From contig NZ_CP029820.1 in NCBI RefSeq assembly GCF_003226855.1, forward strand, positions 359,501 to 423,500: a stretch of 64,000 bases of DNA. The letters run 5' to 3'. Position 1 is the first letter of the stretch; every line of letters starts with the position of its first letter. This stretch comes from Blattabacterium sp. (Cryptocercus kyebangensis) (GTDB lineage: Bacteria > Bacteroidota > Bacteroidia > Flavobacteriales > Blattabacteriaceae). Made by a program: the position numbers and the translations under genes. Below, in pieces: positions 1 through 64,000 of this stretch. The notes under the pieces were generated by a model. That model searched no databases. It was not told where the DNA came from and was given only the letters and a program-made list of their open reading frames with translations.

Positions 1-1784
1 GTCGTTTCCCAAAGTTGTTCTGCATTCATTTCTCCTAATCCTTTGTAACGTTGTATGTTGACCTTATTTCTCCTTCCTCCTAATTTATGAATAATATTTT
101 CTCTTTCTTGATCACTCCAAGCGTATTGAGAACGATTACCTTTTCGGATTAAATAAAGTGGAGGCGTAGCAATATAAATATGTCCTTTTTCTATTAATGG
201 TTTCATATAACGAAAAAATAAGGTTAAAATCAAAGTAGAAATATGACTACCATCTATATCCGCATCTGTCATAATAATAATTTTATTGTATCTAAGTTTT
301 TTTATATTTAAATTTTTTTTATTTTCTTCTTTCTCAATAAAAACTCCTAAAGAGGTAAATATATTTATTATTTCCTCATTTTCAAATATCTTATACTCCA
401 TTGCTTTTTCTACATTTAGAATTTTTCCTCGTAAAGGTAATATAGCTTGAAAATTTCTATCTCTACCTTGTTTAGCAGTACCCCCTGCAGAATCTCCTTC
501 TACCAAATAAATTTCGCAATTTTCTGGATCATTGAATGAGCAGTCAGCTAATTTTCCAGGTAAAATATTATTGTAGATTGGATTTTTTTTTTGGATCAAT
601 TCTCGCGCTTTTTTGGATGCTTGACGAGCTTTAGCCGCTAATATTACTTTATCGATAATCTTTTTTCTATCATTAGGGTTTTCTTCTAGATAACTGTTCA
701 ACCTTTCCCCAACAAATTTTTCTACAATTCCTCCTACTTCATGATTGCTTAATTTTGTTTTAGTTTGTCCTTCAAATTTTGGTTCCATAACTCTTATAGA
801 AAGAATAACTGTAATTCCTTCTCGAAAATCATCTCCCGTAAATTCTATTTTATCTTTGTTGGATAAAAGGCCATATCCATCAGTGTATTTCTTTAACGTT
901 CGGGTTAAGGCTCTTCGAAATCCAGAAAGATGAGTTCCTCCATCATAAGTATGAATATTATTAACATAAGAATAAATTCTTTCTTTGAAAGAAGTATTGT
1001 ATTGCATAGCTACTTCTATAATGGTATTTTCTTTCTCCCCTTCAAAAGAAATAATATTTTTTGTTAAGGATTCTTGATTTTTATCTAGAATAGAAAGATA
1101 TTCTTTTAATCCATTTTTAGAGAAAAAGTATTCTTTTTTTTGGATTTCTATGTTATTCCTTTCGTCTTTTAAAAATAAGTGTAGTCCTTTATTTAGAAAA
1201 GATAATTCTTGCAAACGTGTGAATAATATGTTATAATCATATGTTATAGAACTAAAAATAGAATTATCAGCTATATAATATATTTTGGTCCCTCTCTTAT
1301 TAGTGTTTCCTAAACACTTTACATCATAAAGGGCTTTTCCTTTAAAATATTCCTGTTGGTAAATTTTTCCGTTACGATAAATGGTAACAATAAGGGTTCT
1401 AGATAAGGCATTTACACAGGAAATTCCTACACCATGTAATCCTCCAGAAACTTTATAGGAATTTTTATCAAATTTTCCACCTGCTCCAATTTTAGTCATT
1501 ACCACTTCAAGAGCTGATTTTCCTTCTTTTTTATGAATTTCTATTGGAATTCCACGACCATTATCAATAACTGTAATAAATCCATTTTTATGAATTGTAA
1601 CCAATATTCTATTACAAAAACCTGCTAAGGATTCATCTACAGAATTATCTATCACTTCGTAGACCAAATGATGTAAGCCTCTCATCCCTATGTCTCCAAT
1701 GTACATGGAAGGTCTCATCCTTATATGTTCAATTCCTTCTAAAGATTGTATACTATCTGCAGTATAATCTGTTTTTTTACTCAT
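1..1784 (-). CDS. gyrB: DNA gyrase subunit B (C-terminus cut by window edge)
   Basis: ATPase subunit of the type II topoisomerase that supercoils DNA together with GyrA. I translated it from the ATG at 1784; the frame stays open to base 1, giving 594 residues. Order seen: GHKL ATPase domain with the YEVIDNSVDE and DNGRGIPIE motifs and the GGLHGVG lid; transducer domain; then TOPRIM with EGDSAGG and the metal-binding DADIDGSH. The last visible residues are YKGLGEMNAEQLWET, a hallmark of GyrB/ParE. Only about 50 residues should be missing if it has the usual Bacteroidetes length near 650; that length is family knowledge. It is divergent from argH. ParE is the alternative, but the GyrB-like ATPase start (RPSMYIGD) and full motif set favour gyrB. 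Product class is certain. Confidence 0.95.
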   Translation of the reverse strand, partial: MSKKTDYTADSIQSLEGIEHIRMRPSMYIGDIGMRGLHHLVYEVIDNSVDESLAGFCNRILVTIHKNGFITVIDNGRGIPIEIHKKEGKSALEVVMTKIGAGGKFDKNSYKVSGGLHGVGISCVNALSRTLIVTIYRNGKIYQQEYFKGKALYDVKCLGNTNKRGTKIYYIADNSIFSSITYDYNILFTRLQELSFLNKGLHLFLKDERNNIEIQKKEYFFSKNGLKEYLSILDKNQESLTKNIISFEGEKENTIIEVAMQYNTSFKERIYSYVNNIHTYDGGTHLSGFRRALTRTLKKYTDGYGLLSNKDKIEFTGDDFREGITVILSIRVMEPKFEGQTKTKLSNHEVGGIVEKFVGERLNSYLEENPNDRKKIIDKVILAAKARQASKKARELIQKKNPIYNNILPGKLADCSFNDPENCEIYLVEGDSAGGTAKQGRDRNFQAILPLRGKILNVEKAMEYKIFENEEIINIFTSLGVFIEKEENKKNLNIKKLRYNKIIIMTDADIDGSHISTLILTLFFRYMKPLIEKGHIYIATPPLYLIRKGNRSQYAWSDQERENIIHKLGGRRNKVNIQRYKGLGEMNAEQLWET

Positions 1785-1829
1785 AATTACGAATTTTATT
1801 AGAAATTTTTTCTAAAAAATTTATAGTTT

Positions 1830-1837
1830 TATATTTG
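1830..1837 (+). promoter_or_regulatory. Candidate -7 box for argH
   Basis: TATATTTG matches the Bacteroidetes sigma-A -7 consensus TAnnTTTG and lies 47 bases before the argH start in the 100-base gap between divergent gyrB and argH. The expected -33 TTTG is not clear (only a T-run), so this is a weak assignment. Confidence 0.35.
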
Positions 1838-1884
1838 ATTTATCTATTTGATAAAGATAGAAAAAATATAAAAAATGTGATCAC

Positions 1885-3225
1885 GTGAAAATTGGGAAAA
1901 AAGAGACTAATAGAGAAATAGAAAATTTTACCTCAGGGAAAGATTCGGAATTGGATCTACTTTTAGCTCCACATGATATCATTGGAACGATAGCTCATGT
2001 GATTATGTTAGAAAGTATTGGATTATTATCTAAAAAAGATTTAGAAATTTTAATTAAGGAATTACGTTACATTTATATAAACGAAATACTAACAAATAAT
2101 TTTCAAATAGATGAAGGGATAGAAGATGTTCATTCTCAAGTAGAATTTTTGTTAACCCATCGATTAGGAGAAGTAGGAAAAAAAATTCATAGTGGAAGAT
2201 CTAGAAATGATCAAATATTGGTAGATTTAAAACTTTTTATTCGTACAGAAATCAAAGAAATTGTATCAATGGTTTATTCTTTTTTTGATTTATTATTACA
2301 ATTAAGTGAAAAATATAAAAATATATTAATGCCTGGTTATACACATTATCAAATTGCAATGCCTTCTTCTTTTGGACTTTGGTTTGCTGCATATGCAGAG
2401 AGTTTGATAGATGATATGTTATTAATTAGCACCGCTTATAGTATTACCAATAAAAATCCTTTAGGTTCCGCAGCTGGTTATGGATCTACTTTCCCTTTAA
2501 ATAGAACAATGACAACGGAATTATTAGGATTTGAAAATTTAAATTATAATGTTATATATGCTCAAATGGGACGAGGGAAAATGGAAAGAATAGTTACAGA
2601 AGCCATTGCTTCTTTAGCAAATACTTTGGGTAAAATGTCTCAAGATATTTGCTTATATTTGAGCCAAAATTTCAATTTTATTAGTTTTCCTGATTTTCTT
2701 ACTACTGGATCAAGCATCATGCCTCATAAGAAAAATCCAGATGTTTTTGAACTTATAAGAGCTAAATGTAATAGAATCTCTTCATTCCCAAATGAAATTT
2801 CTTTGATTTCATCTAATTTGTGTTCTGGATACCATAGAGATTTTCAAATAATTAAAGAAAGATTTTTACCTATTTTTGATGAATTAAAAAAATGTTTTTC
2901 TATATTTAGGTATATGTTAAATCATATCGTAATTAGAAATGATATTCTTCAAGAGGATAAGTATAAATACTTATTCAGTGTAGAAGTAGTCCATAAACTT
3001 GTAAAAGAAGGAATGTCATTTAGAGAAGCTTATAAGAAAGTTGGTTCTAATATAGAAAATGGATGTTTTGAACCCTTTACGATGGGAATTTATTCTCATG
3101 AAGGAAGTATAGGTAATTTATGTAATCAAAACATTCGGAAAATGATGCAAGACGTAATAAAAAAAATTGATTTAGAAAAAATTAACAAGGTTATAGAACG
3201 ATTAATTTATGGAATAAAAACTTAG
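1885..3225 (+). CDS. argH: Argininosuccinate lyase
   Basis: Last step of arginine synthesis: splits argininosuccinate into arginine and fumarate in the cytoplasm. The 446-residue product is close to the usual 450-460. Visible family motifs are TSGKDSELD near the N-terminus, KIHSGRSRNDQ in the substrate-binding region, AAGYGSTFPLNR, and the fumarase/ASL signature GSSIMPHKKNPD around residue 275. The start is GTG at 1885: the in-frame choices are limited because the ATG at 1875 is followed at once by TGA in its own frame. The start codon sits in a palindromic stretch (GTGATCAC then CACGTG). Other arg genes are not in the window. It converges on trmD with a 10-base gap. Confidence 0.95.
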   Translation: MKIGKKETNREIENFTSGKDSELDLLLAPHDIIGTIAHVIMLESIGLLSKKDLEILIKELRYIYINEILTNNFQIDEGIEDVHSQVEFLLTHRLGEVGKKIHSGRSRNDQILVDLKLFIRTEIKEIVSMVYSFFDLLLQLSEKYKNILMPGYTHYQIAMPSSFGLWFAAYAESLIDDMLLISTAYSITNKNPLGSAAGYGSTFPLNRTMTTELLGFENLNYNVIYAQMGRGKMERIVTEAIASLANTLGKMSQDICLYLSQNFNFISFPDFLTTGSSIMPHKKNPDVFELIRAKCNRISSFPNEISLISSNLCSGYHRDFQIIKERFLPIFDELKKCFSIFRYMLNHIVIRNDILQEDKYKYLFSVEVVHKLVKEGMSFREAYKKVGSNIENGCFEPFTMGIYSHEGSIGNLCNQNIRKMMQDVIKKIDLEKINKVIERLIYGIKT

Positions 3226-3235
3226 AATTTAAAAA

Positions 3236-3892
3236 TCAAATTTTTTTTTTCAGGATAGATTTTTTATAGAACCAATCTTTTATTTTTTGATGATGTCCAG
3301 ATAAAAGTATTCTGGGTACAGATAGGCCTTTATAAATGAGTGGACGAGTGTAAAGAGGGGGAGGAGGTATAGATCCAATTTGAAACGTATCTGTAATCAT
3401 AGAATCTGGATTATTTAGTACTCCAGGTAACAATCTAGTTACAGCCTCTACTACAACAGCAGCGGCTAATTCTCCTCCAGATAAAACATAAGGACCAATA
3501 GATATTTCTTTGGAAATTAAGTTTTCTCGGATTCTTTGATCAATACCTTTGTAACGACCACAAAGAATAATAATATTTTTTTTACAAGAAAATTCATAAG
3601 CATATTTTTGTGAAAAAATATTTCCATCAGGAGTCATAAAAATTTTTTCATCATAATTTCTTTCTGAAAAAAGTTTATGGAAACACCGATATACAGGTTC
3701 TATTCTAATAACCATACCGGATCCTCCTCCATAAGGATAATCATCTACTTTTTTACGTTTTCCTAAACCATATTTTCGTAAATCATGAAGATAAATTTCT
3801 ATGATTTTTTTATTTATAGCTCTTTTAATAATAGAATTTGAAAAGGGCCCCTTGAGTATTTCAGGAATAACGCTAACAATATCTATACGCAT
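3236..3892 (-). CDS. trmD: tRNA (guanine-37-N1) methyltransferase
   Basis: Methylates G37 of tRNAs that read CNN codons, preventing +1 frameshifts, with S-adenosylmethionine as donor. TrmD is a trefoil-knot (SPOUT) enzyme. The 218-residue product shows DYPYGGGSGMVI, the knot motifs LCGRYKGIDQR and IGPYVLSGGELAA, and a C-terminal GHHQKIKDW segment. It is at the short end for the family (E. coli 255, Bacteroidetes near 225), with the shortening mainly at the C-terminus. ATG start at 3892. It is divergent from der; a -7 box for der lies in the gap. Confidence 0.94.
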   Translation of the reverse strand: MRIDIVSVIPEILKGPFSNSIIKRAINKKIIEIYLHDLRKYGLGKRKKVDDYPYGGGSGMVIRIEPVYRCFHKLFSERNYDEKIFMTPDGNIFSQKYAYEFSCKKNIIILCGRYKGIDQRIRENLISKEISIGPYVLSGGELAAAVVVEAVTRLLPGVLNNPDSMITDTFQIGSIPPPPLYTRPLIYKGLSVPRILLSGHHQKIKDWFYKKSILKKKI

Positions 3893-3951
3893 TTTTTTTA
3901 GTAATATACACTTTGACTAAGAATCTATGAATGAAAATAGTTAAAAAATTC

Positions 3952-3959
3952 TACCTTTG
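3952..3959 (+). promoter_or_regulatory. Candidate -7 box for der
   Basis: TACCTTTG fits TAnnTTTG and lies 16 bases before the ATG of der, which would leave a leader of about 10 bases. No good -33 TTTG is visible at the expected 19-20 base distance, so support is partial. Confidence 0.4.
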
Positions 3960-3975
3960 TGAATAATTTTTAAGA

Positions 3976-5298
3976 ATGAGTTACCTAGTTTCCATAGTAG
4001 GACGTACGAATGTAGGAAAATCAACTTTATTTAACCGTATTATAGGACAAAGGAAAGCTATAGTTCATGGTCAAAGTGGAGTAACGAGAGATAGAATTTA
4101 TGGAGATTCTGAATGGAATGGAGTCCATTTTTCTGTAGTAGATACAGGAGGTTATAATCCCCCCAATAATACAGATATAATCGATACAGAAATCAGAAAG
4201 CAAATTTTAATAGCTGTAAAAGATTCTGATGCCATTTTGTTTTTAGTGGATATGAAAATAGGTCTACTCGATCTAGATATCGAAATTTCTCAAATACTTA
4301 GAAGATGTAAAAAATCAATTTTATTAGTAGTGAATAAAGTAGATAACGGAAAAAATCTATATCATGATACAGATTTTTTCCGTTTAGGATTCAATAACTA
4401 TTATTGTATATCCGCTATAAATGGAAGTGGAACTGGAGAAATGTTGGATAGATTAATAGAAATATTGAAAGGATTAGTAGAAAAAAAAGTAGAGAAAGGG
4501 GAGGGATTTCCACGTTTTTCTGTAATTGGGCGACCCAACGTAGGAAAATCTACATTAATTAACTCTTTTTTAGATAAAAACCATCATATTGTCACAAATA
4601 TTTCTGGTACCACAAGAGATAGTCTAGATGTTTTCTACAAAAAATTTGGATATAAATGTATTTTAGTTGATACCCCTGGAGTTAGAAAAAAATCAAAAAT
4701 AAGTGAAAGTATTGAATTTTATTCTACTATGAAAACGGTGAGAACTATTAAATACACAGATATTTGTTTTTTGATGGTAGATGCGGTTCGTGGATGGGAA
4801 TCACAAGATAGAAATATTTTTAGATTGATTGAAAAAAATCAAAAAGGGGTCATAATTCTTATTAACAAATGGGATTTATTACATAATAATAAAAATTTTT
4901 CTATACAGAAAAATTTCGAAATTTTTATTAAAAAAAACATTGCTCCATTTGACAATGTTCCCATACTTTTTATATCGGCTAAAAATAAGGATGGAATATA
5001 TAATATTATACCCATAGCTTATCATATTTTTAGAAAACGAAAAGAAAGATTAAAAACGAATTTATTAAATAGAGTTATGTTACCCCTTTTTAAAAAAAAT
5101 CCTCCTCCTACTATCAAAAAAAAATTGATTAAAATCAAATATTGTACTCAATTGCCTACATATACACCAAAATTTATTTTTTTTTCTAATTACCCTCAGT
5201 ATATAAAAGAATCTTATAAAAGATTTATTGAAAATAAAATTCGTTATCACTTCGATTTCATAGGAGTTCCTATACAAATTTTTTTCAGAAAAAAATAA
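3976..5298 (+). CDS. der: Ribosome assembly GTPase Der (EngA)
   Basis: Tandem-domain GTPase needed for maturation of the 50S ribosomal subunit. The first G domain shows GRTNVGKST (residues 9-17), DTGG and NKVD. The second shows GRPNVGKST (about residue 185), DTPG and NKWD. A C-terminal KH-like domain of about 100 residues follows, rich in Lys and Ile here. The 440-residue length matches the family. ATG at 3976 puts the P-loop at the normal distance from the N-terminus. ruvA follows 48 bases downstream on the same strand and may be co-transcribed. Confidence 0.96.
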   Translation: MSYLVSIVGRTNVGKSTLFNRIIGQRKAIVHGQSGVTRDRIYGDSEWNGVHFSVVDTGGYNPPNNTDIIDTEIRKQILIAVKDSDAILFLVDMKIGLLDLDIEISQILRRCKKSILLVVNKVDNGKNLYHDTDFFRLGFNNYYCISAINGSGTGEMLDRLIEILKGLVEKKVEKGEGFPRFSVIGRPNVGKSTLINSFLDKNHHIVTNISGTTRDSLDVFYKKFGYKCILVDTPGVRKKSKISESIEFYSTMKTVRTIKYTDICFLMVDAVRGWESQDRNIFRLIEKNQKGVIILINKWDLLHNNKNFSIQKNFEIFIKKNIAPFDNVPILFISAKNKDGIYNIIPIAYHIFRKRKERLKTNLLNRVMLPLFKKNPPPTIKKKLIKIKYCTQLPTYTPKFIFFSNYPQYIKESYKRFIENKIRYHFDFIGVPIQIFFRKK

Positions 5299-5346
5299 TT
5301 TTTTTATAATTGATCTATTTATTTACTTAGTGGTTTTGATAAAATA

Positions 5347-5949
5347 GTGATAACACATTTAAGAGGAAAATTAATCGAAAGGGATCAATCTTATTTAATA
5401 ATAGATTGTAACGGAATAGGATATTATATTCATATATCCTCGTCTACTTATTCTTCTTTTTTATTAAAAAAAGTAGAAGAGGAAATCTATATATATACTT
5501 ATCTTTTTATAAAGGAAAATAAACATGTTTTGTATGGTTTTTTTGATAGAATAGAAAGGAAAATATTTTCTCATTTGATATCTGTAAATGGGATAGGACC
5601 AAATTCTGCTATAACATTGTTATCTTCATTAACTCCATATGAAATAGAAAAATCTATTTCTAAAGAAGATACAGAAGTATTTAAAAGTATTAAGGGAATC
5701 GGTATAAAAACAGCTCATAGAATTATAATAGAACTTAAAGATAAAATAGGTCTTCTTTCTAAAAAAGGAAAAGATGTTACATTATTCGATAAAAATACAC
5801 CATCCATTATAAAAAAAGAAGCTTTAAGGGCTTTGATTGTATTGGGTTTTTCTCCTAAAGAATCTAAAAAAGTTTTAGAGGATCTTTTAGAGAAAAATCC
5901 AAAATTTACTGTAGAAAATTTAATCAAAGATTCTTTAAAAAAATTGTAA
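5347..5949 (+). CDS. ruvA: Holliday junction DNA helicase subunit RuvA
   Basis: Tetrameric protein that binds four-way DNA junctions and loads the RuvB motor for branch migration. The 200-residue product equals the family length. It has an N-terminal OB-fold (MITHLRGKLIERDQ), two helix-hairpin-helix motifs (ISVNGIGPNSA and SIKGIGIKTAHRI) and a small C-terminal domain from about residue 150 that contacts RuvB. The start is GTG at 5347; translation from it gives the canonical RuvA N-terminus. ruvB and ruvC are not in this window. Confidence 0.94.
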   Translation: MITHLRGKLIERDQSYLIIDCNGIGYYIHISSSTYSSFLLKKVEEEIYIYTYLFIKENKHVLYGFFDRIERKIFSHLISVNGIGPNSAITLLSSLTPYEIEKSISKEDTEVFKSIKGIGIKTAHRIIIELKDKIGLLSKKGKDVTLFDKNTPSIIKKEALRALIVLGFSPKESKKVLEDLLEKNPKFTVENLIKDSLKKL

Positions 5950-6061
5950 GATCGTAAATTATTATTTTCAATTTATAATTGATGAAAAAAAAACAAACTC
6001 TAAAAATAATATATTTTTGTTTTTTTCGTGAAATTGATTAATTAATATTTACCTCTTTATT

Positions 6062-8389
6062 ATGAAAATTTTTTATCCATCAATTATAGTCATTCTTTTT
6101 ATATTATCTATTTTCGATCTTATTGTAGGGTTGATTAACGATGCCGTAAATTTTCTTAATTCCGCTATTGGATCTAAAGTAGCTTCTCGTAAGACTATCA
6201 TTATTTTTGCTAGTTTAGGTATTCTATTGGGAGCTTTTTTATCTAGTAGAATGATGGAAATAGCAAGAAAAGGTATTTTTGATCCGTCTTATTTTTATTT
6301 TTCAGATCTTATTTTTATTTTTTTAGCAGTTATGATATCCGATATTATTTTATTGGATATTTTTAACACTTTAGGGTTGCCAACCTCTACTACAGTATCA
6401 ATGGTTTTTTGTTTATTAGGAGGAGCCTTCAGTATTTCCATGATAAAAATTTCTTCTCCATTAAGTAATGAACCCCTTCATCATTTAAGTCAATACATTA
6501 AAGCGGAAAAAACATTGACAATTGGTATAGGAATTTTTTTATCTATTATAATTTCTTTTTTTTCTGGTGCCTTTATTCACTATTTTATACGGATTTTATT
6601 AAGTTTTGAATATAAAAGTAGATTAAAATATGCAGGAGTTATATGGGCCTCTATTTCATTGAGTAGTATGACTTATTTTTTGATTGTAAGAGGACTTCAT
6701 AGTACTTTACAAGGATCCATGTATGATAATTTATCAGTACAATCCCTATTGATTCCACATTTTATAAAGTGGATCCATCATAATTTTTTTTTCTTTTTTA
6801 TTTTATTATTTACAACTTGGATTATTGTGTCTAAAGTATTTGTTTTTTTAGGATATAATATATTAAAATTTGTCGTATTATATGGAACATTTTCTTTAGC
6901 TATGGCTTTTGCAGGAAATGATCTAGTAAATTTCATAGGAGTTCCTATAGCTAGTATACAATCTTATAACATATGGAAAGAAGCAGGAAGTCCTCCTGCA
7001 GAAGGATTCAATATGAAAAGTTTATCTGGAAATGTACAGATTCCATCTTTTGTTCTGATATTTTCAGGTATAATTATGATATTAACACTTTGGTTTTCTA
7101 AAAAAACAAAAACCATTACCAGCACGGAAATTAATTTAAGTAGACAAAATGAAGGAAACGAAAAATTTTTATCCAATTCTTTTGCAAGAGGAATCGTTCG
7201 GTTTTTTTTATTTTTCGGAAATAAATTTTTTAATTTATTTCCGAAACGATTTCTTGTTAAAATAGAAAAAAATTTTAAGAAAAAAATCCAAAAAGAGGAA
7301 AATATTTCTGAGGAAAATATTGCTTTTGATCTGGTTAGAGCTTCTTCTAATTTAACTATATCTAGTATATTGATCTCTATAGCTACCGTTAAGAATCTTC
7401 CCCTATCTACTACTTTTGTCACTTTTATGGTCTCTATGGGGACTTCTCTTTCAGATAGAGCGTGGGATAGAGAAAGTGCTGTTTATCGAATATCAGGAGT
7501 TTTAAAAGTTATAAGGGGATGGTTTTTAACAGGGGTTATAGCATTCACCATGGCAGGAATTATAGCCTATTTTTTGTATTTTATAAAGGTATGGGCACTT
7601 ATATTTTTTATTTTTTTAATGGTATTGGTTTTTTACAAAAGTTATAAAAAATATCAAAAAATACAATATCAAAAAGTTGAAGAGGAAAAAACTATTTTTG
7701 GTATAATAGGATGGATAAATTTAAACAAAAGTTCCGAAAGTTCGGATATTTTAGAACCTATGCTCAAATCTATAGAACTTATTTACAAAAATAGTATAGA
7801 AGGAATTACTAAAGAAAACTTGAAACCCCTTAAAGATAGCAGAAAAAACTTTTTAAAAGTAAAAGAAAATTTTACGTATATACAGAACTCTTTGATTAGA
7901 GTTATAAAAAAAACGAGGAATAGTGACCCTATTTTTGGAAGACTTTATATACGTATATACAACAAAATTAAAGAAATATTGGAATCCGAAGATATTATTA
8001 CCAATTGCACTTTATTTCATGTAATTAATAGCCATAACCCTTTAAAATACAATCAAAAAAAGAATTTGCTTACACTTGAACATTTGATGATGGAATATTT
8101 CAGTATTCTAAAAAAAATTATTATAAATAGAAATTGTAAATATGTTAGCCATACAATAAAAATTAATATTCTAAAAAAGATTGAGGAACAAATAAATCAA
8201 CAGGTGAAGGGAATTATCCATAAAAAATATGGGACTAAAAATACATTATTAATGTTAGACGTTCTTATCCAATCAAAAAAGATTACAGAGAATATAGAAG
8301 ATCTTATCCTATTATATAAAAATTTTTTATCCCATATTTCTTCAAAAAGAGACACTTCCATTTTAGTTCTAAAAAATATAAAAATTTAA
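6062..8389 (+). CDS. Inorganic phosphate transporter, PiT family, with long C-terminal helical domain
   Basis: Inner-membrane low-affinity phosphate:cation symporter. The N-terminal part carries the duplicated PiT signature: GLINDAVNFLNSAIGSKVAS near residue 20 and AGNDLVNFIGVPIAS near residue 285, with many hydrophobic membrane segments up to about residue 520. The remaining roughly 230 residues are hydrophilic and helical, as in Bacteroidetes members of about 750 residues, where this tail is PhoU-like (family knowledge). No pstSCAB or phoU genes are nearby. The ATG at 6062 directly precedes the first membrane segment. No frame damage is seen. Substrate is inferred from family. Confidence 0.88.
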   Translation: MKIFYPSIIVILFILSIFDLIVGLINDAVNFLNSAIGSKVASRKTIIIFASLGILLGAFLSSRMMEIARKGIFDPSYFYFSDLIFIFLAVMISDIILLDIFNTLGLPTSTTVSMVFCLLGGAFSISMIKISSPLSNEPLHHLSQYIKAEKTLTIGIGIFLSIIISFFSGAFIHYFIRILLSFEYKSRLKYAGVIWASISLSSMTYFLIVRGLHSTLQGSMYDNLSVQSLLIPHFIKWIHHNFFFFFILLFTTWIIVSKVFVFLGYNILKFVVLYGTFSLAMAFAGNDLVNFIGVPIASIQSYNIWKEAGSPPAEGFNMKSLSGNVQIPSFVLIFSGIIMILTLWFSKKTKTITSTEINLSRQNEGNEKFLSNSFARGIVRFFLFFGNKFFNLFPKRFLVKIEKNFKKKIQKEENISEENIAFDLVRASSNLTISSILISIATVKNLPLSTTFVTFMVSMGTSLSDRAWDRESAVYRISGVLKVIRGWFLTGVIAFTMAGIIAYFLYFIKVWALIFFIFLMVLVFYKSYKKYQKIQYQKVEEEKTIFGIIGWINLNKSSESSDILEPMLKSIELIYKNSIEGITKENLKPLKDSRKNFLKVKENFTYIQNSLIRVIKKTRNSDPIFGRLYIRIYNKIKEILESEDIITNCTLFHVINSHNPLKYNQKKNLLTLEHLMMEYFSILKKIIINRNCKYVSHTIKINILKKIEEQINQQVKGIIHKKYGTKNTLLMLDVLIQSKKITENIEDLILLYKNFLSHISSKRDTSILVLKNIKI

Positions 8390-8390
8390 A

Positions 8391-8838
8391 AGGTCATCAT
8401 ATTGCATCCTCGTCGTACATCTATCTGATAAATCCATTCTTCCTAACACTTCAAATTCCTCGTCATTTCTTCTTTTCCTAAATTATTGGTAGAAATAAAA
8501 GAAAAAGATAAATAATTGGATAAATCAATAATATCAATTCCATCAATTTTATTGTTTTTTTTTCTATATGAAGAAAAGAAAAGAATCTTTTTGGTCTCGT
8601 ATGTATACTTTCATCCAAGGTTTACATAGAAATATACCGTTTTTTTTTCATATTCTTGTGAGAAAGTAATTCTTTCATTCCATATTACGAATGAATATCT
8701 TTTACACGAAAACCATTTTTTAAAAGATGATGTAATTCTTTTCGAATTATTTTTTTTTTACCCCTTTCATTCATCCTTTCTCCATGATTATAATATTCTT
8801 TTTTTATATTTTCCTTATTTTTTTTAAAGTTCATTTTA
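8391..8838 (-). pseudogene. Unidentified decayed gene
   Basis: There is no intact gene between the phosphate transporter and cvpA. The minus strand, however, holds protein-like stretches in different frames that read in order from 8770 to 8391: KKIIRKELHHLLKNGFRVKD, then FVIWNERITFSQEYEKKTVY, then GKYTYETKKI-like codons after a stop, then KIDGIDIIDLSNYLSFSFIS, then EEFEVLGRMDLSDRCTTRMQ. The charged, non-repetitive composition is unlike random A+T-rich spacer. Interruptions include an in-frame TGA and at least two frame changes. I do not recognise the family. A 33-codon plus-strand frame at 8568-8669 is probably a by-product. The call of a remnant is inference. Confidence 0.4.
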
Positions 8839-9360
8839 TTAAATTTGAAAATATAACTCTTCCAATTTTTTAAAAAAGAACTGGGGTCCTTTTCTATATA
8901 TGGAGAAAATATATTGAAATTCTTTTTCAAAAGAATTTTGAAAAAAATGATAAGGAATTAAATTTATTTTTTCATTTACTTCTTTAAGTAAAAGAATACA
9001 TATTGATAGATAAAAAAAATATTTTATTAATCCTAATATACCACCTAACCATTTTTCAATAGGTTGTATCCATGTAATTATAAAAAAAAATTCTAGAATT
9101 TTTTTAGTTAAAAAAGCTGTTAAAATTATCAAAAAAAATGAAATTATTATAGAATAACCAATAAAAAAAGGTTCTTTATTACTCCCATTTACTTTTTTTG
9201 GTAATATTTCTGAAACTAAGTAAAATATATCGATACCTTTATATATCAATATAAAAAATATCATGAATACAAATAACTGAGACAATAACCCTTTTTTATA
9301 ACCATGATATCCACCATATAAAAGGGTAATCAGAATAATTATATCTGTGATCATCATCAT
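8839..9360 (-). CDS. CvpA-family membrane protein
   Basis: Small inner-membrane protein of the CvpA family (colicin V production related; the true role is uncertain). The 173-residue product begins with three ATG codons in a row; the first, at 9360, is taken. Four hydrophobic segments are visible (about residues 4-20, 28-48, 68-90 and 105-125), with the family's GYxxGYKKGLLSQL-like stretch after the first and WLGGILGLIKY before the last. The last 30 residues are doubtful: an overlapping minus-strand frame continues with a stretch (SPYIEKDPSSFLKNW) that resembles a CvpA tail at least as well. A length change in the nearby T-run (8941-8947) could have shifted the C-terminus. Confidence 0.72.
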   Translation of the reverse strand: MMMITDIIILITLLYGGYHGYKKGLLSQLFVFMIFFILIYKGIDIFYLVSEILPKKVNGSNKEPFFIGYSIIISFFLIILTAFLTKKILEFFFIITWIQPIEKWLGGILGLIKYFFYLSICILLLKEVNEKINLIPYHFFQNSFEKEFQYIFSIYRKGPQFFFKKLEELYFQI

Positions 9361-9397
9361 AAATATTCTTATTTTTCTAGTAAGCTAATAACATAAC

Positions 9398-9769
9398 ATG
9401 AAAAAAGAATTTATACGAGAATTTCATATTAATTGGAATAAAGTAATTGTATATATACAAAATCATTTTTACATAAAAGAAAAAATTAATCCTATTGGGA
9501 TTATTTACCTTATAGGTATTCAAGTTCTAGGCAAAGGTATAAATAGATTTTTTAAAAGAGAAGAAAAAATAAATATTTTGCATATTGCAATATGTAGAAT
9601 TTTAGAACCTTTTGGTTATTACGTATTTATTGGTAGGGATCGAGAAGGATGGCCACATTATTTATTGAAAAAAAATTATTCCTTTTTAAAAAAGGAAGAA
9701 AAATATTTTTTAATTAAAAAAGCAATCATTCGTTATATGATTGAAGAAAATATTCTTGATGATATTTAG
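9398..9769 (+). CDS. Conserved Bacteroidetes protein of unknown function
   Basis: A 123-residue, probably cytoplasmic protein divergent from cvpA and 21 bases before pheS. It contains YLIGIQVLGKGINRF, HIAICRILEPFGYYVFIGRD and GWPHYLLKK, a pattern I associate with a widespread uncharacterised Bacteroidetes family, often near cvpA or pheS. There are no membrane segments or catalytic motifs that I can name. Retention of an intact frame in so reduced a genome suggests selection. No function is offered. Confidence 0.7.
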   Translation: MKKEFIREFHINWNKVIVYIQNHFYIKEKINPIGIIYLIGIQVLGKGINRFFKREEKINILHIAICRILEPFGYYVFIGRDREGWPHYLLKKNYSFLKKEEKYFLIKKAIIRYMIEENILDDI

Positions 9770-9790
9770 AAAAATAAATAATCATATTTT

Positions 9791-10786
9791 ATGGATAATA
9801 AAATGAATAAAATCAAAGAAGAAATAAAAATTTTTCAGGCTAAAAAATATGAAGATTTAGAAGAATTCAGAATTAAATTTTTGGGTAAAAAAAAAGGAAT
9901 TTTAACGATTCTATTTAAAGAATTAAAAAAAATACCCATTCATAAAAGGAAATTTTATGGTAAAATAATCAATGATTTAAAAAAAAAGGTTCAAGAAAAA
10001 ATACAAATGAATCATCCCAAAAATTTTCTTAGAAAGGAAAATATCTTAAATTTTGATCCTACAGTTCCAGGAAAATCTATAGAAATAGGATCTCTACATC
10101 CTATATCTATTCTAAAGAATAGAATTATAAACATTTTTAGAAAAATAGGTTTTTCTTATGTAGAAGGTCCTGAAATTGAAAACGATTGGCATAATTTTAC
10201 GGCTTTAAATTTTCCTATAGATCACCCATCAAGAGATATGCAGGATACATTTTTTATACACAAAAATCCAGATATTTTGTTACGTACACATACTTCTTCT
10301 GTTCAAATACGATATATGAAAAAAAATTGTCCCCCTTTTCGTATTTTATCTATAGGAAAAGTATATAGAAATGAAACAATTTCCTCACGTTCCCATTTTA
10401 TGTTTCACCAAGCAGAATGTTTTTCTATAGATAAAAAAGTATCTTTTTCAGATCTAAAAAAAACCATTCAGTATTTAATAAAATCTCTTTTTGGAGAAGT
10501 AAAAATAAGATTCCGTCCTTCCTATTTTCCATTTACAGAACCTAGTGCTGAAGTGGATATCTATTGTAAAAATAAGAATAATACAGGATGGTTAGAGATC
10601 ATGGGATGTGGGATGATAGATCCAAAAGTATTGAAAAACGTAAATATTGATTCAGAAATTTATTCTGGATTTGCTTTTGGAGTAGGCATAGAAAGAATTG
10701 CTATACTGATTTATCAAATCTATGATATTCGACTTTTTTTTGATAACGATATTCGTTTTTTAAGACAATTTCAAAGTGATTTTTAA
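9791..10786 (+). CDS. pheS: Phenylalanine--tRNA ligase alpha subunit
   Basis: Class II aminoacyl-tRNA synthetase subunit that, with PheT, charges tRNA-Phe. The 331-residue product has an N-terminal coiled-coil region (residues 1-90), motif 2 ([20 protein letters not shown]), the Phe-binding [12 protein letters not shown] and [11 protein letters not shown], and motif 3 ([14 protein letters not shown]) near the C-terminus. E. coli PheS has 327 residues. ATG at 9791. pheT is not adjacent, so the two subunits are encoded apart. The gene ends 5 bases before the convergent rlmB. Confidence 0.96.
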
Positions 10787-10791
10787 ATGAT

Positions 10792-11553
10792 TCATTTTAT
10801 TAATGAATATTTTTTTCTTTGTCGTACTACTTCATATAAAATGATTCCACATGCTACAGAAACATTTAAAGAAGATATTCCTTGTATTGCTGGTATTTTT
10901 GCCTTTTCATAGGAAAGTTCTAAATATTTATGGGAAATTCCATTTTCCTCATTTCCTAGGATTAAAGCAGTAGGAAATGAAAAATCAATATCATACCAAT
11001 ATTTATTAGATTTTTCTGTAGCTGAAACAATTTTTAATCCAGATTTAATCAAATATTCTATAGTTTTTCCAATATTTTTTTCTTTACATATCGGAACTTT
11101 AAATAAAGCACCTGAAGAGGTCTTGATTGAATCAGATCCAATCATAGCCATCTCTTTTTTAGGAATTATGATAGAATCTACACCTGCACATACCGCAGTA
11201 CGAATGATAGATCCAAAATTTCTTACATCGGTAATACGATCTAAAATGAGCAAAAGTGGATTTTTTCCTTTTTCATAAAAAATAGGAAGCAAATCTTCTA
11301 TATGATAAGTTTTTATTGGTGAAAGAATTGCAAAAACTCCTTGATGATTTTTATTTTTCCATTGATCAAATTTTTTTTTTGAAACGGAGTGAATTTGGAT
11401 ATTATTTTTTTTGGAAAGATTTATTAATTTTTTTTTATAAGTATTAGATCCTTTTTCCCATCCTCTTTGAAAAAAGAGTTTTCTAATAGTAATTTTGGAT
11501 TGAATTGCTTCTATTAATGGATGTATTCCATAAATAACTTCTAATTTATTCAT
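10792..11553 (-). CDS. rlmB: TrmH-family rRNA methyltransferase, RlmB type
   Basis: SPOUT-class S-adenosylmethionine enzyme expected to 2'-O-methylate G2251 of 23S rRNA. Family motifs are ILDRITDVRNFGSIIRTA (motif 1), LILGNEENGIS (motif 2) and SLNVSVACGIILYEVVR (motif 3), after an N-terminal substrate-binding domain beginning NKLEVIYGIHPLIEAI. I use the ATG at 11553 (253 residues). The frame stays open to 11679, but the extra 42 residues are hydrophobic, do not belong to the family and overlap the upstream Holin-X-like gene. RlmB rather than TrmH or another paralogue is inferred from the domain layout. Confidence 0.88.
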   Translation of the reverse strand: MNKLEVIYGIHPLIEAIQSKITIRKLFFQRGWEKGSNTYKKKLINLSKKNNIQIHSVSKKKFDQWKNKNHQGVFAILSPIKTYHIEDLLPIFYEKGKNPLLLILDRITDVRNFGSIIRTAVCAGVDSIIIPKKEMAMIGSDSIKTSSGALFKVPICKEKNIGKTIEYLIKSGLKIVSATEKSNKYWYDIDFSFPTALILGNEENGISHKYLELSYEKAKIPAIQGISSLNVSVACGIILYEVVRQRKKYSLIK

Positions 11554-11560
11554 AATCTTT

Positions 11561-11878
11561 CTATTTCTTTTTATCAAAAATTTTAAAAAATAAATCTTTG
11601 ATAAAAAATCGTATAAAATCTTTACATAAAAAAAAGATAAAGAATAAAAGAAAAATATATAAAATAGTAATAATCCCAAATCCTAAAATATAATTTCCAA
11701 AATAATAGGATAGAAAAAAAGATAAAGAAAAACTTCCTAAAAAAAGAATCATTATGAAAAATATAAATAAACAAAAATTAAGAAAAATTTCTGTAATGAT
11801 GGAGACTAAAACTTTAGTTACTTCATTTTTAAAAAAGTTCAATTTTTTATTGATCAAATTTTTGATAAATGTGAACAT
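11561..11878 (-). CDS. Small membrane protein, Holin-X (phage holin superfamily III) type
   Basis: A 105-residue protein with an amphipathic N-terminus (residues 1-20) and two strongly hydrophobic segments (about 28-60 and 64-92), then a charged tail ending KIFDKKK. Size, topology and position just downstream of a YtxH-type gene match the Holin-X / DUF1469 envelope proteins found as such a pair in Bacteroidetes. Despite the family name there is no sign of phage here. It probably forms an operon with the upstream YtxH gene (14-base gap) and rlmB (7-base gap). Function is unknown. Confidence 0.62.
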   Translation of the reverse strand: MFTFIKNLINKKLNFFKNEVTKVLVSIITEIFLNFCLFIFFIMILFLGSFSLSFFLSYYFGNYILGFGIITILYIFLLFFIFFLCKDFIRFFIKDLFFKIFDKKK

Positions 11879-11892
11879 TAAAAAAAGAATTA

Positions 11893-12156
11893 TTAAGTCC
11901 CCAATTCCTCTTCTACTTTGTCTATTTTATCTATTTTATTTTTTTTCCATTTTGCTTCAATGTCAGATTTAATTTTATGTACTTTTTTTCCAATTTTTTT
12001 ACCTATTTCTTGTAAATTATCTCTTAATTCTTCTGTTTTCCCCCCTAGTATATTTCTAATTTTATTTTCTTTTCTTGTAGATAAAATAATTCCTACTATT
12101 AACCCTGCGATAGTTCCCAGAATCAATCCCCAAAAAAAACTTCCTCCTTTTTTCAT
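11893..12156 (-). CDS. YtxH-domain envelope protein
   Basis: An 87-residue protein: the start MKKGGSFFWGLILGTIAGLI is a glycine-rich single membrane segment, followed by a Lys/Glu-rich helix (residues 30-87) with apolipoprotein-like periodicity. This is the YtxH layout (PF12732); family members are often stress-linked, but no specific role is established for this one. ATG at 12156. It is divergent from murB and lies upstream of the Holin-X-like gene, with which it is probably co-transcribed. Confidence 0.72.
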   Translation of the reverse strand: MKKGGSFFWGLILGTIAGLIVGIILSTRKENKIRNILGGKTEELRDNLQEIGKKIGKKVHKIKSDIEAKWKKNKIDKIDKVEEELGT

Positions 12157-12242
12157 AAAAAAAACAATTTTATATTTATAGATAAATTTACAATATTTAC
12201 GTACAAAATGGTATTTGTGAATATATGAAAATATTTTTCTAT

Positions 12243-13268
12243 ATGTTAGATATTAAAAAAAATTTTTCTCTCAAAAATTTTAATACATTTGGAATAAATG
12301 TTTATGCACATTATTTTGTAAATGTGAAGAGTCTAGAAGATATAAAAAAAACTTTTTGTATATATCCATACATTCCTAAATTTTTTTTGGGAAATGGAAG
12401 TAATATTCTTTTTTTAAAAAATTATTATCAAGGACTAGTAATAAAAATGGGAATAAAAGGGAAGAAAGTGATGAAGGAAAACAATTCTCAAGTCATTGTT
12501 AAAGCTTTTGCTGGAGAAAATTGGAATGAATTTGTAGATTGGACTATAAAAAAAGGATTCAATGGATTAGAAAATTTATCGTTTATTCCTGGTACAGTTG
12601 GAGCCGCCCCAATTCAAAATATTGGAGCGTATGGATCAGAAGTAAAGGATACTTTATTAGAAGTCCAAGTATATGACCTTTATAGTGGTATAATACGAAA
12701 GTTTACACGAGAAGAATGTAAACTAGAATATCGAAATTCTTTTTTTAAGAATCCACATTCTAGAAATAAATTTTTGGTTTTATCTGTTTCTTTTCTATTA
12801 AGGAAAAAATATAAAAAATTGAATATTTACTCCATTGAAATTCAAAAAGAATTAAAATACATGAATGTAAAAAAACCTAATCCTTACGATTTAAGGAAGG
12901 CTATCTTTAATATTAGAAATAGAAAACTTCCAAATCCAAAAAAAATTGGAAATGCTGGTAGTTTTTTTATGAATCCTATAGTAGGAATATTTGATTTAAA
13001 AAAATTACAATCTCAATATCCCAATATTATTGGATTTTTTATTTCTAAAAATAAAGTAAAAATATCTGCTAGTTCCTTGATTGAAACAATAGGATGGAAA
13101 GGGAAAAAAATAGGAGATGTTGGGGTTTATGAAAAAAAACCTATAGTTTTAGTAAACTATGGGAAAGCTAGTGGAATGGATGTTTATTATTTTTCAGAAA
13201 AAATAACGAAAAAAATCAAAAAAAAGTTAGGTATTGTGTTATCAAAAGAAGTAAATATCATACAGTAA
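12243..13268 (+). CDS. murB: UDP-N-acetylenolpyruvoylglucosamine reductase
   Basis: FAD enzyme that reduces UDP-GlcNAc-enolpyruvate to UDP-MurNAc, the second committed step of peptidoglycan synthesis. FAD-binding motifs FLGNGSNILFL and FIPGTVGAAPIQNIGAYGSEV are present. Catalytic positions are kept: Arg in EYRNSFFKN, Ser in GNAGSFFMNP and the C-terminal Glu in LSKEVNII (E. coli R159, S229, E325), making it a type I MurB. The ATG at 12243 begins MLDIKKNFSLKNFNTFGI, which fits the family. An in-frame ATG at 12225 would add six hydrophobic residues and cannot be excluded. It lies outside the dcw cluster. Confidence 0.94.
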   Translation: MLDIKKNFSLKNFNTFGINVYAHYFVNVKSLEDIKKTFCIYPYIPKFFLGNGSNILFLKNYYQGLVIKMGIKGKKVMKENNSQVIVKAFAGENWNEFVDWTIKKGFNGLENLSFIPGTVGAAPIQNIGAYGSEVKDTLLEVQVYDLYSGIIRKFTREECKLEYRNSFFKNPHSRNKFLVLSVSFLLRKKYKKLNIYSIEIQKELKYMNVKKPNPYDLRKAIFNIRNRKLPNPKKIGNAGSFFMNPIVGIFDLKKLQSQYPNIIGFFISKNKVKISASSLIETIGWKGKKIGDVGVYEKKPIVLVNYGKASGMDVYYFSEKITKKIKKKLGIVLSKEVNIIQ

Positions 13269-13274
13269 AAAATA

Positions 13275-13292
13275 CTAAAAAAATTTTTTTAG
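13275..13292 (+). terminator. A/T palindrome after murB
   Basis: A perfect 18-base palindrome, CT then seven A, seven T, AG, lies 7 bases after the murB stop and could fold as a weak hairpin whose 3' arm is a T-run. It has almost no G/C, so termination activity is doubtful. Confidence 0.3.
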
Positions 13293-13417
13293 ATAAATTT
13301 TCTTAATAAAAAAAAAGGTAACAATCTTCTATCAATAGAATCATTTTCTTTTTTTTTATTTCTTATCTTATAAATATTCTATTAAAGAATACAGAAATTG
13401 AAAAAAAAATTTAATCT

Positions 13418-14221
13418 ATGTCAATAACTTTAGAAGAAAAATCGACCAAATATATACAAAAAAAAATCAAAGAAAAACCTGATTTTGGGATAATATTATT
13501 GGAAAATCAGTTTAATAAACTGGTAGAAGAAATAAAAAATCCTATATATATTTCTTACGAAGAAATTCCAAATTTTAAGAAAATAAATTTCTATGGAAAA
13601 TTTATTTTCGGAGAAATAGAAAATAAAAAAGTTATTTTTTCAATAGAACCATTTTATGAAAATGGAGAGATTCCTTTTTCTATTATAATTTTTAAAAATA
13701 TTGGAGTAGATAAATTAATATTGATTAATATTTCTGGAGGAGTAAATCCAAATTATAAAATGGGTGACGTAATTTTGGTAAAAGATCATATCAATCTTTT
13801 TCCAGAAAATCCTAAAATAAGAAAACTTATAGAAAAAAAGAATAAGTTTTTTTGGATTACTGAGCTATATGATCAAAAGATGCTGGAAATGGCAGAAAAT
13901 ATTTCAATGAATCATAATATAATCATACAAAAAGGGATATATGTAGCATTTCCATATCCAAATTATAAAACTTCTGCAGAACAGGCCATGATACGATCTA
14001 TGGGAGGAGATAGTGTTGGAATGAATATCATTTCATATGTAATAACAGCTAGATGTATGAATCTACGCGTTTTTTTTCTATCCATTATGGTTGAATTATG
14101 TGAAAATAATGAGTCTCCTTCCGATTCCATAAATTTTTTGACCCCCTTTTTTTATGAAACCGAAAAATCTATGCCTATTCTAATATTAATTTTCAAAGAA
14201 TTTATAAAACTTTGTTCCTAG
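13418..14221 (+). CDS. Purine nucleoside phosphorylase homologue, active site apparently lost
   Basis: The 267-residue product aligns by eye along the whole PNP (inosine/guanosine phosphorylase) fold: GVDKLILINISGGVNPNYKM, GDVILVKDHINLFPENP and GGDSVGMN are clear family blocks. Residues that make the enzyme work are changed. The phosphate loop GTGLGG is LENQFN (28-33). The RFHYYEG phosphate/ribose loop is EPFYENG (77-83) without Arg or His. GPNxET is YPNYKT (180-185), so the base-binding Glu is Lys. GMST is GMNI (201-204). The Asn/Asp of ITN/ITD is Glu (residue 226). The frame is nevertheless intact with native-looking codon use. It stands alone between murB and the convergent mrp. It may be a decaying gene, or a protein kept for another role. 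Confidence 0.75.
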   Translation: MSITLEEKSTKYIQKKIKEKPDFGIILLENQFNKLVEEIKNPIYISYEEIPNFKKINFYGKFIFGEIENKKVIFSIEPFYENGEIPFSIIIFKNIGVDKLILINISGGVNPNYKMGDVILVKDHINLFPENPKIRKLIEKKNKFFWITELYDQKMLEMAENISMNHNIIIQKGIYVAFPYPNYKTSAEQAMIRSMGGDSVGMNIISYVITARCMNLRVFFLSIMVELCENNESPSDSINFLTPFFYETEKSMPILILIFKEFIKLCS

Positions 14222-14242
14222 AATCAATTTAGTAAAAATTTT

Positions 14243-15277
14243 TTAGGGTAATTTTTTTATTATATTTTTCGTTATTTTTTCAAAAATTTTTCTTATTTGA
14301 TCGTTTTCTAAAACAACTGGGATCCCTAAATCAGAATATTCTCGTATGGTTTGTAACATAGGAATCTCTCCAAGAAAGAAAATATCCATTTTTTTGGAAA
14401 AGTTTTTCACTCCGTTTTTTCCAAAAAAATATTTTTTTTCTTGGGTTTCTTTTTCAAGAAAAAAAGACATATTTTCTATTATTCCAAGTATTGGAACTTG
14501 AATGGATCTAATACGAAACATCCCTACAGATCTATGTACATCCGATAAAGCAATTTTTTGAGGTGTACTAACGAGAATAATTCCTTTTAATGGGATATCT
14601 TGTAAAATAGATAAATGAATATCCCCTGTTCCTGGAGGTAAATCTATAATTAAAAAATCTAAGTATCCCCAATCCGTATCATGAACAAATTGTCTTAAAG
14701 CCTTAGTAGCCATTGGTCCCCTCCAAACCACAGCTTGTCCAGATTTTGAAAAAAAACCTAAAGATAGAATTTTAACTCCATAACTAGTGATAGGATTCAT
14801 TACATAAGAATTATTCTTCTTTTGTAGAAGAGAAGAATGTACCTTATCTTCTTCTAAGTTAAACATTAATGGAATGGAAGGACCATAAATATCGGCATCT
14901 AATAACCCAACATGAAACCCCATCTTTACTAAAGATACGGCTATATTGGTTGCAATCGTAGATTTTCCAACCCCTCCTTTTCCAGAAGCTACGGCTATTA
15001 TATTTTTTATCCCAGGTATTTTTTTATCAGTATTTTCTAATTTTATTTCTATTTTTAAACGTATTTTTTTTGTATCTACATCTTTATATTTTATAGCTTG
15101 TAAAATATCTTTTTTTAATGTTTTTTTTATATGCATAGTCGGATGGGATAAACTTATATGTATTCTTATTTCATCCTTAAATACATCTATTTTTTTTACT
15201 ATTCCAGACTCAATAATATTTTTTTTATTTTCAAGAATAAAAACATTTTCTAATGCTTCCGAAATTTTTTGTTTCAT
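14243..15277 (-). CDS. mrp: Mrp/ApbC-type iron-sulfur cluster carrier ATPase
   Basis: P-loop NTPase of the Mrp/NBP35 family that binds and delivers Fe-S clusters. Residues 1-80 form a MIP18/DUF59-like domain. Then comes the deviant Walker A GKGGVGKST (residues 99-107), DADIYGPSIP, and FLIIDLPPGTGDIHL. The C-terminal part has GIIENMSFF followed by KYFFGKNG. The CxxC seen in many Mrp proteins after ENM is absent, which is common in Bacteroidetes members. The 344-residue length fits. ATG at 15277. It is divergent from the phosphopantetheinyl transferase gene. Confidence 0.88.
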   Translation of the reverse strand: MKQKISEALENVFILENKKNIIESGIVKKIDVFKDEIRIHISLSHPTMHIKKTLKKDILQAIKYKDVDTKKIRLKIEIKLENTDKKIPGIKNIIAVASGKGGVGKSTIATNIAVSLVKMGFHVGLLDADIYGPSIPLMFNLEEDKVHSSLLQKKNNSYVMNPITSYGVKILSLGFFSKSGQAVVWRGPMATKALRQFVHDTDWGYLDFLIIDLPPGTGDIHLSILQDIPLKGIILVSTPQKIALSDVHRSVGMFRIRSIQVPILGIIENMSFFLEKETQEKKYFFGKNGVKNFSKKMDIFFLGEIPMLQTIREYSDLGIPVVLENDQIRKIFEKITKNIIKKLP

Positions 15278-15371
15278 ACAAAAAAATTATAATCCATATA
15301 TGGATATTTTTCACAATAGTACAAAAAAATAACTAGATTTAATTTTTATAATTTTTTTCACAAAGAAAAAT

Positions 15372-16016
15372 ATGTATTTTTTCCCTATGTTCATTTTGAA
15401 TAAATTTCATCCTCTCCATACGAAGATTATAGTTTTTAGATGCCCACATCTAAAAACTATGCTTTTGGAACAATTTCTTTTTTCTGATAAAGACAGGAAG
15501 TTTTTTTTATCTTTATCAGAAAAAAGAAAAAAAGAATTTTTAGGAGTACGTTACGCCCTAAGACATATAGGGATCAACATGAATCTTTTTTATAATGAAA
15601 AAAGAAAGCCTTTTCTTTTTCCTAAAGGAAAGTATATTTCTTTAAGTCATTCTTTTGAATTAATTGCTATAGCAATTAGTTACTATCATATAGGTATAGA
15701 TATAGAAAAATTACGAAAAGATAAAAAGATAATAAAAGTAAGAAAAAAATTCATTAGAAATGATGAATCAGTTTTTATTCACCCTAATTACGAAGAAGAT
15801 TATCTTCATATCATATGGGGAATTAAAGAAAGTTTATATAAATTAGAAGGGGGACCATCCTCAAATTTTTTAACTCACTATAGAGTTTCTCCTTTTTGCC
15901 TAAAAAAGGATTCTCGCATATCCTGTTGGATTATGAAAGATTCCTATAGTAAAAGATTTTCTGCTTTTTATAGAAAAATAGATGACCATTACCTAGTTTA
16001 TATTATAGATAAATAA
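15372..16016 (+). CDS. 4'-phosphopantetheinyl transferase superfamily protein
   Basis: Transfers the 4'-phosphopantetheine arm of CoA to a carrier protein, most likely acyl carrier protein for fatty-acid synthesis. Family motifs are present: SLSHS (residues 90-94), the Mg-binding GIDIEK (Asp110, Glu112) and WGIKESLYK (Trp149, Lys152, Glu153). The 214-residue length is Sfp-like rather than the 120-residue AcpS type. The first 160 bases of the coding region carry two perfect inverted repeats described in the findings; they do not break the frame, and LSEKRKKEFLGVRYALR just beyond matches the family. pnuC follows 12 bases downstream. Confidence 0.82.
   Translation: MYFFPMFILNKFHPLHTKIIVFRCPHLKTMLLEQFLFSDKDRKFFLSLSEKRKKEFLGVRYALRHIGINMNLFYNEKRKPFLFPKGKYISLSHSFELIAIAISYYHIGIDIEKLRKDKKIIKVRKKFIRNDESVFIHPNYEEDYLHIIWGIKESLYKLEGGPSSNFLTHYRVSPFCLKKDSRISCWIMKDSYSKRFSAFYRKIDDHYLVYIIDK
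15429..15460. repeat. Perfect inverted repeat, 14 bp arms, 4 base loop
   Basis: Left arm 15429-15442 (ATAGTTTTTAGATG) is exactly complementary to right arm 15447-15460, with CCCA as loop. It lies within codons 20-30 of the phosphopantetheinyl transferase gene. Confidence 0.95.
15474..15529. repeat. Perfect inverted repeat, 20 bp arms, 16 base loop
   Basis: Left arm 15474-15493 is exactly complementary to right arm 15510-15529 (core CTGATAAAGA / TCTTTATCAG plus flanking T/A runs). It starts 13 bases after the previous hairpin and lies in the same coding region. Confidence 0.95.
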
Positions 16017-16028
16017 ATAGAATTTAGG

Positions 16029-16655
16029 ATGAATGAATGGATAAATATGTTTTTATCCCCTTATCATAATAAGAGTTGGGGTTATATCATTTTAGAATTA
16101 ACAGCTGTAATATTTAGTATATTTAGTGTAATATTTGCACAAAGAAATAATATATGGTTATATCCAATAGGAATATTTAGTACCATTATATACAGTTATT
16201 TAACTTTTGTAAGTTTTCTTTATGGAGATTTTATCATCAATATATATTATACAGGAATGGGGTTTTATGGATGGTATGTATGGATCTACAAAAAGTATAA
16301 AAAAAAACAAAAAATTCCTATAACCTATTCCGATAAAAAAGATTATTTCTATACAGCTTTATTTTTTGTATCAACTTGTATTTTCAGTATAACGGTTTAT
16401 TCTTTAAATGGAAAACTTAAAACCAATTACGATTGGATGGATGTATTTACAACGGGGGTATTTTTTTCTGGAATGTATCAAATGGCTATGAAAAAAGTAG
16501 AAAATTGGATATTTTGGATAGTTGGAAACATAATTTCTGTTCCTCTTTATTTTTTTAAAGGTCTTATATTAACGGGTTTCTTATTTATTTTTCTAGCAGG
16601 ATTGGCCATAGTAGGTTATTTTATTTGGAAAAAAGAAGCACTAATAACTAAATAA
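16029..16655 (+). CDS. pnuC: Nicotinamide riboside / NMN transporter PnuC
   Basis: Inner-membrane facilitator for the NAD precursor nicotinamide riboside (formerly described for NMN). The 208-residue product has about seven hydrophobic segments and the Trp/Tyr-rich PnuC core: NNIWLYPIGIFSTIIYSYL, YYTGMGFYGWYVW, and MDVFTTGVFFSGMYQMAMKK followed by ENWIFWIVGNIISVPLY. The GMGFYGWY and ENWxFWI stretches are typical of the family. ATG at 16029, preceded by TTTAGG. It suggests salvage of NAD precursors from the host. It converges on hisS. Confidence 0.9.
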   Translation: MNEWINMFLSPYHNKSWGYIILELTAVIFSIFSVIFAQRNNIWLYPIGIFSTIIYSYLTFVSFLYGDFIINIYYTGMGFYGWYVWIYKKYKKKQKIPITYSDKKDYFYTALFFVSTCIFSITVYSLNGKLKTNYDWMDVFTTGVFFSGMYQMAMKKVENWIFWIVGNIISVPLYFFKGLILTGFLFIFLAGLAIVGYFIWKKEALITK

Positions 16656-16698
16656 AAGTCTATTTATTTTTATGTGTATTTTGTATTTATATGTTAAA

Positions 16699-18117
16699 TT
16701 AAGAGGAATTCTTCCTTAATTGATGAAAAAAATCATTGATATTATCATATTCTATTTCTACTCTTTTTTTTATATTTTTTACCCGTATTTTATTTTTTTC
16801 TATTTCATTTTTTCCTATACTAATAGTAAATGGAATATTATTATCGTTTGCATATCTAAATTGTTTATTTATTTTCACAGCATTAGGATATAATTGAGTG
16901 GAAATTCCTTTTTTTCTCAAAAAATTGATCATATTATATGCATATAAAACCTCTTCATCTCCAAAATTAATAAACAATACTTTTGAAGGAGCACTAGAAA
17001 TATTTTGGAATAAATTTTCTTTTATCATAGATAAATAAATTCTATCTAATCCTAAAGATACCCCGACTCCAGAAAAGTTTTTCATTCCAAAAAAACTAGA
17101 TAATTGATCATATCTTCCTCCTCCTCCAATAGAATTTGGATGACTAGATTCCTTATTATTCTTTGGTAATATTTCAAATATAGTTCCTGTATAATAATTC
17201 ATCCCTCTAGCTAAAGAAATATTCCATTCTAACTTTGTCTTTTTTAAAGAAATATTTTTTATCTTTCTAAAGATAAAGCTAAGATCTTGTATTCCTTTTT
17301 TCCCTCTTTTAGAGTATTTTAATGCAAAAGTTAAAGATTCTATTTTTTTGGAAAAATTTTCTTTCATATCAAAAAAACAGGCTATTTTTTCAAAAGATTC
17401 GGAAGAAATACCTTTACTTAGCATTTCTTTTCTTACTATATGTCTTCCCATTTTATTCCATTTATCCAAAGAAGTAGTAAAATCTTTCCATAAATTATTT
17501 TCTATTCCAGAAATTTCTACTAATCCTCCTAAGATATCTCTATGATTAATATGGATTATTATAGGAAAATTTAATTTGGTAAAAATCTCGTCACATAGTT
17601 GAATTAATTCAATTTCTGGCCATAAAGATAAGGATTCGGTTCCTATCACATCTGCATCACATTGATAAAACTCTCTAAATCTTCCTTTTTGTGGTTTATC
17701 TGCACGCCATACAGGTTGTATTTGATATCTTTTAAAAGGAAAAAAAATTTCATTTCTATGCATCACTACATAACGTACAAAAGGGATCGTTAAATCATAT
17801 CTAAGTGCTTTATTGGATATATGTTCGGTCAATAATTTTTTAAAAAGATCAACTTTATTTTCTTTTTTTTTCATCAAAAAATCTGAAATTCCTTTTTTTA
17901 AAAAATTTCCTGAATGAAGTAACCTAAACATAAGGTAATCACCTTCTTTTCCATATTTTCCAATAAGGGTAGAAATATTTTCAAAAGAAGGGGTTTCTAT
18001 AGGATAGAAACCAAAAAGTTCAAATTCATTTTTAATAATTTGAATTAAATAGTTTCTTCTATTCATTTCCATGGATGAAAAATCTCTTGTTCCTTTTGGG
18101 ATACTAGGATTTTCCAT
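16699..18117 (-). CDS. hisS: Histidine--tRNA ligase
   Basis: Class II synthetase that charges tRNA-His. The 472-residue product has motif 1 around RRNYLIQIIKNEFELFGFYP, motif 2 in FQIQPVWRADKPQKGRFREF-like sequence followed by YQCDADVIGTESL, the histidine-specific LARGMNYYTGTIFE, motif 3 in GVGVSLGLDRIYLSM, and a C-terminal anticodon-binding domain from about residue 370. ATG at 18117, with ftsZ ending 22 bases upstream on the same strand, so it may be read from the end of the dcw cluster. Confidence 0.96.
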   Translation of the reverse strand: MENPSIPKGTRDFSSMEMNRRNYLIQIIKNEFELFGFYPIETPSFENISTLIGKYGKEGDYLMFRLLHSGNFLKKGISDFLMKKKENKVDLFKKLLTEHISNKALRYDLTIPFVRYVVMHRNEIFFPFKRYQIQPVWRADKPQKGRFREFYQCDADVIGTESLSLWPEIELIQLCDEIFTKLNFPIIIHINHRDILGGLVEISGIENNLWKDFTTSLDKWNKMGRHIVRKEMLSKGISSESFEKIACFFDMKENFSKKIESLTFALKYSKRGKKGIQDLSFIFRKIKNISLKKTKLEWNISLARGMNYYTGTIFEILPKNNKESSHPNSIGGGGRYDQLSSFFGMKNFSGVGVSLGLDRIYLSMIKENLFQNISSAPSKVLFINFGDEEVLYAYNMINFLRKKGISTQLYPNAVKINKQFRYANDNNIPFTISIGKNEIEKNKIRVKNIKKRVEIEYDNINDFFHQLRKNSS

Positions 18118-18139
18118 AAAAAATAAGGATATAGTTCAT

Positions 18140-19540
18140 CTAAAAATTTTTTATATCTTCATGTTTATTATTTTCTTTTTTTAGTAAAATGTTATGTGTA
18201 CGTTTCATTTTATTATTTTTCAATATTTTATTTTTTTCTTCGTAGGAAATAGGAAGATCAAAATTATCTTCTAGCATATATCTTTTATATTGTTTTTCTA
18301 CCAAAGAACTGGAAGGATCATTATGATTAATAATATTTTTTTTTTGATTTAAATTTAAGGATAATTTTCCCTTATTATAATTTATTACTGAATCCCTTTT
18401 ATAAGTTTTTTCTTTTGAATAAATAGATTTTATTCTTTTAGAATTATAATAAGTAGGGATTTCCTCTATTTTTGTTAATCTTTGTTTGTAAGGTTCTTCT
18501 AACCTGTGAAATATTTTTTTTTCTTCATGATTAATAGCCCTTTGTACTTCCGTTGGAAACCCAGTTGCTACTATAGTAACTGAAATACTTTCTTCCAAAT
18601 TTTCGTCTTCTCCGATTCCCATAATAATATTAGCATTATTTCCTGCTTCTGCCTGTATATAATCACTAATAATTCCTATTTCATCTATAGTAATTTCAAT
18701 TTTTCCTGAAACAATAAGCAAAAGAACATTTTTTGCTCCGGTTATCTTATTATCATTCAATAATGGAGAATCTAAAGCTTGTACAACGGCTTCTTTTGCT
18801 CTATTTTCACCAACAGAAATAGCAGACCCCATGACAGCCGTTCCGCTTTCTTTAAGAACCGTTCTAGTATCTCTTAAATCTATATTTTGTTTATAATGGT
18901 GGGTAATGACTTCTGCTATTCCCTTAGCTGCAGTAGTAAGAACTTCATCCGCTTTTGCAAATCCTGCTTTAAATCCAAGATTTCCATACAATTCTCTCAA
19001 TTTATCGTTATTAATAACAATTAGAGAATCCACATTTTTTCTTAATGTTTCTATTCCTTTTTGAGCTTGTTGTAATCTCATTTTCCCTTCAAAATGAAAT
19101 GGAATTGTTACAATCCCTACAGTAAGAATTCCTTTTTCTTTAGAAATACCTGCAATAATTGGAGCGGCTCCAGTTCCAGTTCCTCCTCCCATTCCTGCTG
19201 TAATAAAGGTCATTTTTGTATTAGAATCTAAAATACTTTTTATTTCTTCTAGACTTTCTAAGGCTGCTTTTTCTCCTACTTCTGGATCAGCTCCAGCTCC
19301 TAACCCTTCTGTAATAGAAGCCCCTAATTGAATTTTTAGGGGTACTGGATTATTATTTAACGCTTGTGCATCCGTATTACACGCTATAAAATCTACACCA
19401 GTAATACCTTGTTCAAACATATAACTTAAAGCATTACTTCCTCCACCTCCTACACCAATAACTTTGATAGAAGCTGAACGATTTTTAGAAAATCCAAATG
19501 GAACGTTTTCTTTTTTTTGTATAAAATTTTCTTTTTTCAT
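18140..19540 (-). CDS. ftsZ: Cell division GTPase FtsZ
   Basis: Tubulin homologue that forms the division ring at mid-cell. It has the N-terminal GTPase domain with VGGGGSNAL, the tubulin signature AGMGGGTGTGAAP, and the T7 loop around DEVLTTAAKGIAE. After about residue 330 comes a long charged, Asn/Lys-rich linker. The C-terminal peptide that normally binds FtsA (near DLPxFLR in Bacteroidetes) appears as NFDLPISYEEK followed by about 30 extra residues. Total 466 residues. Last gene of the dcw order, 3 bases after ftsA. Confidence 0.97.
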   Translation of the reverse strand: MKKENFIQKKENVPFGFSKNRSASIKVIGVGGGGSNALSYMFEQGITGVDFIACNTDAQALNNNPVPLKIQLGASITEGLGAGADPEVGEKAALESLEEIKSILDSNTKMTFITAGMGGGTGTGAAPIIAGISKEKGILTVGIVTIPFHFEGKMRLQQAQKGIETLRKNVDSLIVINNDKLRELYGNLGFKAGFAKADEVLTTAAKGIAEVITHHYKQNIDLRDTRTVLKESGTAVMGSAISVGENRAKEAVVQALDSPLLNDNKITGAKNVLLLIVSGKIEITIDEIGIISDYIQAEAGNNANIIMGIGEDENLEESISVTIVATGFPTEVQRAINHEEKKIFHRLEEPYKQRLTKIEEIPTYYNSKRIKSIYSKEKTYKRDSVINYNKGKLSLNLNQKKNIINHNDPSSSLVEKQYKRYMLEDNFDLPISYEEKNKILKNNKMKRTHNILLKKENNKHEDIKNF

Positions 19541-19543
19541 TAT

Positions 19544-20923
19544 TTATTCTGTATCATTCAGTATTTGACGGAACTTATCGGCCCAAATTTCAAGAAAAGA
19601 TTTAGATTTGTTTTTATTTTTTTTCTTTTTTGTATCCTCAATTTTTGTATCCTCTATTTCCTTATTATTATTGAATCTACGGTTTTTATCATATAATTTT
19701 GAAGAAAAGAATTCTGAATTATCATCATATCTAGACTCCATTTCTGTGCAAATATATTTTTTTTTATCTTCAATCCCCTTTATAACTAAACCTATAGATG
19801 TAGCATATTCTGGATCACTTATCATTCCGTTCTCTCCTCCTGAAATATGTTCATTAGAATAACCAATACGTACATCCATTCCAGTAATATATTCTGTTAA
19901 AGGTCGAATATGTTTTAATTGAGATCCACCCCCTGTCATTACTATCCCAGCTATAAGTCTTTTTTTCTGTTCTTCATTTCCATAATTTTTTATTTCTATA
20001 TTAACTTGTTCTAAAATTTCACAAACTCTTGTATGAATAATTTGAGAAAGAAGTTTCAAGGTTATTTCCTTAGGGTCACGACCTCTTAATCCAGGAATGC
20101 AAACAATTTCGGTTTCTTTATTTTCTCCAGGCCATGCGGATCCAAATTTTATTTTTAATAATTCTGCTTGTCGTTCAATAATTAAACAATCTGTTTTAAT
20201 ATTTTCAGTAATTACATTTCCTCCAAAAGGAATGACGGCTGTGTGACGAATAATATTATCTTTAAATATTGCAACATCCGTGGTCCCACCTCCTATATCC
20301 ACTAGAGCGACTCCTGCTTCTCTTTCTTCTATATTTAAAACAGCTTCTGCAGAAGCTAACGGTTCTAAAGTCATCCCAGATAAATTCAATCCTGCAGCTT
20401 TTACACATCTTCCAATATTTCTAATTGAAGAAATTTGTCCTACCACTACATGAAAATTAGCCTCTAAACGACTTCCATACATTCCTATAGGTTCTCCTAT
20501 TTCTGATTGACTATCTACTTTATATTCTTGTGGAAGAACATGAATTATTTCTTCTCCTGGGAGCATAACTAGTTTATGTACTTGGTTAATTAATTTTTGT
20601 ATATCTTTTTGATTGATAACATTTTCAAAATCTAATCTTGTAATATAATCATTATGTTGTAAACTCCTAATATGCTGTCCAGCAATCCCAACAATAACTT
20701 CTTTTATTTTTAAGCCAGAACTATTTTCCGCCTCATTTACAGCTTCACGAATAGCTTCAATTGTCTGAGTGATATTGTTAACCACTCCTCTATGTACTCC
20801 TGTACTTTTAGATCTACCTATGCCTAAAATTTCAATTTTATTATATTCATTTATCCTTCCTACCATAGCTACAATCTTTGTGGTTCCCACATCAAGACCT
20901 ATAGCTATATCTTGATATTCCAT
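19544..20923 (-). CDS. ftsA: Cell division protein FtsA
   Basis: Actin-like ATPase that tethers FtsZ to the membrane and recruits later division proteins. Actin-fold motifs are seen: AIGLDVGTTKIVAMVGR (phosphate 1), VALVDIGGGTTDVAIF (phosphate 2) and IVMTGGGSQL (adenosine). The inserted 1C subdomain lies around residues 80-160. After a Lys-rich linker the C-terminus SFLEIWADKFRQIL looks like the amphipathic membrane-targeting helix. 459 residues, ATG at 20923, between ftsQ (4-base gap) and ftsZ. Confidence 0.95.
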   Translation of the reverse strand: MEYQDIAIGLDVGTTKIVAMVGRINEYNKIEILGIGRSKSTGVHRGVVNNITQTIEAIREAVNEAENSSGLKIKEVIVGIAGQHIRSLQHNDYITRLDFENVINQKDIQKLINQVHKLVMLPGEEIIHVLPQEYKVDSQSEIGEPIGMYGSRLEANFHVVVGQISSIRNIGRCVKAAGLNLSGMTLEPLASAEAVLNIEEREAGVALVDIGGGTTDVAIFKDNIIRHTAVIPFGGNVITENIKTDCLIIERQAELLKIKFGSAWPGENKETEIVCIPGLRGRDPKEITLKLLSQIIHTRVCEILEQVNIEIKNYGNEEQKKRLIAGIVMTGGGSQLKHIRPLTEYITGMDVRIGYSNEHISGGENGMISDPEYATSIGLVIKGIEDKKKYICTEMESRYDDNSEFFSSKLYDKNRRFNNNKEIEDTKIEDTKKKKNKNKSKSFLEIWADKFRQILNDTE

Positions 20924-20927
20924 AGAC

Positions 20928-21647
20928 TTATCTTTTTTTTGCGACTATTTGGTCCTTATATTGTAAATCAATGCTTTTATATTGATTAATATCTATTTTA
21001 TTTAAGTACTGCTTGTAAAAAGCTTTTAATTTATTCAATTTACTTTTTAAATCCTTTAGACTTCCTAATATAATATGATGATTCCCTATTTTTGGAATTA
21101 AAATAAATAAGTTAGAAACAGTTTTTTTTATACTAATAATTTGGTATTTCAATAAATCATCAGAATTTATGGTTTTTACTAAATCCGATAAATTTTTTTT
21201 TTCTTCCTTCGAAAAGGATCCTTTTGCTAAAATAACTTTTGACGAATAAAAAGAAGAAAGTTCTAAATTTCCAGATTCTTTAGTAAGATAATATTCTTTG
21301 TTTCCATTTTTTATTCTTAAAATTGGTTCTTTTTGCCAAATTTTAATATTTAGGGTTCCATCTGTACTAAGAAATACTTCAGATTTTTTTATAAAAGGGT
21401 AATTATTTAATTTTTGTTCCATTCTTAATATACATAATTGACCAATTTTTTCTATTCTAGAAAATAAAATATTTTTAATAATTTTTTCATTTACAAAATG
21501 ATTTTTGGATAATGGATCCATGATAATATTGAATTTTTCTAAATTTCTATTTTTATGTATTTTTTGAGAAAAGTAAAAAAGGAATGTCATCAAAATCATA
21601 TATAAAAACAATAAAGTAGGAATAAAATTTTTTTTATGTTTTCTCAT
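20928..21647 (-). CDS. ftsQ: Cell division protein FtsQ
   Basis: Single-pass periplasmic division protein that links cytoplasmic and periplasmic divisome parts. The 239-residue product has a basic start (MRKHKKNF), one membrane segment (about residues 8-26), and a periplasmic domain whose first part fits a weak POTRA domain (IEKIGQLCILRMEQKLNNYP-like). Sequence conservation in FtsQ is low; the call rests on these features and on its place between murC and ftsA. Confidence 0.85.
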   Translation of the reverse strand: MRKHKKNFIPTLLFLYMILMTFLFYFSQKIHKNRNLEKFNIIMDPLSKNHFVNEKIIKNILFSRIEKIGQLCILRMEQKLNNYPFIKKSEVFLSTDGTLNIKIWQKEPILRIKNGNKEYYLTKESGNLELSSFYSSKVILAKGSFSKEEKKNLSDLVKTINSDDLLKYQIISIKKTVSNLFILIPKIGNHHIILGSLKDLKSKLNKLKAFYKQYLNKIDINQYKSIDLQYKDQIVAKKR

Positions 21648-21651
21648 TTAT

Positions 21652-23028
21652 TTATCCATATTTTTTATATAACCACTTTTTTATTGGAAAAATCAAGGTA
21701 TCTATATTCCCAGCACCTATTGTAAGTAGAATATCAAAATTTTTTTTTACAATTTTTTCTAAAACTCTAGATAGGGTAGAAACTTCTTTATTTTTAGAGT
21801 TCATTTTTATTTTTTCTAATAAACTATTAGAACTAATCCCTTTAATGGGAAATTCTCTGGCTGGATAAATATCCAACAAAATTAAAAAATCAAGTTTTTC
21901 TAAACTTTTTGCAAAATTTTTTTCAAAAAATTTAGTTCTACTAAATAAATGGGGTTGGAAAATCCCTAATATTTTTTTATGCGGGAAACACTTTCTTATA
22001 GTACTAATCAGTGCGTTAATTTCTGTAGGATGATGTGCATAATCATCTATATATATTTTTTTTCTAGATTGATAATGTATGGAATATCTTCTTTTAATTC
22101 CTTTGAATAAAAATAAGGATTTTCGAATATTTTCACTATCTATTTTCAAATAGTCAGATATAGCTAATGCAGCAGTTACATTTTTTAAATTATGTAATCC
22201 TGGAATAGGTAATAAAAGGGATTTCCATGTTTCTTTTGGAGTATGAAAATCAAAATACCATTTATTTCCTTTTATAGAAATGCAATTTGAATAATAATTT
22301 CCTATTTTTCCTACCGAATAATATATAGCGTTTTTATTAGAATAGGGAAAATATTCTTCTTTACAAAGAAAGAGTTTTTTATATGGATTTTGTAATCTAT
22401 TGGAAAATTTTACATAAGCTTTTATCAATGCTTCTTTTTTAGGATAAGTATCTATATGATCTTGATCTAAAGAAGTAATACATGCTATATTAGGAGATAG
22501 ATATAAAAAAGAGTGATCAAATTCGTCCGCTTCTACCAAGAAAATTTCCGTTCCATTCAAAATCAGATTAGATTGATAATTTTCAGAAATTCCTCCTAAA
22601 AAAGCCGTAATTTTTTTACCGGAACTATATAAAATATGTCCTAGTAAGGCACTAGTAGTTGTTTTTCCATGTGTTCCTCCTATAGCTATGCAAATTTTAT
22701 TTTCTGTAATTAAAGCTAATACCTGAGAACGTTTTTTGATATTTTTCCCATATTTTTTTATAAATAACCATTGTTTATGAGTAGATGGTATTGCTGGGGT
22801 ATAGACAATTAGACATCGTTTAGAATGAATCCATTTAGGAACCATTTCTATATTATCCTTATAATTGATAAATATCCCTTCTTTTTCTAATTTTTTGGTT
22901 AAAAAGGTCTTGTATCTATCATAACCATAAACTTTTTTACCCATATAATGAAAATATCTTGCTAAAGAACTCATTCCTATTCCACCTATTCCTAAAAAAT
23001 AAAAAGCCTCAATTTGATTTATATTCAT
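21652..23028 (-). CDS. murC: UDP-N-acetylmuramate--L-alanine ligase
   Basis: ATP-dependent Mur ligase that adds L-Ala to UDP-MurNAc. It has an N-terminal Rossmann domain (FYFLGIGGIGMSSLA), the ATP-binding loop IGGTHGKTTTSALLG, the Mur-ligase segment VEADEFDHSFL and the C-terminal YIDDYAHHPTEI. I use the ATG at 23028 (458 residues, MNINQIEAFYFLG), which is conventional. A longer frame to 23067 would overlap murG by 32 bases and adds only hydrophobic residues. Confidence 0.95.
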   Translation of the reverse strand: MNINQIEAFYFLGIGGIGMSSLARYFHYMGKKVYGYDRYKTFLTKKLEKEGIFINYKDNIEMVPKWIHSKRCLIVYTPAIPSTHKQWLFIKKYGKNIKKRSQVLALITENKICIAIGGTHGKTTTSALLGHILYSSGKKITAFLGGISENYQSNLILNGTEIFLVEADEFDHSFLYLSPNIACITSLDQDHIDTYPKKEALIKAYVKFSNRLQNPYKKLFLCKEEYFPYSNKNAIYYSVGKIGNYYSNCISIKGNKWYFDFHTPKETWKSLLLPIPGLHNLKNVTAALAISDYLKIDSENIRKSLFLFKGIKRRYSIHYQSRKKIYIDDYAHHPTEINALISTIRKCFPHKKILGIFQPHLFSRTKFFEKNFAKSLEKLDFLILLDIYPAREFPIKGISSNSLLEKIKMNSKNKEVSTLSRVLEKIVKKNFDILLTIGAGNIDTLIFPIKKWLYKKYG

Positions 23029-23035
23029 AAATTCA

Positions 23036-24151
23036 TCATAAAAGAATATGTAAAATTTCGTTAACAATATCGTTTGTTGCTTGAGGTTTCCCTAATTGTA
23101 AAATATTTTTCCTCATTTTTTTTTTCATATCAGAATCGTTAAGTATTTGTATTGTTGAATCCACTAATTTTTTCTCTATTTCTTCATTTTTAATTATCAT
23201 AGCCGCTTTTTTATCCTCCAATATTTTAGCATTTTTATTTTGATGATCATCTGAAGACCAAGGAAAAGGAATTAATATATAGGGTTTCCCTATTAAACAT
23301 ATTTCTGATATGGTTAAAGCTCCAGCTCTAGATACAATAATATCTGCTGCCGCATAACATATCTGAATATTTTCAATAAAATCCATTACAATAAAATTTT
23401 TATGATGAGAAAGAGTATTGTTTTTTTTTATTCTATGAATATTAGATTTTCCTACTTGCCAAATAAGTTGTATATCAAAATGGATTAGTTTTTTTAATCC
23501 ATTCATCCAAGCATTGTTAATACTATTGGATCCTTGACTCCCTCCCATAGATAGAATAATAGGTCTATCCCTTTTTAATCCTAAATCAAGACAAGCATTT
23601 TTTTTACTAGGAAATTTTTGTAATATTTCAGATCGTACTGGATTTCCAGTTATTATAGTTTTTCCTTTAGGAAAATATTTTTTTGCTTCTTCAAAAGCAA
23701 TACATACTTTTTTAGAATAACGAGAAAATATTCTATTGGTAAATCCAGGAAATGAATTCTGTTCTTGAAGAAAAATGGGAATTTTATTTTTTTTTGCAGC
23801 ATATAAAGTTGGAAAACTAACGTATCCACCTGTTCCAATCACTATATTTGGAGAAAATTTTTTTAAAATTTTATTTGCTAAAAAAAAACTATACACCAAT
23901 TCTATAGATTGAATAAAAAATCCTGATATAGAAAAAAATTTATTTTTTCCACCTGAAATACAAATACCTTCAATTTGATATCCAAATTTAGGTATTTCTT
24001 GCATTTCCATGTGATTCTTAGATCCAATAAATAAAATATTGACTTCTGGAATCTTTTTTTTAAGTTCATCTGCTATAGCTATTCCTGGATAAATATGACC
24101 ACCTGTCCCTCCACTTCCAATAATTATTCTAGGTGGAAAATTCTTCTTCAT
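23036..24151 (-). CDS. murG: UDP-GlcNAc:undecaprenyl-pyrophosphoryl-MurNAc-pentapeptide transferase (lipid II synthase)
   Basis: Peripheral inner-membrane glycosyltransferase that converts lipid I to lipid II. The 371-residue product has the first glycine-rich loop IIGSGGTGGHIYPGIAIA, the second loop VIGTGGYVSFP, the third MGGSQGSNSIN, and the donor-binding SRAGALTISEI. Two Rossmann domains are evident. It overlaps ftsW by 23 bases, which suggests translational coupling. Confidence 0.96.
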   Translation of the reverse strand: MKKNFPPRIIIGSGGTGGHIYPGIAIADELKKKIPEVNILFIGSKNHMEMQEIPKFGYQIEGICISGGKNKFFSISGFFIQSIELVYSFFLANKILKKFSPNIVIGTGGYVSFPTLYAAKKNKIPIFLQEQNSFPGFTNRIFSRYSKKVCIAFEEAKKYFPKGKTIITGNPVRSEILQKFPSKKNACLDLGLKRDRPIILSMGGSQGSNSINNAWMNGLKKLIHFDIQLIWQVGKSNIHRIKKNNTLSHHKNFIVMDFIENIQICYAAADIIVSRAGALTISEICLIGKPYILIPFPWSSDDHQNKNAKILEDKKAAMIIKNEEIEKKLVDSTIQILNDSDMKKKMRKNILQLGKPQATNDIVNEILHILL

Positions 24152-25343
24152 TATTATTTTTTTTCCTTTTTTCTATGTTATTATAATAAGGATCATCATA
24201 TATGATCCTACTAACACTCAATATTATACCAAAACTAAAAAAGGTTATCCACATCGAAGTCCCTCCAGCACTAATCAGTGGTAAAGTTTGTCCTGTAACA
24301 GGAAATAAACCTACAGATATACCCATATTAATAAGTGCTTGATTAATAATAGGAACCCCTACAGAAAGCACCAATAAAGTACAAAAATAATTTTGTACTT
24401 TCGTAGCAATCACCATAATTCTAAGCAAAATAAGAATATAAATAAACAGAAGAATAATTCCTCCAAAAGATCCATATTCTTCTATGATAATAGCATAAAT
24501 AAAATCTGAAGAAGATTGTGGAAGAAAAGCTTTCAAAACGCTTTTTCCAGGACCACGACCAAATTTATTACCTAAAACAATGGCTGTTTTAGATTGTTTT
24601 ATTTGATAATTTTCTTCAGATTCATTATCAAAAAAATTTTCTATACGATTTTTCCATGTATAAACTCTATTTATAGGTTTTTTTTCTCCCCATTTTATTA
24701 CAGAGTAAATATATATTCCTGCTGCTATTATACCCATAAATAATATTCCTATAATTCCTGTAAAAGGATATCCACCTATAAAAAGAATAATCAAAACTGA
24801 AATAAAAACAATTACGGCAGTAGAACCATTAGCGGGAAATATAAGTCCAAGAATAAAAAAAAGAGGAAAAAGTAAGGAAAAAAAGGAATTAATAAAATTA
24901 ATTTTTTCTTTATTTTTTTTGGATAAATATCTAGCACAGTAAATAAAAAGAACTAATCCAGCAATGTTGGAAGTTTGAAAAGATATATTAATAATGGGTA
25001 TATGCAACCAACGAGATGCATTTACCCCATCTAATTCTTTTCCCTGGCTAATTGTAAAAACCAGTAAAATTAAAACTATAGGAATTGTAAGTATAGACAA
25101 ACGATAAAAATATTTATAGTCTATAAATTGAGTTAAAAAAAGAATACCAAAACCAACTAACAAAAAAATGGTATGTCTTAATAAATAACGGAATACGGTA
25201 TTTGATCCTCCATATGTAGTAACCAAATTGGTACTTGCTGAGTATACTGGTAAAAAGGAAAATAGAGCTAATAAGGTAATAAAAGCCCATAAATATCTAT
25301 CTCCTTTTATATATCTATTCAAAAAAATATCTATTTTTTTCAT
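24129..25343 (-). CDS. ftsW: Septal peptidoglycan glycosyltransferase FtsW (SEDS family)
   Basis: Polytopic membrane protein that polymerises lipid II at the septum with the transpeptidase FtsI. The 404-residue product has about ten hydrophobic segments, with SEDS motifs WLHIPIINISFQTSNIA, the extracytoplasmic GRGPGKSV...LPQSSSDFIYAII stretch, and VTGQTLPLISAGGTSM near the C-terminus. ATG at 25343; it overlaps murD by 29 bases. FtsW rather than RodA is inferred from the cluster position. Confidence 0.94.
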   Translation of the reverse strand: MKKIDIFLNRYIKGDRYLWAFITLLALFSFLPVYSASTNLVTTYGGSNTVFRYLLRHTIFLLVGFGILFLTQFIDYKYFYRLSILTIPIVLILLVFTISQGKELDGVNASRWLHIPIINISFQTSNIAGLVLFIYCARYLSKKNKEKINFINSFFSLLFPLFFILGLIFPANGSTAVIVFISVLIILFIGGYPFTGIIGILFMGIIAAGIYIYSVIKWGEKKPINRVYTWKNRIENFFDNESEENYQIKQSKTAIVLGNKFGRGPGKSVLKAFLPQSSSDFIYAIIIEEYGSFGGIILLFIYILILLRIMVIATKVQNYFCTLLVLSVGVPIINQALINMGISVGLFPVTGQTLPLISAGGTSMWITFFSFGIILSVSRIIYDDPYYNNIEKRKKNNNEEEFST

Positions 25344-26691
25344 AGAAAATTTTTCTTACTTCTTGTTTAAATCTATGACCTCTTTCCTTATAATCTTTAA
25401 AAAGATCAAAACTAGAACATGCAGGAGACAACAAGATATTATCTCCATGAATAGATAATAGGGAAGCTATGCGAACAGCCTTTTTAAGGGATTCCGTTAC
25501 TATAATAATATCAATAACATCTTGAAAAAAATTTATAAATTTTTTATTTTTTTTCCCTAAAAAAATTATGGCTTTCACTTTTTCTTTAACCAATGGTAGG
25601 AGTTCTCTATAATCATTTCCTTTATCTTGTCCACCTGCAATCCATATGGTAGGAGAATTCATACTTTTTAATGCATAAAAAACGGCATTTACATTAGTAG
25701 CTTTAGAATCATTAATAAATTGTACTCCATTAATATTTAATACTTTTTCCATACGATGTTCTATAGTAGAAAAATCCAATACAGAATTTATAATTGATTT
25801 TTTTTTAACATTCAATGTTTTAGAAACAAGAATTGAAGCCATTATATTGTATAAATTATGATCCCCCTTTAAAGGAATTTTTTCTATATTTAGAAGACAT
25901 ATTTCTTTTTTATTTTCTTTTTTACGAAAAAAAATATTATTCCATTTTATATAAGCACCCATGTTTAACTCTTCTTTTATAGAAAAAGGAATACAATGAG
26001 ATAAAATTTTATATTTTTTAAATTCCTTTTTTAGGATAGGATCATCATGATTATAAATAAAAATATCTTCCTTATTTTGATTAGTCGCAATTCTAAATTT
26101 AGAAGATATATATCCTTTAAAATTCTTATATCTATTCAAATGATCCCTTGTTATGTTTAATAATACTGCAATATTTGAACGAAAATTAAAACAATCATCC
26201 AGTTGAAAACTACTCACTTCTAATACATAAACTTCTTTTTTTTTTAGTGCTTCTCTTGAAAAACTACTTCCAATATTTCCAGCAATTCCTACATGAAATC
26301 CTTCTTTTTTAAGAATTTTGTACACAATGGAACTGGTTGTAGTTTTTCCATTACTTCCTGTAATGCTAATAATATAAGAAGAATTCAGATAACTTTTTCC
26401 AAATTCTAACTCAGAAACAATAGGAATCCCTAAAAAATTAATTTTCTTTATCAAGATATTTTCTCTAGAAATTCCAGGACTTTTGATCACTTTTATAGCT
26501 TTAAGAATTATGCTTTCTGTATGTCCTTTTTCTTCAAAAGGAATTTTATTTTCTACTAAAATTTTTTTGTATTTGTTTAGAATAATTCCAGAATCAGATA
26601 AAAATATTTTTAAACCATTCTTTTTAGCTAATAAAGCAGCCCCTACTCCACTTTCTCCTCCACCTAATACAACAATTAAATTTTTTTTCAT
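25315..26691 (-). CDS. murD: UDP-N-acetylmuramoylalanine--D-glutamate ligase
   Basis: Mur ligase that adds D-Glu to UDP-MurNAc-L-Ala. The 458-residue product has the N-terminal LGGGESGVGAALLAKK loop, ATP-binding SITGSNGKTTTSS, NITRDHLNRY, the carbamylated-lysine region, FINDSKATNVNAV and the C-terminal LSPACSSFDLFKDYKERG. All core motifs are intact. D-Glu for this step is supplied by MurI, also encoded in this window. Confidence 0.96.
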   Translation of the reverse strand: MKKNLIVVLGGGESGVGAALLAKKNGLKIFLSDSGIILNKYKKILVENKIPFEEKGHTESIILKAIKVIKSPGISRENILIKKINFLGIPIVSELEFGKSYLNSSYIISITGSNGKTTTSSIVYKILKKEGFHVGIAGNIGSSFSREALKKKEVYVLEVSSFQLDDCFNFRSNIAVLLNITRDHLNRYKNFKGYISSKFRIATNQNKEDIFIYNHDDPILKKEFKKYKILSHCIPFSIKEELNMGAYIKWNNIFFRKKENKKEICLLNIEKIPLKGDHNLYNIMASILVSKTLNVKKKSIINSVLDFSTIEHRMEKVLNINGVQFINDSKATNVNAVFYALKSMNSPTIWIAGGQDKGNDYRELLPLVKEKVKAIIFLGKKNKKFINFFQDVIDIIIVTESLKKAVRIASLLSIHGDNILLSPACSSFDLFKDYKERGHRFKQEVRKIFYEKNRYFFE

Positions 26692-26704
26692 TGTATTGTT
26701 TTTT

Positions 26705-27901
26705 TTATGTTATTAATAAAATAAATACCACCATAGAAAGTATCGTTTGTATGATTAAAAAACGATATACTATTTTACTTTCATGATAACCTAGTTTTTG
26801 AAAATGATGATGTAAAGGAGCCATCATAAAAATTCTTTTTCCTATTCCATATTTTCTTTTAGAAAATCTAAAATACAAAACTTGTACTATTACAGAAAAA
26901 TTTTCGATAAAAAAAATTCCACATAAAATAGGGAGTATTAATTCTTTTCTAATGAGGATGGATATTGCTGCAATTACACCTCCTATAGTTAAACTTCCAC
27001 TATCTCCCATAAAAATTTGTGCTGGATATGTATTATACCAAAGAAAACCAATTAAAGATCCTAAAAAAGAAAAAGAGAATATAGCGATTTCTCCTATATG
27101 AGGAATATACAAAAAATGAAAAAAATAGGAGTAAATTTTACTACTAGAAACTAAAGAAAATAAGGATAATGTGGCAAAGATAATAGAAGAAACCCCTGCC
27201 GTTAACCCATCAATTCCATCGGTTAAATTTGCCCCGTTGGATAGAAATGTAATAATTATAATAACGATAGGAATGAAAAGAATCCATGTATATTTTTTCC
27301 ATTTTTTTTTAAAAAAATAGGCATAGTCAAATTCATTTTTAGGGGAAAAAATAGGAAAGGTGGTCTTAAAATTATGTTCTTTCCTTACTACTACTAAAGA
27401 TGGATTTTGTTTAGAAAAAGGATCTATTTTTTTATTAAAAATAGTGATATTTTTATTAAAAGACATGAAACTTCCAATAAAAATTCCTAGGATTATTTGA
27501 CCTAATATTTTCCCCATGATACTAAGTCCATTTTTATGATATTTTATTTTTATGTAATCATCTATAAATCCAAGAATTCCAAGCCATAATGTAGTGATTA
27601 CCAAAATTATGATATATAAATTATTTAATTTTGAAAAAAAAATTGTAGGAATTAAAGCAGATACTATAATAATTATGCCTCCCATTGTAGGAGTTCCTTC
27701 TTTTTCTTTTTGTCCCGTTAATCCAAGATCCCGTATTCGTTCTCCTATACTTTTTTTTCTTTTATTCCATAATATAATTTTTTTATTGGCAAACAAGGAT
27801 ATACAAATAGATAAGATAAAAGCTATTAAAGCTCTGTAAAAAATGGAATTTATGATTATAATATTCGAAATAAGATACTTAAAAATAGGAAAAATTATCA
27901 T
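26705..27901 (-). CDS. mraY: Phospho-N-acetylmuramoyl-pentapeptide transferase (lipid I synthase)
   Basis: Integral membrane enzyme that moves phospho-MurNAc-pentapeptide onto undecaprenyl phosphate. About ten hydrophobic segments. Signature motifs are GTPTMGGIIII, the catalytic FIDDYIKIK, NLTDGIDGLTAG, and MAPLHHHFQKLG. I take the ATG at 27901 (398 residues) because AAGGA lies just upstream on the minus strand; a TTG at 27910 would add three residues. An insertion near residues 150-195 is typical of the Bacteroidetes form of about 400 residues. Confidence 0.95.
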   Translation of the reverse strand: MIIFPIFKYLISNIIIINSIFYRALIAFILSICISLFANKKIILWNKRKKSIGERIRDLGLTGQKEKEGTPTMGGIIIIVSALIPTIFFSKLNNLYIIILVITTLWLGILGFIDDYIKIKYHKNGLSIMGKILGQIILGIFIGSFMSFNKNITIFNKKIDPFSKQNPSLVVVRKEHNFKTTFPIFSPKNEFDYAYFFKKKWKKYTWILFIPIVIIIITFLSNGANLTDGIDGLTAGVSSIIFATLSLFSLVSSSKIYSYFFHFLYIPHIGEIAIFSFSFLGSLIGFLWYNTYPAQIFMGDSGSLTIGGVIAAISILIRKELILPILCGIFFIENFSVIVQVLYFRFSKRKYGIGKRIFMMAPLHHHFQKLGYHESKIVYRFLIIQTILSMVVFILLIT

Positions 27902-27913
27902 ACATATCAATCC

Positions 27914-29383
27914 TTATCTATTAGAATTTTTTAATAACGTTTTAGCGATTTTCATATCGTCAAAAGGATAACGTTCCCCTTTAATTTCTTGATAATTTTC
28001 GTGCCCTTTTCCTGCTATAATAATAATATCTTTTTTTTTTGCCAATTGAATTGCTTTTTTAATAGCTTCTTTTCGATTAACAATTGTCAAAATATCCTCT
28101 TTCTTTAGATATGATCTAAACTTTTTCATATCGATTAATATTTTTTCTGGATCTTCTTCCCTAGGATTATCTGATGTAAAAATAGATCTATCACATGTAT
28201 CATAAACAATTTTTCCCATTAATGAACGTTTTTTTTTATCTCTATTTCCTCCACAACCTATTACGCAAATTAATTTTTCCTCTTTTTTTTTTATTTTTTT
28301 CAGGGTCTTTAAAACAGTTTTTATTCCATTTGGATTATGAGCGTAATCAACAATTATACGAATTCCAGAATAGGATAGAAATTGTTCAAAACGCCCTTTT
28401 ATAGGTTTTATAGTCTTTATTTTTTTTAATATTTCATGTTCTTTTTTCCCCAATAATCTAGCTGTAGCGTAACTAGCCAATAGATTGTAAATATTAAATT
28501 CCCCAATTAAACTAGTAAAAAACTTATGTTTATCCATTAATAATTCGTTACCATTGATTTTTTCTTTTAAAATTTTAATTCTATAATCTGCTTTTTTTTT
28601 TATTCCGTAAAAATAAGTTTTAGCCAAAACATTTTTTATTATTTTATGTGAATTTTTATCATCAACATTCATTAATGCAAAAGTATTTTTATGCAAAAAA
28701 TTTTCAAAAAACAATTTTTTAGTTGATAGATAATTTTTAAAAGATTTATGATAATCTAAATGATCATGTGTTATATTAGTAAATACTCCTCCTGTAAATA
28801 ACAATCCTGAAATTCTTCTTTGATGAATTCCATGTGAACTTACTTCCATAAATCCATATTTACATCCTTTTTGTATCGATCTATTTAAATATTTATTTAT
28901 TTCAATAATATTCGGAGTGGTATGTACCGTAGGAATTTTTTTCGACATAATTTTAATACCCATAGTAGAAATAAGTATGGTTTTTTCTCCCATTTTATAA
29001 AATAAACAGTGAAGAATTGTAGTCACGGAGGTTTTTCCATTTGTTCCCGTAATGCCTACCAATTTTATTTTTTTTGTAGGATTGTCATAAAAATTAGAAG
29101 AAATAGTTCCTAAAGCTAAGATTGAATCTTTCACGATTACATAGGTTATAGATTTCTGTATGATAAAAGGTTTTTTTTCGCAAACTATGATATTCGCTCC
29201 ATTTTGGATAGCCTCTATAATAAATAAATGTCCATCTGTCATTTTCCCTTTGTTAGCTACAAAAATCGTATTTTTTTTTACCATTTTAGAATGCATAGAA
29301 ATACCTTCTATCCATTTTTTAGAATATCCTATTATTTTTAATATATGTACATTTATTAAAATATCCCTTAATAGTTTTTTCAT
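27914..29383 (-). CDS. murE: UDP-MurNAc-tripeptide synthetase (meso-diaminopimelate adding)
   Basis: Mur ligase that adds the third stem-peptide residue. The 489-residue product has ATP-binding GITGTNGKTSVTTIL, THDHLDYHKSF, and IVDYAHNPNGIKTVL. The specificity loop reads DNPREEDP, the DNPR form that marks meso-diaminopimelate rather than L-lysine enzymes. That fits dapF in the same window. ATG at 29383; it overlaps ftsI by 4 bases. Confidence 0.95.
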   Translation of the reverse strand: MKKLLRDILINVHILKIIGYSKKWIEGISMHSKMVKKNTIFVANKGKMTDGHLFIIEAIQNGANIIVCEKKPFIIQKSITYVIVKDSILALGTISSNFYDNPTKKIKLVGITGTNGKTSVTTILHCLFYKMGEKTILISTMGIKIMSKKIPTVHTTPNIIEINKYLNRSIQKGCKYGFMEVSSHGIHQRRISGLLFTGGVFTNITHDHLDYHKSFKNYLSTKKLFFENFLHKNTFALMNVDDKNSHKIIKNVLAKTYFYGIKKKADYRIKILKEKINGNELLMDKHKFFTSLIGEFNIYNLLASYATARLLGKKEHEILKKIKTIKPIKGRFEQFLSYSGIRIIVDYAHNPNGIKTVLKTLKKIKKKEEKLICVIGCGGNRDKKKRSLMGKIVYDTCDRSIFTSDNPREEDPEKILIDMKKFRSYLKKEDILTIVNRKEAIKKAIQLAKKKDIIIIAGKGHENYQEIKGERYPFDDMKIAKTLLKNSNR

Positions 29384-31368
29384 TCTTCTAATTTCAGAAA
29401 TATAACTTTATTTTTTTTAAATTTATTTCCTGGTTTTACAGACTGAAAACAAACTTTTCCTATCCCTTTATATCGTATTTTTATCCCTTTATTTTCTAAT
29501 AGAGGGATAATTTCTTTTCCTGGAAAAGAAATTATATTAGGCATAATTCCTTGATCAAAAGAATGAATTAATGAAGAATTTTTTGATTCTTTAATTCTTT
29601 TTAGAAAATTAATATATACTTTATTATTATTGTTAAGATACTTTTTTCCTATTTTTGGATAAATATATCTAGCTATTTTATCAAATACTGGAACTGCTAC
29701 TTCTATTCCGTAATATCCTTTTTCTGGTTTTGAAATGACTACAATACAAGAATATTTTGGATTTTTTGCAGGAAAATATCCTACAAAAGAACTATTGTAA
29801 GATAAAGGTTTCCCTTTTATCCAGTAATCTAATTGTGTCGTTCCTGTTTTTCCTGCATAAGGATATTCTGGATGATAATATTTTTTAGCTGTTCCATTTT
29901 TTACCACTCCTTCTAGCATATTTTGAATTTTTTTTATAGATTCTTTTGACGCTATAGAAGGATTCATTACAATAGGGTTAGTATACTTTTTAATACTTTT
30001 TCCATGAAATTTAATATCTCTAATAAAAATAGGTTTAATCATTGTTCCTTTATTAGCAATAGAATTATAAAAAGTTAGAATTTGCAAAGGGGTTAGTTTT
30101 AAATTATATCCGAAAGTCATCCATGGTAATGTAATACTACTCCAATTTTTTTCCCCAGGTTTAGGAATGAAAGGTCCACTTTCCCCTGGAATATCTATTC
30201 CTATTTTTTTATCTAGTTTCCATTTTCTAAAATGTTCTATGAATTTTTTTGGGTTTTCTTTGTAATTTTCATAAATCATTTTTGCTATTCCGACATTTGA
30301 AGAATGTTCCAAAATTTGTTTTGGATTCATTTCCCTATATCCACTGTAATGACTATCTCGTATCTTTTTTCCTCTTAATTTCATAACACCACCTTTAGTA
30401 TTCACTATCATGTCCATTTCTATTTTTTTATCTTCTAAAGCGGCAAGAATAGCCATAGTTTTGAAAGTAGATCCAGGTTCACTACATTCCCATACAGAAA
30501 AATTTCTTAAATCTTCATAAGCATTTTTTTTTGTTTTCTCTAAATTAATCATAGCACTAACTTCACCACTTTTTACCTTCATAAGGATCACACATCCGTG
30601 ATCCGCATTAGAAATGGATAATTCATGAAGTAATGCATTATAAGCAATATCTTGTAAAGATATATCTATAGTAGAATAGACATCTTTTCCATCTTCTGGA
30701 TCAATTTCATTTCCTGAATTTAATGGTTTCCATATTTTAGAACTAATACGTTGTTCTAATCGTTCTCCATCTCTTCCTTTAAGATACTTACTAAAGGCTC
30801 CTTCTAATCCCGCTTTTCCCCTATGATCATCGTATCCTAAAGTCCTTTTACCTATACTTTCTAATGTATGAACTCTGAAATTTTTCTTTTCTACAATAAA
30901 ACCTCCTCGTATTTGTCCTTTATTGAAAATTGGAAAATTTCGTAATACTTTGAAATGTGGATAATCTAAATTTTTTACTAATAAAAAATATCTATTTCCC
31001 TTTTTTTTTTCGTATTGAAATTTTTTATAAAAAAAATTTCTTGGTTTTTTTAATAAAGATTCTAAAGAATTACACAAAAAGGAAATATTTTCTTGAAACA
31101 ATTTTTCTGATATAGATCTAAAATCAATATGAATATCATATCTTATGATAGACATTGCTAAAATACTGCTATCTGATGCATAAATATTTCCACGTTTTGC
31201 CTTAATTAAATTGGTTCTAATTGTTCTTTCTATAAAAGACTTTTTATATCTATCTGAAAAATTCTGAATGTAGAATAAATTAAAAATAATTAGGGATGCA
31301 ATAAAAAGGAATAAAAAACCAATTAAGTAGGATTTATACAATAAAATATATCTTTTTCTTTTCATCAT
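29380..31368 (-). CDS. ftsI: Septal penicillin-binding protein (FtsI/PBP3 type) with one PASTA domain
   Basis: Class B transpeptidase that crosslinks septal peptidoglycan. A single N-terminal membrane segment (residues 9-32) is followed by the dimerisation domain and the transpeptidase domain, with the catalytic SxxK as STFK (Ser300, Lys303), SSN (356-358) and KTGT (507-510). A PASTA-like domain fills the last 70 residues (MPNIISFPGKEIIPLLENKG). All three active-site motifs are intact. 662 residues, between ftsL and murE with 4-base overlaps on both sides. Confidence 0.95.
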   Translation of the reverse strand: MMKRKRYILLYKSYLIGFLFLFIASLIIFNLFYIQNFSDRYKKSFIERTIRTNLIKAKRGNIYASDSSILAMSIIRYDIHIDFRSISEKLFQENISFLCNSLESLLKKPRNFFYKKFQYEKKKGNRYFLLVKNLDYPHFKVLRNFPIFNKGQIRGGFIVEKKNFRVHTLESIGKRTLGYDDHRGKAGLEGAFSKYLKGRDGERLEQRISSKIWKPLNSGNEIDPEDGKDVYSTIDISLQDIAYNALLHELSISNADHGCVILMKVKSGEVSAMINLEKTKKNAYEDLRNFSVWECSEPGSTFKTMAILAALEDKKIEMDMIVNTKGGVMKLRGKKIRDSHYSGYREMNPKQILEHSSNVGIAKMIYENYKENPKKFIEHFRKWKLDKKIGIDIPGESGPFIPKPGEKNWSSITLPWMTFGYNLKLTPLQILTFYNSIANKGTMIKPIFIRDIKFHGKSIKKYTNPIVMNPSIASKESIKKIQNMLEGVVKNGTAKKYYHPEYPYAGKTGTTQLDYWIKGKPLSYNSSFVGYFPAKNPKYSCIVVISKPEKGYYGIEVAVPVFDKIARYIYPKIGKKYLNNNNKVYINFLKRIKESKNSSLIHSFDQGIMPNIISFPGKEIIPLLENKGIKIRYKGIGKVCFQSVKPGNKFKKNKVIFLKLEE

Positions 31369-31703
31369 TTTCTTTTTCTATCCATCTTTTTTTTATCGAC
31401 TAAAATTAATTCGTATGGGGGTTCCTCTAAATGTTTTAACCCATTAATATTTCCCAGTTTATTTAAAACGGAAAATAGTTGCATTTTAAGGCATTGACTA
31501 TGAATATCCGCATATTCAGATTTCAATTCTTTTATTTCTTCACTTATATTCGTAATTTTTCTAATTTTACGATCCATCATATGGGAACTGGTAATGCTTA
31601 TTAAAGAAAGAATAGTAATAAAAATAATAAAATTCCAACTACGATATGCATCTTCCTTCACTAAAAATTTTCCTTTCAGTATATCTTTGAAATTAGTCTT
31701 CAT
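31365..31703 (-). CDS. ftsL: FtsL-like division protein
   Basis: A 112-residue protein with a short cytoplasmic start, one membrane segment (about residues 24-42) and a helical, coiled-coil-prone tail (ISEEIKELKSEYADIHSQCL). This is the architecture of FtsL, which pairs with FtsB and FtsQ in the divisome. Primary sequence is poorly conserved in the family; the position between rsmH and ftsI is the main support. It overlaps ftsI by 4 bases. Confidence 0.82.
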   Translation of the reverse strand: MKTNFKDILKGKFLVKEDAYRSWNFIIFITILSLISITSSHMMDRKIRKITNISEEIKELKSEYADIHSQCLKMQLFSVLNKLGNINGLKHLEEPPYELILVDKKKMDRKRK

Positions 31704-31717
31704 TATTTATTATTGAT

Positions 31718-32632
31718 TTATAGTTTTTCCGCAATTCTTAACCTAGCACTCCTAGATCTTGGATTATCCATAATTTCTTGAATACTGGGTTTAATGACTT
31801 TCTTATGGATCATTTTAAATGGAATTATATCGATAGGGCTACTATTGTTGGGTTTCAAAAATCCTGTTTTAAAGAAATATTTGGTGATTCTATCTTCTAT
31901 TGAATGATATGAAATCACGGCGATTCTACCTCCTGGTAGGATAACTTCGGAAGATTCTAGTAAAAGATTTTTTAAAATCTTTATTTCATTATTAACTTCT
32001 ATTCGTATAGACTGAAAAAGTCTAGAAAAAAATTTTTTTCTTTTCTTAAAAGAGGCCTTTTTCATAAAAAAAATATTTTTTAAATCCAAGGTAGTTCTAA
32101 TAGGATTTTTTAAACGTCTTTCTAATATTTTTTCAGTAATTTTTACTGCATTTTTGAATTCTCCATATTTGTAAAATATATGAAATAATTCATTTTTTGA
32201 ATATTTATTGATAACATGTAAAGCAGAATAAGTATCCTCCTTCTGATTCATTCTCATATCCAAAGTAGAGTTTAATTGATGAGAAAAACCTCTTATAGGA
32301 TTGTCTATTTGAAAAGAAGATATACCTAAATCAGCTAATAACCCTGATACTTTTTCGATATGAAGTTTTTTCAATACATGTTTTATATGTATAAAATTTT
32401 TTTGGAATAAATGGAAACGTTTATCCTTTATGAAGTTATTTTTTATGGATTCTTCATCTTGATCCAAAGCGATCAAAGTAGCTTTTCTATCTAATTTTTT
32501 TAAAATTCCATAAGAATGTCCCCCACCACCAAATGTAGCATCTATATAAATTCCATTTTTATCTGTAACCAGATTATCTATACTCTCTTTGAGGAGGACT
32601 GGTTTATGGTAATAATAATGTTTAAATTTCAT
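31718..32632 (-). CDS. rsmH: 16S rRNA (cytosine-1402-N4) methyltransferase
   Basis: S-adenosylmethionine enzyme (formerly MraW) that methylates C1402 in the decoding centre. The 304-residue product shows YYHKPVLLKESIDNL, YIDATFGGGGHSYGIL, ALDQDEESI, LADLGISSFQID, GFSHQLNSTLDMRM and the C-terminal PRSRSARLRIAEK. First gene of the dcw cluster here. mraZ, which usually precedes it, is absent from the 120 bases upstream. Confidence 0.96.
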   Translation of the reverse strand: MKFKHYYYHKPVLLKESIDNLVTDKNGIYIDATFGGGGHSYGILKKLDRKATLIALDQDEESIKNNFIKDKRFHLFQKNFIHIKHVLKKLHIEKVSGLLADLGISSFQIDNPIRGFSHQLNSTLDMRMNQKEDTYSALHVINKYSKNELFHIFYKYGEFKNAVKITEKILERRLKNPIRTTLDLKNIFFMKKASFKKRKKFFSRLFQSIRIEVNNEIKILKNLLLESSEVILPGGRIAVISYHSIEDRITKYFFKTGFLKPNNSSPIDIIPFKMIHKKVIKPSIQEIMDNPRSRSARLRIAEKL

Positions 32633-32755
32633 TTTTTACCCTTTGAATAGGTTTTTATTTTCTATTGAAAACGAAATTATGCTTTATCCTCATATTTTTC
32701 ACATATGATTCAGTAATATTTTTATTTAATTTTTACGAAAAAATTTTTATTAAAA

Positions 32756-33862
32756 ATGAAATTTGATTTAATCAATACTAATAAATATTCTAAAGAAATA
32801 GCAGGTATACTAGAAAAAGATCATGGAAAAATAGAAACTCCTATTTTTATTCCAGTAGCTTTCAAAAGAAAGTGTTAAATCTATTCCAAAACATGAACTA
32901 TATGATGTTGGGATCTAAGATTATTCTTGGGAATACCTATCCATTTATATTTCCGTCCAAAAATTGAATTCTCACACTATGAAGGAAAAATTCACTCATT
33001 TATGAATTGGAAGGAGTCCATATTAACAGATAGTGGATTTTTTCAAATTTATTCTATGAAAAAATTGAATAAAATCATCGAATAAGGTATAATATTTAAA
33101 TTTTTTATAAATGGTTCTTCCCATTTTTTTTCTCCTTAAAAATCTATGGAAATTTAACGTTTTATAGTTCGAGATATGATTATGGCTTTTGACGAATTCC
33201 CTACTTTTCCATGTATTCATAAAGATAAAAAAGATTCTTTAAAAAAATACATTCTTGGTTAAAAAAATGTTATTCTTACTTAGAAAAAAGGACCTAAAAG
33301 TATGATTACAAACAAAGTTTTGTTTCCTATTTCTTAAGGAAGTATTTATCCTGATCTAAGAAAATATTATGCAGAAAAGATAGCTTTATTGGAAGCTTAA
33401 GGAAATTCTATAGGTGGATTAAGTTTAGGATAGGATAAAGAAAAAATGCAGTATATTACCAATATAGTAACAGATCTTTTTCCTAAAAAAAACCTAGATA
33501 TTTTTTTAATGGAGGGAGGGAATCCTGTAGATCTTTTAGAATAAATTTTACTTGGGATAGATATGTTTGATTGCGTTATTCCTACACGAAACGGACGTCA
33601 TGGAATGTTATTTACCTGGGAAGGGATTTTGAATATAAAAAATAAAAAATGAGAAAAAGATTTATCCTTTTTAGATAAATTAGGAAATACTTATGTAGAT
33701 ATATCCTATAGTAAATCTTATGTAAGACATCTTTTTTATTCCAAAGAAAATTTTGAAAAAAAAATTTATACTATACATCACCTTTATTTTTATTTTAATT
33801 TAATAAAAAAAGAAAGAAATCATATTCTTAAAGATCCCTTTTTTTTTGGAAAAAATCTATAA
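32756..33862 (+). pseudogene. tgt: Broken tRNA-guanine transglycosylase gene
   Basis: Tgt exchanges guanine for a queuine precursor in tRNA anticodons. Recognisable pieces appear in order but in changing frames: [90 protein letters not shown] and SYVRHLFYSKENF. There are several in-frame stops (for example near 33400 and 33435, just before ILLGIDMF at 33542, and near 33652) and at least three frameshifts. Several stops are TAA or TAG, which single C-to-T changes of Gln codons could produce. The Cys zinc ligands expected before the RHL segment are gone. The next gene is the YjgP/YjgQ permease, a common tgt neighbour in Bacteroidetes. Confidence 0.93.
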
Positions 33863-33889
33863 TTTCTTCATTACAAAAACGTTTTTAAA

Positions 33890-34981
33890 ATGAAAAAACT
33901 GGATCGTTATATCATTTATAATGTTATTGTTAACTATATATTTATTACTTTTTTTTTACAGATACTGTCTATAGTTATAGATATTTCTCAACGTATGCAT
34001 AGGTTGGAAAATAATCAAGGATCAATAAAACAGGCTTTAATTTTTTATTACCCATTTTGGTCTATATGGTTAGCTAATACTTTTTCCCCTATTTCCGTTT
34101 TTTTATCTATTATTTTTTTTACATCTAGATTAACTAAAAATTCCGAAATGACCGCTATTCTAGGTAGCGGAATTAGTTTCAAAAGAATTACCATTCCTTA
34201 TTTAATTTCAGCTTTCATTATAGGAGGATTTTCTTTAATCATTAATTATTCTTTTTTACCCATGGCTAATAAAATAAAAAATAAATTTCATTACCAATAT
34301 TTATTGAGTTCAAGACAAAAAAGTAAATACGAAAACAGTAAGGCAATAAGTGCTCAAATTTCAAATAATGAATATCTATTCATTAGAAATTTCTCAAAAA
34401 AAGAAAATATTGGACAAGGATTTACATATCAAAAATTTAATGGTAAAAAATTAGTATATATTTTAAAAGCTAAAAATATTTTTTGGTCCAAAAAATATCG
34501 TATATATATACTACATGATTATATAGAAACTTATATAAAAAAGAATAAAGATATCTTATCCAAAGGATTTTATATAAAAAAATTTTTTTCTATGACTCCG
34601 GAAGAACTTTTACCGGAAGAATACATAGCAGAAACGATGACTATTTCGGAACTTAAAAAATTTATAGATATAGAAAAAAGAAAAGGAATCCGTAATATAA
34701 ATACGCATTTGAATGAGTATTATCAAAGAACAAGTTTACCTTTTTCTACTTTTATATTTTCTATTTTAGGATTATCGATATCATCAAAAATAAAAAAAGG
34801 AGGAATAGGGGGTCATCTAATTATTGGACTTATATTAGCCTTTTTTTATATTTTTTTTATAGAAATATCGAAAGTTTACTCTACAAAAGATTATTTTCCT
34901 TCTTATTTATCTGTTTGGCTTCCAAATGTAATTATGGGAGTAATCACATTGTTCATTTATTGGAATAGAAGTAAACATTAA
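33890..34981 (+). CDS. LptF/LptG-family permease (YjgP/YjgQ)
   Basis: Inner-membrane component expected to extract lipopolysaccharide from the membrane with LptB. The 363-residue product has the typical start (MKKLDRYIIYNVIVNYIFIT), two N-terminal membrane segments plus a third near residue 100, a soluble periplasmic domain (about 125-265), and three C-terminal membrane segments. LPFSTFIFSILGLSISS and GGHLIIGLILAFFYIFF are typical of the family. Assignment to LptF or LptG is not possible from sequence alone. It overlaps the convergent htrA by 4 bases. Confidence 0.85.
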   Translation: MKKLDRYIIYNVIVNYIFITFFLQILSIVIDISQRMHRLENNQGSIKQALIFYYPFWSIWLANTFSPISVFLSIIFFTSRLTKNSEMTAILGSGISFKRITIPYLISAFIIGGFSLIINYSFLPMANKIKNKFHYQYLLSSRQKSKYENSKAISAQISNNEYLFIRNFSKKENIGQGFTYQKFNGKKLVYILKAKNIFWSKKYRIYILHDYIETYIKKNKDILSKGFYIKKFFSMTPEELLPEEYIAETMTISELKKFIDIEKRKGIRNINTHLNEYYQRTSLPFSTFIFSILGLSISSKIKKGGIGGHLIIGLILAFFYIFFIEISKVYSTKDYFPSYLSVWLPNVIMGVITLFIYWNRSKH

Positions 34982-36480
34982 TTCATTTCAAACCCTGCTA
35001 TATATACTTGACCATTTTGTTTAATGGATTTTATAGTTACATCTCCTGAATATCTTTTTAATACACGATCTACATCATTAGGTTTTCTCATTTTTTCTCC
35101 ATTAATAGATAAAATAATGTCTCCTTCTTCCAGCCCTATAGAACTCAAACGACCTGTTCTTATTTCTGTGATTCTAATACCATAATCAATTCCAAAATCT
35201 TTTTTGGAATCTTTTCCAAGAGTTTCAAAGGTGGCACCTAGTAATTCCGATGGTGTTATTTCCTCTCTTTTTCTAATTTTTTTTCTTCCTTGTGAATCTT
35301 TTAAAGTAACGTTAAAAGTTTTTATCTCTCTGTTACGTATAATATTAACTTTGACCTTATCTCCTGGATGTTTTGTTCCAACAATAAAAGATAAATCTGC
35401 CACGTTTTGAATCGGTTTACCGTCTATACTTTTTATAATATCTCCTTTTTTAAGACCTGCTTCATAGGCTCCACTTCTGTCAAATACTTCTCCAATCAAG
35501 AACCCCTGTTGTGGTTTTATATTTTGATGTGTTTCATTGTTATAAGCTTTCAAATATTCAGCCTTAGAAAGATCCATTCCTCTAACTCCTAAATATGCAC
35601 GTTGTACAGTTCCGTATTTCTTGATATCCTGTATTACTTTTCCAACTAAATTTGAAGGAGCTGCAAAACTATATCCTATAAAATTTCCTGAATTAGAAGA
35701 AATAGCCGTATTAATTCCAATTAGTTCTCCATTTGTATTTACTAATGCTCCTCCACTATTACCAGGATTAACAGCTGCATCTGTTTGAAAAAAAGATTCT
35801 ATAGCTGTTTGAGTTTCTCCTCTTAATATTCCTAAACTTCTATTTTTAGCACTTATGATCCCTGCAGTAACAGTAGAATTCAAATCAAAAGGATTTCCTA
35901 TTGCTAAAACCCATTCTCCTACTTGTACTTTATTAGAATCCGAAAAATAAATAAAAGGTAAATTTTTTTCATTTATTTTTAATAAAGCTATATCCGTACT
36001 GGTATCTGTTCCAATAAGTTTTGCTCTATAAGTTCTTTGATCACTAAGAGTTATTTCTATCTTATCTGCATCTTTTATGACATGATTATTTGTAACAATA
36101 TATCCATCAGGAGATATTATTACTCCAGATCCATGAAGTCCAGGTATATCATTTCTTTTAGGTATTTTTCCTCTTCCTCCAAAATCATCAGGAAATCCAA
36201 AGAAGAAGTCAAATGGATCGAAATTCAATCGATTACTATATTTTTTAGAATAATTTTTTATATTCACTACTGCATGTATCGTTTTTTCTACCACTCTTGT
36301 AAAATCAGGTAATCCAGCAGAACTAATTAATGAAGATGAGGTTGATGGAGGGGTCCTTTCGAACGAAGATCCATATGGAAAAAATTTTGGCTCTTCTTTA
36401 GTATATTTTTTGTATGCTGCAATAGTCATTACTGAGCTAAGTATACTACTAATAACAATATAAACAACTATTTTCTTCAT
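34978..36480 (-). CDS. degP: Do/HtrA-family periplasmic serine protease
   Basis: Envelope quality-control protease and chaperone. A single N-terminal membrane segment or uncleaved signal (residues 4-22) is followed by a trypsin-like domain with catalytic His133 (NNHVI), Asp163 (STDIALL) and Ser242 (NPGNSGGAL), then two PDZ domains (about 280-380 and 410-500). All triad residues are intact. 500 residues matches the Bacteroidetes DegP/DegQ type. It is divergent from dapF, with a good promoter match upstream. Confidence 0.92.
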   Translation of the reverse strand: MKKIVVYIVISSILSSVMTIAAYKKYTKEEPKFFPYGSSFERTPPSTSSSLISSAGLPDFTRVVEKTIHAVVNIKNYSKKYSNRLNFDPFDFFFGFPDDFGGRGKIPKRNDIPGLHGSGVIISPDGYIVTNNHVIKDADKIEITLSDQRTYRAKLIGTDTSTDIALLKINEKNLPFIYFSDSNKVQVGEWVLAIGNPFDLNSTVTAGIISAKNRSLGILRGETQTAIESFFQTDAAVNPGNSGGALVNTNGELIGINTAISSNSGNFIGYSFAAPSNLVGKVIQDIKKYGTVQRAYLGVRGMDLSKAEYLKAYNNETHQNIKPQQGFLIGEVFDRSGAYEAGLKKGDIIKSIDGKPIQNVADLSFIVGTKHPGDKVKVNIIRNREIKTFNVTLKDSQGRKKIRKREEITPSELLGATFETLGKDSKKDFGIDYGIRITEIRTGRLSSIGLEEGDIILSINGEKMRKPNDVDRVLKRYSGDVTIKSIKQNGQVYIAGFEMN

Positions 36481-36509
36481 GTTTATTTCTTATAATTATC
36501 CTAACTACA

Positions 36510-36540
36510 CAAATATATAAATATGATACTTAAAAGTAAA
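36510..36540 (-). promoter_or_regulatory. Bacteroidetes-type promoter for the HtrA gene
   Basis: On the minus strand TATATTTG (36517-36510) matches TAnnTTTG, and TTTA lies 19 bases upstream in place of the -33 TTTG. Spacing is ideal, and the predicted leader before the ATG at 36480 is about 20-25 bases. Confidence 0.5.
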
Positions 36541-36581
36541 CTTTATTTAAAAAATAATGTTAACTTTTTCTTATTTTTTTC

Positions 36582-37385
36582 ATGAAATTAAATTTTTTTA
36601 AATACCAAGGAACAGGTAATGATTTCATTATACTAGATATTCGAAAAAAAAGAATTCCGGAATGTAGACCTACTTTTTTTACAAAATTATGTAATAGGCG
36701 TTTTGGAATTGGAGCTGATGGAATTATTTTAATTAAAAATGATTCTAAAAGTGATTTTTATATGAAGTATTATAATTCTGATGGAAAAGAAAGTACAATG
36801 TGTGGAAATGGAGGACGTTGTGCGATTTCTTTTTCAAAAAAATTAGGAATAACAAAAGAAAATAAAATTTATTTTAGAGCTATAGATGGAATTCACTATG
36901 GAATAATACAGGATAAAAATTTGATTTCCATGAATCTAATGGATATAGAAATAAATACGATAAAAATTTATCCAAAATATGTTTTCTTGAATACGGGATC
37001 TCCACATCATGTTCTTTTTGTAAAAAATATTCAAAAAATAGACGTTTATAAAAAAGGTAGAAAAATTAGAGTTCAGAAACCTTATGATGAAGAAGGAGTC
37101 AATGTTAATTTTGTGGAAGTTCTTGGAAGTAATACGATAAAAGTACGGACTTACGAAAGAGGAGTGGAAAACGAAACTTTATCTTGTGGAACAGGAGTTA
37201 CAGCTTCTGCTATTGCAGCTTATGAAACAGGAACTATTCCATATCTTGATTCTTATGGAAAAGTTTTAGCTTACACTTTAGGAGGAAAGTTATGGATTTC
37301 ATTTAAAAAAATACATGATCAATATAAAGAAATAAATTTAACAGGCTCTGTTCAATTTATTTTTGAAGGGTATATTAATATTTAA
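36582..37385 (+). CDS. dapF: Diaminopimelate epimerase
   Basis: Converts LL- to meso-diaminopimelate, which is used for lysine and for the peptidoglycan stem peptide added by MurE. The 267-residue product has YQGTGNDFIILD, the first catalytic cysteine in MCGNGGRC (Cys74) and the second in LSCGTGVTASA (Cys202). Both halves of the symmetric fold are complete. ATG at 36582. An M42 peptidase gene follows after 12 bases. Confidence 0.96.
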   Translation: MKLNFFKYQGTGNDFIILDIRKKRIPECRPTFFTKLCNRRFGIGADGIILIKNDSKSDFYMKYYNSDGKESTMCGNGGRCAISFSKKLGITKENKIYFRAIDGIHYGIIQDKNLISMNLMDIEINTIKIYPKYVFLNTGSPHHVLFVKNIQKIDVYKKGRKIRVQKPYDEEGVNVNFVEVLGSNTIKVRTYERGVENETLSCGTGVTASAIAAYETGTIPYLDSYGKVLAYTLGGKLWISFKKIHDQYKEINLTGSVQFIFEGYINI

Positions 37386-37397
37386 TGATAAAAAATT

Positions 37398-38495
37398 ATG
37401 GATAATAAAAACCGTTATTCAATAAATGATAAATCTATAAGATTTCTTAATAAATATTTAAATAGTTTTTCCCCAACTGGATACGAAAGTGAAGGTCAAA
37501 AAATATGGAAAGATTATATTAGTTATTATGTAGAAAAAATAGAAACTGATTTGTATGGAACCGTTGTAGGAGTTATTAATCCTAGTCATTCTCCTTACAA
37601 ATTAATAATTGAAGCTCATGCGGATGAAATATCTTGGTATGTGAATTATATAACAGAAGACGGATTAATCTATGTTTCTAGAAATGGAGGGTCTGATCAT
37701 CAAATAGCTCCATCGAAAAGAGTCGTTATACACACAGAAAAAGGGTTAGTAGATGGTGTATTTGGTTGGCCAGCTATTCATACAAGAAAATCTTTAGAAG
37801 AAAAAAACCCTAATTTAGATAATATTTTTATAGATATTGGGGCTTTTGATAAAAAAGAAGTAGAAAAAATAGGCGTTCATGTAGGATGTTTCATCACATA
37901 TCCTGATGAATTTTTTATTATGAATCATAATTATTTTGTTTGCAGGTCTTTGGATAATAAAATAGGAGGATTTATAATTGCAGAAGTAGCAAAAATGATA
38001 ATAGAACATGGAATTGATTTACAATTTGGATTGTATGTGGTGAATTCTGTTCAAGAAGAAGTAGGATTGAGAGGGGCTAAAATGATCTCTCATGCAATAA
38101 ATCCTCATATAGCTATTGTTACTGATGTAACACATGATACTTACACTCCGATGATTGATAAAAAAATACAGGGAGATATTAAATGTGGTTTAGGACCTGT
38201 GATCGGATATGCTCCTTCAATACATAAAAATCTTAGAGAATTCATTATTGATACTTCTAAGAATCAAAAAATTTCTTTTCAACGTTTGGTTTCATCTAGA
38301 TACACGGGAACCGATACAGATGCTTTTGCTTATTCTAATAAGGGAGTTTCCTCTTCTTTAATTTCCATACCTCTTAAATATATGCATACCACAGTAGAAA
38401 TGGTACATAAAAAAGATGTGGAAAAAACGATACAATTAATTTTTGAAACCTTAAAAGGAATTAATTATTCCAAAGAAAAATTTTTCATAGATTGA
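37398..38495 (+). CDS. M42-family metallo-aminopeptidase
   Basis: Cytoplasmic zinc/cobalt aminopeptidase of the FrvX/YsdC/PepA-like M42 family. Metal-ligand and catalytic motifs are seen: EAHADEISWYV, SLDNKIGGF, SVQEEVGLRGA (catalytic Glu-Glu), VTDVTHDTYTP and the C-terminal MHTTVEMVHKKDV. The 365-residue length fits. Probably recycles peptides. It follows dapF and overlaps the convergent ychF by 11 bases. Confidence 0.9.
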   Translation: MDNKNRYSINDKSIRFLNKYLNSFSPTGYESEGQKIWKDYISYYVEKIETDLYGTVVGVINPSHSPYKLIIEAHADEISWYVNYITEDGLIYVSRNGGSDHQIAPSKRVVIHTEKGLVDGVFGWPAIHTRKSLEEKNPNLDNIFIDIGAFDKKEVEKIGVHVGCFITYPDEFFIMNHNYFVCRSLDNKIGGFIIAEVAKMIIEHGIDLQFGLYVVNSVQEEVGLRGAKMISHAINPHIAIVTDVTHDTYTPMIDKKIQGDIKCGLGPVIGYAPSIHKNLREFIIDTSKNQKISFQRLVSSRYTGTDTDAFAYSNKGVSSSLISIPLKYMHTTVEMVHKKDVEKTIQLIFETLKGINYSKEKFFID

Positions 38496-39483
38496 ATCGA
38501 AAATGGATAATATCTCCATCTTTAATAAGATAATTTTTTCCTACTAAAAATGTTTTCCCTGCTTTTTTCGCTTTTTCTTCTGATCCATATTTTATAAAAT
38601 CTTTGTAATGAATAATTTCTGCACAAATAAATCCTTTTTTTAAATCTGTATGTATCACAGAAGCAGCTTGGTAAGCGGTACAATTATTTGGAATAGACCA
38701 AGCACGTATTTCTTCTTTTCCTATTGTAAAAAAACTTTGTAAATTTAATAATTGATATGATTTCTTGATAATCATATCAATTCCTGAAATATGATTTTTT
38801 TTCAACGATAAAACTACTAAAGTTGATTTTTCCTTTTCTACCATTTTTTTTATTTTTTTTAGATTAGGATTATTTTCCTCATCTATATTGCATACATAAA
38901 GAACAGGTTTAATTGTTAGTAACTGTAAATCATCTATGTACTTTTTTTCATTATTTTTAAATGGAAATGTTCTAATATTTTTTCCTTCTTTTAGAAAAGA
39001 AAAAATTTTTTTTAGTAGTATAGTACTTACAGATTTTTTATTTTTAGAAGTTTTTTCTAATCTCTTTTCTATCGTTTCTAGATCTTTGAATTGTAATTCT
39101 ATATCAATAATTTCTTTATCCCTAATTGGATTTATTTCCCCCTCTACATGAAGTACACGAATATCGTTAAAACAACGAATCATATGGATGATAACACTTG
39201 TTTCACGAATATGGGATAGAAATTTATTCCCTAATCCTTCTCCTTTATGTGATCCTTTAATTAATCCAGCAATATCTACTATTTTTATTTTGGATGGAAC
39301 TATTTTTTTTGGATTAATCAAGGTTTTTAATTCATACAATCTTTGATCTGGAACTTTCGTAATTCCATAATTAGGCTCTATGGTACAAAAAGGAAAATTT
39401 TTTGATAAAGCTTTAGAATTAGAAATAAGATTAAATAATGTTGATTTTCCTATATTTGGAAGACCAATAATTCCACATTTCAT
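38485..39483 (-). CDS. ychF: Ribosome-binding ATPase YchF (OLA1 family)
   Basis: Obg-related P-loop protein that prefers ATP and binds ribosomes. Motifs: CGIIGLPNIGKSTLFN (G1), DIAGLIKGSHKGEGLGNKFL (G3), NIDEEN in place of the G4 NKxD motif, which is characteristic of YchF, and a C-terminal TGS domain (AYQAASVIHTDLKKGFICAE). At 332 residues it is about 30 shorter than the usual 363-365. The loss falls in the segment between the G domain and TGS domain. Confidence 0.94.
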   Translation of the reverse strand: MKCGIIGLPNIGKSTLFNLISNSKALSKNFPFCTIEPNYGITKVPDQRLYELKTLINPKKIVPSKIKIVDIAGLIKGSHKGEGLGNKFLSHIRETSVIIHMIRCFNDIRVLHVEGEINPIRDKEIIDIELQFKDLETIEKRLEKTSKNKKSVSTILLKKIFSFLKEGKNIRTFPFKNNEKKYIDDLQLLTIKPVLYVCNIDEENNPNLKKIKKMVEKEKSTLVVLSLKKNHISGIDMIIKKSYQLLNLQSFFTIGKEEIRAWSIPNNCTAYQAASVIHTDLKKGFICAEIIHYKDFIKYGSEEKAKKAGKTFLVGKNYLIKDGDIIHFRFNL

Positions 39484-39551
39484 TGATGATTAAAATATTT
39501 TATTTACACTGATAAATTTAACTAATAGAATATCCATAATATACTAGTTCT

Positions 39552-39559
39552 TATTTTTG
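39552..39559 (+). promoter_or_regulatory. Candidate -7 box for tatC
   Basis: TATTTTTG fits TAnnTTTG, 93 bases before the tatC ATG in the 169-base ychF/tatC divergent gap. A perfect 8-bp hairpin (ATTTACAA with TTGTAAAT, 39596-39615) lies in the predicted leader; its role is unknown. Confidence 0.3.
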
Positions 39560-39652
39560 GGTAAAAAAACTTAGACTAACAATATTTTCTGTGAAATTTA
39601 CAATTTTTTGTAAATAAAAAAGAAGTATTTTATCGTATTTCTATATATTATT

Positions 39653-40456
39653 ATGAAAAATGAAAAAAAAGAAATGCCGTTTTGGGAACATATTGAAGAG
39701 CTCAGAAAACATATGATTCATAGTTTATGTGCAATTATAATTGCAACTATTATTTTGATGAATAATAAATATGTTATATTTGATTATATTCTTTTTGGTC
39801 CAGCAAAAACGGATTTCATTACTTACCGTATATTTTCTAAATTAGAATTTCTTTTTTTTGGAATAAATCATGATCCTATTTCTTTTTTTTCAAAAAATTT
39901 AGAAATACAAAATAGACAAATATTTGGTCAATTTAATATGTATATATGGACCTGTTGTATCGGAGGATTTATTTTATCTTTTCCTTACATATTTTATGAA
40001 TTTTGGAAATTTATAAAACCTGCTCTTTCTGATGAAGAAAGAAAATATTCTCGGGGAATCATTATTATAGTCACATTTCTATTTATATCTGGAATTCTTT
40101 TTGGTTATTTTGTATTATGTCCATTTTTAATTCATTTTGGTTATACATTTAGAATTAGTTCCATTCCAAAAAATATATTTGATTTATCGGATTATATATC
40201 TTTGATGATGCATTCTATGCTATCTATGGGAATAACTTTTTTATTCCCAATTTTGATTTTTTTTCTTACTAAAATAGAATTAATAACCTATACATTCTTG
40301 AAAAAATATAGAAAACATGCTTTTTTGATGATCTTAATCATCGCTTCTGCAATTACACCTGGAGATATTTTAAGTACGATAATCGTTTTAATTCCTCTAT
40401 TAATTCTTTATGAATTAAGTCTTTATATTTCTTTTTCTTTTTCTAAAAGAAAATAA
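39653..40456 (+). CDS. tatC: Sec-independent protein translocase subunit TatC
   Basis: Receptor subunit of the twin-arginine export pathway for folded proteins. The 267-residue product has six membrane segments and conserved blocks: PFWEHIEELRKHMIHSL at the N-terminus, SFPYIFYEFWKFIKPALSDEERKY and SALTPGD-like SAITPGDILST near the end. No tatA gene lies next to it. It ends in a shared hairpin terminator with the convergent OmpA-type gene. Confidence 0.94.
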   Translation: MKNEKKEMPFWEHIEELRKHMIHSLCAIIIATIILMNNKYVIFDYILFGPAKTDFITYRIFSKLEFLFFGINHDPISFFSKNLEIQNRQIFGQFNMYIWTCCIGGFILSFPYIFYEFWKFIKPALSDEERKYSRGIIIIVTFLFISGILFGYFVLCPFLIHFGYTFRISSIPKNIFDLSDYISLMMHSMLSMGITFLFPILIFFLTKIELITYTFLKKYRKHAFLMILIIASAITPGDILSTIIVLIPLLILYELSLYISFSFSKRK

Positions 40457-40485
40457 AAAACCCCTTTAAAATCAAGAGGTTTTTT
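40455..40485. terminator. Bidirectional intrinsic terminator between tatC and the OmpA-type gene
   Basis: AAAAAACC (40455-40462) pairs with GGTTTTTT (40478-40485). The stem continues past one C/A mismatch with CTT/AAG, leaving a loop of about 6 bases. The T-tract on one strand and A-tract on the other allow termination from both convergent genes. Confidence 0.75.
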
Positions 40486-40489
40486 ATGA

Positions 40490-41749
40490 TTATTTTTTTA
40501 TTGTTATTTCAACATATCTTCCTTTACTCTTCTTTTTTGCATATTTTCTTAATCCTCTAATTTCCATTCTAGAAGGATCTACTCCTTTGGATACCAAAGC
40601 TTCAAATACAGAATTCGCTCTTCTTAAGGATAATCTTTTATTATAAGAATATTTTCCATAAGAATCTGTATATCCATTTATATAAAATTTAGAATTAGGA
40701 AGTTTTTTGATCATAATTTCAGAAATATTATCAATAATTCCTAATGAACTAGAAGATAATGTATCTTTTCCAAGATCAAATAAAATAGGATTGAAAATTA
40801 TTTTATCTGGACATCCTTTATTTTCTTTTGTTCCATATTTGTTGGGACAAAGATCTTCAATATCTGGAATATTATCAGAATCTGTATCTGGACATCCTTT
40901 AAATTTTTTTAATCCAAATTTATCAGGACATGAATCCTCTTTATCTAAAATACCATCATAATCTAAGTCTTCTTTTTCGCAGCAAATTTTATTTTCATAT
41001 TCCGAATTTTCTAGAATATTTTTATCCTCTTTCTCCTCTTTTTTTTCTATTATAGAAGGTAAGTAAGAATCTTCTTTATTGATTTCTATTATTTTCTTTT
41101 GTTCCTTATTATCATAATTATCAGAATAATTTTCATGTACCCCTCCGAAACGGAATACTAAACCCATGGAATGTTTACAAAAATTTAAATAATCTCTTGA
41201 ATGAGTTGCAAATACATGATTATAGGTACTTTGAATGTTAATACCAAAATTAGATACAATCCAAAAATTGATACCCAATCCTCCATCTAATAGAAAAAAA
41301 TCTTTCTTATTCAATTTATAAAATTTGGATCCTGAAATTCTTAATATTTTATTTTTATAATTAAATTTATGATAACCACCTCCTAATCTAAAATAAGGAT
41401 CAAACCAATATTGAGGTAAAAAATAGAAATTAATTCCAGGACCAAATTTCAAGAAAAATCCATCTATTATTTTCCATCTATTATTGTCTACCATTCCTAA
41501 AGAACCCTCTAAATATAACCCCAGATTTTTATTTATATTATGCACCAATTCTACATTAGAAAAAATAGGATTGATACTATTATTTTTTTTGTGTAAAAAA
41601 AATTTAATAGGATAACTTCTTGGATAATAGTTAATATCATTCGCACCTATTCGAATAGACCATTTTTTCTTAGAATGAGAATATTGAGAGGATACAGACG
41701 AAAGTAAAACAAAAAAAGCAATAATAAAAAAATTGAATTTTTTTTTCAT
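40490..41749 (-). CDS. OmpA-family outer membrane protein with thrombospondin type 3 repeats
   Basis: A 419-residue envelope protein. It has an N-terminal signal peptide (MKKKFNFFIIAFFVLLSSVS), a beta-barrel-like domain to about residue 205, a charged linker, then calcium-binding thrombospondin type 3 repeats (DYDGILDKEDSCPD, DTDSDNIPDIEDLCPN). The C-terminal OmpA/MotB peptidoglycan-binding domain shows YINGYTDSYGKYSYNKRLS and ANSVFEALVSKGVDPSRM. It probably anchors the outer membrane to the cell wall. A minus-strand TATATTTG lies upstream at 41789-41782. Confidence 0.9.
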   Translation of the reverse strand: MKKKFNFFIIAFFVLLSSVSSQYSHSKKKWSIRIGANDINYYPRSYPIKFFLHKKNNSINPIFSNVELVHNINKNLGLYLEGSLGMVDNNRWKIIDGFFLKFGPGINFYFLPQYWFDPYFRLGGGYHKFNYKNKILRISGSKFYKLNKKDFFLLDGGLGINFWIVSNFGINIQSTYNHVFATHSRDYLNFCKHSMGLVFRFGGVHENYSDNYDNKEQKKIIEINKEDSYLPSIIEKKEEKEDKNILENSEYENKICCEKEDLDYDGILDKEDSCPDKFGLKKFKGCPDTDSDNIPDIEDLCPNKYGTKENKGCPDKIIFNPILFDLGKDTLSSSSLGIIDNISEIMIKKLPNSKFYINGYTDSYGKYSYNKRLSLRRANSVFEALVSKGVDPSRMEIRGLRKYAKKKSKGRYVEITIKK

Positions 41750-41781
41750 AGAATTATAATTTCTTTGAATTTGAACCTAAA

Positions 41782-41789
41782 CAAATATA
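41782..41789 (-). promoter_or_regulatory. Candidate -7 box for the OmpA-type gene
   Basis: TATATTTG on the minus strand, 33 bases before the ATG at 41749, with only a T-rich -33 region. Plausible for a well-expressed envelope gene. Confidence 0.4.
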
Positions 41790-41812
41790 AATTATATATA
41801 TGATTTTAAAAA

Positions 41813-42250
41813 TTATCTTTTGAAAGATTGTCTAATTTCACGAACAATATCTCTATTTCTTATAGATTCACGCTTATCATATATTTTTTTCCCCTTTGCT
41901 AAAAAAATTTGTACTTTCACATATCCTTTTTCACTAAAAAATAATTTAGTAGGAATAATAGTTAATCCAGGTAATTTTAACTTTTTTTCTATTTTTATTA
42001 ATTCTTTTTTAGTTAACAATAACTTTCTTTCTCTTCTGCTTTGGTGATTCCAAGTAGTTCCAAACTTATATTCAGAAATATACATGTTAATAGAATACAA
42101 TTCTCCATTTTTTATTTGACAAAAACTTTCCGTTATATTAGCTTTATTTTGTCTTATAGATTTAACTTCAGTACCAAACAGTTGAATTCCAGCTATATAT
42201 TCTTCTATTAATTTATATTGAAATTTTGCTTTTCTGTTTAGAATACTCAT
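41813..42250 (-). CDS. smpB: SsrA-binding protein SmpB
   Basis: Binds tmRNA and brings it to stalled ribosomes for trans-translation. The 145-residue product has NRKAKFQYKLIEEYIAGIQL, LFGTEVKSIRQNKANI, and the C-terminal basic tail GKKIYDKRESIRNRD with helix VREIRQSFKR. This is a full-length SmpB. No tmRNA gene was seen in this window. ATG at 42250, divergent from the transketolase genes. Confidence 0.95.
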   Translation of the reverse strand: MSILNRKAKFQYKLIEEYIAGIQLFGTEVKSIRQNKANITESFCQIKNGELYSINMYISEYKFGTTWNHQSRRERKLLLTKKELIKIEKKLKLPGLTIIPTKLFFSEKGYVKVQIFLAKGKKIYDKRESIRNRDIVREIRQSFKR

Positions 42251-42268
42251 AATTAATTGTTACTTTTG
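42237..42268 (+). promoter_or_regulatory. Promoter for the transketolase genes
   Basis: TTTA (42237-42240), 20 bases of spacing, then TACTTTTG (42261-42268), a match to the Bacteroidetes TTTG-N19/20-TAnnTTTG pattern. The ATG of the first transketolase gene is 35 bases downstream. Confidence 0.5.
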
Positions 42269-42270
42269 TG

Positions 42271-42300
42271 CAAAAATAAAATTCTATAAATTTTTTTAAA
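42271..42300 (-). promoter_or_regulatory. Promoter for smpB
   Basis: On the minus strand TTTA (42300-42297) and, 18 bases on, TATTTTTG (42278-42271). This -7 box is only two bases from the oppositely directed box at 42261-42268. Confidence 0.45.
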
Positions 42301-42303
42301 ATT

Positions 42304-43173
42304 ATGAATATAAATTTACGTATACGTTATTTAAAAAACTTATGTACTCAAGTAAGAAGAGATATATTACGTATGGTAAATAACGCAAATTCTGGACATC
42401 CTGGTGGATCTTTAGGATGTACAGAATTCTTTGTTGCTTTATATCAAGAAATAATGCATTACGATCCAAAAAAATTTTCTATGGAGGGGAAAAAAGAAGA
42501 CTTCTTTTTTTTATCAAATGGACATATATCTCCTGTTTATTATAGTGTATTAGCTCGTTCTGGTTTTTTTTCTATAAAAGAATTATCTTCTTTTAGAAAA
42601 TTAAATTCTCGTTTACAAGGACATCCTTCTGTACATGGAAATCTTCCAGGAATACGAATTTCTTCAGGATCCTTGGGGCAAGGGATGTCTGTATCGATTG
42701 GTGCTGCTATATCTAAAAAACTTAGTAAAGAGAATAATAGTATTATTTATAGTTTACATGGAGATGGAGAATTGAATGAAGGACAGATATGGGAATCTGT
42801 TTTATATGCAGGATCTAGAGGTATAGATAATTATATAGCTACTGTAGATTATAATAGACAACAAATAGATGGAAATACCGATGAAGTTCTTCCTCTTGGA
42901 AATCTTAAAAAAAAATTCGAATCTTTTGATTGGAAGGTTTTAGAAGAATTAAAAGGAAATAATATTGAAAAAGTGATTAATATTTTAAAAAAAGCAAAAA
43001 ATGAGACTGGAAAAGGAAGACCTATCTTAATTATCCTATATACCGAAATGGGATATGGTGTAGATTTTATGGTAGGGAATAATGTATGGCATGGAAAATC
43101 TCCTAATGAAGAGGAATTAAAAAAAGCACTATTACAGCTTCCTGAAACCTTTGGAGATTTTCCAAAAATATAA
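42304..43173 (+). CDS. Transketolase, N-terminal (pyrophosphate-binding) subunit
   Basis: First half of a split transketolase, the thiamine-diphosphate enzyme of the pentose phosphate pathway that moves two-carbon units. The 289-residue product has the TPP-pyrophosphate domain: ANSGHPGGSLGCTEFF, FLSNGHISPVYYSVLA, GSLGQGMSVSIGAAIS, and the metal-binding GDGELNEGQIWES. It ends where the pyrimidine domain would begin; that domain is the next gene. Both are needed for activity. This split is common in Bacteroidetes. Confidence 0.92.
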   Translation: MNINLRIRYLKNLCTQVRRDILRMVNNANSGHPGGSLGCTEFFVALYQEIMHYDPKKFSMEGKKEDFFFLSNGHISPVYYSVLARSGFFSIKELSSFRKLNSRLQGHPSVHGNLPGIRISSGSLGQGMSVSIGAAISKKLSKENNSIIYSLHGDGELNEGQIWESVLYAGSRGIDNYIATVDYNRQQIDGNTDEVLPLGNLKKKFESFDWKVLEELKGNNIEKVINILKKAKNETGKGRPILIILYTEMGYGVDFMVGNNVWHGKSPNEEELKKALLQLPETFGDFPKI

Positions 43174-43180
43174 AAGGATT

Positions 43181-44152
43181 ATGATAAAAATATATGAAAA
43201 TAAAGGATTCAAAGAAACCAGAGCTGGATTTGGAAATGCTTTGTCTTTATTAGGTAGAAAAAACAATAAAGTAGTAGCATTATGTGCAGATCTTACCAGT
43301 TCTCTATTTATGAATCGTTTTTCTAAAGAATTTCCTGAACGATTTTTTCAAATTGGAATTGCAGAGGCTAATATGATTGGAATAGCTGCGGGCCTAAGCA
43401 TTGGTAAATATATTCCTTTTGCTGGAACATTTGCCAATTTTGCAACATCTCGTGTATATGATCAGATACGTCAATCCATTGCTTATTCTTATAAAAATGT
43501 GAAAATATGTGCTTCTCACTCCGGATTGACTCTTGGTGAAGATGGAGCTACACATCAAAGTTTAGAAGATATTGGAATGATGAAAATGCTCCCTGGTATG
43601 ACAGTGATTAATACTTGCGATTATAACCAAACTTATGCAGCTACTTTAGCTATAGCCAATTATTTAGGACCAGTATACTTCCGATTTGGAAGGCCTTCCG
43701 TAGCTAATTTTACGGATAAAAATCAAATATTTGAAATTGGAAAAGCCGTTCTTTTAACAGAAGGAAAAGATATTACTATTGTAAGTACAGGTCATTTAGT
43801 ATGGGAATCTTTAGAGGCGGCTAGGATATTGTATGAAAAAAAGGGAATAACTTGTGAAGTTATTAATGTTCATACAATAAAGCCATTAGATGAAAAAATA
43901 ATTTTAAATTCCATTGATAAAACAAAATGTATTGTAACAGCAGAAGAACATAATTATTTTGGAGGATTAGGAGAGAGTATAGCTAGAGTAATTACGACTA
44001 AAAGACTTTCTGTCCATCAAAGTTTAGTAGCGGTTAACGATACTTTTGGTGAAAGTGGGAAACCGATGGAGTTATTAAAAAAATATAAAATTGATCGAGA
44101 TTCTATTATGAATCATGTAAAAATTTTATTAGAAAAAAAAAAGAATCAATAA
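43181..44152 (+). CDS. Transketolase, C-terminal (pyrimidine-binding) subunit
   Basis: Second half of the split transketolase. It contains the pyrimidine domain with the catalytic Glu in FFQIGIAEANMIGIAAGL, FANFATSRVYDQIRQSIAYS, HSGLTLGEDGATHQSLEDIG, and a C-terminal transketolase domain (CIVTAEEHNYFGGLGESIA). I use the ATG at 43181, preceded by AAAGGA, giving 323 residues. A TTG-started frame from 43151 would overlap the first subunit by 23 bases. The 7-base gap indicates one operon and balanced synthesis. Confidence 0.92.
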   Translation: MIKIYENKGFKETRAGFGNALSLLGRKNNKVVALCADLTSSLFMNRFSKEFPERFFQIGIAEANMIGIAAGLSIGKYIPFAGTFANFATSRVYDQIRQSIAYSYKNVKICASHSGLTLGEDGATHQSLEDIGMMKMLPGMTVINTCDYNQTYAATLAIANYLGPVYFRFGRPSVANFTDKNQIFEIGKAVLLTEGKDITIVSTGHLVWESLEAARILYEKKGITCEVINVHTIKPLDEKIILNSIDKTKCIVTAEEHNYFGGLGESIARVITTKRLSVHQSLVAVNDTFGESGKPMELLKKYKIDRDSIMNHVKILLEKKKNQ

Positions 44153-44159
44153 AAAAAAT

Positions 44160-44489
44160 TTGGAAATCAAAAATATACAAAAACTAGTTCATAATTGGGT
44201 TGTAAATCATGGAATACGTTATTTTGATATATTAACCAATACCATTCTTTTATCTGAAGAAGTAGGTGAAGTTTCTAGAATTATTGCTAGGAATTATGGA
44301 GAACAATCCTTAAAAAAAAATTGTAAAGAAAAAGAAGATCTTGGAGAAGAATTATCCGATGTTTTGTTTGTCTTACTTTGTTTAGCTAATCAAACTGGAA
44401 TTAATTTGGAAGAATCTTTTCATAAAAAATTAAAAAAAAAAAAATCTAGAGATCATGAAAGACACCATAAAAATGAAAAATTAAAATAA
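44160..44489 (+). CDS. MazG-like nucleotide pyrophosphohydrolase domain protein
   Basis: A 109-residue all-alpha NTP-PPase-type protein. The metal-binding pattern EEVGEVSRIIA followed by EELSDVLFVLLCLANQTGI (EExxE...ExxD) marks the MazG/HisE/dUTPase-2 superfamily. Family members hydrolyse (d)NTPs to monophosphates, possibly for housecleaning; the substrate here is unknown. The start is TTG at 44160 (MEIKNIQKLVHNW), 7 bases after the transketolase stop, and no nearby ATG fits. Confidence 0.83.
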   Translation: MEIKNIQKLVHNWVVNHGIRYFDILTNTILLSEEVGEVSRIIARNYGEQSLKKNCKEKEDLGEELSDVLFVLLCLANQTGINLEESFHKKLKKKKSRDHERHHKNEKLK

Positions 44490-44494
44490 GAAAT

Positions 44495-45745
44495 ATGCCT
44501 TCTTATATAAAAATTCACAAAAAAAGGAAAAAATTATACGGTTCTATATCTATAACGGGATCTAAAAGTATATCTAACCGTCTTTTAATTTTAAAAGCTA
44601 TTTATAAAGATGATATTCATATTGAAAATATTTCTAACTGTGAAGATACAAAAGTTTTAGCCAAAAGTTTGGATAGTACTTCTAAAATATTAAACATTCA
44701 TCATTCCGGAACTGCTATGCGTTTTTTAACTTCCTATTTGTCTATACAAGAAGGAAAAGAAGTCATATTGACAGGGTCAAATAGAATGAAAGAAAGACCT
44801 ATATCTGTTCTTGTAGATTCTTTAAAAAAATTAGGATCGGAAATTATTTATTTAGAAAAAATTGGATATCCACCAATAAAAATTATTGGTAAGAAAATTT
44901 TAGGAGGAGAAATAGATATCAATGCTAGAATTAGTAGTCAGTATATTAGTTCTTTAATGTTAATATCTAGTAAATTTAAAATGGGATTAAAAATATCTTT
45001 AAAAGAAGATATTACATCAATGCCATATATAAAAATGACTTTTGATTTATTAACTATAGCAGGAATAAAAATATCATGGAAAGAAAAAGTCATTCATATT
45101 TATCCAGGAAAAGAAAAAGGAAAAAAATATTTTTCTATAGAATCAGATTGGAGTTCTGCATCTTATTATTACTCAATGGCTAGCATAGTAAAAAAAAGTA
45201 ATATAACTTTAAGTTACTATAAAAATGAAAGTTTACAAGGAGATAGAGAAGTTTCTTCCATCTATGAAAAATATTTTGGAATATCCACAATTTTTGAAAA
45301 AAGTAGAATAACATTAAGTAAGAAGTTAAATTTTACTCAACCTAGAGTCATTAATTTAGATTTAAATAAAACTCCAGATCTTGCACAAACTATTGTTGTC
45401 ACTTGTGCTTTTCTTGGTGTTAAGTGTTATTTAAAAGGTTTAGAAACCTTAAAAATTAAAGAAACAGATCGTTTGGAAGCTTTAAAAAATGAATTATTAA
45501 AATTTGGGGTGATTACCAAAATCACAAGTTCTTGTTTAGAAATAATAGATTTTTTTCCAAAAAAAATGGATTCTTCTATCATAATAAAAACTTATCAAGA
45601 TCATAGAATGGCTATGGCTTTTTCTTCATTTGGATTATCTTATTCTCTGAAAATAGAGGAACCAAAAGTTGTGGAAAAATCATATCCAAATTTTTGGATG
45701 GATTTGAAATATTTAGGTTTTTCAATTGATTATGATGAGGAATAA
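44495..45745 (+). CDS. aroA: 3-phosphoshikimate 1-carboxyvinyltransferase (EPSP synthase)
   Basis: Sixth step of the shikimate pathway, which supplies chorismate to the trp genes at the right end of the window. The 416-residue product has SITGSKSISNRLLILKA, NSGTAMRF-like HHSGTAMRFLTSYLS, ERPISVLVDSLKKLG, QYISSLMLISS, DWSSASYYYSMAS, the catalytic region DLNKTPDLAQTIVV, and KETDRLEALKNEL. The first substrate loop GSKSISNR is intact, and DHRMAMAFSS is near the end. It overlaps the convergent NlpC/P60 gene by 16 bases. Confidence 0.94.
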   Translation: MPSYIKIHKKRKKLYGSISITGSKSISNRLLILKAIYKDDIHIENISNCEDTKVLAKSLDSTSKILNIHHSGTAMRFLTSYLSIQEGKEVILTGSNRMKERPISVLVDSLKKLGSEIIYLEKIGYPPIKIIGKKILGGEIDINARISSQYISSLMLISSKFKMGLKISLKEDITSMPYIKMTFDLLTIAGIKISWKEKVIHIYPGKEKGKKYFSIESDWSSASYYYSMASIVKKSNITLSYYKNESLQGDREVSSIYEKYFGISTIFEKSRITLSKKLNFTQPRVINLDLNKTPDLAQTIVVTCAFLGVKCYLKGLETLKIKETDRLEALKNELLKFGVITKITSSCLEIIDFFPKKMDSSIIIKTYQDHRMAMAFSSFGLSYSLKIEEPKVVEKSYPNFWMDLKYLGFSIDYDEE

Positions 45746-46233
45746 AGAATTCTCCTTGCTGTAATAAATCTATTTTTCCAATATTTTTGATACAATCGAG
45801 AAATAAGGACTCCTGATGTAGAGGCGTGAATAAAGAATATGTTATTATGACTTATATGGATTACCATTCCTACATGATTAATTTTTTTTCTAAATTTTCC
45901 TGTAGCAAAAAATAAGAGATCTCCTTTTTCTATATATTTTTTAGGGACCAAAAAACCTTTTTTAGCTTGATTGGAAGATATACGTGGTAATGAAATCTTA
46001 TAAGATGCAAAAACATTTTTTATGAGAGCAGAACAATCTATTCCATTTTTAGTGTTTCCACCATATCTATATGGAGTATACATATAATTTTTAGCTTCTT
46101 CAATAAGAAAATCCATTTTCTTTTTTAGAAAAAATTTATTTTTAATAATTTGAAAATAGTCTTTCTTATCGTAGTATGGATTCTGTTTCTTTTTTCTGAA
46201 AGAAATTTTTTCAGAATTTTTCTTATATACCAT
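45730..46233 (-). CDS. NlpC/P60-family cell-wall peptidase
   Basis: Papain-like peptidase expected to cut peptidoglycan stem peptides. From the ATG at 46233 the product has 167 residues, with the catalytic Cys67 in NGIDCSALIKNVF, His120 in NHVGMVIH and third residue His136 in FIHAST, plus LPRISSNQAKKG and KGDLLFFATG. The triad is complete. No signal peptide follows this ATG, although the enzyme should work outside the membrane. The frame stays open upstream to about 46329 and encodes a signal-like stretch (NSKIFLFFVFYSHFFSIPLL) but with no ATG, GTG or TTG; the first ATT codons are near 46317. See the finding. Confidence 0.85.
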   Translation of the reverse strand: MVYKKNSEKISFRKKKQNPYYDKKDYFQIIKNKFFLKKKMDFLIEEAKNYMYTPYRYGGNTKNGIDCSALIKNVFASYKISLPRISSNQAKKGFLVPKKYIEKGDLLFFATGKFRKKINHVGMVIHISHNNIFFIHASTSGVLISRLYQKYWKNRFITARRILYSSS

Positions 46234-46390
46234 ATCTCCATGTAATAACGGAATAGAAAAAAAATGAGAATAGAATACAAAAAATAAAAAAATTTTAGAA
46301 TTTATGATCGGAATAATTTTTTCTTTTTTTTATCTTTTTCAAGAGAAATTCTAATAAATTATTAATAGAGATTCAAATTTAAATAAAATA

Positions 46391-46421
46391 CTTGTATTAA
46401 ATGTAAAAAAAATTAAATTTG
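46391..46421 (+). promoter_or_regulatory. Promoter for tRNA-Glu and rpsT
   Basis: CTTG (46391-46394), 19 bases of spacing, then TAAATTTG (46414-46421), a close match to the Bacteroidetes promoter pattern. The mature tRNA begins 7 bases after the -7 box, so transcription probably starts at or very near the tRNA 5' end. Confidence 0.6.
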
Positions 46422-46427
46422 TATCCT

Positions 46428-46499
46428 GGCCCATTCGTCTATTGGTTAGGACGTCAGGTTTTCATCCTGGAAAGAGGGGTTCGATTCCCCTATGGGCTA
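46428..46499 (+). tRNA. tRNA-Glu (anticodon TTC)
   Basis: 72-base cloverleaf. Acceptor GGCCCAT pairs with ATGGGCT (first pair G-U); the D-arm lies in TCGTCTATTGGTTAGGACG; the anticodon stem CAGG/CCTG holds loop TTTTCAT with TTC; the T-arm AGGGG/CCCCT holds loop TTCGATT. Discriminator base is A, and the 3' CCA is not encoded. This tRNA also supplies glutamyl-tRNA for haem synthesis in most bacteria. It is 21 bases upstream of rpsT and probably co-transcribed. Confidence 0.96.
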
Positions 46500-46520
46500 T
46501 CAAAATACTGGATTATTCCT

Positions 46521-46772
46521 ATGGCAAATCATTTATCTGCATTAAAGAGAATTAGACAAAATCATACTAGACGTTTGCGTAATAAATATGTATATAAAAG
46601 CACAAGAACTTCTATTAAACAATTAATAAAAGGGGTAAAAAAAAAGGAAGAGTATTCTAAGGTTTTTTCTATGATAGATAAATTATCTAAAAAAAATATC
46701 ATACATATGAATAAAGCAGCAAGGTTAAAAAATAAATTAAGAAAAAATTTATTGATCAATAAGTTTTCCTAA
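46521..46772 (+). CDS. rpsT: 30S ribosomal protein S20
   Basis: Small-subunit protein that binds the 5' domain of 16S rRNA. The 83-residue, very basic product begins MANHLSALKRIRQNHTRRLR, the canonical S20 N-terminus, and ends NKAARLKNKLRKNL. I set the start at the ATG at 46521; an open frame runs further upstream to 46419, but that part is the tRNA-Glu gene. All-helical composition fits. Confidence 0.96.
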   Translation: MANHLSALKRIRQNHTRRLRNKYVYKSTRTSIKQLIKGVKKKEEYSKVFSMIDKLSKKNIIHMNKAARLKNKLRKNLLINKFS

Positions 46773-46892
46773 GTCAATAACGAATAATAATAATGATGGT
46801 ACTTTTTTTTTATAGGTTGTTATAACTATTCTTTCTACTTTTTAGAAAAAGTATAATTCTTTTTTTCTTTGTTTTTCCTAAAAATCAACAAA

Positions 46893-47708
46893 ATGAGAAT
46901 AAGTCCCTATTCTCCGATAGGAATATTTGATTCTGGAATTGGAGGAATTCTTATAGCTAAAGAAATTAAAACCTATATGCCTAATGAATGGATTATTTAT
47001 TTTGGAGATACTAAAAACATGCCTTACGGAAATAAGTCTAAAGATTTTATTAGAAATAATTCTATAAAAATTGCTTCTTTCCTTTACAAAAAAAAATGTA
47101 AAGCTATAGTAATAGCTTGTAATTCTATAACTTCTAATGCTTTAGATTTGATTAAAAAAGAATTTTATAAAAAAATATTAATATTCAATGTTATAGATCC
47201 CATAGTAAAAAATAAAATATTTCTTTCTTCTAAAAGAATAGGAATAATGGGGACTACGGCTACCATACATTCCAATTTTTATCATAAAAAAATTAAGAAA
47301 TATTTTCCTCACTTAGATATTATTCAAATATCTACACCTTTGTTAGCTACAATAATTGAAAATGGATTTGAAAAAATAAAGATTAATTCTATCATCAAAT
47401 ATTATTTGAATCATCTACAATCAATAGATACGTTATTATTAGCTTGTACTCATTACTTATTTTTGAAAAAAAAAATAAATAATTTTTATCATGGTAAAGT
47501 ACGTTTAATAGATATACAAAAAATTGTAGTTCAGGAAATCAAAAAAAAATTATGTGATAATAATTTATTATGTATTCATCCCAAAAAATGGAATAATAAT
47601 ACAATTTTTTATACATCTAGTTCAATTTCTCCATTTTTTAAAGAACAAGTTAGAATTCACTTTGGAGAAAAAATATTATTTAAAAAACCTATTCTTAATT
47701 TTTTCTAA
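46893..47708 (+). CDS. murI: Glutamate racemase
   Basis: Makes D-glutamate for the MurD step of peptidoglycan synthesis. The product has PIGIFDSGIGGILIAKEIK, the first catalytic cysteine in AIVIACNSITSNALD, and the second in TLLLACTHYLFLKKKI. Both cysteines are present; the usual CNTA is CNSI. The ATG at 46893 (271 residues) begins MRISPYSPIGIF; an in-frame TTG at 46869 would add eight residues. It overlaps the convergent maeB by 14 bases. Confidence 0.93.
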   Translation: MRISPYSPIGIFDSGIGGILIAKEIKTYMPNEWIIYFGDTKNMPYGNKSKDFIRNNSIKIASFLYKKKCKAIVIACNSITSNALDLIKKEFYKKILIFNVIDPIVKNKIFLSSKRIGIMGTTATIHSNFYHKKIKKYFPHLDIIQISTPLLATIIENGFEKIKINSIIKYYLNHLQSIDTLLLACTHYLFLKKKINNFYHGKVRLIDIQKIVVQEIKKKLCDNNLLCIHPKKWNNNTIFYTSSSISPFFKEQVRIHFGEKILFKKPILNFF

Positions 47709-49974
47709 TTTGTGCATCTATTACGCATAAAGTTGAAAGATTTACAATTTCTTCTATACTTGATTGCATTTGCATAATATGTGCTGGTTTCCGCATTCCT
47801 AACATTACAGGTCCAATAATTGGAATATTTCCTAATCCTCTAATAAACTTATAAGTCATATTTCCAGATTCAAGATTTGGAAATATAAAAATATTCGCTT
47901 TTTTTTTAACAAGTTTGGAAAAAGGAAATTTACTAGCTAATAAAAATTCATTTAATGCAAAATCAGGTTGTAATTCTCCATCTACTATTAAATCAGGATA
48001 TTTTTTATGTAAAAAGGCTACTGTTTGAGATACTTTAGAAGAAATTTTTGAATTTGATGAAAAATTTTGAAAGGATAACATTGCTATATGTGGTTCAATA
48101 TCAAAATCTTTAACTACATAAGAAGCCATAAGAGCAATTCTTGCTAATTCTTCACTAGTTGGATTTGGAATTACGGAAGTGTCTGCTAAAAATAAAGGAC
48201 CACGTTTGGTTAATAAAATCATCATTCCCGCTGTCTTATGAAAAGTATCCGATCTTCCGATAACCTCTAATAGAATTCGTAAACTTAATGAAAAACTCCT
48301 AGAATATCCTGTCATAACGGCATCGGCTTCTCCTTGGTCTACCATCATGGCTCCAAAATAATCATTTGTACGCATTTTTATTTTTGACTCGTATAAAGTT
48401 AACCCTTTTCTATTTCTTCTTTTCCAAAGTATTTGAGAATAATGTTCTATTTTTTTTATATTCTTTTCTTTTTCAGGATCTATAATTTTGAGTTCTACAT
48501 TCAAATTATTTGTATTCATTAAATTTTTTATACGATTTTCATTTCCTAAAACAATTGGAATAGAAATAATTCCTTCTTTATTAAGAATTTGAGCAGATTT
48601 AAGGATGTTATATTCTTCTCCATTACAAAAAACAACTTTTTTAGGATTTGTACGTGCTCTATTTTGAATCATTCTTAGAATTTTGCTTTCATATCCCATT
48701 CTATCTAGCAATTTTTCTTTATATTTTTTCCAATCTAAAATAGGATTTTTAGCAACTCCAGAATCCATAGCTGCTTTAGCTACAGCAGGGGATACACGAG
48801 TAATTAACCGATTATCAAAAGGTTTTGGAATAATGTATTCTTTTCCAAAAGAAATATTTTTTTTGTTATAAACAATATTAACTTGTTCTGGTACAGGTTC
48901 TTTTGCTAAAGAAGCAATAGCATGAATAGCCGCTAATTTCATTTCATCATTGATAATACTTGCATGAACATCTAATGCTCCTCTAAAAATATAAGGGAAT
49001 CCTAGTACATTATTTACCTGATTAGGATAATCACTTCTACCTGTAGCTATAATAACGTCTGGTCGTACTTTTATAGCTAAGTCATAATCAATTTCAGGAT
49101 CTGGATTGGCCATAGCAAATACAATTGGATCTTTTGCCATACTTTTTAACATATCTGGAGTTAATATACCACCTATGGATAAACCTATAAAAACATCCGA
49201 ATTTTTAATTGCTTCTGCTAAATTTTTAGGATAGTAAGTATTTACTGAAAATTCTTTTTTTTCTTTATTTAAGTCTTTTCGTGAATTATGTAATAATCCT
49301 TTACTATCAAACATAAGGATATTTTTAGATTTTACTCCAAGATGTTTATAAATTCTTGCACAAGAAATAGCAGCCGCTCCAGCACCATTAATTACCATTT
49401 TTATATCATGTATTTTTTTCCCAACATAAGTGATAGAATTAAGTAATGCAGCACCTGAAATAATAGCCGTTCCATGTTGATCATCATGCATTACTGGTAT
49501 ATTTAATTCAGATTTTAGTCTTCGTTCTATTTCAAACGCTTCTGGTGCTTTTATATCTTCTAAATTTATTCCTCCAAAAGTTGGAGAAATAGCTTTTACA
49601 ACATTTATAAATTTTTCCGGATCAGATTCATCAATCTCTATATCAAATACATCAATCCCAGAAAATATTTTAAATAAAATTGCTTTTCCTTCCATTACAG
49701 GTTTAGAAGCCAAGGCTCCAATATTTCCAAGACCTAAAACAGCCGTTCCGTTAGTAATAACAGCTACTAAGTTTCCTTTAGATGTGTATTTATATACGTC
49801 TCTAGAAAAACGTGCTATTTCTTTGCAAGGCTCTGCTACTCCTGGAGAATATGCTAGAGATAAATCTCTTTGACTATTATATTTTTTTGTTGGAGATATT
49901 TGTATTTTTCCAGAAGGAAATTTACTATGATAATTTAAAGATTCTTCACGAAAATTATTTATGTCTTTTCTCAT
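47695..49974 (-). CDS. maeB: NADP-dependent malic enzyme with phosphotransacetylase-like C-terminal domain
   Basis: Oxidatively decarboxylates malate to pyruvate, yielding NADPH. Residues 1-430 are the malic enzyme: AYSPGVAEPCKEIA, VTNGTAVLGLGNIGALASKP, VMHDDQHGTAIISGAAL, INGAGAAAISCARIYK, AMANPDPEI, and ATGRSDYPNQVNNVLGFPYI. The rest is a phosphate acetyl/butyryl-transferase-like domain (VMTGYSRSFS, ADTSVIPNPT), often regulatory and not catalytic in MaeB. I use the ATG at 49974 (759 residues, equal to E. coli MaeB). An upstream extension to 50064 overlaps the FixH-like gene and is hydrophobic. Confidence 0.94.
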   Translation of the reverse strand: MRKDINNFREESLNYHSKFPSGKIQISPTKKYNSQRDLSLAYSPGVAEPCKEIARFSRDVYKYTSKGNLVAVITNGTAVLGLGNIGALASKPVMEGKAILFKIFSGIDVFDIEIDESDPEKFINVVKAISPTFGGINLEDIKAPEAFEIERRLKSELNIPVMHDDQHGTAIISGAALLNSITYVGKKIHDIKMVINGAGAAAISCARIYKHLGVKSKNILMFDSKGLLHNSRKDLNKEKKEFSVNTYYPKNLAEAIKNSDVFIGLSIGGILTPDMLKSMAKDPIVFAMANPDPEIDYDLAIKVRPDVIIATGRSDYPNQVNNVLGFPYIFRGALDVHASIINDEMKLAAIHAIASLAKEPVPEQVNIVYNKKNISFGKEYIIPKPFDNRLITRVSPAVAKAAMDSGVAKNPILDWKKYKEKLLDRMGYESKILRMIQNRARTNPKKVVFCNGEEYNILKSAQILNKEGIISIPIVLGNENRIKNLMNTNNLNVELKIIDPEKEKNIKKIEHYSQILWKRRNRKGLTLYESKIKMRTNDYFGAMMVDQGEADAVMTGYSRSFSLSLRILLEVIGRSDTFHKTAGMMILLTKRGPLFLADTSVIPNPTSEELARIALMASYVVKDFDIEPHIAMLSFQNFSSNSKISSKVSQTVAFLHKKYPDLIVDGELQPDFALNEFLLASKFPFSKLVKKKANIFIFPNLESGNMTYKFIRGLGNIPIIGPVMLGMRKPAHIMQMQSSIEEIVNLSTLCVIDAQIRKN

Positions 49975-50035
49975 TATACTGAATATTGATATAGTTTTGA
50001 AAACAAATAAAAAAATAAGTTTTAAAAAAAAAACA

Positions 50036-50488
50036 TTAGGATAACCAAAATAAATCTTTCTCAAAAAAATATTTTTTTTTATCAGATTCCCATCTAATTA
50101 TAAGTTTATAAAATCCTTTTTTCAAAATTTTTTTAGGAATAAATAATATCTTACTTGAAGATTTAAAAATTTTAAAAGATCGAGTAAAATCTAAATATTT
50201 AGACGAAAATCTGAATAAAGTAAAAAAACCATGAATATTATCTAAAACTTCTGGAAAGATAATTTTAATTCCAGAGGATAATATGAATATTTTAATTTTA
50301 TTAGGAAGTTTTAATACATTTTTTTTCTCATTTATAATTTCTTGATATCTCATTTCTTCTTCATAATATCTATCGGATACAAGCTGACTTCCTACATGAG
50401 GAAAGAAAAACGCAATATAAATGATAAAAATGATAAAAAAGGAAAAAGATAATATAATACCGGTTCCCCAGCTAAATTTAATTTTCAT
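50036..50488 (-). CDS. FixH/CcoH-family cytochrome cbb3 assembly protein
   Basis: A 150-residue protein with a short cytoplasmic start, one membrane segment (about residues 9-30) and a periplasmic domain with the sequence VSDRYYEEEMRYQEII, typical of the FixH family. Members help mature cbb3 oxidase, probably with the CcoI copper pump. It follows ccoP in the same direction. No ccoG gene stands between them, although that is its usual place. Conservation beyond the N-terminal third is low. Confidence 0.8.
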   Translation of the reverse strand: MKIKFSWGTGIILSFSFFIIFIIYIAFFFPHVGSQLVSDRYYEEEMRYQEIINEKKNVLKLPNKIKIFILSSGIKIIFPEVLDNIHGFFTLFRFSSKYLDFTRSFKIFKSSSKILFIPKKILKKGFYKLIIRWESDKKKYFFEKDLFWLS

Positions 50489-50544
50489 AATTAATGTGTA
50501 TGTTTACTCCAAAAAAACAGAAAGAATAATCAAAATTGAATCAA

Positions 50545-51426
50545 TTAAATTTTATTCCAATCCATATTTTTTTTTCCTTGAGGGGCTTTGTATTTTATAG
50601 GTTTTTTTGATTTTTTATTTATAAAATAAACATAACTAGATATTTTATGAATATCATTTCCTTTAATTTCACCTGATTGACCAAAAGCACGCATAGTAGG
50701 ATTATTCTTACTACCATACCAAATAATGGAGAATATATTCTTAAATAAATCTTTTTCTATTATATTTATCCAGTAATCATCTGTTAAATTAGGACCTATA
50801 TTTCCACTACCATCAGATTGGTGACAAGTAGAACAATTTTCTTCAAAAAGAATTTTTCCACTATCAATCAATTTTGGATTAAAAAAAGCATTTTCTATAG
50901 TTACTTGAGGGGTATTTTTCTCAAAAATATCTATTTCTCTTAACTGATTTTTATAAGATATTTCATATTCTTTATAAGGATTGGAAAAATCCATGAATAA
51001 ATAAGAAAAAAAATAAATTGCGGAAAAAACAATGGTAGTATAAAAAAGATGAATCCACCACATTGGTAATTTATTGTCTAATTCTAGAATTCCATCAAAT
51101 CCATGATCTATTTTTTTTACTCCTTGATTCATTTTTTTGGAATCATGAAATAAAAATTTATAGAATCTATAAAAATAATTTCCTTCATTTTCTTCAAAAA
51201 TTTTACGTCTTTCTTCTTCTGTAAGAAATTTTAATTTTCTCCGATAGATTAAATTATTAATAGAATCTAAAATAAACAACAATATTGTTATAATAATAAA
51301 AAAAAATATAGTTATTGGATCAACTATGTACGAACGATGATCTATTCCTAAAAGGATATAGAGGATAAATATTATAACGGATAAAAAAGTAGGAATAATA
51401 ATAAAAGAAGGAATTTTAGATCTCAT
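50545..51426 (-). CDS. ccoP: Cytochrome cbb3 oxidase subunit III (CcoP)
   Basis: Membrane-anchored cytochrome c subunit that passes electrons into the oxidase. Two membrane segments (about residues 8-28 and 38-58) are followed by a cytoplasmic stretch, a third segment (about 124-146), then a cytochrome c domain with a single haem motif CSTCH (Cys198, Cys201, His202) and GNIGPNLTDDYWI. Proteobacterial CcoP has two haem motifs; a single one is usual in Bacteroidetes. The C-terminal YKAPQGKK is family-typical. 293 residues. Confidence 0.92.
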   Translation of the reverse strand: MRSKIPSFIIIPTFLSVIIFILYILLGIDHRSYIVDPITIFFFIIITILLFILDSINNLIYRRKLKFLTEEERRKIFEENEGNYFYRFYKFLFHDSKKMNQGVKKIDHGFDGILELDNKLPMWWIHLFYTTIVFSAIYFFSYLFMDFSNPYKEYEISYKNQLREIDIFEKNTPQVTIENAFFNPKLIDSGKILFEENCSTCHQSDGSGNIGPNLTDDYWINIIEKDLFKNIFSIIWYGSKNNPTMRAFGQSGEIKGNDIHKISSYVYFINKKSKKPIKYKAPQGKKNMDWNKI

Positions 51427-51434
51427 AAATATTT

Positions 51435-51614
51435 TTATTTTTTTTCTTCTCCTTCTAAAGGAATTATACTTACCTCTTTATAATATTTTTCAGATTTTAC
51501 AAATACCAAAAATAAAATGAAAAAAAAAGCGATAAAAAATAAAATTAACATAATAGATTGAAATATTCCTATATATTTTTCTGTTATAAAATTTTGTTTA
51601 AAAAAACTTATCAT
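51435..51614 (-). CDS. CcoQ-like small subunit of cytochrome cbb3 oxidase
   Basis: A 59-residue protein with one membrane segment (about residues 18-40) and a charged tail (VKSEKYYKEVSIIPLEGEEK), between ccoNO and ccoP. Size, topology and place identify it as CcoQ/FixQ, which stabilises the complex. Its ATG at 51614 is preceded by an in-frame TTG at 51617. Sequence similarity in this family is weak, so position carries the call. Confidence 0.78.
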   Translation of the reverse strand: MISFFKQNFITEKYIGIFQSIMLILFFIAFFFILFLVFVKSEKYYKEVSIIPLEGEEKK

Positions 51615-51626
51615 CAATTTTTTTCT

Positions 51627-53822
51627 TTAAGATTTAATATCTGTACCTAAACGTTGTAAATAAGAAATTAGGGCTATGATCTCTCTTTTTTCCAAAGGAA
51701 TAAATTTTTCTTTTTCTATTTTTCTCTGTTTATCTATTTCTTTTTTTAAACTTGGATATTCCTGATAAATATCAGATACAATTTTTATTGCTTGAGTATC
51801 CATATCCTTATATATATTTTTTATATATTTTAAAGTATATGGAACACCTAATTTTACCATAGCTTTTATTTTTTTTTCTGTATTAGATCTATCCAATTTA
51901 TTATAAATAAGCCAAGGATATCTTGGCATAATAGATCTAGGAGATGTAGAACGAGGATTATACATATGGTTAAAATGCCATGAACTAGGATTTTTACCCC
52001 CTTCTCTAGCTAAATCAGGACCTGTCCTTTTAGATCCCCAAAGAAATGGATGGTCATATATAAATTCTCCTGCTTTAGAATATTCTCCATAACGAACTAC
52101 CTCATCTCGAAAAGGACGAACTTGTGCACTATGACAGGAATTGCATCCTTCTCTTACAAATAAATCCCTACCTTCTAATTCAAGGGCCTTATAAGGTTTT
52201 ACATTATCAATAGTAGGAATATTAGATTTTATCACTAAAGTAGGAATTATTTCTATAAATCCTCCAATAGCTACAGCTATAAAAGAAAGAATAGCAAATT
52301 GTATAGGTCTTTGTTCCAACCAACTATGAAACTTTTCCTTTTTTTCTATTTTATTTTCATTATCATGAAATAAGAGGGCTTGAAAGGGTTCATTATTAGT
52401 AAAATATCCTTTTTGTATGGTTTTAAAAATATTATAAATCATCATAATAAAACCTAAAAAATAAATGATCCCACCGATAAATCTTATTTTATAAAAAGGA
52501 ATAATAGATAAAACTGTATCCAAAAAGTTTTTGTATACTAGAGTTCCATCAGGATTAAATTTTTTCCACATTTCAGATTGTAATACGGATCCAAAATACA
52601 GTGGAAAAATATAGAGTATGATCCCAAATATTCCAAACCAAAAGTGAATATTTGCTAATAATGTAGAATATAGTTTAGTATTCCATAATTTTTGTGTTAA
52701 CCAATAGATTATTCCAAAAGCCATGAATCCATTCCATCCTAAAGTTCCTAAGTGAACATGAGCGATAACCCAATCTGTAAAATGAGCAATGGAATTTAGT
52801 GTTTTAGTAGCTAACATAGGCCCTTCAAAAGTTGCCATTCCATAACAAACAATCCCTACTGAAAAAAATTTCAAAATAGGATCCTTTTTTACTTTTTCCC
52901 AATCTCCTCTTAAGGTCAGTAATCCATTTATCATCCCCCCCCATGAAGGGGCTATTAGCATAATGGAAAAAATAGTCCCTAAAATTTGAGCCCAATTAGG
53001 AAGAGACGTATACATGAGATGGTGGGGGCCAGCCCATATATATATAAATATTAAAGACCAAAAATGAATAATAGAAAGTTTATAGGAAAAAATGGGTTGA
53101 TTAGAGGCTTTTGGAACAAAATAATACATTAATCCAAGTATAGGAGTAGTTAAAATAAATGCTACTGCATTATGTCCATACCACCATTGCATTAAAGCAT
53201 CTTGAACTCCAGCATATATAGAATAACTTTTAAAAGTTAGAATATCAATAGGTAATTCAAGATTATTAAAAATGTGTAACATGGCTACCGCAACCCATGT
53301 ACCTAAAAAAAACCAAATACTTACATATAAATGTTTGATTTTTCTTTTTAAAATGCTTCCAATCATATTGATTCCATAAATCATCCAAATAAAAAAAATT
53401 CCTATATCTATAGGCCATTCATGTTCCGCATATTCCTTACTAGTATTTATTCCCAACAAAAAAGTAATCCAAGTAGAAAGAATAAAAATTTGCCATCCCC
53501 AAAAATGAATCCAACTAAGGTAATCACTAAATATTCTAGTTTTTAATAAACGTTGTAAAGAATAGTAAGATCCTGTGAAAATAATATTCCCAACGAAAGC
53601 AAATACTACTGTGCTAGTATGTAACATCCTCCAACGACCAAATCCCATTATTCCTTGGGAATTTTTTAGTTTGCTTCCTAATATAAAATCAGGTAATTCA
53701 GGATAAAATAATAGGAGAGAAATAACTAATCCTGCAAAAAATCCAATAATAGCCCAAAATATTGTAGCATATAGAAAAGCTTTTACAATACGATTATTGT
53801 AGTAATATGTTACTATTTTCAT
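51627..53822 (-). CDS. ccoNO: Cytochrome cbb3 oxidase, fused subunits I and II (CcoN-CcoO)
   Basis: Terminal oxidase with high oxygen affinity. Residues 1-480 form CcoN with about twelve membrane segments and haem/copper-ligand stretches (LHTSTVVFAFVGN, MQWWYGHNAVAF, IYIWAGPHHLMYTSLP, DWVIAHVHLGTLGWNGF). Residues from about 520 form CcoO, with a membrane anchor, the haem motif CNSCH, and SAQVRPFRDEVVRYG, PFLWGSKRTGPDLAREGG and NPRSTSPRSIMPRYPWL. The CcoN-CcoO fusion is a known Bacteroidetes trait. 731 residues, no visible damage. Confidence 0.96.
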   Translation of the reverse strand: MKIVTYYYNNRIVKAFLYATIFWAIIGFFAGLVISLLLFYPELPDFILGSKLKNSQGIMGFGRWRMLHTSTVVFAFVGNIIFTGSYYSLQRLLKTRIFSDYLSWIHFWGWQIFILSTWITFLLGINTSKEYAEHEWPIDIGIFFIWMIYGINMIGSILKRKIKHLYVSIWFFLGTWVAVAMLHIFNNLELPIDILTFKSYSIYAGVQDALMQWWYGHNAVAFILTTPILGLMYYFVPKASNQPIFSYKLSIIHFWSLIFIYIWAGPHHLMYTSLPNWAQILGTIFSIMLIAPSWGGMINGLLTLRGDWEKVKKDPILKFFSVGIVCYGMATFEGPMLATKTLNSIAHFTDWVIAHVHLGTLGWNGFMAFGIIYWLTQKLWNTKLYSTLLANIHFWFGIFGIILYIFPLYFGSVLQSEMWKKFNPDGTLVYKNFLDTVLSIIPFYKIRFIGGIIYFLGFIMMIYNIFKTIQKGYFTNNEPFQALLFHDNENKIEKKEKFHSWLEQRPIQFAILSFIAVAIGGFIEIIPTLVIKSNIPTIDNVKPYKALELEGRDLFVREGCNSCHSAQVRPFRDEVVRYGEYSKAGEFIYDHPFLWGSKRTGPDLAREGGKNPSSWHFNHMYNPRSTSPRSIMPRYPWLIYNKLDRSNTEKKIKAMVKLGVPYTLKYIKNIYKDMDTQAIKIVSDIYQEYPSLKKEIDKQRKIEKEKFIPLEKREIIALISYLQRLGTDIKS

Positions 53823-53837
53823 AATAAAACATAATTA

Positions 53838-54008
53838 TTATTTGTTTTTTTTATGATCATCTATTAAAATTCTAATTTTATGAGATTCATAATCATCAAA
53901 TTGACCATAATAAAGACTGATTAAGAAAATTATAAGAAAAATACCTCCTAAAGAAATACTAGATAATATCATAATGATTAATATATCCATAAAAAATTTT
54001 TTATTCAT
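53838..54008 (-). CDS. ccoS: Cytochrome cbb3 oxidase maturation protein CcoS
   Basis: A 56-residue protein found by direct translation in the gap between ccoNO and the copper ATPase gene. One membrane segment (about residues 8-33, ILIIMILSSISLGGIFLIIF) is followed by the CcoS hallmark YYGQFDDYESHKIRIL and a second Asp pair (IDD). CcoS is needed to insert cofactors into CcoN. It ends 15 bases before ccoNO starts and begins directly after the CcoI stop codon. Confidence 0.9.
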   Translation of the reverse strand: MNKKFFMDILIIMILSSISLGGIFLIIFLISLYYGQFDDYESHKIRILIDDHKKNK

Positions 54009-56234
54009 CTAAGATAGAAATCTTCGTGAAACCATCCAAGTAGATAATAGAGAAAAAATAATTACGGATAAAGAACTTAAAGGCATTAAAATAGCCGCGA
54101 TAAAAGGTTTTAAAAGACCGGTTATGGCAAATATGATTCCTATAAAATTGTAAAATAAACTAATCATAAAATTAACAATAACCAATTTTATAGATATTCT
54201 GGAGATTTTTAAAAATAAAAAGATTTTATTCAAATAATGAGATTGAATAAAAGCATCACAATTAGGAAAGAAACTACTTGGATTTTCTGATATAGAAACT
54301 CCTACTTCACTTTGATTTAATGCAGAAGAATCATTAATTCCATCTCCAATCATCATTACTTTTTCTCCATTTTTTTGTATTTTTCTTACATAGTCTAGTT
54401 TTTTTTCTGGACTTTGATTAAAAAGAATTTTACTATTTTTTGGTAAAATCGATTCTAAATATTTTTTTTCTAATTCATTATTATCACCAGAAAGAATAAT
54501 GATTTTGTATTTTTTTTTTAGATTTTGGAATATTTTTTCTATTCCTTTTCGGTAATAATTTCTAAATAAAAAATAACCTATAAATTTTTTATTTATAGAA
54601 ATAACCACCGAGGTCCCTTTACAATTATTTATTGTAACTCCTATATATTTGGAAGATCCAATTTTAACTGGAACCTTATTTATAAACCCTTCCATACCAT
54701 GACCTATTATTTCCCGAAAATTTTTTATAGGATAGAATTCCTTTATAGACAATTCTGAAAATATTCTTTTACTTAATGGATGAATTGAATTTCTTAATAA
54801 AGAGGAAATAATTTTTTTTTCTTTATATTTGAGATGGGGACCAACAAACGAAATTTTTTCTTTATTTTGATCTGTAATAGTTCCTGTCTTGTCAAAAATT
54901 AAAGTACTTATATTGGCAATTCTTTCCATAGTATAAATATCTTTTATATAAAATCCTTTTTTAGAAAAGATTCTTATGAAATTTCCAAGTATAAATGGAG
55001 TTGAAAGGACTATAGCACAAGGACAAGTAATAATTAATACGGAAAAAACAGTTTGAAAAACTTTCGATACATTAATAAAATACCAATATATTCCAGTTAT
55101 TATAGCAATGATTAAAACAATAGGAGTAAAGTATTGACTAAATTGATTCGTTATTGAATTTAAATGAAATAATTTTTTATTTTTACGGAATTTTTTATTA
55201 TTCCATAATAAACTTAGATAACTTTGATCTACATTTTTAATTACTTTTAAATAGATAGCTTCTCCCTTTTGTTTAGATCCAGCATAAATTCGTTCTCCTA
55301 TTTTTTTACTTATTAAATAAGATTCTCCTGTAAGAAAACTATTATCTAATAAAGCGGCTCCTCTTATTAATATAGAATCTACAGGAATAATTTCTTCATT
55401 TCTAATTATAATATGATCTCCTTTTTTTAAGTAAGAAAGTAAAATATTTTCTTCTTTATTATTTTTTTGAATTCTTGATATTGAAATAGGATAAAAGGAT
55501 TTATAACTTTTTTCAAAAGAAAATATTTTACTATGAGTATGAATTTGAAATATTTTGCTGATAAGTAAAAAAAAGGAAAATCCAGAGAGACTATCAAAAT
55601 ATCCAGATCCCAAATCAAAAAATACTTCATAACAGCTCCATGAAAAAAGAACTAATATACCAATAGAAATAGGAATATCCATATTAAGAATATGTTTTTT
55701 TAATCCTAAAATAGCATATTTTATATGATCTGTGAATGAAAATAAGACAACAGGTAAAGAAAGAATTAACATTAAATAACGGAAAAAATTACGATTTTCT
55801 AAAAACCATATATCTTCATGAGATCCTACATATTCTGGAATAGCTAATAGCATAATATTTCCAAAGCAAAAAAAAGAAATAGCTAATTTTCCTATCAATT
55901 TTCTATCAAATATTTTTTGATGATTTTTTTTTTCTATTAATTCAAAATTAATAGAAGGTTTATAACCTATTTTTTTAAGAATAATGGCTAAATGACTTAA
56001 TTTTAATACCGAATGATTGAATGTTATTCCAACTGTTTTATTGGAAAAATCAACAGTGGATTCAAGAATATTTTTATGAATATTAGATAAATTTTCCAAA
56101 ATCATGATACATGAACTGCAATGAATAGAAGGAATAAAAAAACGAACGAAAGTAATATCTTGATCTTTAAAATCAATTATTTTTTCTGCAATTTTTTCAT
56201 CATCCAAAAATTCAAAATTTTCATCTCGTTTCAT
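54009..56234 (-). CDS. ccoI: Copper-translocating P1B-type ATPase, CcoI-like
   Basis: Copper pump expected to supply the cbb3 oxidase. Seen in order: an N-terminal heavy-metal-binding domain with CSSC (Cys39, Cys42), paired N-terminal membrane segments, the actuator motif TGES, the transport-site CPCAIVLSTP, the phosphorylation site DKTGTIT, the SIHPLS nucleotide-domain HP, and the hinge GDGINDSSALNQ. All catalytic motifs are intact. 741 residues. Its place at the head of the cco genes supports the CcoI/FixI role over general copper detoxification. Confidence 0.93.
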   Translation of the reverse strand: MKRDENFEFLDDEKIAEKIIDFKDQDITFVRFFIPSIHCSSCIMILENLSNIHKNILESTVDFSNKTVGITFNHSVLKLSHLAIILKKIGYKPSINFELIEKKNHQKIFDRKLIGKLAISFFCFGNIMLLAIPEYVGSHEDIWFLENRNFFRYLMLILSLPVVLFSFTDHIKYAILGLKKHILNMDIPISIGILVLFSWSCYEVFFDLGSGYFDSLSGFSFFLLISKIFQIHTHSKIFSFEKSYKSFYPISISRIQKNNKEENILLSYLKKGDHIIIRNEEIIPVDSILIRGAALLDNSFLTGESYLISKKIGERIYAGSKQKGEAIYLKVIKNVDQSYLSLLWNNKKFRKNKKLFHLNSITNQFSQYFTPIVLIIAIITGIYWYFINVSKVFQTVFSVLIITCPCAIVLSTPFILGNFIRIFSKKGFYIKDIYTMERIANISTLIFDKTGTITDQNKEKISFVGPHLKYKEKKIISSLLRNSIHPLSKRIFSELSIKEFYPIKNFREIIGHGMEGFINKVPVKIGSSKYIGVTINNCKGTSVVISINKKFIGYFLFRNYYRKGIEKIFQNLKKKYKIIILSGDNNELEKKYLESILPKNSKILFNQSPEKKLDYVRKIQKNGEKVMMIGDGINDSSALNQSEVGVSISENPSSFFPNCDAFIQSHYLNKIFLFLKISRISIKLVIVNFMISLFYNFIGIIFAITGLLKPFIAAILMPLSSLSVIIFSLLSTWMVSRRFLS

Positions 56235-56280
56235 TTTTATGTATTATTTTCTATTTATTTTAGAAATAGACTTAACTTTT

Positions 56281-56685
56281 TTATTTTTCTCCTATATATT
56301 TTTTATATTCTTTAATTGACATCAGTTGATCGTATTCTTTCTTGTTCAATATTTTTATTTTAAGGATCCATCCTTCATTATAAGAATCTTTATTTATATA
56401 TTCTGGATTAGACAGTAAAATTTTATTGAATTCAAGTATCCTTCCTGAAACTGGCATAAATAAATCTGAAACAGTTTTAACCGCTTCTATTGTTCCAAAA
56501 ATATTTCCTTCTTTTATTTTTTTTCCTATAATAGTTTCCTCTATATCTAAATAGACAATATCTCCTAACTCCTTTTGAGCAAAATGAGTAATTCCTACAT
56601 AGGCTTTTTCATTATTATGATCATTAAAAACATCTAACCCTATCCATTCATGATTTTTGCTATATTTTAAATTATTGGGGTTCAT
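56281..56685 (-). CDS. gcvH: Glycine cleavage system H protein
   Basis: Lipoyl carrier that shuttles the aminomethyl group in glycine cleavage. The 134-residue product has HEWIGLD, GITHFAQKELGDIVYLDI, and the lipoylation site GTIEAVKTVSD (Lys70), followed by MPVSGRILEFN and NKDSYNEGWILKIKI. Full length for the family. The other gcv genes are elsewhere or absent; lipoyl relay to other complexes is a possible added role. Confidence 0.95.
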   Translation of the reverse strand: MNPNNLKYSKNHEWIGLDVFNDHNNEKAYVGITHFAQKELGDIVYLDIEETIIGKKIKEGNIFGTIEAVKTVSDLFMPVSGRILEFNKILLSNPEYINKDSYNEGWILKIKILNKKEYDQLMSIKEYKKYIGEK

Positions 56686-56699
56686 TTTATTAGATATTA

Positions 56700-57240
56700 A
56701 ATATTTTTTTCGTATAAAAATTTAATTTTTCCTTAAAAAAAATAAAAATTTTATCAAAAATATGAATATAAAAGAAAGAACCAAATATAGGATATTTTTG
56801 ATTTTTATTTTTTATTGCAATTAAATACTTATCCATTCTTTTTTCTATTCTTTTAGAAGTTTCTTTATCCCATTTCCATAAAAAATACTTTTCTATTTGA
56901 TAGATTAATCAATTTTCATAATTTAAGGACGTAGAATAACCAGATTTTTCAATACCTATAGCCCAATCTTTATAATTCTTTTTCAAGAATATTGAATGAT
57001 CATTAAAAAAAACTCGAACAGATTTTTTTTTCTAAAAAATTATTTTGAAAGATCCTCATCATGATAATAAATATATCCAATCCAATTTTTACTATCTATA
57101 TCTTATCCAAAAATGATTATTTATGGATGATTCTAAAATACCTTGTCCTAATTTAATATTAATTGCTATCCAAAAATTATCTATTTCTTTATTTTTATTT
57201 CGAAAATAAAAATAAAAAGATCATCAAAAAATGAAATAAA
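56700..57240 (-). pseudogene. Decayed glucosaminidase gene (FlgJ/GH73 type)
   Basis: This 614-base space has no intact gene, but the minus strand from about 57200 to 56870 still reads, across stops and frame changes, as the endo-beta-N-acetylglucosaminidase domain: IKLGQGILESS, NNHFWI, LDWIGYIYYHDEDLSK, VRVFFNDHSIFLKK, KDWAIGIEKSGYSTSLNYEN, then LIYQIEKYFL after a TGA stop. These match in order the family blocks LAQGILESS, NNHFGIK, YYHDD, FRVYxxxxxSxxDHSxFL, and YKxWAxGLKKAGYAT. At least three stops and two frameshifts are present. A further open stretch (RIEKRMDKYLIAIKNKNQK) runs to 56700. It would have cut peptidoglycan glycan chains. Confidence 0.8.
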
Positions 57241-57299
57241 AAATTATTTCATTTTTTTCTTAAAATTACGTCTTTTTTAAAAAAGATTAATTTATAGAA

Positions 57300-59192
57300 T
57301 TAAGTAAAAAGGTTCCACAATATACCTACTTTTAAAAAGTAATCTTTTTTTTTCTTTTTCTGGTTATTAATCTTTTTTTTATAAGAGAATCCTATATTTT
57401 GTATACTTCCATAAAAAATAGTTCTAAATATCTTAAAATTAAAAAAATAATCTACAAAAGGGGCCCCTCCTATTTGTGTAGGAATACATTCATTCTCTAA
57501 ATAAAAAGAAAATAAATCAAAAGGATATGAAAAATATTGATGAAAAAATTTATTAAAATAATGAATAGAAAATCCAGTATTCACTAATAATTCTTTATTA
57601 AAATAACTATCTTCGTAAGATATTGTACTTCTTGAAAGAAAGTTTGGAATGGAAAAATTTAATTGATTAGATTCTTGATTTTGACATAAAATAAGGTTAT
57701 TAAATTGAAATTTCCATATATCATGAATTGTTCTAATTTTTAAATTCCAGGAACGTATATACTTCCAATATAATAAATTTGGATTATCCTTTTGATAAGG
57801 ATGGTTTATATCATATATATTGAAAGAAATGTTCAACTTTTTATTTGATAAAAAAGAAAAATTAATTGATTTTGTATACGATATTTCGTTATTGTATTGT
57901 TGATTATTGTAACAATTTCCATTTTTTTGAAACATATAGAAATTGATAAAATCAGAAGAAATATTATTATTTATACTAAATTTGGTTAAGAACTGAAATT
58001 TTGACCATAAATTGGTATCCAATTGAGTAGATATTTGTAAATGATTTTTATATATCATCCATTTTGCGTAGGAATTAATTTTAAATATATTATTAATAAA
58101 ATAATTTATTCTTGTTTTTAAATATATTTTATTGAAATTCAAATTTTTCTTTTCATTTTCATAAACTGGATCAAAAAAATAATTTGGAAATGAAAATAAT
58201 TGATAATGTATTCGGTCATAAATAGCACCTATTTCTATATTTAATTTTTTTTTAATTTCAAAAATTAAAGAAGATTCATTTTTAAAATATGATAAATTGA
58301 TTGTATTGTTTTGAAATTCTTCTTTAGAAGAAAAAAAAGATTTAAAATATTTTGTATATTCCATATTCCCCTTTAAAAAAATAGATTTTTCTCCACTTTT
58401 TGATTTAATCCATGAAGGATTAATTTTTTGAAAAAAACTGATATACAATCTTTTATGAAAAAGATTTTTTGTATCAAAAAAAAAATTCGGATTATCCGTT
58501 GTGTTCCAAAAAGGAATTTTTATTTTTTTTTTATTATAGAAATTTTGATACAAAAAATGCCCCCATATTAATTTATCATGATAAGAATCAGAATCTTTAT
58601 AATTAAATGTACTTAAGAATAAACTATGATGTTTTTTTAGTTCTATATTTGATTCTTCTTCAAGAGAAATATTTCTATATTCTATAGAATAATTGATTTT
58701 TTTATTGGGGTTTTGACTAAATAGACCACCTAGTATTTTTTCTTGAAAAGAATCATTTACATAAAAAATTTCTGATATTGGAGTTTTTACGTCAAAATAT
58801 CGAATTTTATCACGAGAAAAAAAAATATCGTTTAAAAAATACATTTTAGGTATATGATTGTTATTAAGCCATATAGTATTACAATATGATGAAAAATTTT
58901 TTTCTGGATAAGAATTAGGAATGATTAAATCCTTTTCTTTAAGTTTAAAGAAACCAAAATTATCCTTTCTAAAAAAATTATGAGAATAATATTTTTCTAT
59001 AGAAAGAGAATTTGTATCTAAATTTATTTTTTTTTTGTTATCTTCTGTCCAATATTTATAATCTCTAGAAATAGGATGATAAATATCCAAATCCAAAATT
59101 TTTTTTTCCATTATACTTTCTTTTCCCATAGATTTAACAGAAAAAGGAATATAAAAAATAAAAAATAAAAAAGGAAAAATAAATATTTTCAT
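57300..59192 (-). CDS. Putative outer-membrane porin (PF14121-like)
   Basis: A 630-residue exported protein. I take the ATG at 59192, which starts a signal peptide (MKIFIFPFLFFIFYIPFSV); the open frame extends to 59234 but adds hydrophilic residues in front. The mature part is rich in aromatic residues, Asn, Ser and alternating hydrophobic strands, as in a beta-barrel. It shows the order seen in Bacteroidetes putative porins: YYSHNFFRKDNFGF, YFDVKTPISEIFYVN, and INYSIEYRNI. No TonB box or plug domain is visible. It may be a major route for solutes across the outer membrane. Identity rests on my recognition of the layout. Confidence 0.7.
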   Translation of the reverse strand: MKIFIFPFLFFIFYIPFSVKSMGKESIMEKKILDLDIYHPISRDYKYWTEDNKKKINLDTNSLSIEKYYSHNFFRKDNFGFFKLKEKDLIIPNSYPEKNFSSYCNTIWLNNNHIPKMYFLNDIFFSRDKIRYFDVKTPISEIFYVNDSFQEKILGGLFSQNPNKKINYSIEYRNISLEEESNIELKKHHSLFLSTFNYKDSDSYHDKLIWGHFLYQNFYNKKKIKIPFWNTTDNPNFFFDTKNLFHKRLYISFFQKINPSWIKSKSGEKSIFLKGNMEYTKYFKSFFSSKEEFQNNTINLSYFKNESSLIFEIKKKLNIEIGAIYDRIHYQLFSFPNYFFDPVYENEKKNLNFNKIYLKTRINYFINNIFKINSYAKWMIYKNHLQISTQLDTNLWSKFQFLTKFSINNNISSDFINFYMFQKNGNCYNNQQYNNEISYTKSINFSFLSNKKLNISFNIYDINHPYQKDNPNLLYWKYIRSWNLKIRTIHDIWKFQFNNLILCQNQESNQLNFSIPNFLSRSTISYEDSYFNKELLVNTGFSIHYFNKFFHQYFSYPFDLFSFYLENECIPTQIGGAPFVDYFFNFKIFRTIFYGSIQNIGFSYKKKINNQKKKKKDYFLKVGILWNLFT

Positions 59193-59263
59193 AATAATCA
59201 AATTGATTTTAATATCCATACATAAATGAAACATAACATAAACTTAAATATGAAAAATTTATT

Positions 59264-59271
59264 TATCTTTG
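59264..59271 (+). promoter_or_regulatory. Candidate -7 box for the trp operon
   Basis: TATCTTTG matches TAnnTTTG. Transcription from here would give a leader of about 180 bases before trpE. The -33 element is not clear. Confidence 0.4.
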
Positions 59272-59395
59272 TGAAATGTTATTAATGTAAAGTTTTACTT
59301 CCAAATTCAGACATTCCACAATATTTATTTTTATTAATTAGTGAGGGGGAATCTCCTATATACACCATACCTATTACAAAAGATTTATGAGGTTA

Positions 59396-59433
59396 TTCTT
59401 TTCTTTCTTTTTAAGAAAAGAAGGCCTTTTTTT
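59396..59433 (+). terminator. Hairpin plus T-run in the trp leader
   Basis: TTCTTTTC (59396-59403) is complementary to GAAAAGAA (59415-59422). An alternative inner stem, TTTCTT with AAGAAA (59404-59409 and 59413-59418), competes with it. GGCC and seven T follow (59423-59433). It could act as an intrinsic terminator or attenuator upstream of trpE, but the stem is mostly A-T. Confidence 0.35.
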
Positions 59434-59459
59434 ATCATGTAGTAAAAATACCATAAATC

Positions 59460-60884
59460 ATGTTCAAATTTAATTTTAGAACTATTCAGAAAAAAATTTT
59501 ATCTGATAGTACTACTCCAATAGAATTATATTTAAAATTAAGAGATTTTTTTCCAAAAATTTTATTATTAGAGAATTATAATAATAAGATTCAAAAAAAA
59601 TATTCTTCTATTCTTTGTATAAATCCCATTTCAGAACTTTTTTTAGATAAAAATGTAGTGCATATATTATATCCAAATTTTGTTCATAAACAGATTATTA
59701 TAAATGATAGATTGAATATTCCTGTTTTAATAGATGATTTTTTTAAAAAATTTAAAAGTGAAAATCATTCTATATATTATTCTGGTTTTTATGGATATAT
59801 ATCTTACGATAGTATTCAATATTTTGAAAATATTCAGTTTTATTCTCCTATTAAGGACTCATATAATTTACCAAAAATTAGATTTGGTTTTTATGGAAAT
59901 TTAATTGTATTTCATCCTTTTTGTAATGAAATTTATTTGATTGAACATCAATTTCCTAATGTAAAAAATATTTCTATAGATCAATTAATTGAATTAGTTA
60001 ATAAAAAAAAAAATTCATTTTTTCCTTTTAAATCTATAGGAAATTATTCGTCAAATATTACTGATAATGAATATAAAAAAATGGTATCTAAAGGGATAAA
60101 ATATTGTTTACGTGGAGATGTTTTCCAAATAGTTTTATCCCGTCAATTTCAACAAAAATTTAAAGGAGATGAATTTAATGTATATCGTTCTTTACGATTT
60201 ATTAATCCTTCTCCTTATTTATTTTATTTCGATTACGGAAATTATAAATTATTTGGTTCTTCTCCTGAATCACAATTAGTTGTTAATGATCAAATAGCCT
60301 ATATTAATCCAATAGCAGGAACGATACGAAAATCCGAAAATGAAAATGAAAATAAAAAATTATATGAATATCTAATTAATAATCCAAAAGAAAATGCAGA
60401 ACACATAATGTTAGTTGATTTAGCAAGAAATGATTTAAGTAAAAATTCATTCGATGTAAAAGTAGAATATTTAAAAAAAATACAAGAATTTTCACATGTA
60501 TTACACATGGTATCTAAAGTATCTGGAAAAATAAAAAACAATATTTCAATCATAAAAGTATTTGTAGATTCTTTTCCAGCAGGAACTCTTTCCGGTGCTC
60601 CAAAATATAAAGCAATGGAATTAATAGATAAAATTGAAAATCAACATAGAGGGGTATATGGAGGGGCTATTGGTTTTTTTGGATTAGATAATTTATCTAT
60701 TAATACAGCTATTATTATTCGTTCTTTTATTAGTAAAAACAATACTCTTTTTTTTCAGGCTGGGGCAGGAGTTGTATCGTATTCTAAAGAAAAAAAAGAG
60801 TTAGAGGAAGTAAATAATAAACTTATGGCCTTATTTAAATCTATAAGATTAGCTGAAAATATTATTCTTAATAAAGGATTATGA
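59460..60884 (+). CDS. trpE: Anthranilate synthase component I
   Basis: Forms anthranilate from chorismate, using ammonia supplied by TrpG; first step of tryptophan synthesis. The 474-residue product has chorismate-binding motifs YKLFGSSPESQLVV, INPIAGTIRKS, AEHIMLVDLARNDLSK, FSHVLHMVSKVSGK, GTLSGAPKYKAMELI and GGAIGFFG, with a catalytic region fully intact. In the N-terminal regulatory domain the conserved LLES motif, which helps bind feedback-inhibiting tryptophan, reads LLEN (Asn39). It overlaps trpG by 4 bases (ATGA). Confidence 0.95.
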   Translation: MFKFNFRTIQKKILSDSTTPIELYLKLRDFFPKILLLENYNNKIQKKYSSILCINPISELFLDKNVVHILYPNFVHKQIIINDRLNIPVLIDDFFKKFKSENHSIYYSGFYGYISYDSIQYFENIQFYSPIKDSYNLPKIRFGFYGNLIVFHPFCNEIYLIEHQFPNVKNISIDQLIELVNKKKNSFFPFKSIGNYSSNITDNEYKKMVSKGIKYCLRGDVFQIVLSRQFQQKFKGDEFNVYRSLRFINPSPYLFYFDYGNYKLFGSSPESQLVVNDQIAYINPIAGTIRKSENENENKKLYEYLINNPKENAEHIMLVDLARNDLSKNSFDVKVEYLKKIQEFSHVLHMVSKVSGKIKNNISIIKVFVDSFPAGTLSGAPKYKAMELIDKIENQHRGVYGGAIGFFGLDNLSINTAIIIRSFISKNNTLFFQAGAGVVSYSKEKKELEEVNNKLMALFKSIRLAENIILNKGL

Positions 60885-61459
60885 ATAAAATACTAATATT
60901 GGATAATTATGATTCTTTTACATATAATCTTGTTCACGTAGTGAAAAAAATAACAAAAAATCCTGTAAAAGTTTATAGAAATAATGAAATTTTACTTTCT
61001 GACATAGATCAATATAACAAAATACTCCTTTCTCCAGGACCTGGAATACCTGATGAAGCTCATATTTTAAAACCTTTAGTAAAAAAATATGCTTCCACAA
61101 AAAGTATTTTTGGAGTTTGTCTTGGGCAACAAGCTATAGGAGAGGTTTTTGGGGCAACTATTCTTAATACCAAAGAAGTTAATCATGGTATAGCCAGTTT
61201 AATCAAAATTGTAGATTCAAAAGAAATAATTTTTAAAAAAATTCCTAAAAAAATACAGGGAGGACGTTATCATTCTTGGATTATATCTTCCAAAAATTTT
61301 CCTTTTGATGAACTTAAAATTACGGCTGTTGGAGACAAAGGAGAAATAATGGCTTTACGTCATAAAACCTATGACGTATGTGGAGTTCAATTTCATCCAG
61401 AATCTATTTTAACCCCATATGGAGAAAAAATTATAGAAAATTGGATAAATAAAAGATGA
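60881..61459 (+). CDS. trpG: Anthranilate synthase component II (glutamine amidotransferase)
   Basis: Class I glutaminase that feeds ammonia to TrpE. The 192-residue product has ILDNYDSFTYNLVH, SPGPGIPDEA, the nucleophile in FGVCLGQQAIGE (Cys80), and the His/Glu dyad in VCGVQFHPESILTPYG. Full length and not fused to trpE or trpD. Overlaps of 4 bases on both sides imply coupled translation. It might also serve PabB, but the operon points to tryptophan. Confidence 0.96.
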   Translation: MNKILILDNYDSFTYNLVHVVKKITKNPVKVYRNNEILLSDIDQYNKILLSPGPGIPDEAHILKPLVKKYASTKSIFGVCLGQQAIGEVFGATILNTKEVNHGIASLIKIVDSKEIIFKKIPKKIQGGRYHSWIISSKNFPFDELKITAVGDKGEIMALRHKTYDVCGVQFHPESILTPYGEKIIENWINKR

Positions 61460-62445
61460 TTAAAAATACACTAAATAACCTATTCTTGGATAAATATCTT
61501 ACCAAGAAAGAAGCGAAAAATCTTTTTAGAAAGCTATTAAAAAGAGAAATAAATAAAAGTCAAATAATATCTATTCTCACGGTTTATAACATGAGGAGCC
61601 CCACTTTAGAGGAAATGATAGGATTTAGACAAGCTTTAATGGAATCATGTATACAAGTAAATTTAACGGAGTTTAATGCTATTGACATTGTAGGAACAGG
61701 TGGAGATGGAAAAAATACTTTCAATATATCTACTGTAGCATGTTTTATAGTAGCGGGAACAGGAGAAAAAGTGATAAAACATGGAAATTTCGGTTTTTCT
61801 TCTAGAACTGGTTCTTCCAATATTTTGAAAAAATTGGGATACGATTTTACTAATAAAGAAGAAAAATTAAGAAATCAATTAGATAAAGTAGGATTTTGTT
61901 ATTTACATTCTCCGATTTTTCATCCTTCTTTAGATATATTATCTACTACTAGAAAAGAATTAGGAATAAAAACTGTTTTCAATACACTTGGACCATTGAT
62001 CAATCCAAGTAATCCAAAAAATCAATTATTAGGAGTAAATAATTTAGAATCAGCAAGAATATATTATTATATGTATCAAAAAACAAAAAATAACTATGCA
62101 ATTATTCATAGTTTAGATGGTTATGATGAAATTTCACTTACTACTGATATAAAATGTTATACTCCAAAAGGAGAGACTTTCTATTCTATAGAAGATTTTG
62201 GAAGGAATAAAGTAATTCCTGAAGAATTAAAAGGAGGAAAAAATACAGAAGAAAACACACGTATATTTATGAATATTTTATCTGGAGAGGGAACTTTAGC
62301 TCAAAATGAAGTAGTGTTGATAAATGCAACATTTGCATTAAGTATCTTAAACAAAGACAGTATTAAGAATAATTACGAAAAAGCGAAACATTCTCTAAAA
62401 AGTGGAATGGCTAAAAAGATTCTTAAAAAATTATTAAGTTTATGA
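61456..62445 (+). CDS. trpD: Anthranilate phosphoribosyltransferase
   Basis: Joins anthranilate to phosphoribosyl pyrophosphate. The 329-residue product has DIVGTGGDGKNTFNISTVA (PRPP-binding glycine loop), KHGNFGFSSRTGSSNILKKL, and LGPLINPSNPKNQLLGV. Phosphoribosyltransferase family 3 architecture with an N-terminal helical domain. It overlaps trpG and trpC by 4 bases each. Confidence 0.95.
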   Translation: MIKNTLNNLFLDKYLTKKEAKNLFRKLLKREINKSQIISILTVYNMRSPTLEEMIGFRQALMESCIQVNLTEFNAIDIVGTGGDGKNTFNISTVACFIVAGTGEKVIKHGNFGFSSRTGSSNILKKLGYDFTNKEEKLRNQLDKVGFCYLHSPIFHPSLDILSTTRKELGIKTVFNTLGPLINPSNPKNQLLGVNNLESARIYYYMYQKTKNNYAIIHSLDGYDEISLTTDIKCYTPKGETFYSIEDFGRNKVIPEELKGGKNTEENTRIFMNILSGEGTLAQNEVVLINATFALSILNKDSIKNNYEKAKHSLKSGMAKKILKKLLSL

Positions 62446-63233
62446 AAATTCTTGATAAAATAATCTCCATAAAACAAAAAGAAGTATACAGAAATAAGAT
62501 TTTTAATCCAATAAAAAAACTAGAAAAAAGCATTTTTTTTAATCGTAAGGGGATTTCTTTAGCTAAGAATATTTCAAAAAAAAATACTTTTGGAATTATT
62601 TCAGAATTTAAACGTAAATCTCCTTCTATTGGAAGAATTAATAATTCTTTATCAGTAGAAAAAATAGTAAAAGATTATGAAGAGGCAGGTGTTAGTGGAA
62701 TATCTATTCTTACAGATTCTTATTTCTTCTCTGGTAAACCAAAAGATTTAACAAAAACACGTTCAATTGTTACGAGTCCTTTATTGAGAAAAGATTTTAT
62801 TATTGACGAATATCAAATCATAGAATCTAAATCCATGGGAGCGGATGTTATTTTGTTGATTGCAGGAATACTTTCTAAAAAAGAAATTAATAATTTTTCC
62901 ATTTTATCTAAAAAAATTGGTTTAGAAGTTATTGTGGAGATCCATAATGAAAATGAAATGGATAAATTAACCGATAATCTAGATATTATAGGAATAAATA
63001 ATAGAAATTTAAGATCTTTTGTGGTAGATACCAATAACTGTTTAAAATTAGTTTCAAAAATTCCTAATAATTATCTAAAAATAGCAGAAAGCGGAATTAA
63101 ACATGTAAAAGATATTTTGTATTTACGAAAAAAAGGATTTTCAGGATTTTTAATTGGAGAAAATTTCATGAATACAAAAGATCCTGGAAATACTTGTAAA
63201 AATATGATAAATGAATTAAAAATTTATGAATAG
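62442..63233 (+). CDS. trpC: Indole-3-glycerol phosphate synthase
   Basis: TIM-barrel enzyme that closes the indole ring. The 263-residue product has the signature IISEFKRKSPSIGRI, then SGISILTDSYFFSGK, LLRKDFIIDEYQI, GADVILLIAGIL, EVIVEIHNENEM, IGINNRNLRSF, and ESGIKHVKDI. All catalytic Lys and Glu positions of the family appear present. It is separate from trpF, unlike the E. coli fusion. Confidence 0.96.
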   Translation: MKILDKIISIKQKEVYRNKIFNPIKKLEKSIFFNRKGISLAKNISKKNTFGIISEFKRKSPSIGRINNSLSVEKIVKDYEEAGVSGISILTDSYFFSGKPKDLTKTRSIVTSPLLRKDFIIDEYQIIESKSMGADVILLIAGILSKKEINNFSILSKKIGLEVIVEIHNENEMDKLTDNLDIIGINNRNLRSFVVDTNNCLKLVSKIPNNYLKIAESGIKHVKDILYLRKKGFSGFLIGENFMNTKDPGNTCKNMINELKIYE

Positions 63234-63257
63234 TAAAATTTTATATTCCATATAATT

Positions 63258-63887
63258 ATGAAATTAATATCATTAAAGATAAAAGTATGCGGAATGAAAT
63301 TTAATATACTAGAAATATCTGATTTATTTCCTGATTTCATAGGTTTTATATTTTATCCTAATTCTCCACGATTTGTTGGTTATGATTTTAGCCCTCCAAA
63401 ATTAAAAAGAAAAATATTAAAAACGGGTGTTTTTGTTAATGAATCCAAAGAAAAAATCTTAAAAATAAGTAAAGAAAAAAGTTTAGATTTTGTTCAATTG
63501 CATGGAAATGAAAGTTCCTTTTATTGTGAATACCTTTTTAATAAAGGATTAAAATTAATAAAAAGCTTTAGAATAGATAAATTTTTACCCTTTAAAAATA
63601 TGAAGGATTATATTCATTTATGTACTTATTTTTTATTTGATACTAAAACGACTTCTTATGGAGGGAGTGGAAAAAAGTTTTGTTGGGATTTACTATATGA
63701 GTATAATTTGGAAATTCCATTTTTTTTAAGTGGAGGAATTGGAATAGAGGATATTGATAAAATTAAAAATTTTTCTCGTTCGAATTCTAAAATGTTTGGA
63801 ATTGATATTAATAGCAAATTTGAATTTTTTCCAGGTAAAAAAGATAGTATAGCTATAAATTCTTTTATAAAAAAGATAAGAAAATAA
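63258..63887 (+). CDS. trpF: Phosphoribosylanthranilate isomerase
   Basis: TIM-barrel isomerase between the TrpD and TrpC steps. The 209-residue product has KVCGMKFN with the catalytic Cys, FIGFIFYPNSPRFVG, KTGVFVNESKEKI, DFVQLHGNES, FLFDTKTTSYGGSGKKFCWD with the catalytic Asp, and PFFLSGGIGIEDI. Full length; 24 bases after trpC and 16 bases before trpB. Confidence 0.94.
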   Translation: MKLISLKIKVCGMKFNILEISDLFPDFIGFIFYPNSPRFVGYDFSPPKLKRKILKTGVFVNESKEKILKISKEKSLDFVQLHGNESSFYCEYLFNKGLKLIKSFRIDKFLPFKNMKDYIHLCTYFLFDTKTTSYGGSGKKFCWDLLYEYNLEIPFFLSGGIGIEDIDKIKNFSRSNSKMFGIDINSKFEFFPGKKDSIAINSFIKKIRK

Positions 63888-63903
63888 ATAATAAAATATA
63901 AGT

Positions 63904-64000
63904 ATGAAATACTTAGCAGATAAAAATGGATATTATGACGAATTTGGAGGATCTTTTGTTCCTGAATTATTACATTATCATCTAAAAGAATTGCAATGTA
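63904..64000 (+). CDS. trpB: Tryptophan synthase beta subunit (start only, cut by window edge)
   Basis: Only the first 32 codons are inside the window. NGYYDEFGGSFVPELL, following MKYLADK, is the typical TrpB N-terminus (xGxFGxFGGxxVPExL). The full protein would join indole to serine using pyridoxal phosphate. It continues the trp operon, with trpA expected beyond the edge. Confidence 0.9.
   Translation, partial: MKYLADKNGYYDEFGGSFVPELLHYHLKELQC

Follow-up and report, generated by a model that had tools for sequence, protein, structure and literature searches.

Perfect inverted repeats inside a Blattabacterium transferase gene as probable products of quasipalindrome correction

Two perfect inverted repeats lie in tandem within an Sfp-type 4'-phosphopantetheinyl transferase gene of Blattabacterium, an endosymbiont of cockroaches, and the locus raises the question of whether such stems are a selected element, a product of mutation or an accident of base composition. 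An earlier note on this DNA had offered three possible origins, namely template-switch repair of imperfect palindromes, an RNA control element and the first step of gene loss. The repeats were examined here in a window of 64,000 nucleotides (the whole stretch of DNA that was analysed, with a GC content of 25.6%) from a genome of 637 kb, and in related genomes. Both repeats are probably products of biased mutation, arising by hairpin-templated quasipalindrome correction, and not a selected element.

The transferase gene and its two repeats

The open frame and family assignment claimed for the gene in the earlier note were confirmed, as the frame at 15372-16016 is intact and its product matches the Pfam family ACPS (PF01648, 4'-phosphopantetheinyl transferase superfamily) at 1.2e-6. 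The gene and the arms of the repeats, designated IR1 and IR2, are as follows.

15372..16016, + strand: Sfp-type 4'-phosphopantetheinyl transferase gene, intact open reading frame of 214 aa, with the ATG at 15387 as an alternative start
15429..15442, + strand: left arm of IR1, 14 bp, perfect complement of 15447-15460
15447..15460, + strand: right arm of IR1, 14 bp, perfect complement of 15429-15442
15474..15493, + strand: left arm of IR2, 20 bp, of which the outer 6 became perfect in the window's lineage (ATT to CTT)
15510..15529, + strand: right arm of IR2, 20 bp, of which the outer 6 became perfect in the window's lineage (CGT to AGA)

The ATG equivalent to 15387 is the start in the relatives G047 and G007, and given this start the codon numbering of the transferase may move by 5. 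The gene was matched in 48 of 48 same-genus genomes, with the frame open in nearly all of them. The proposed first step of gene loss does not suit a transferase that is intact here, though copies look broken in G002 (L046, several stops) and G019 (L049, split frames). Separately, the Trp of the motif IVFRW, conserved across most of the genus, is replaced by Cys in the window, G047 and G007 (15441-15443, at the edge of the IR1 loop).

IR1 reads ATAGTTTTTAGATG-CCCA-CATCTAAAAACTAT and is encoded by the conserved codons IVFR..HLKTM, while IR2 reads TTTCTTTTTTCTGATAAAGA-16 nt-TCTTTATCAGAAAAAAGAAA and is encoded by SDKE...SLSEK. Both are present and perfect where the earlier note had placed them, with 14-bp arms around a CCCA loop and 20-bp arms around a 16-nt loop. 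As RNA, the 121-nt stretch holding both repeats is predicted to fold at -44.3 kcal/mol (z -9.1). Strong folding of this kind favors a selected RNA or DNA structure, by which mRNA stems or a DNA cruciform would control how the transferase message is translated, degraded or processed; the search of 14200-16700 for Rfam families returned no match, which counts against it. Two other identities were rejected. Over their full length the repeats match their own locus only, other matches being short AT-rich pieces, which does not fit a dispersed or mobile repeat (MITE/REP-like). An intrinsic terminator, with a GC-rich stem followed by a T run, is not reported for either repeat by the terminator scan, and A follows IR2.

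Excess of closely spaced inverted repeats in the window and the genus

The null model consisted of 150 shuffles of the window in which synonymous codons were exchanged within each gene, preserving protein and codon usage. A 20-bp arm appeared in none of the 150 synonymous-codon shuffles and in none of 150 codon permutations, and the longest coding repeat in the synonymous shuffles stayed below 18 bp (n=150), compared with 20 bp in the real window. The IR2 arm is also the longest within the 264 kb sampled of the 637-kb genome. The 20-bp repeat thus exceeds chance. Judged by the shuffle null, arms of 14 bp are uncommon, with 6 coding arms of at least 14 bp observed and 0.41 expected per 64 kb, but these same six coding repeats in the window mean that they are not unusual within their own genome. 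The scan against shuffled codons that the earlier note had suggested therefore places the 20-bp arm beyond chance (0/150), while repeats of at least 14 bp prove not to be isolated in the genome. The note had put the upper limit for other inverted repeats in coding regions at 7-8 bp, which was wrong, as the window holds five more with arms of 13-15 bp, all of the same kind.

7213..7246, + strand: 15-bp arms, coding region
4345..4384, + strand: 14-bp arms or a 19/20 bp palindrome, coding
14388..14430, - strand: 14-bp arms in an Mrp/ApbC-type gene; 15 bp in six relatives
29507..29535, - strand: 14-bp arms with a loop of 1, coding region; 15 bp in G007
38750..38782, - strand: 13-bp arms, coding region

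Outside predicted genes, two adjacent AT-rich hairpins of 13-14 bp were observed at 57188-57257. The orthologs of two of the listed repeats in G047 differ from the window. At 7213-7246 both arms of the stem have changed in concert from T-A to A-T (L061:7409-7442), with no intermediate observed, and the ortholog of 4345-4384 (L061:4532-4571) is a perfect coding palindrome of 40 bp with no loop, of which the window's version differs by one mismatch.

Coding repeats with loops of up to 20 were then counted in the 20 kb around the gene in each of 45 Blattabacterium genomes. Inverted repeats numbered 69 against 6.2 expected for arms of at least 14 bp, 30 against 1.2 for at least 16 bp and 5 against 0.1 for at least 20 bp, counts that are not independent since orthologous repeats are shared between genomes. 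Direct repeats, counted as a control, numbered 21 against 10, 3 against 2.8 and 0 against 0.5, respectively. Across the 264 kb sampled from the window's genome, a strong excess at loops of 0-20 gave way to a weak one at longer loops. The signal is thus specific to inverted and closely spaced repeats, with direct repeats near expectation and the excess at loops of up to 20 nt. Additionally, among stems of at least 13 bp, 93 perfect ones were observed against 13 in shuffled sequence, and 66 with one mismatch against about 46, so that the excess resides in perfect and not in one-mismatch stems. Three free-living relatives with 29-32% GC showed no inverted-repeat excess. Among other symbionts, an excess was found in G053 and G050 and a mild one in G055, and none in G049 and G056.

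These counts bear directly on chance as an explanation, in which AT-rich codon usage and conserved amino acids would have produced long complementarity with no special process. The 25.6% GC of the window, the origin of the IR2 core in conserved SDKE and SLSEK codons and the fact that repeats of 10-11 bp are common even in shuffles all agree with it. The absence of 20-bp arms from synonymous shuffles, the 6 arms of at least 14 bp per window against 0.41, the lack of an excess in the free-living relatives and the near-expected direct repeats do not, and we consider chance an unlikely explanation.

History of the sites and direction of change

In the tree of 45 regions, the window's genome (G000) is sister to the pair G047 and G007, with G035 next. 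The comparison with relatives that the earlier note had recommended showed, across the 45 genomes, that imperfect versions of the repeats exist and that the stems are not conserved. The arms of IR2 are 14 bp long in G047 and 15 bp long in G007. Since its last common ancestor with these two, G000 has acquired three substitutions in the arms, each of which makes a pair, and these bring the repeat to 20 bp. IR1 pairs at 14/14 positions in G000 and G047, at 12/14 in G007 and at 12/14 (plus one G-T) in G035. Most simply, this distribution suggests that IR1 was perfected before G000, G047 and G007 split, and then decayed in G007. For both repeats, an imperfect version in relatives has thus been made more perfect, as expected of a quasipalindrome.

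The same sites have been perfected elsewhere in the genus. At the IR2 site, 12 genomes carry perfect repeats of 13-20 bp, no two of the same sequence, including arms of 20 bp in G033, 18 bp in G017 and G006 and 17 bp in G009. At the IR1 site, G044 carries a separately perfected repeat of 13 bp. Arms of 23 bp are found in G040, in the gene at 8839-9360. At the site orthologous to 14388-14430, G032 (L088) has perfect arms of 31 bp around a 13-nt loop within coding sequence; a single terminal branch accounts for the eight pair-making substitutions that made them, and in most relatives the arms measure 8-15 bp.

Fold-back chimaeras in libraries or assemblies can mimic inverted repeats, and false hairpins of this origin had to be considered. 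IR1 is also present in the separately assembled G047, the IR2 core recurs in both G047 and G007, the frame is open and differing versions are seen across many assemblies, all of which makes an artefact extremely improbable.

The direction of change was assessed on terminal branches with parsimony parents, by relocating the same substitutions to matched sites. Stems of at least 14 bp were gained 12 times, against a mean of 2.9 and a maximum of 7 with relocated substitutions (30 runs), and stems of at least 12 bp that had accumulated three or more substitutions in their arms numbered 14, against 1.3 and a maximum of 4 (40 runs). Pair-making substitutions thus exceed random placement, another mark of quasipalindrome correction. 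Most of the arm changes alter the protein, with 69 of 91 arm codon changes (76%) being nonsynonymous compared with 53% elsewhere, a surplus that may come in part from codons hit twice. The arms did not show a raised substitution rate (0.076, against 0.071 in the flanks). Nor were one-sided conversion tracts evident, as 5 of 18 multi-change stems were one-sided against 6.3 expected at random, although long branches may merge several events. In IR2 the three fixed pairs switch from arm to arm, which requires two or more events for this repeat, and the length of the branches makes sequential point mutations possible.

The branch test and the mismatches also bear on a selected structure. Losses of stems of at least 14 bp on terminal branches numbered 28 against 43.6 with relocated substitutions, as selection would predict; the deficit is compatible with selection, with constraint on the protein and with repeated correction alike. 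A maintained RNA stem should tolerate coding-strand G-U mismatches more than A-C mismatches. IR1 alone agrees with this expectation, being richer in G-U than in A-C genus-wide (54 against 17), whereas the mismatches of IR2 are mostly A-C (69) with few G-U (8), and its core is unconserved, with 7 to 14 pairs among 43 genomes. Across all stems the two classes are similar (942 G-U, 918 A-C), one-mismatch stems have a G-U to A-C ratio of 22:9 compared with 35:11 in codon shuffles, and the mismatches repaired on branches comprised 11 G-U, 10 A-C and 56 others. Many unrelated genes carry similar stems. Altogether, unconserved stems, G-U mismatches no higher than the codon baseline, arm changes that mostly affect the protein and the empty Rfam search speak against the RNA control element suggested in the earlier note, and a selected RNA or DNA structure appears quite unlikely.

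Probable quasipalindrome correction, repair nucleases and known systems

Among the three origins first suggested, template-switch repair of imperfect palindromes is the best fit, given the genus excess, the little or no excess of direct repeats, the imperfect versions in relatives and the surplus of pair-making changes; its single-event version gained no support from the sides of the changes, which were random. Under hairpin-templated correction, conserved codons in an AT-rich genus would happen to yield imperfect inverted repeats, and a stretch that becomes single-stranded during replication or repair would fold back on itself. Mismatched bases of one arm could then be rewritten from the partner arm, by template switching or by mismatch repair in the hairpin. 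Over time, pairs would be perfected in either arm, altering the protein, and would then decay again. One template switch would be expected to alter a tract in only one of the arms, and with random sides observed the molecular step is one that we can only infer; long branches may have fused several events into one, or extruded hairpins may have had their mismatches repaired one at a time.

Lost nucleases might contribute to the strength of such correction. In E. coli, recruitment of ExoI reportedly aborts template switching. The window's genome retains RecA and MutS, but searches in it for RecJ, ExoI, SbcD and the large subunit of ExoVII came back empty. RecJ was not found in any of 49 genus members and is present in most free-living relatives, G054 and G058, and ExoVII gave no match over the cut-off in any of the 49 Blattabacterium genomes. 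Neither loss qualified as the cause. For RecJ the link is loose, as G049 and G056 lack the enzyme and show no excess and G058 has it and shows a mild one; ExoVII is likewise absent from the free-living controls G063, G088 and G072, in which no excess was seen. With the comparison among symbionts mixed, a link between nuclease loss and correction is no more than a hypothesis. It is tentatively conceivable that hairpin-templated correction has been a lasting, genus-wide force in Blattabacterium, recurrently rewriting coding hot spots (with arms of up to 31 bp) and strengthened by the loss of nucleases that abort fold-back.

Changes in both arms of perfect stems are usually taken as proof of a functional RNA. 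Here, such a pattern seems due to mutation alone in coding DNA, where it alters proteins. The 49 sequenced genomes and their recurrent hot spots form a natural long-term record of quasipalindrome correction, and the genus is suited to asking whether the loss of repair nucleases in endosymbionts sets the strength of correction.

The process is of a known kind, and the Blattabacterium case is a striking new instance of it. Quasipalindrome-perfecting mutations have been described in organisms ranging from bacteria to humans (PMC6357072), and the creation of perfect stems by template switching is known from RNA genes (PMC8794818). In the E. coli thyA and lacZ quasipalindrome reporters (PMC6357072, PMC7202029), as here, short-loop imperfect repeats gain in perfection, with the new bases dictated by the partner arm; unlike in these reporters, the present case rests on phylogenetic inference for an endosymbiont that is not in culture, changes affect both arms and single events are not resolved. 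Homogenisation of inverted-repeat arms within coding genes of yeast (PMC8604942) likewise involves multi-base arm changes that are often nonsynonymous and recur in parallel, but the yeast events were placed on branches between close strains, whereas the Blattabacterium branches are long and the sides mixed. Surveys of inverted repeats also report genome-wide abundance, and in one of them Blattabacterium is an outlier in inverted-repeat density (PMC10434271); such surveys are single-genome counts, whereas orthologous sites across 45 genomes, a codon-preserving null and a direct-repeat control were used here. Finally, the coding palindromes of Nematomorpha mitochondria (PMC6649704) are, like those described here, perfect inverted repeats within open protein-coding genes, reaching up to 284 bp compared with arms of up to 20 bp in the window and 31 bp in G032.
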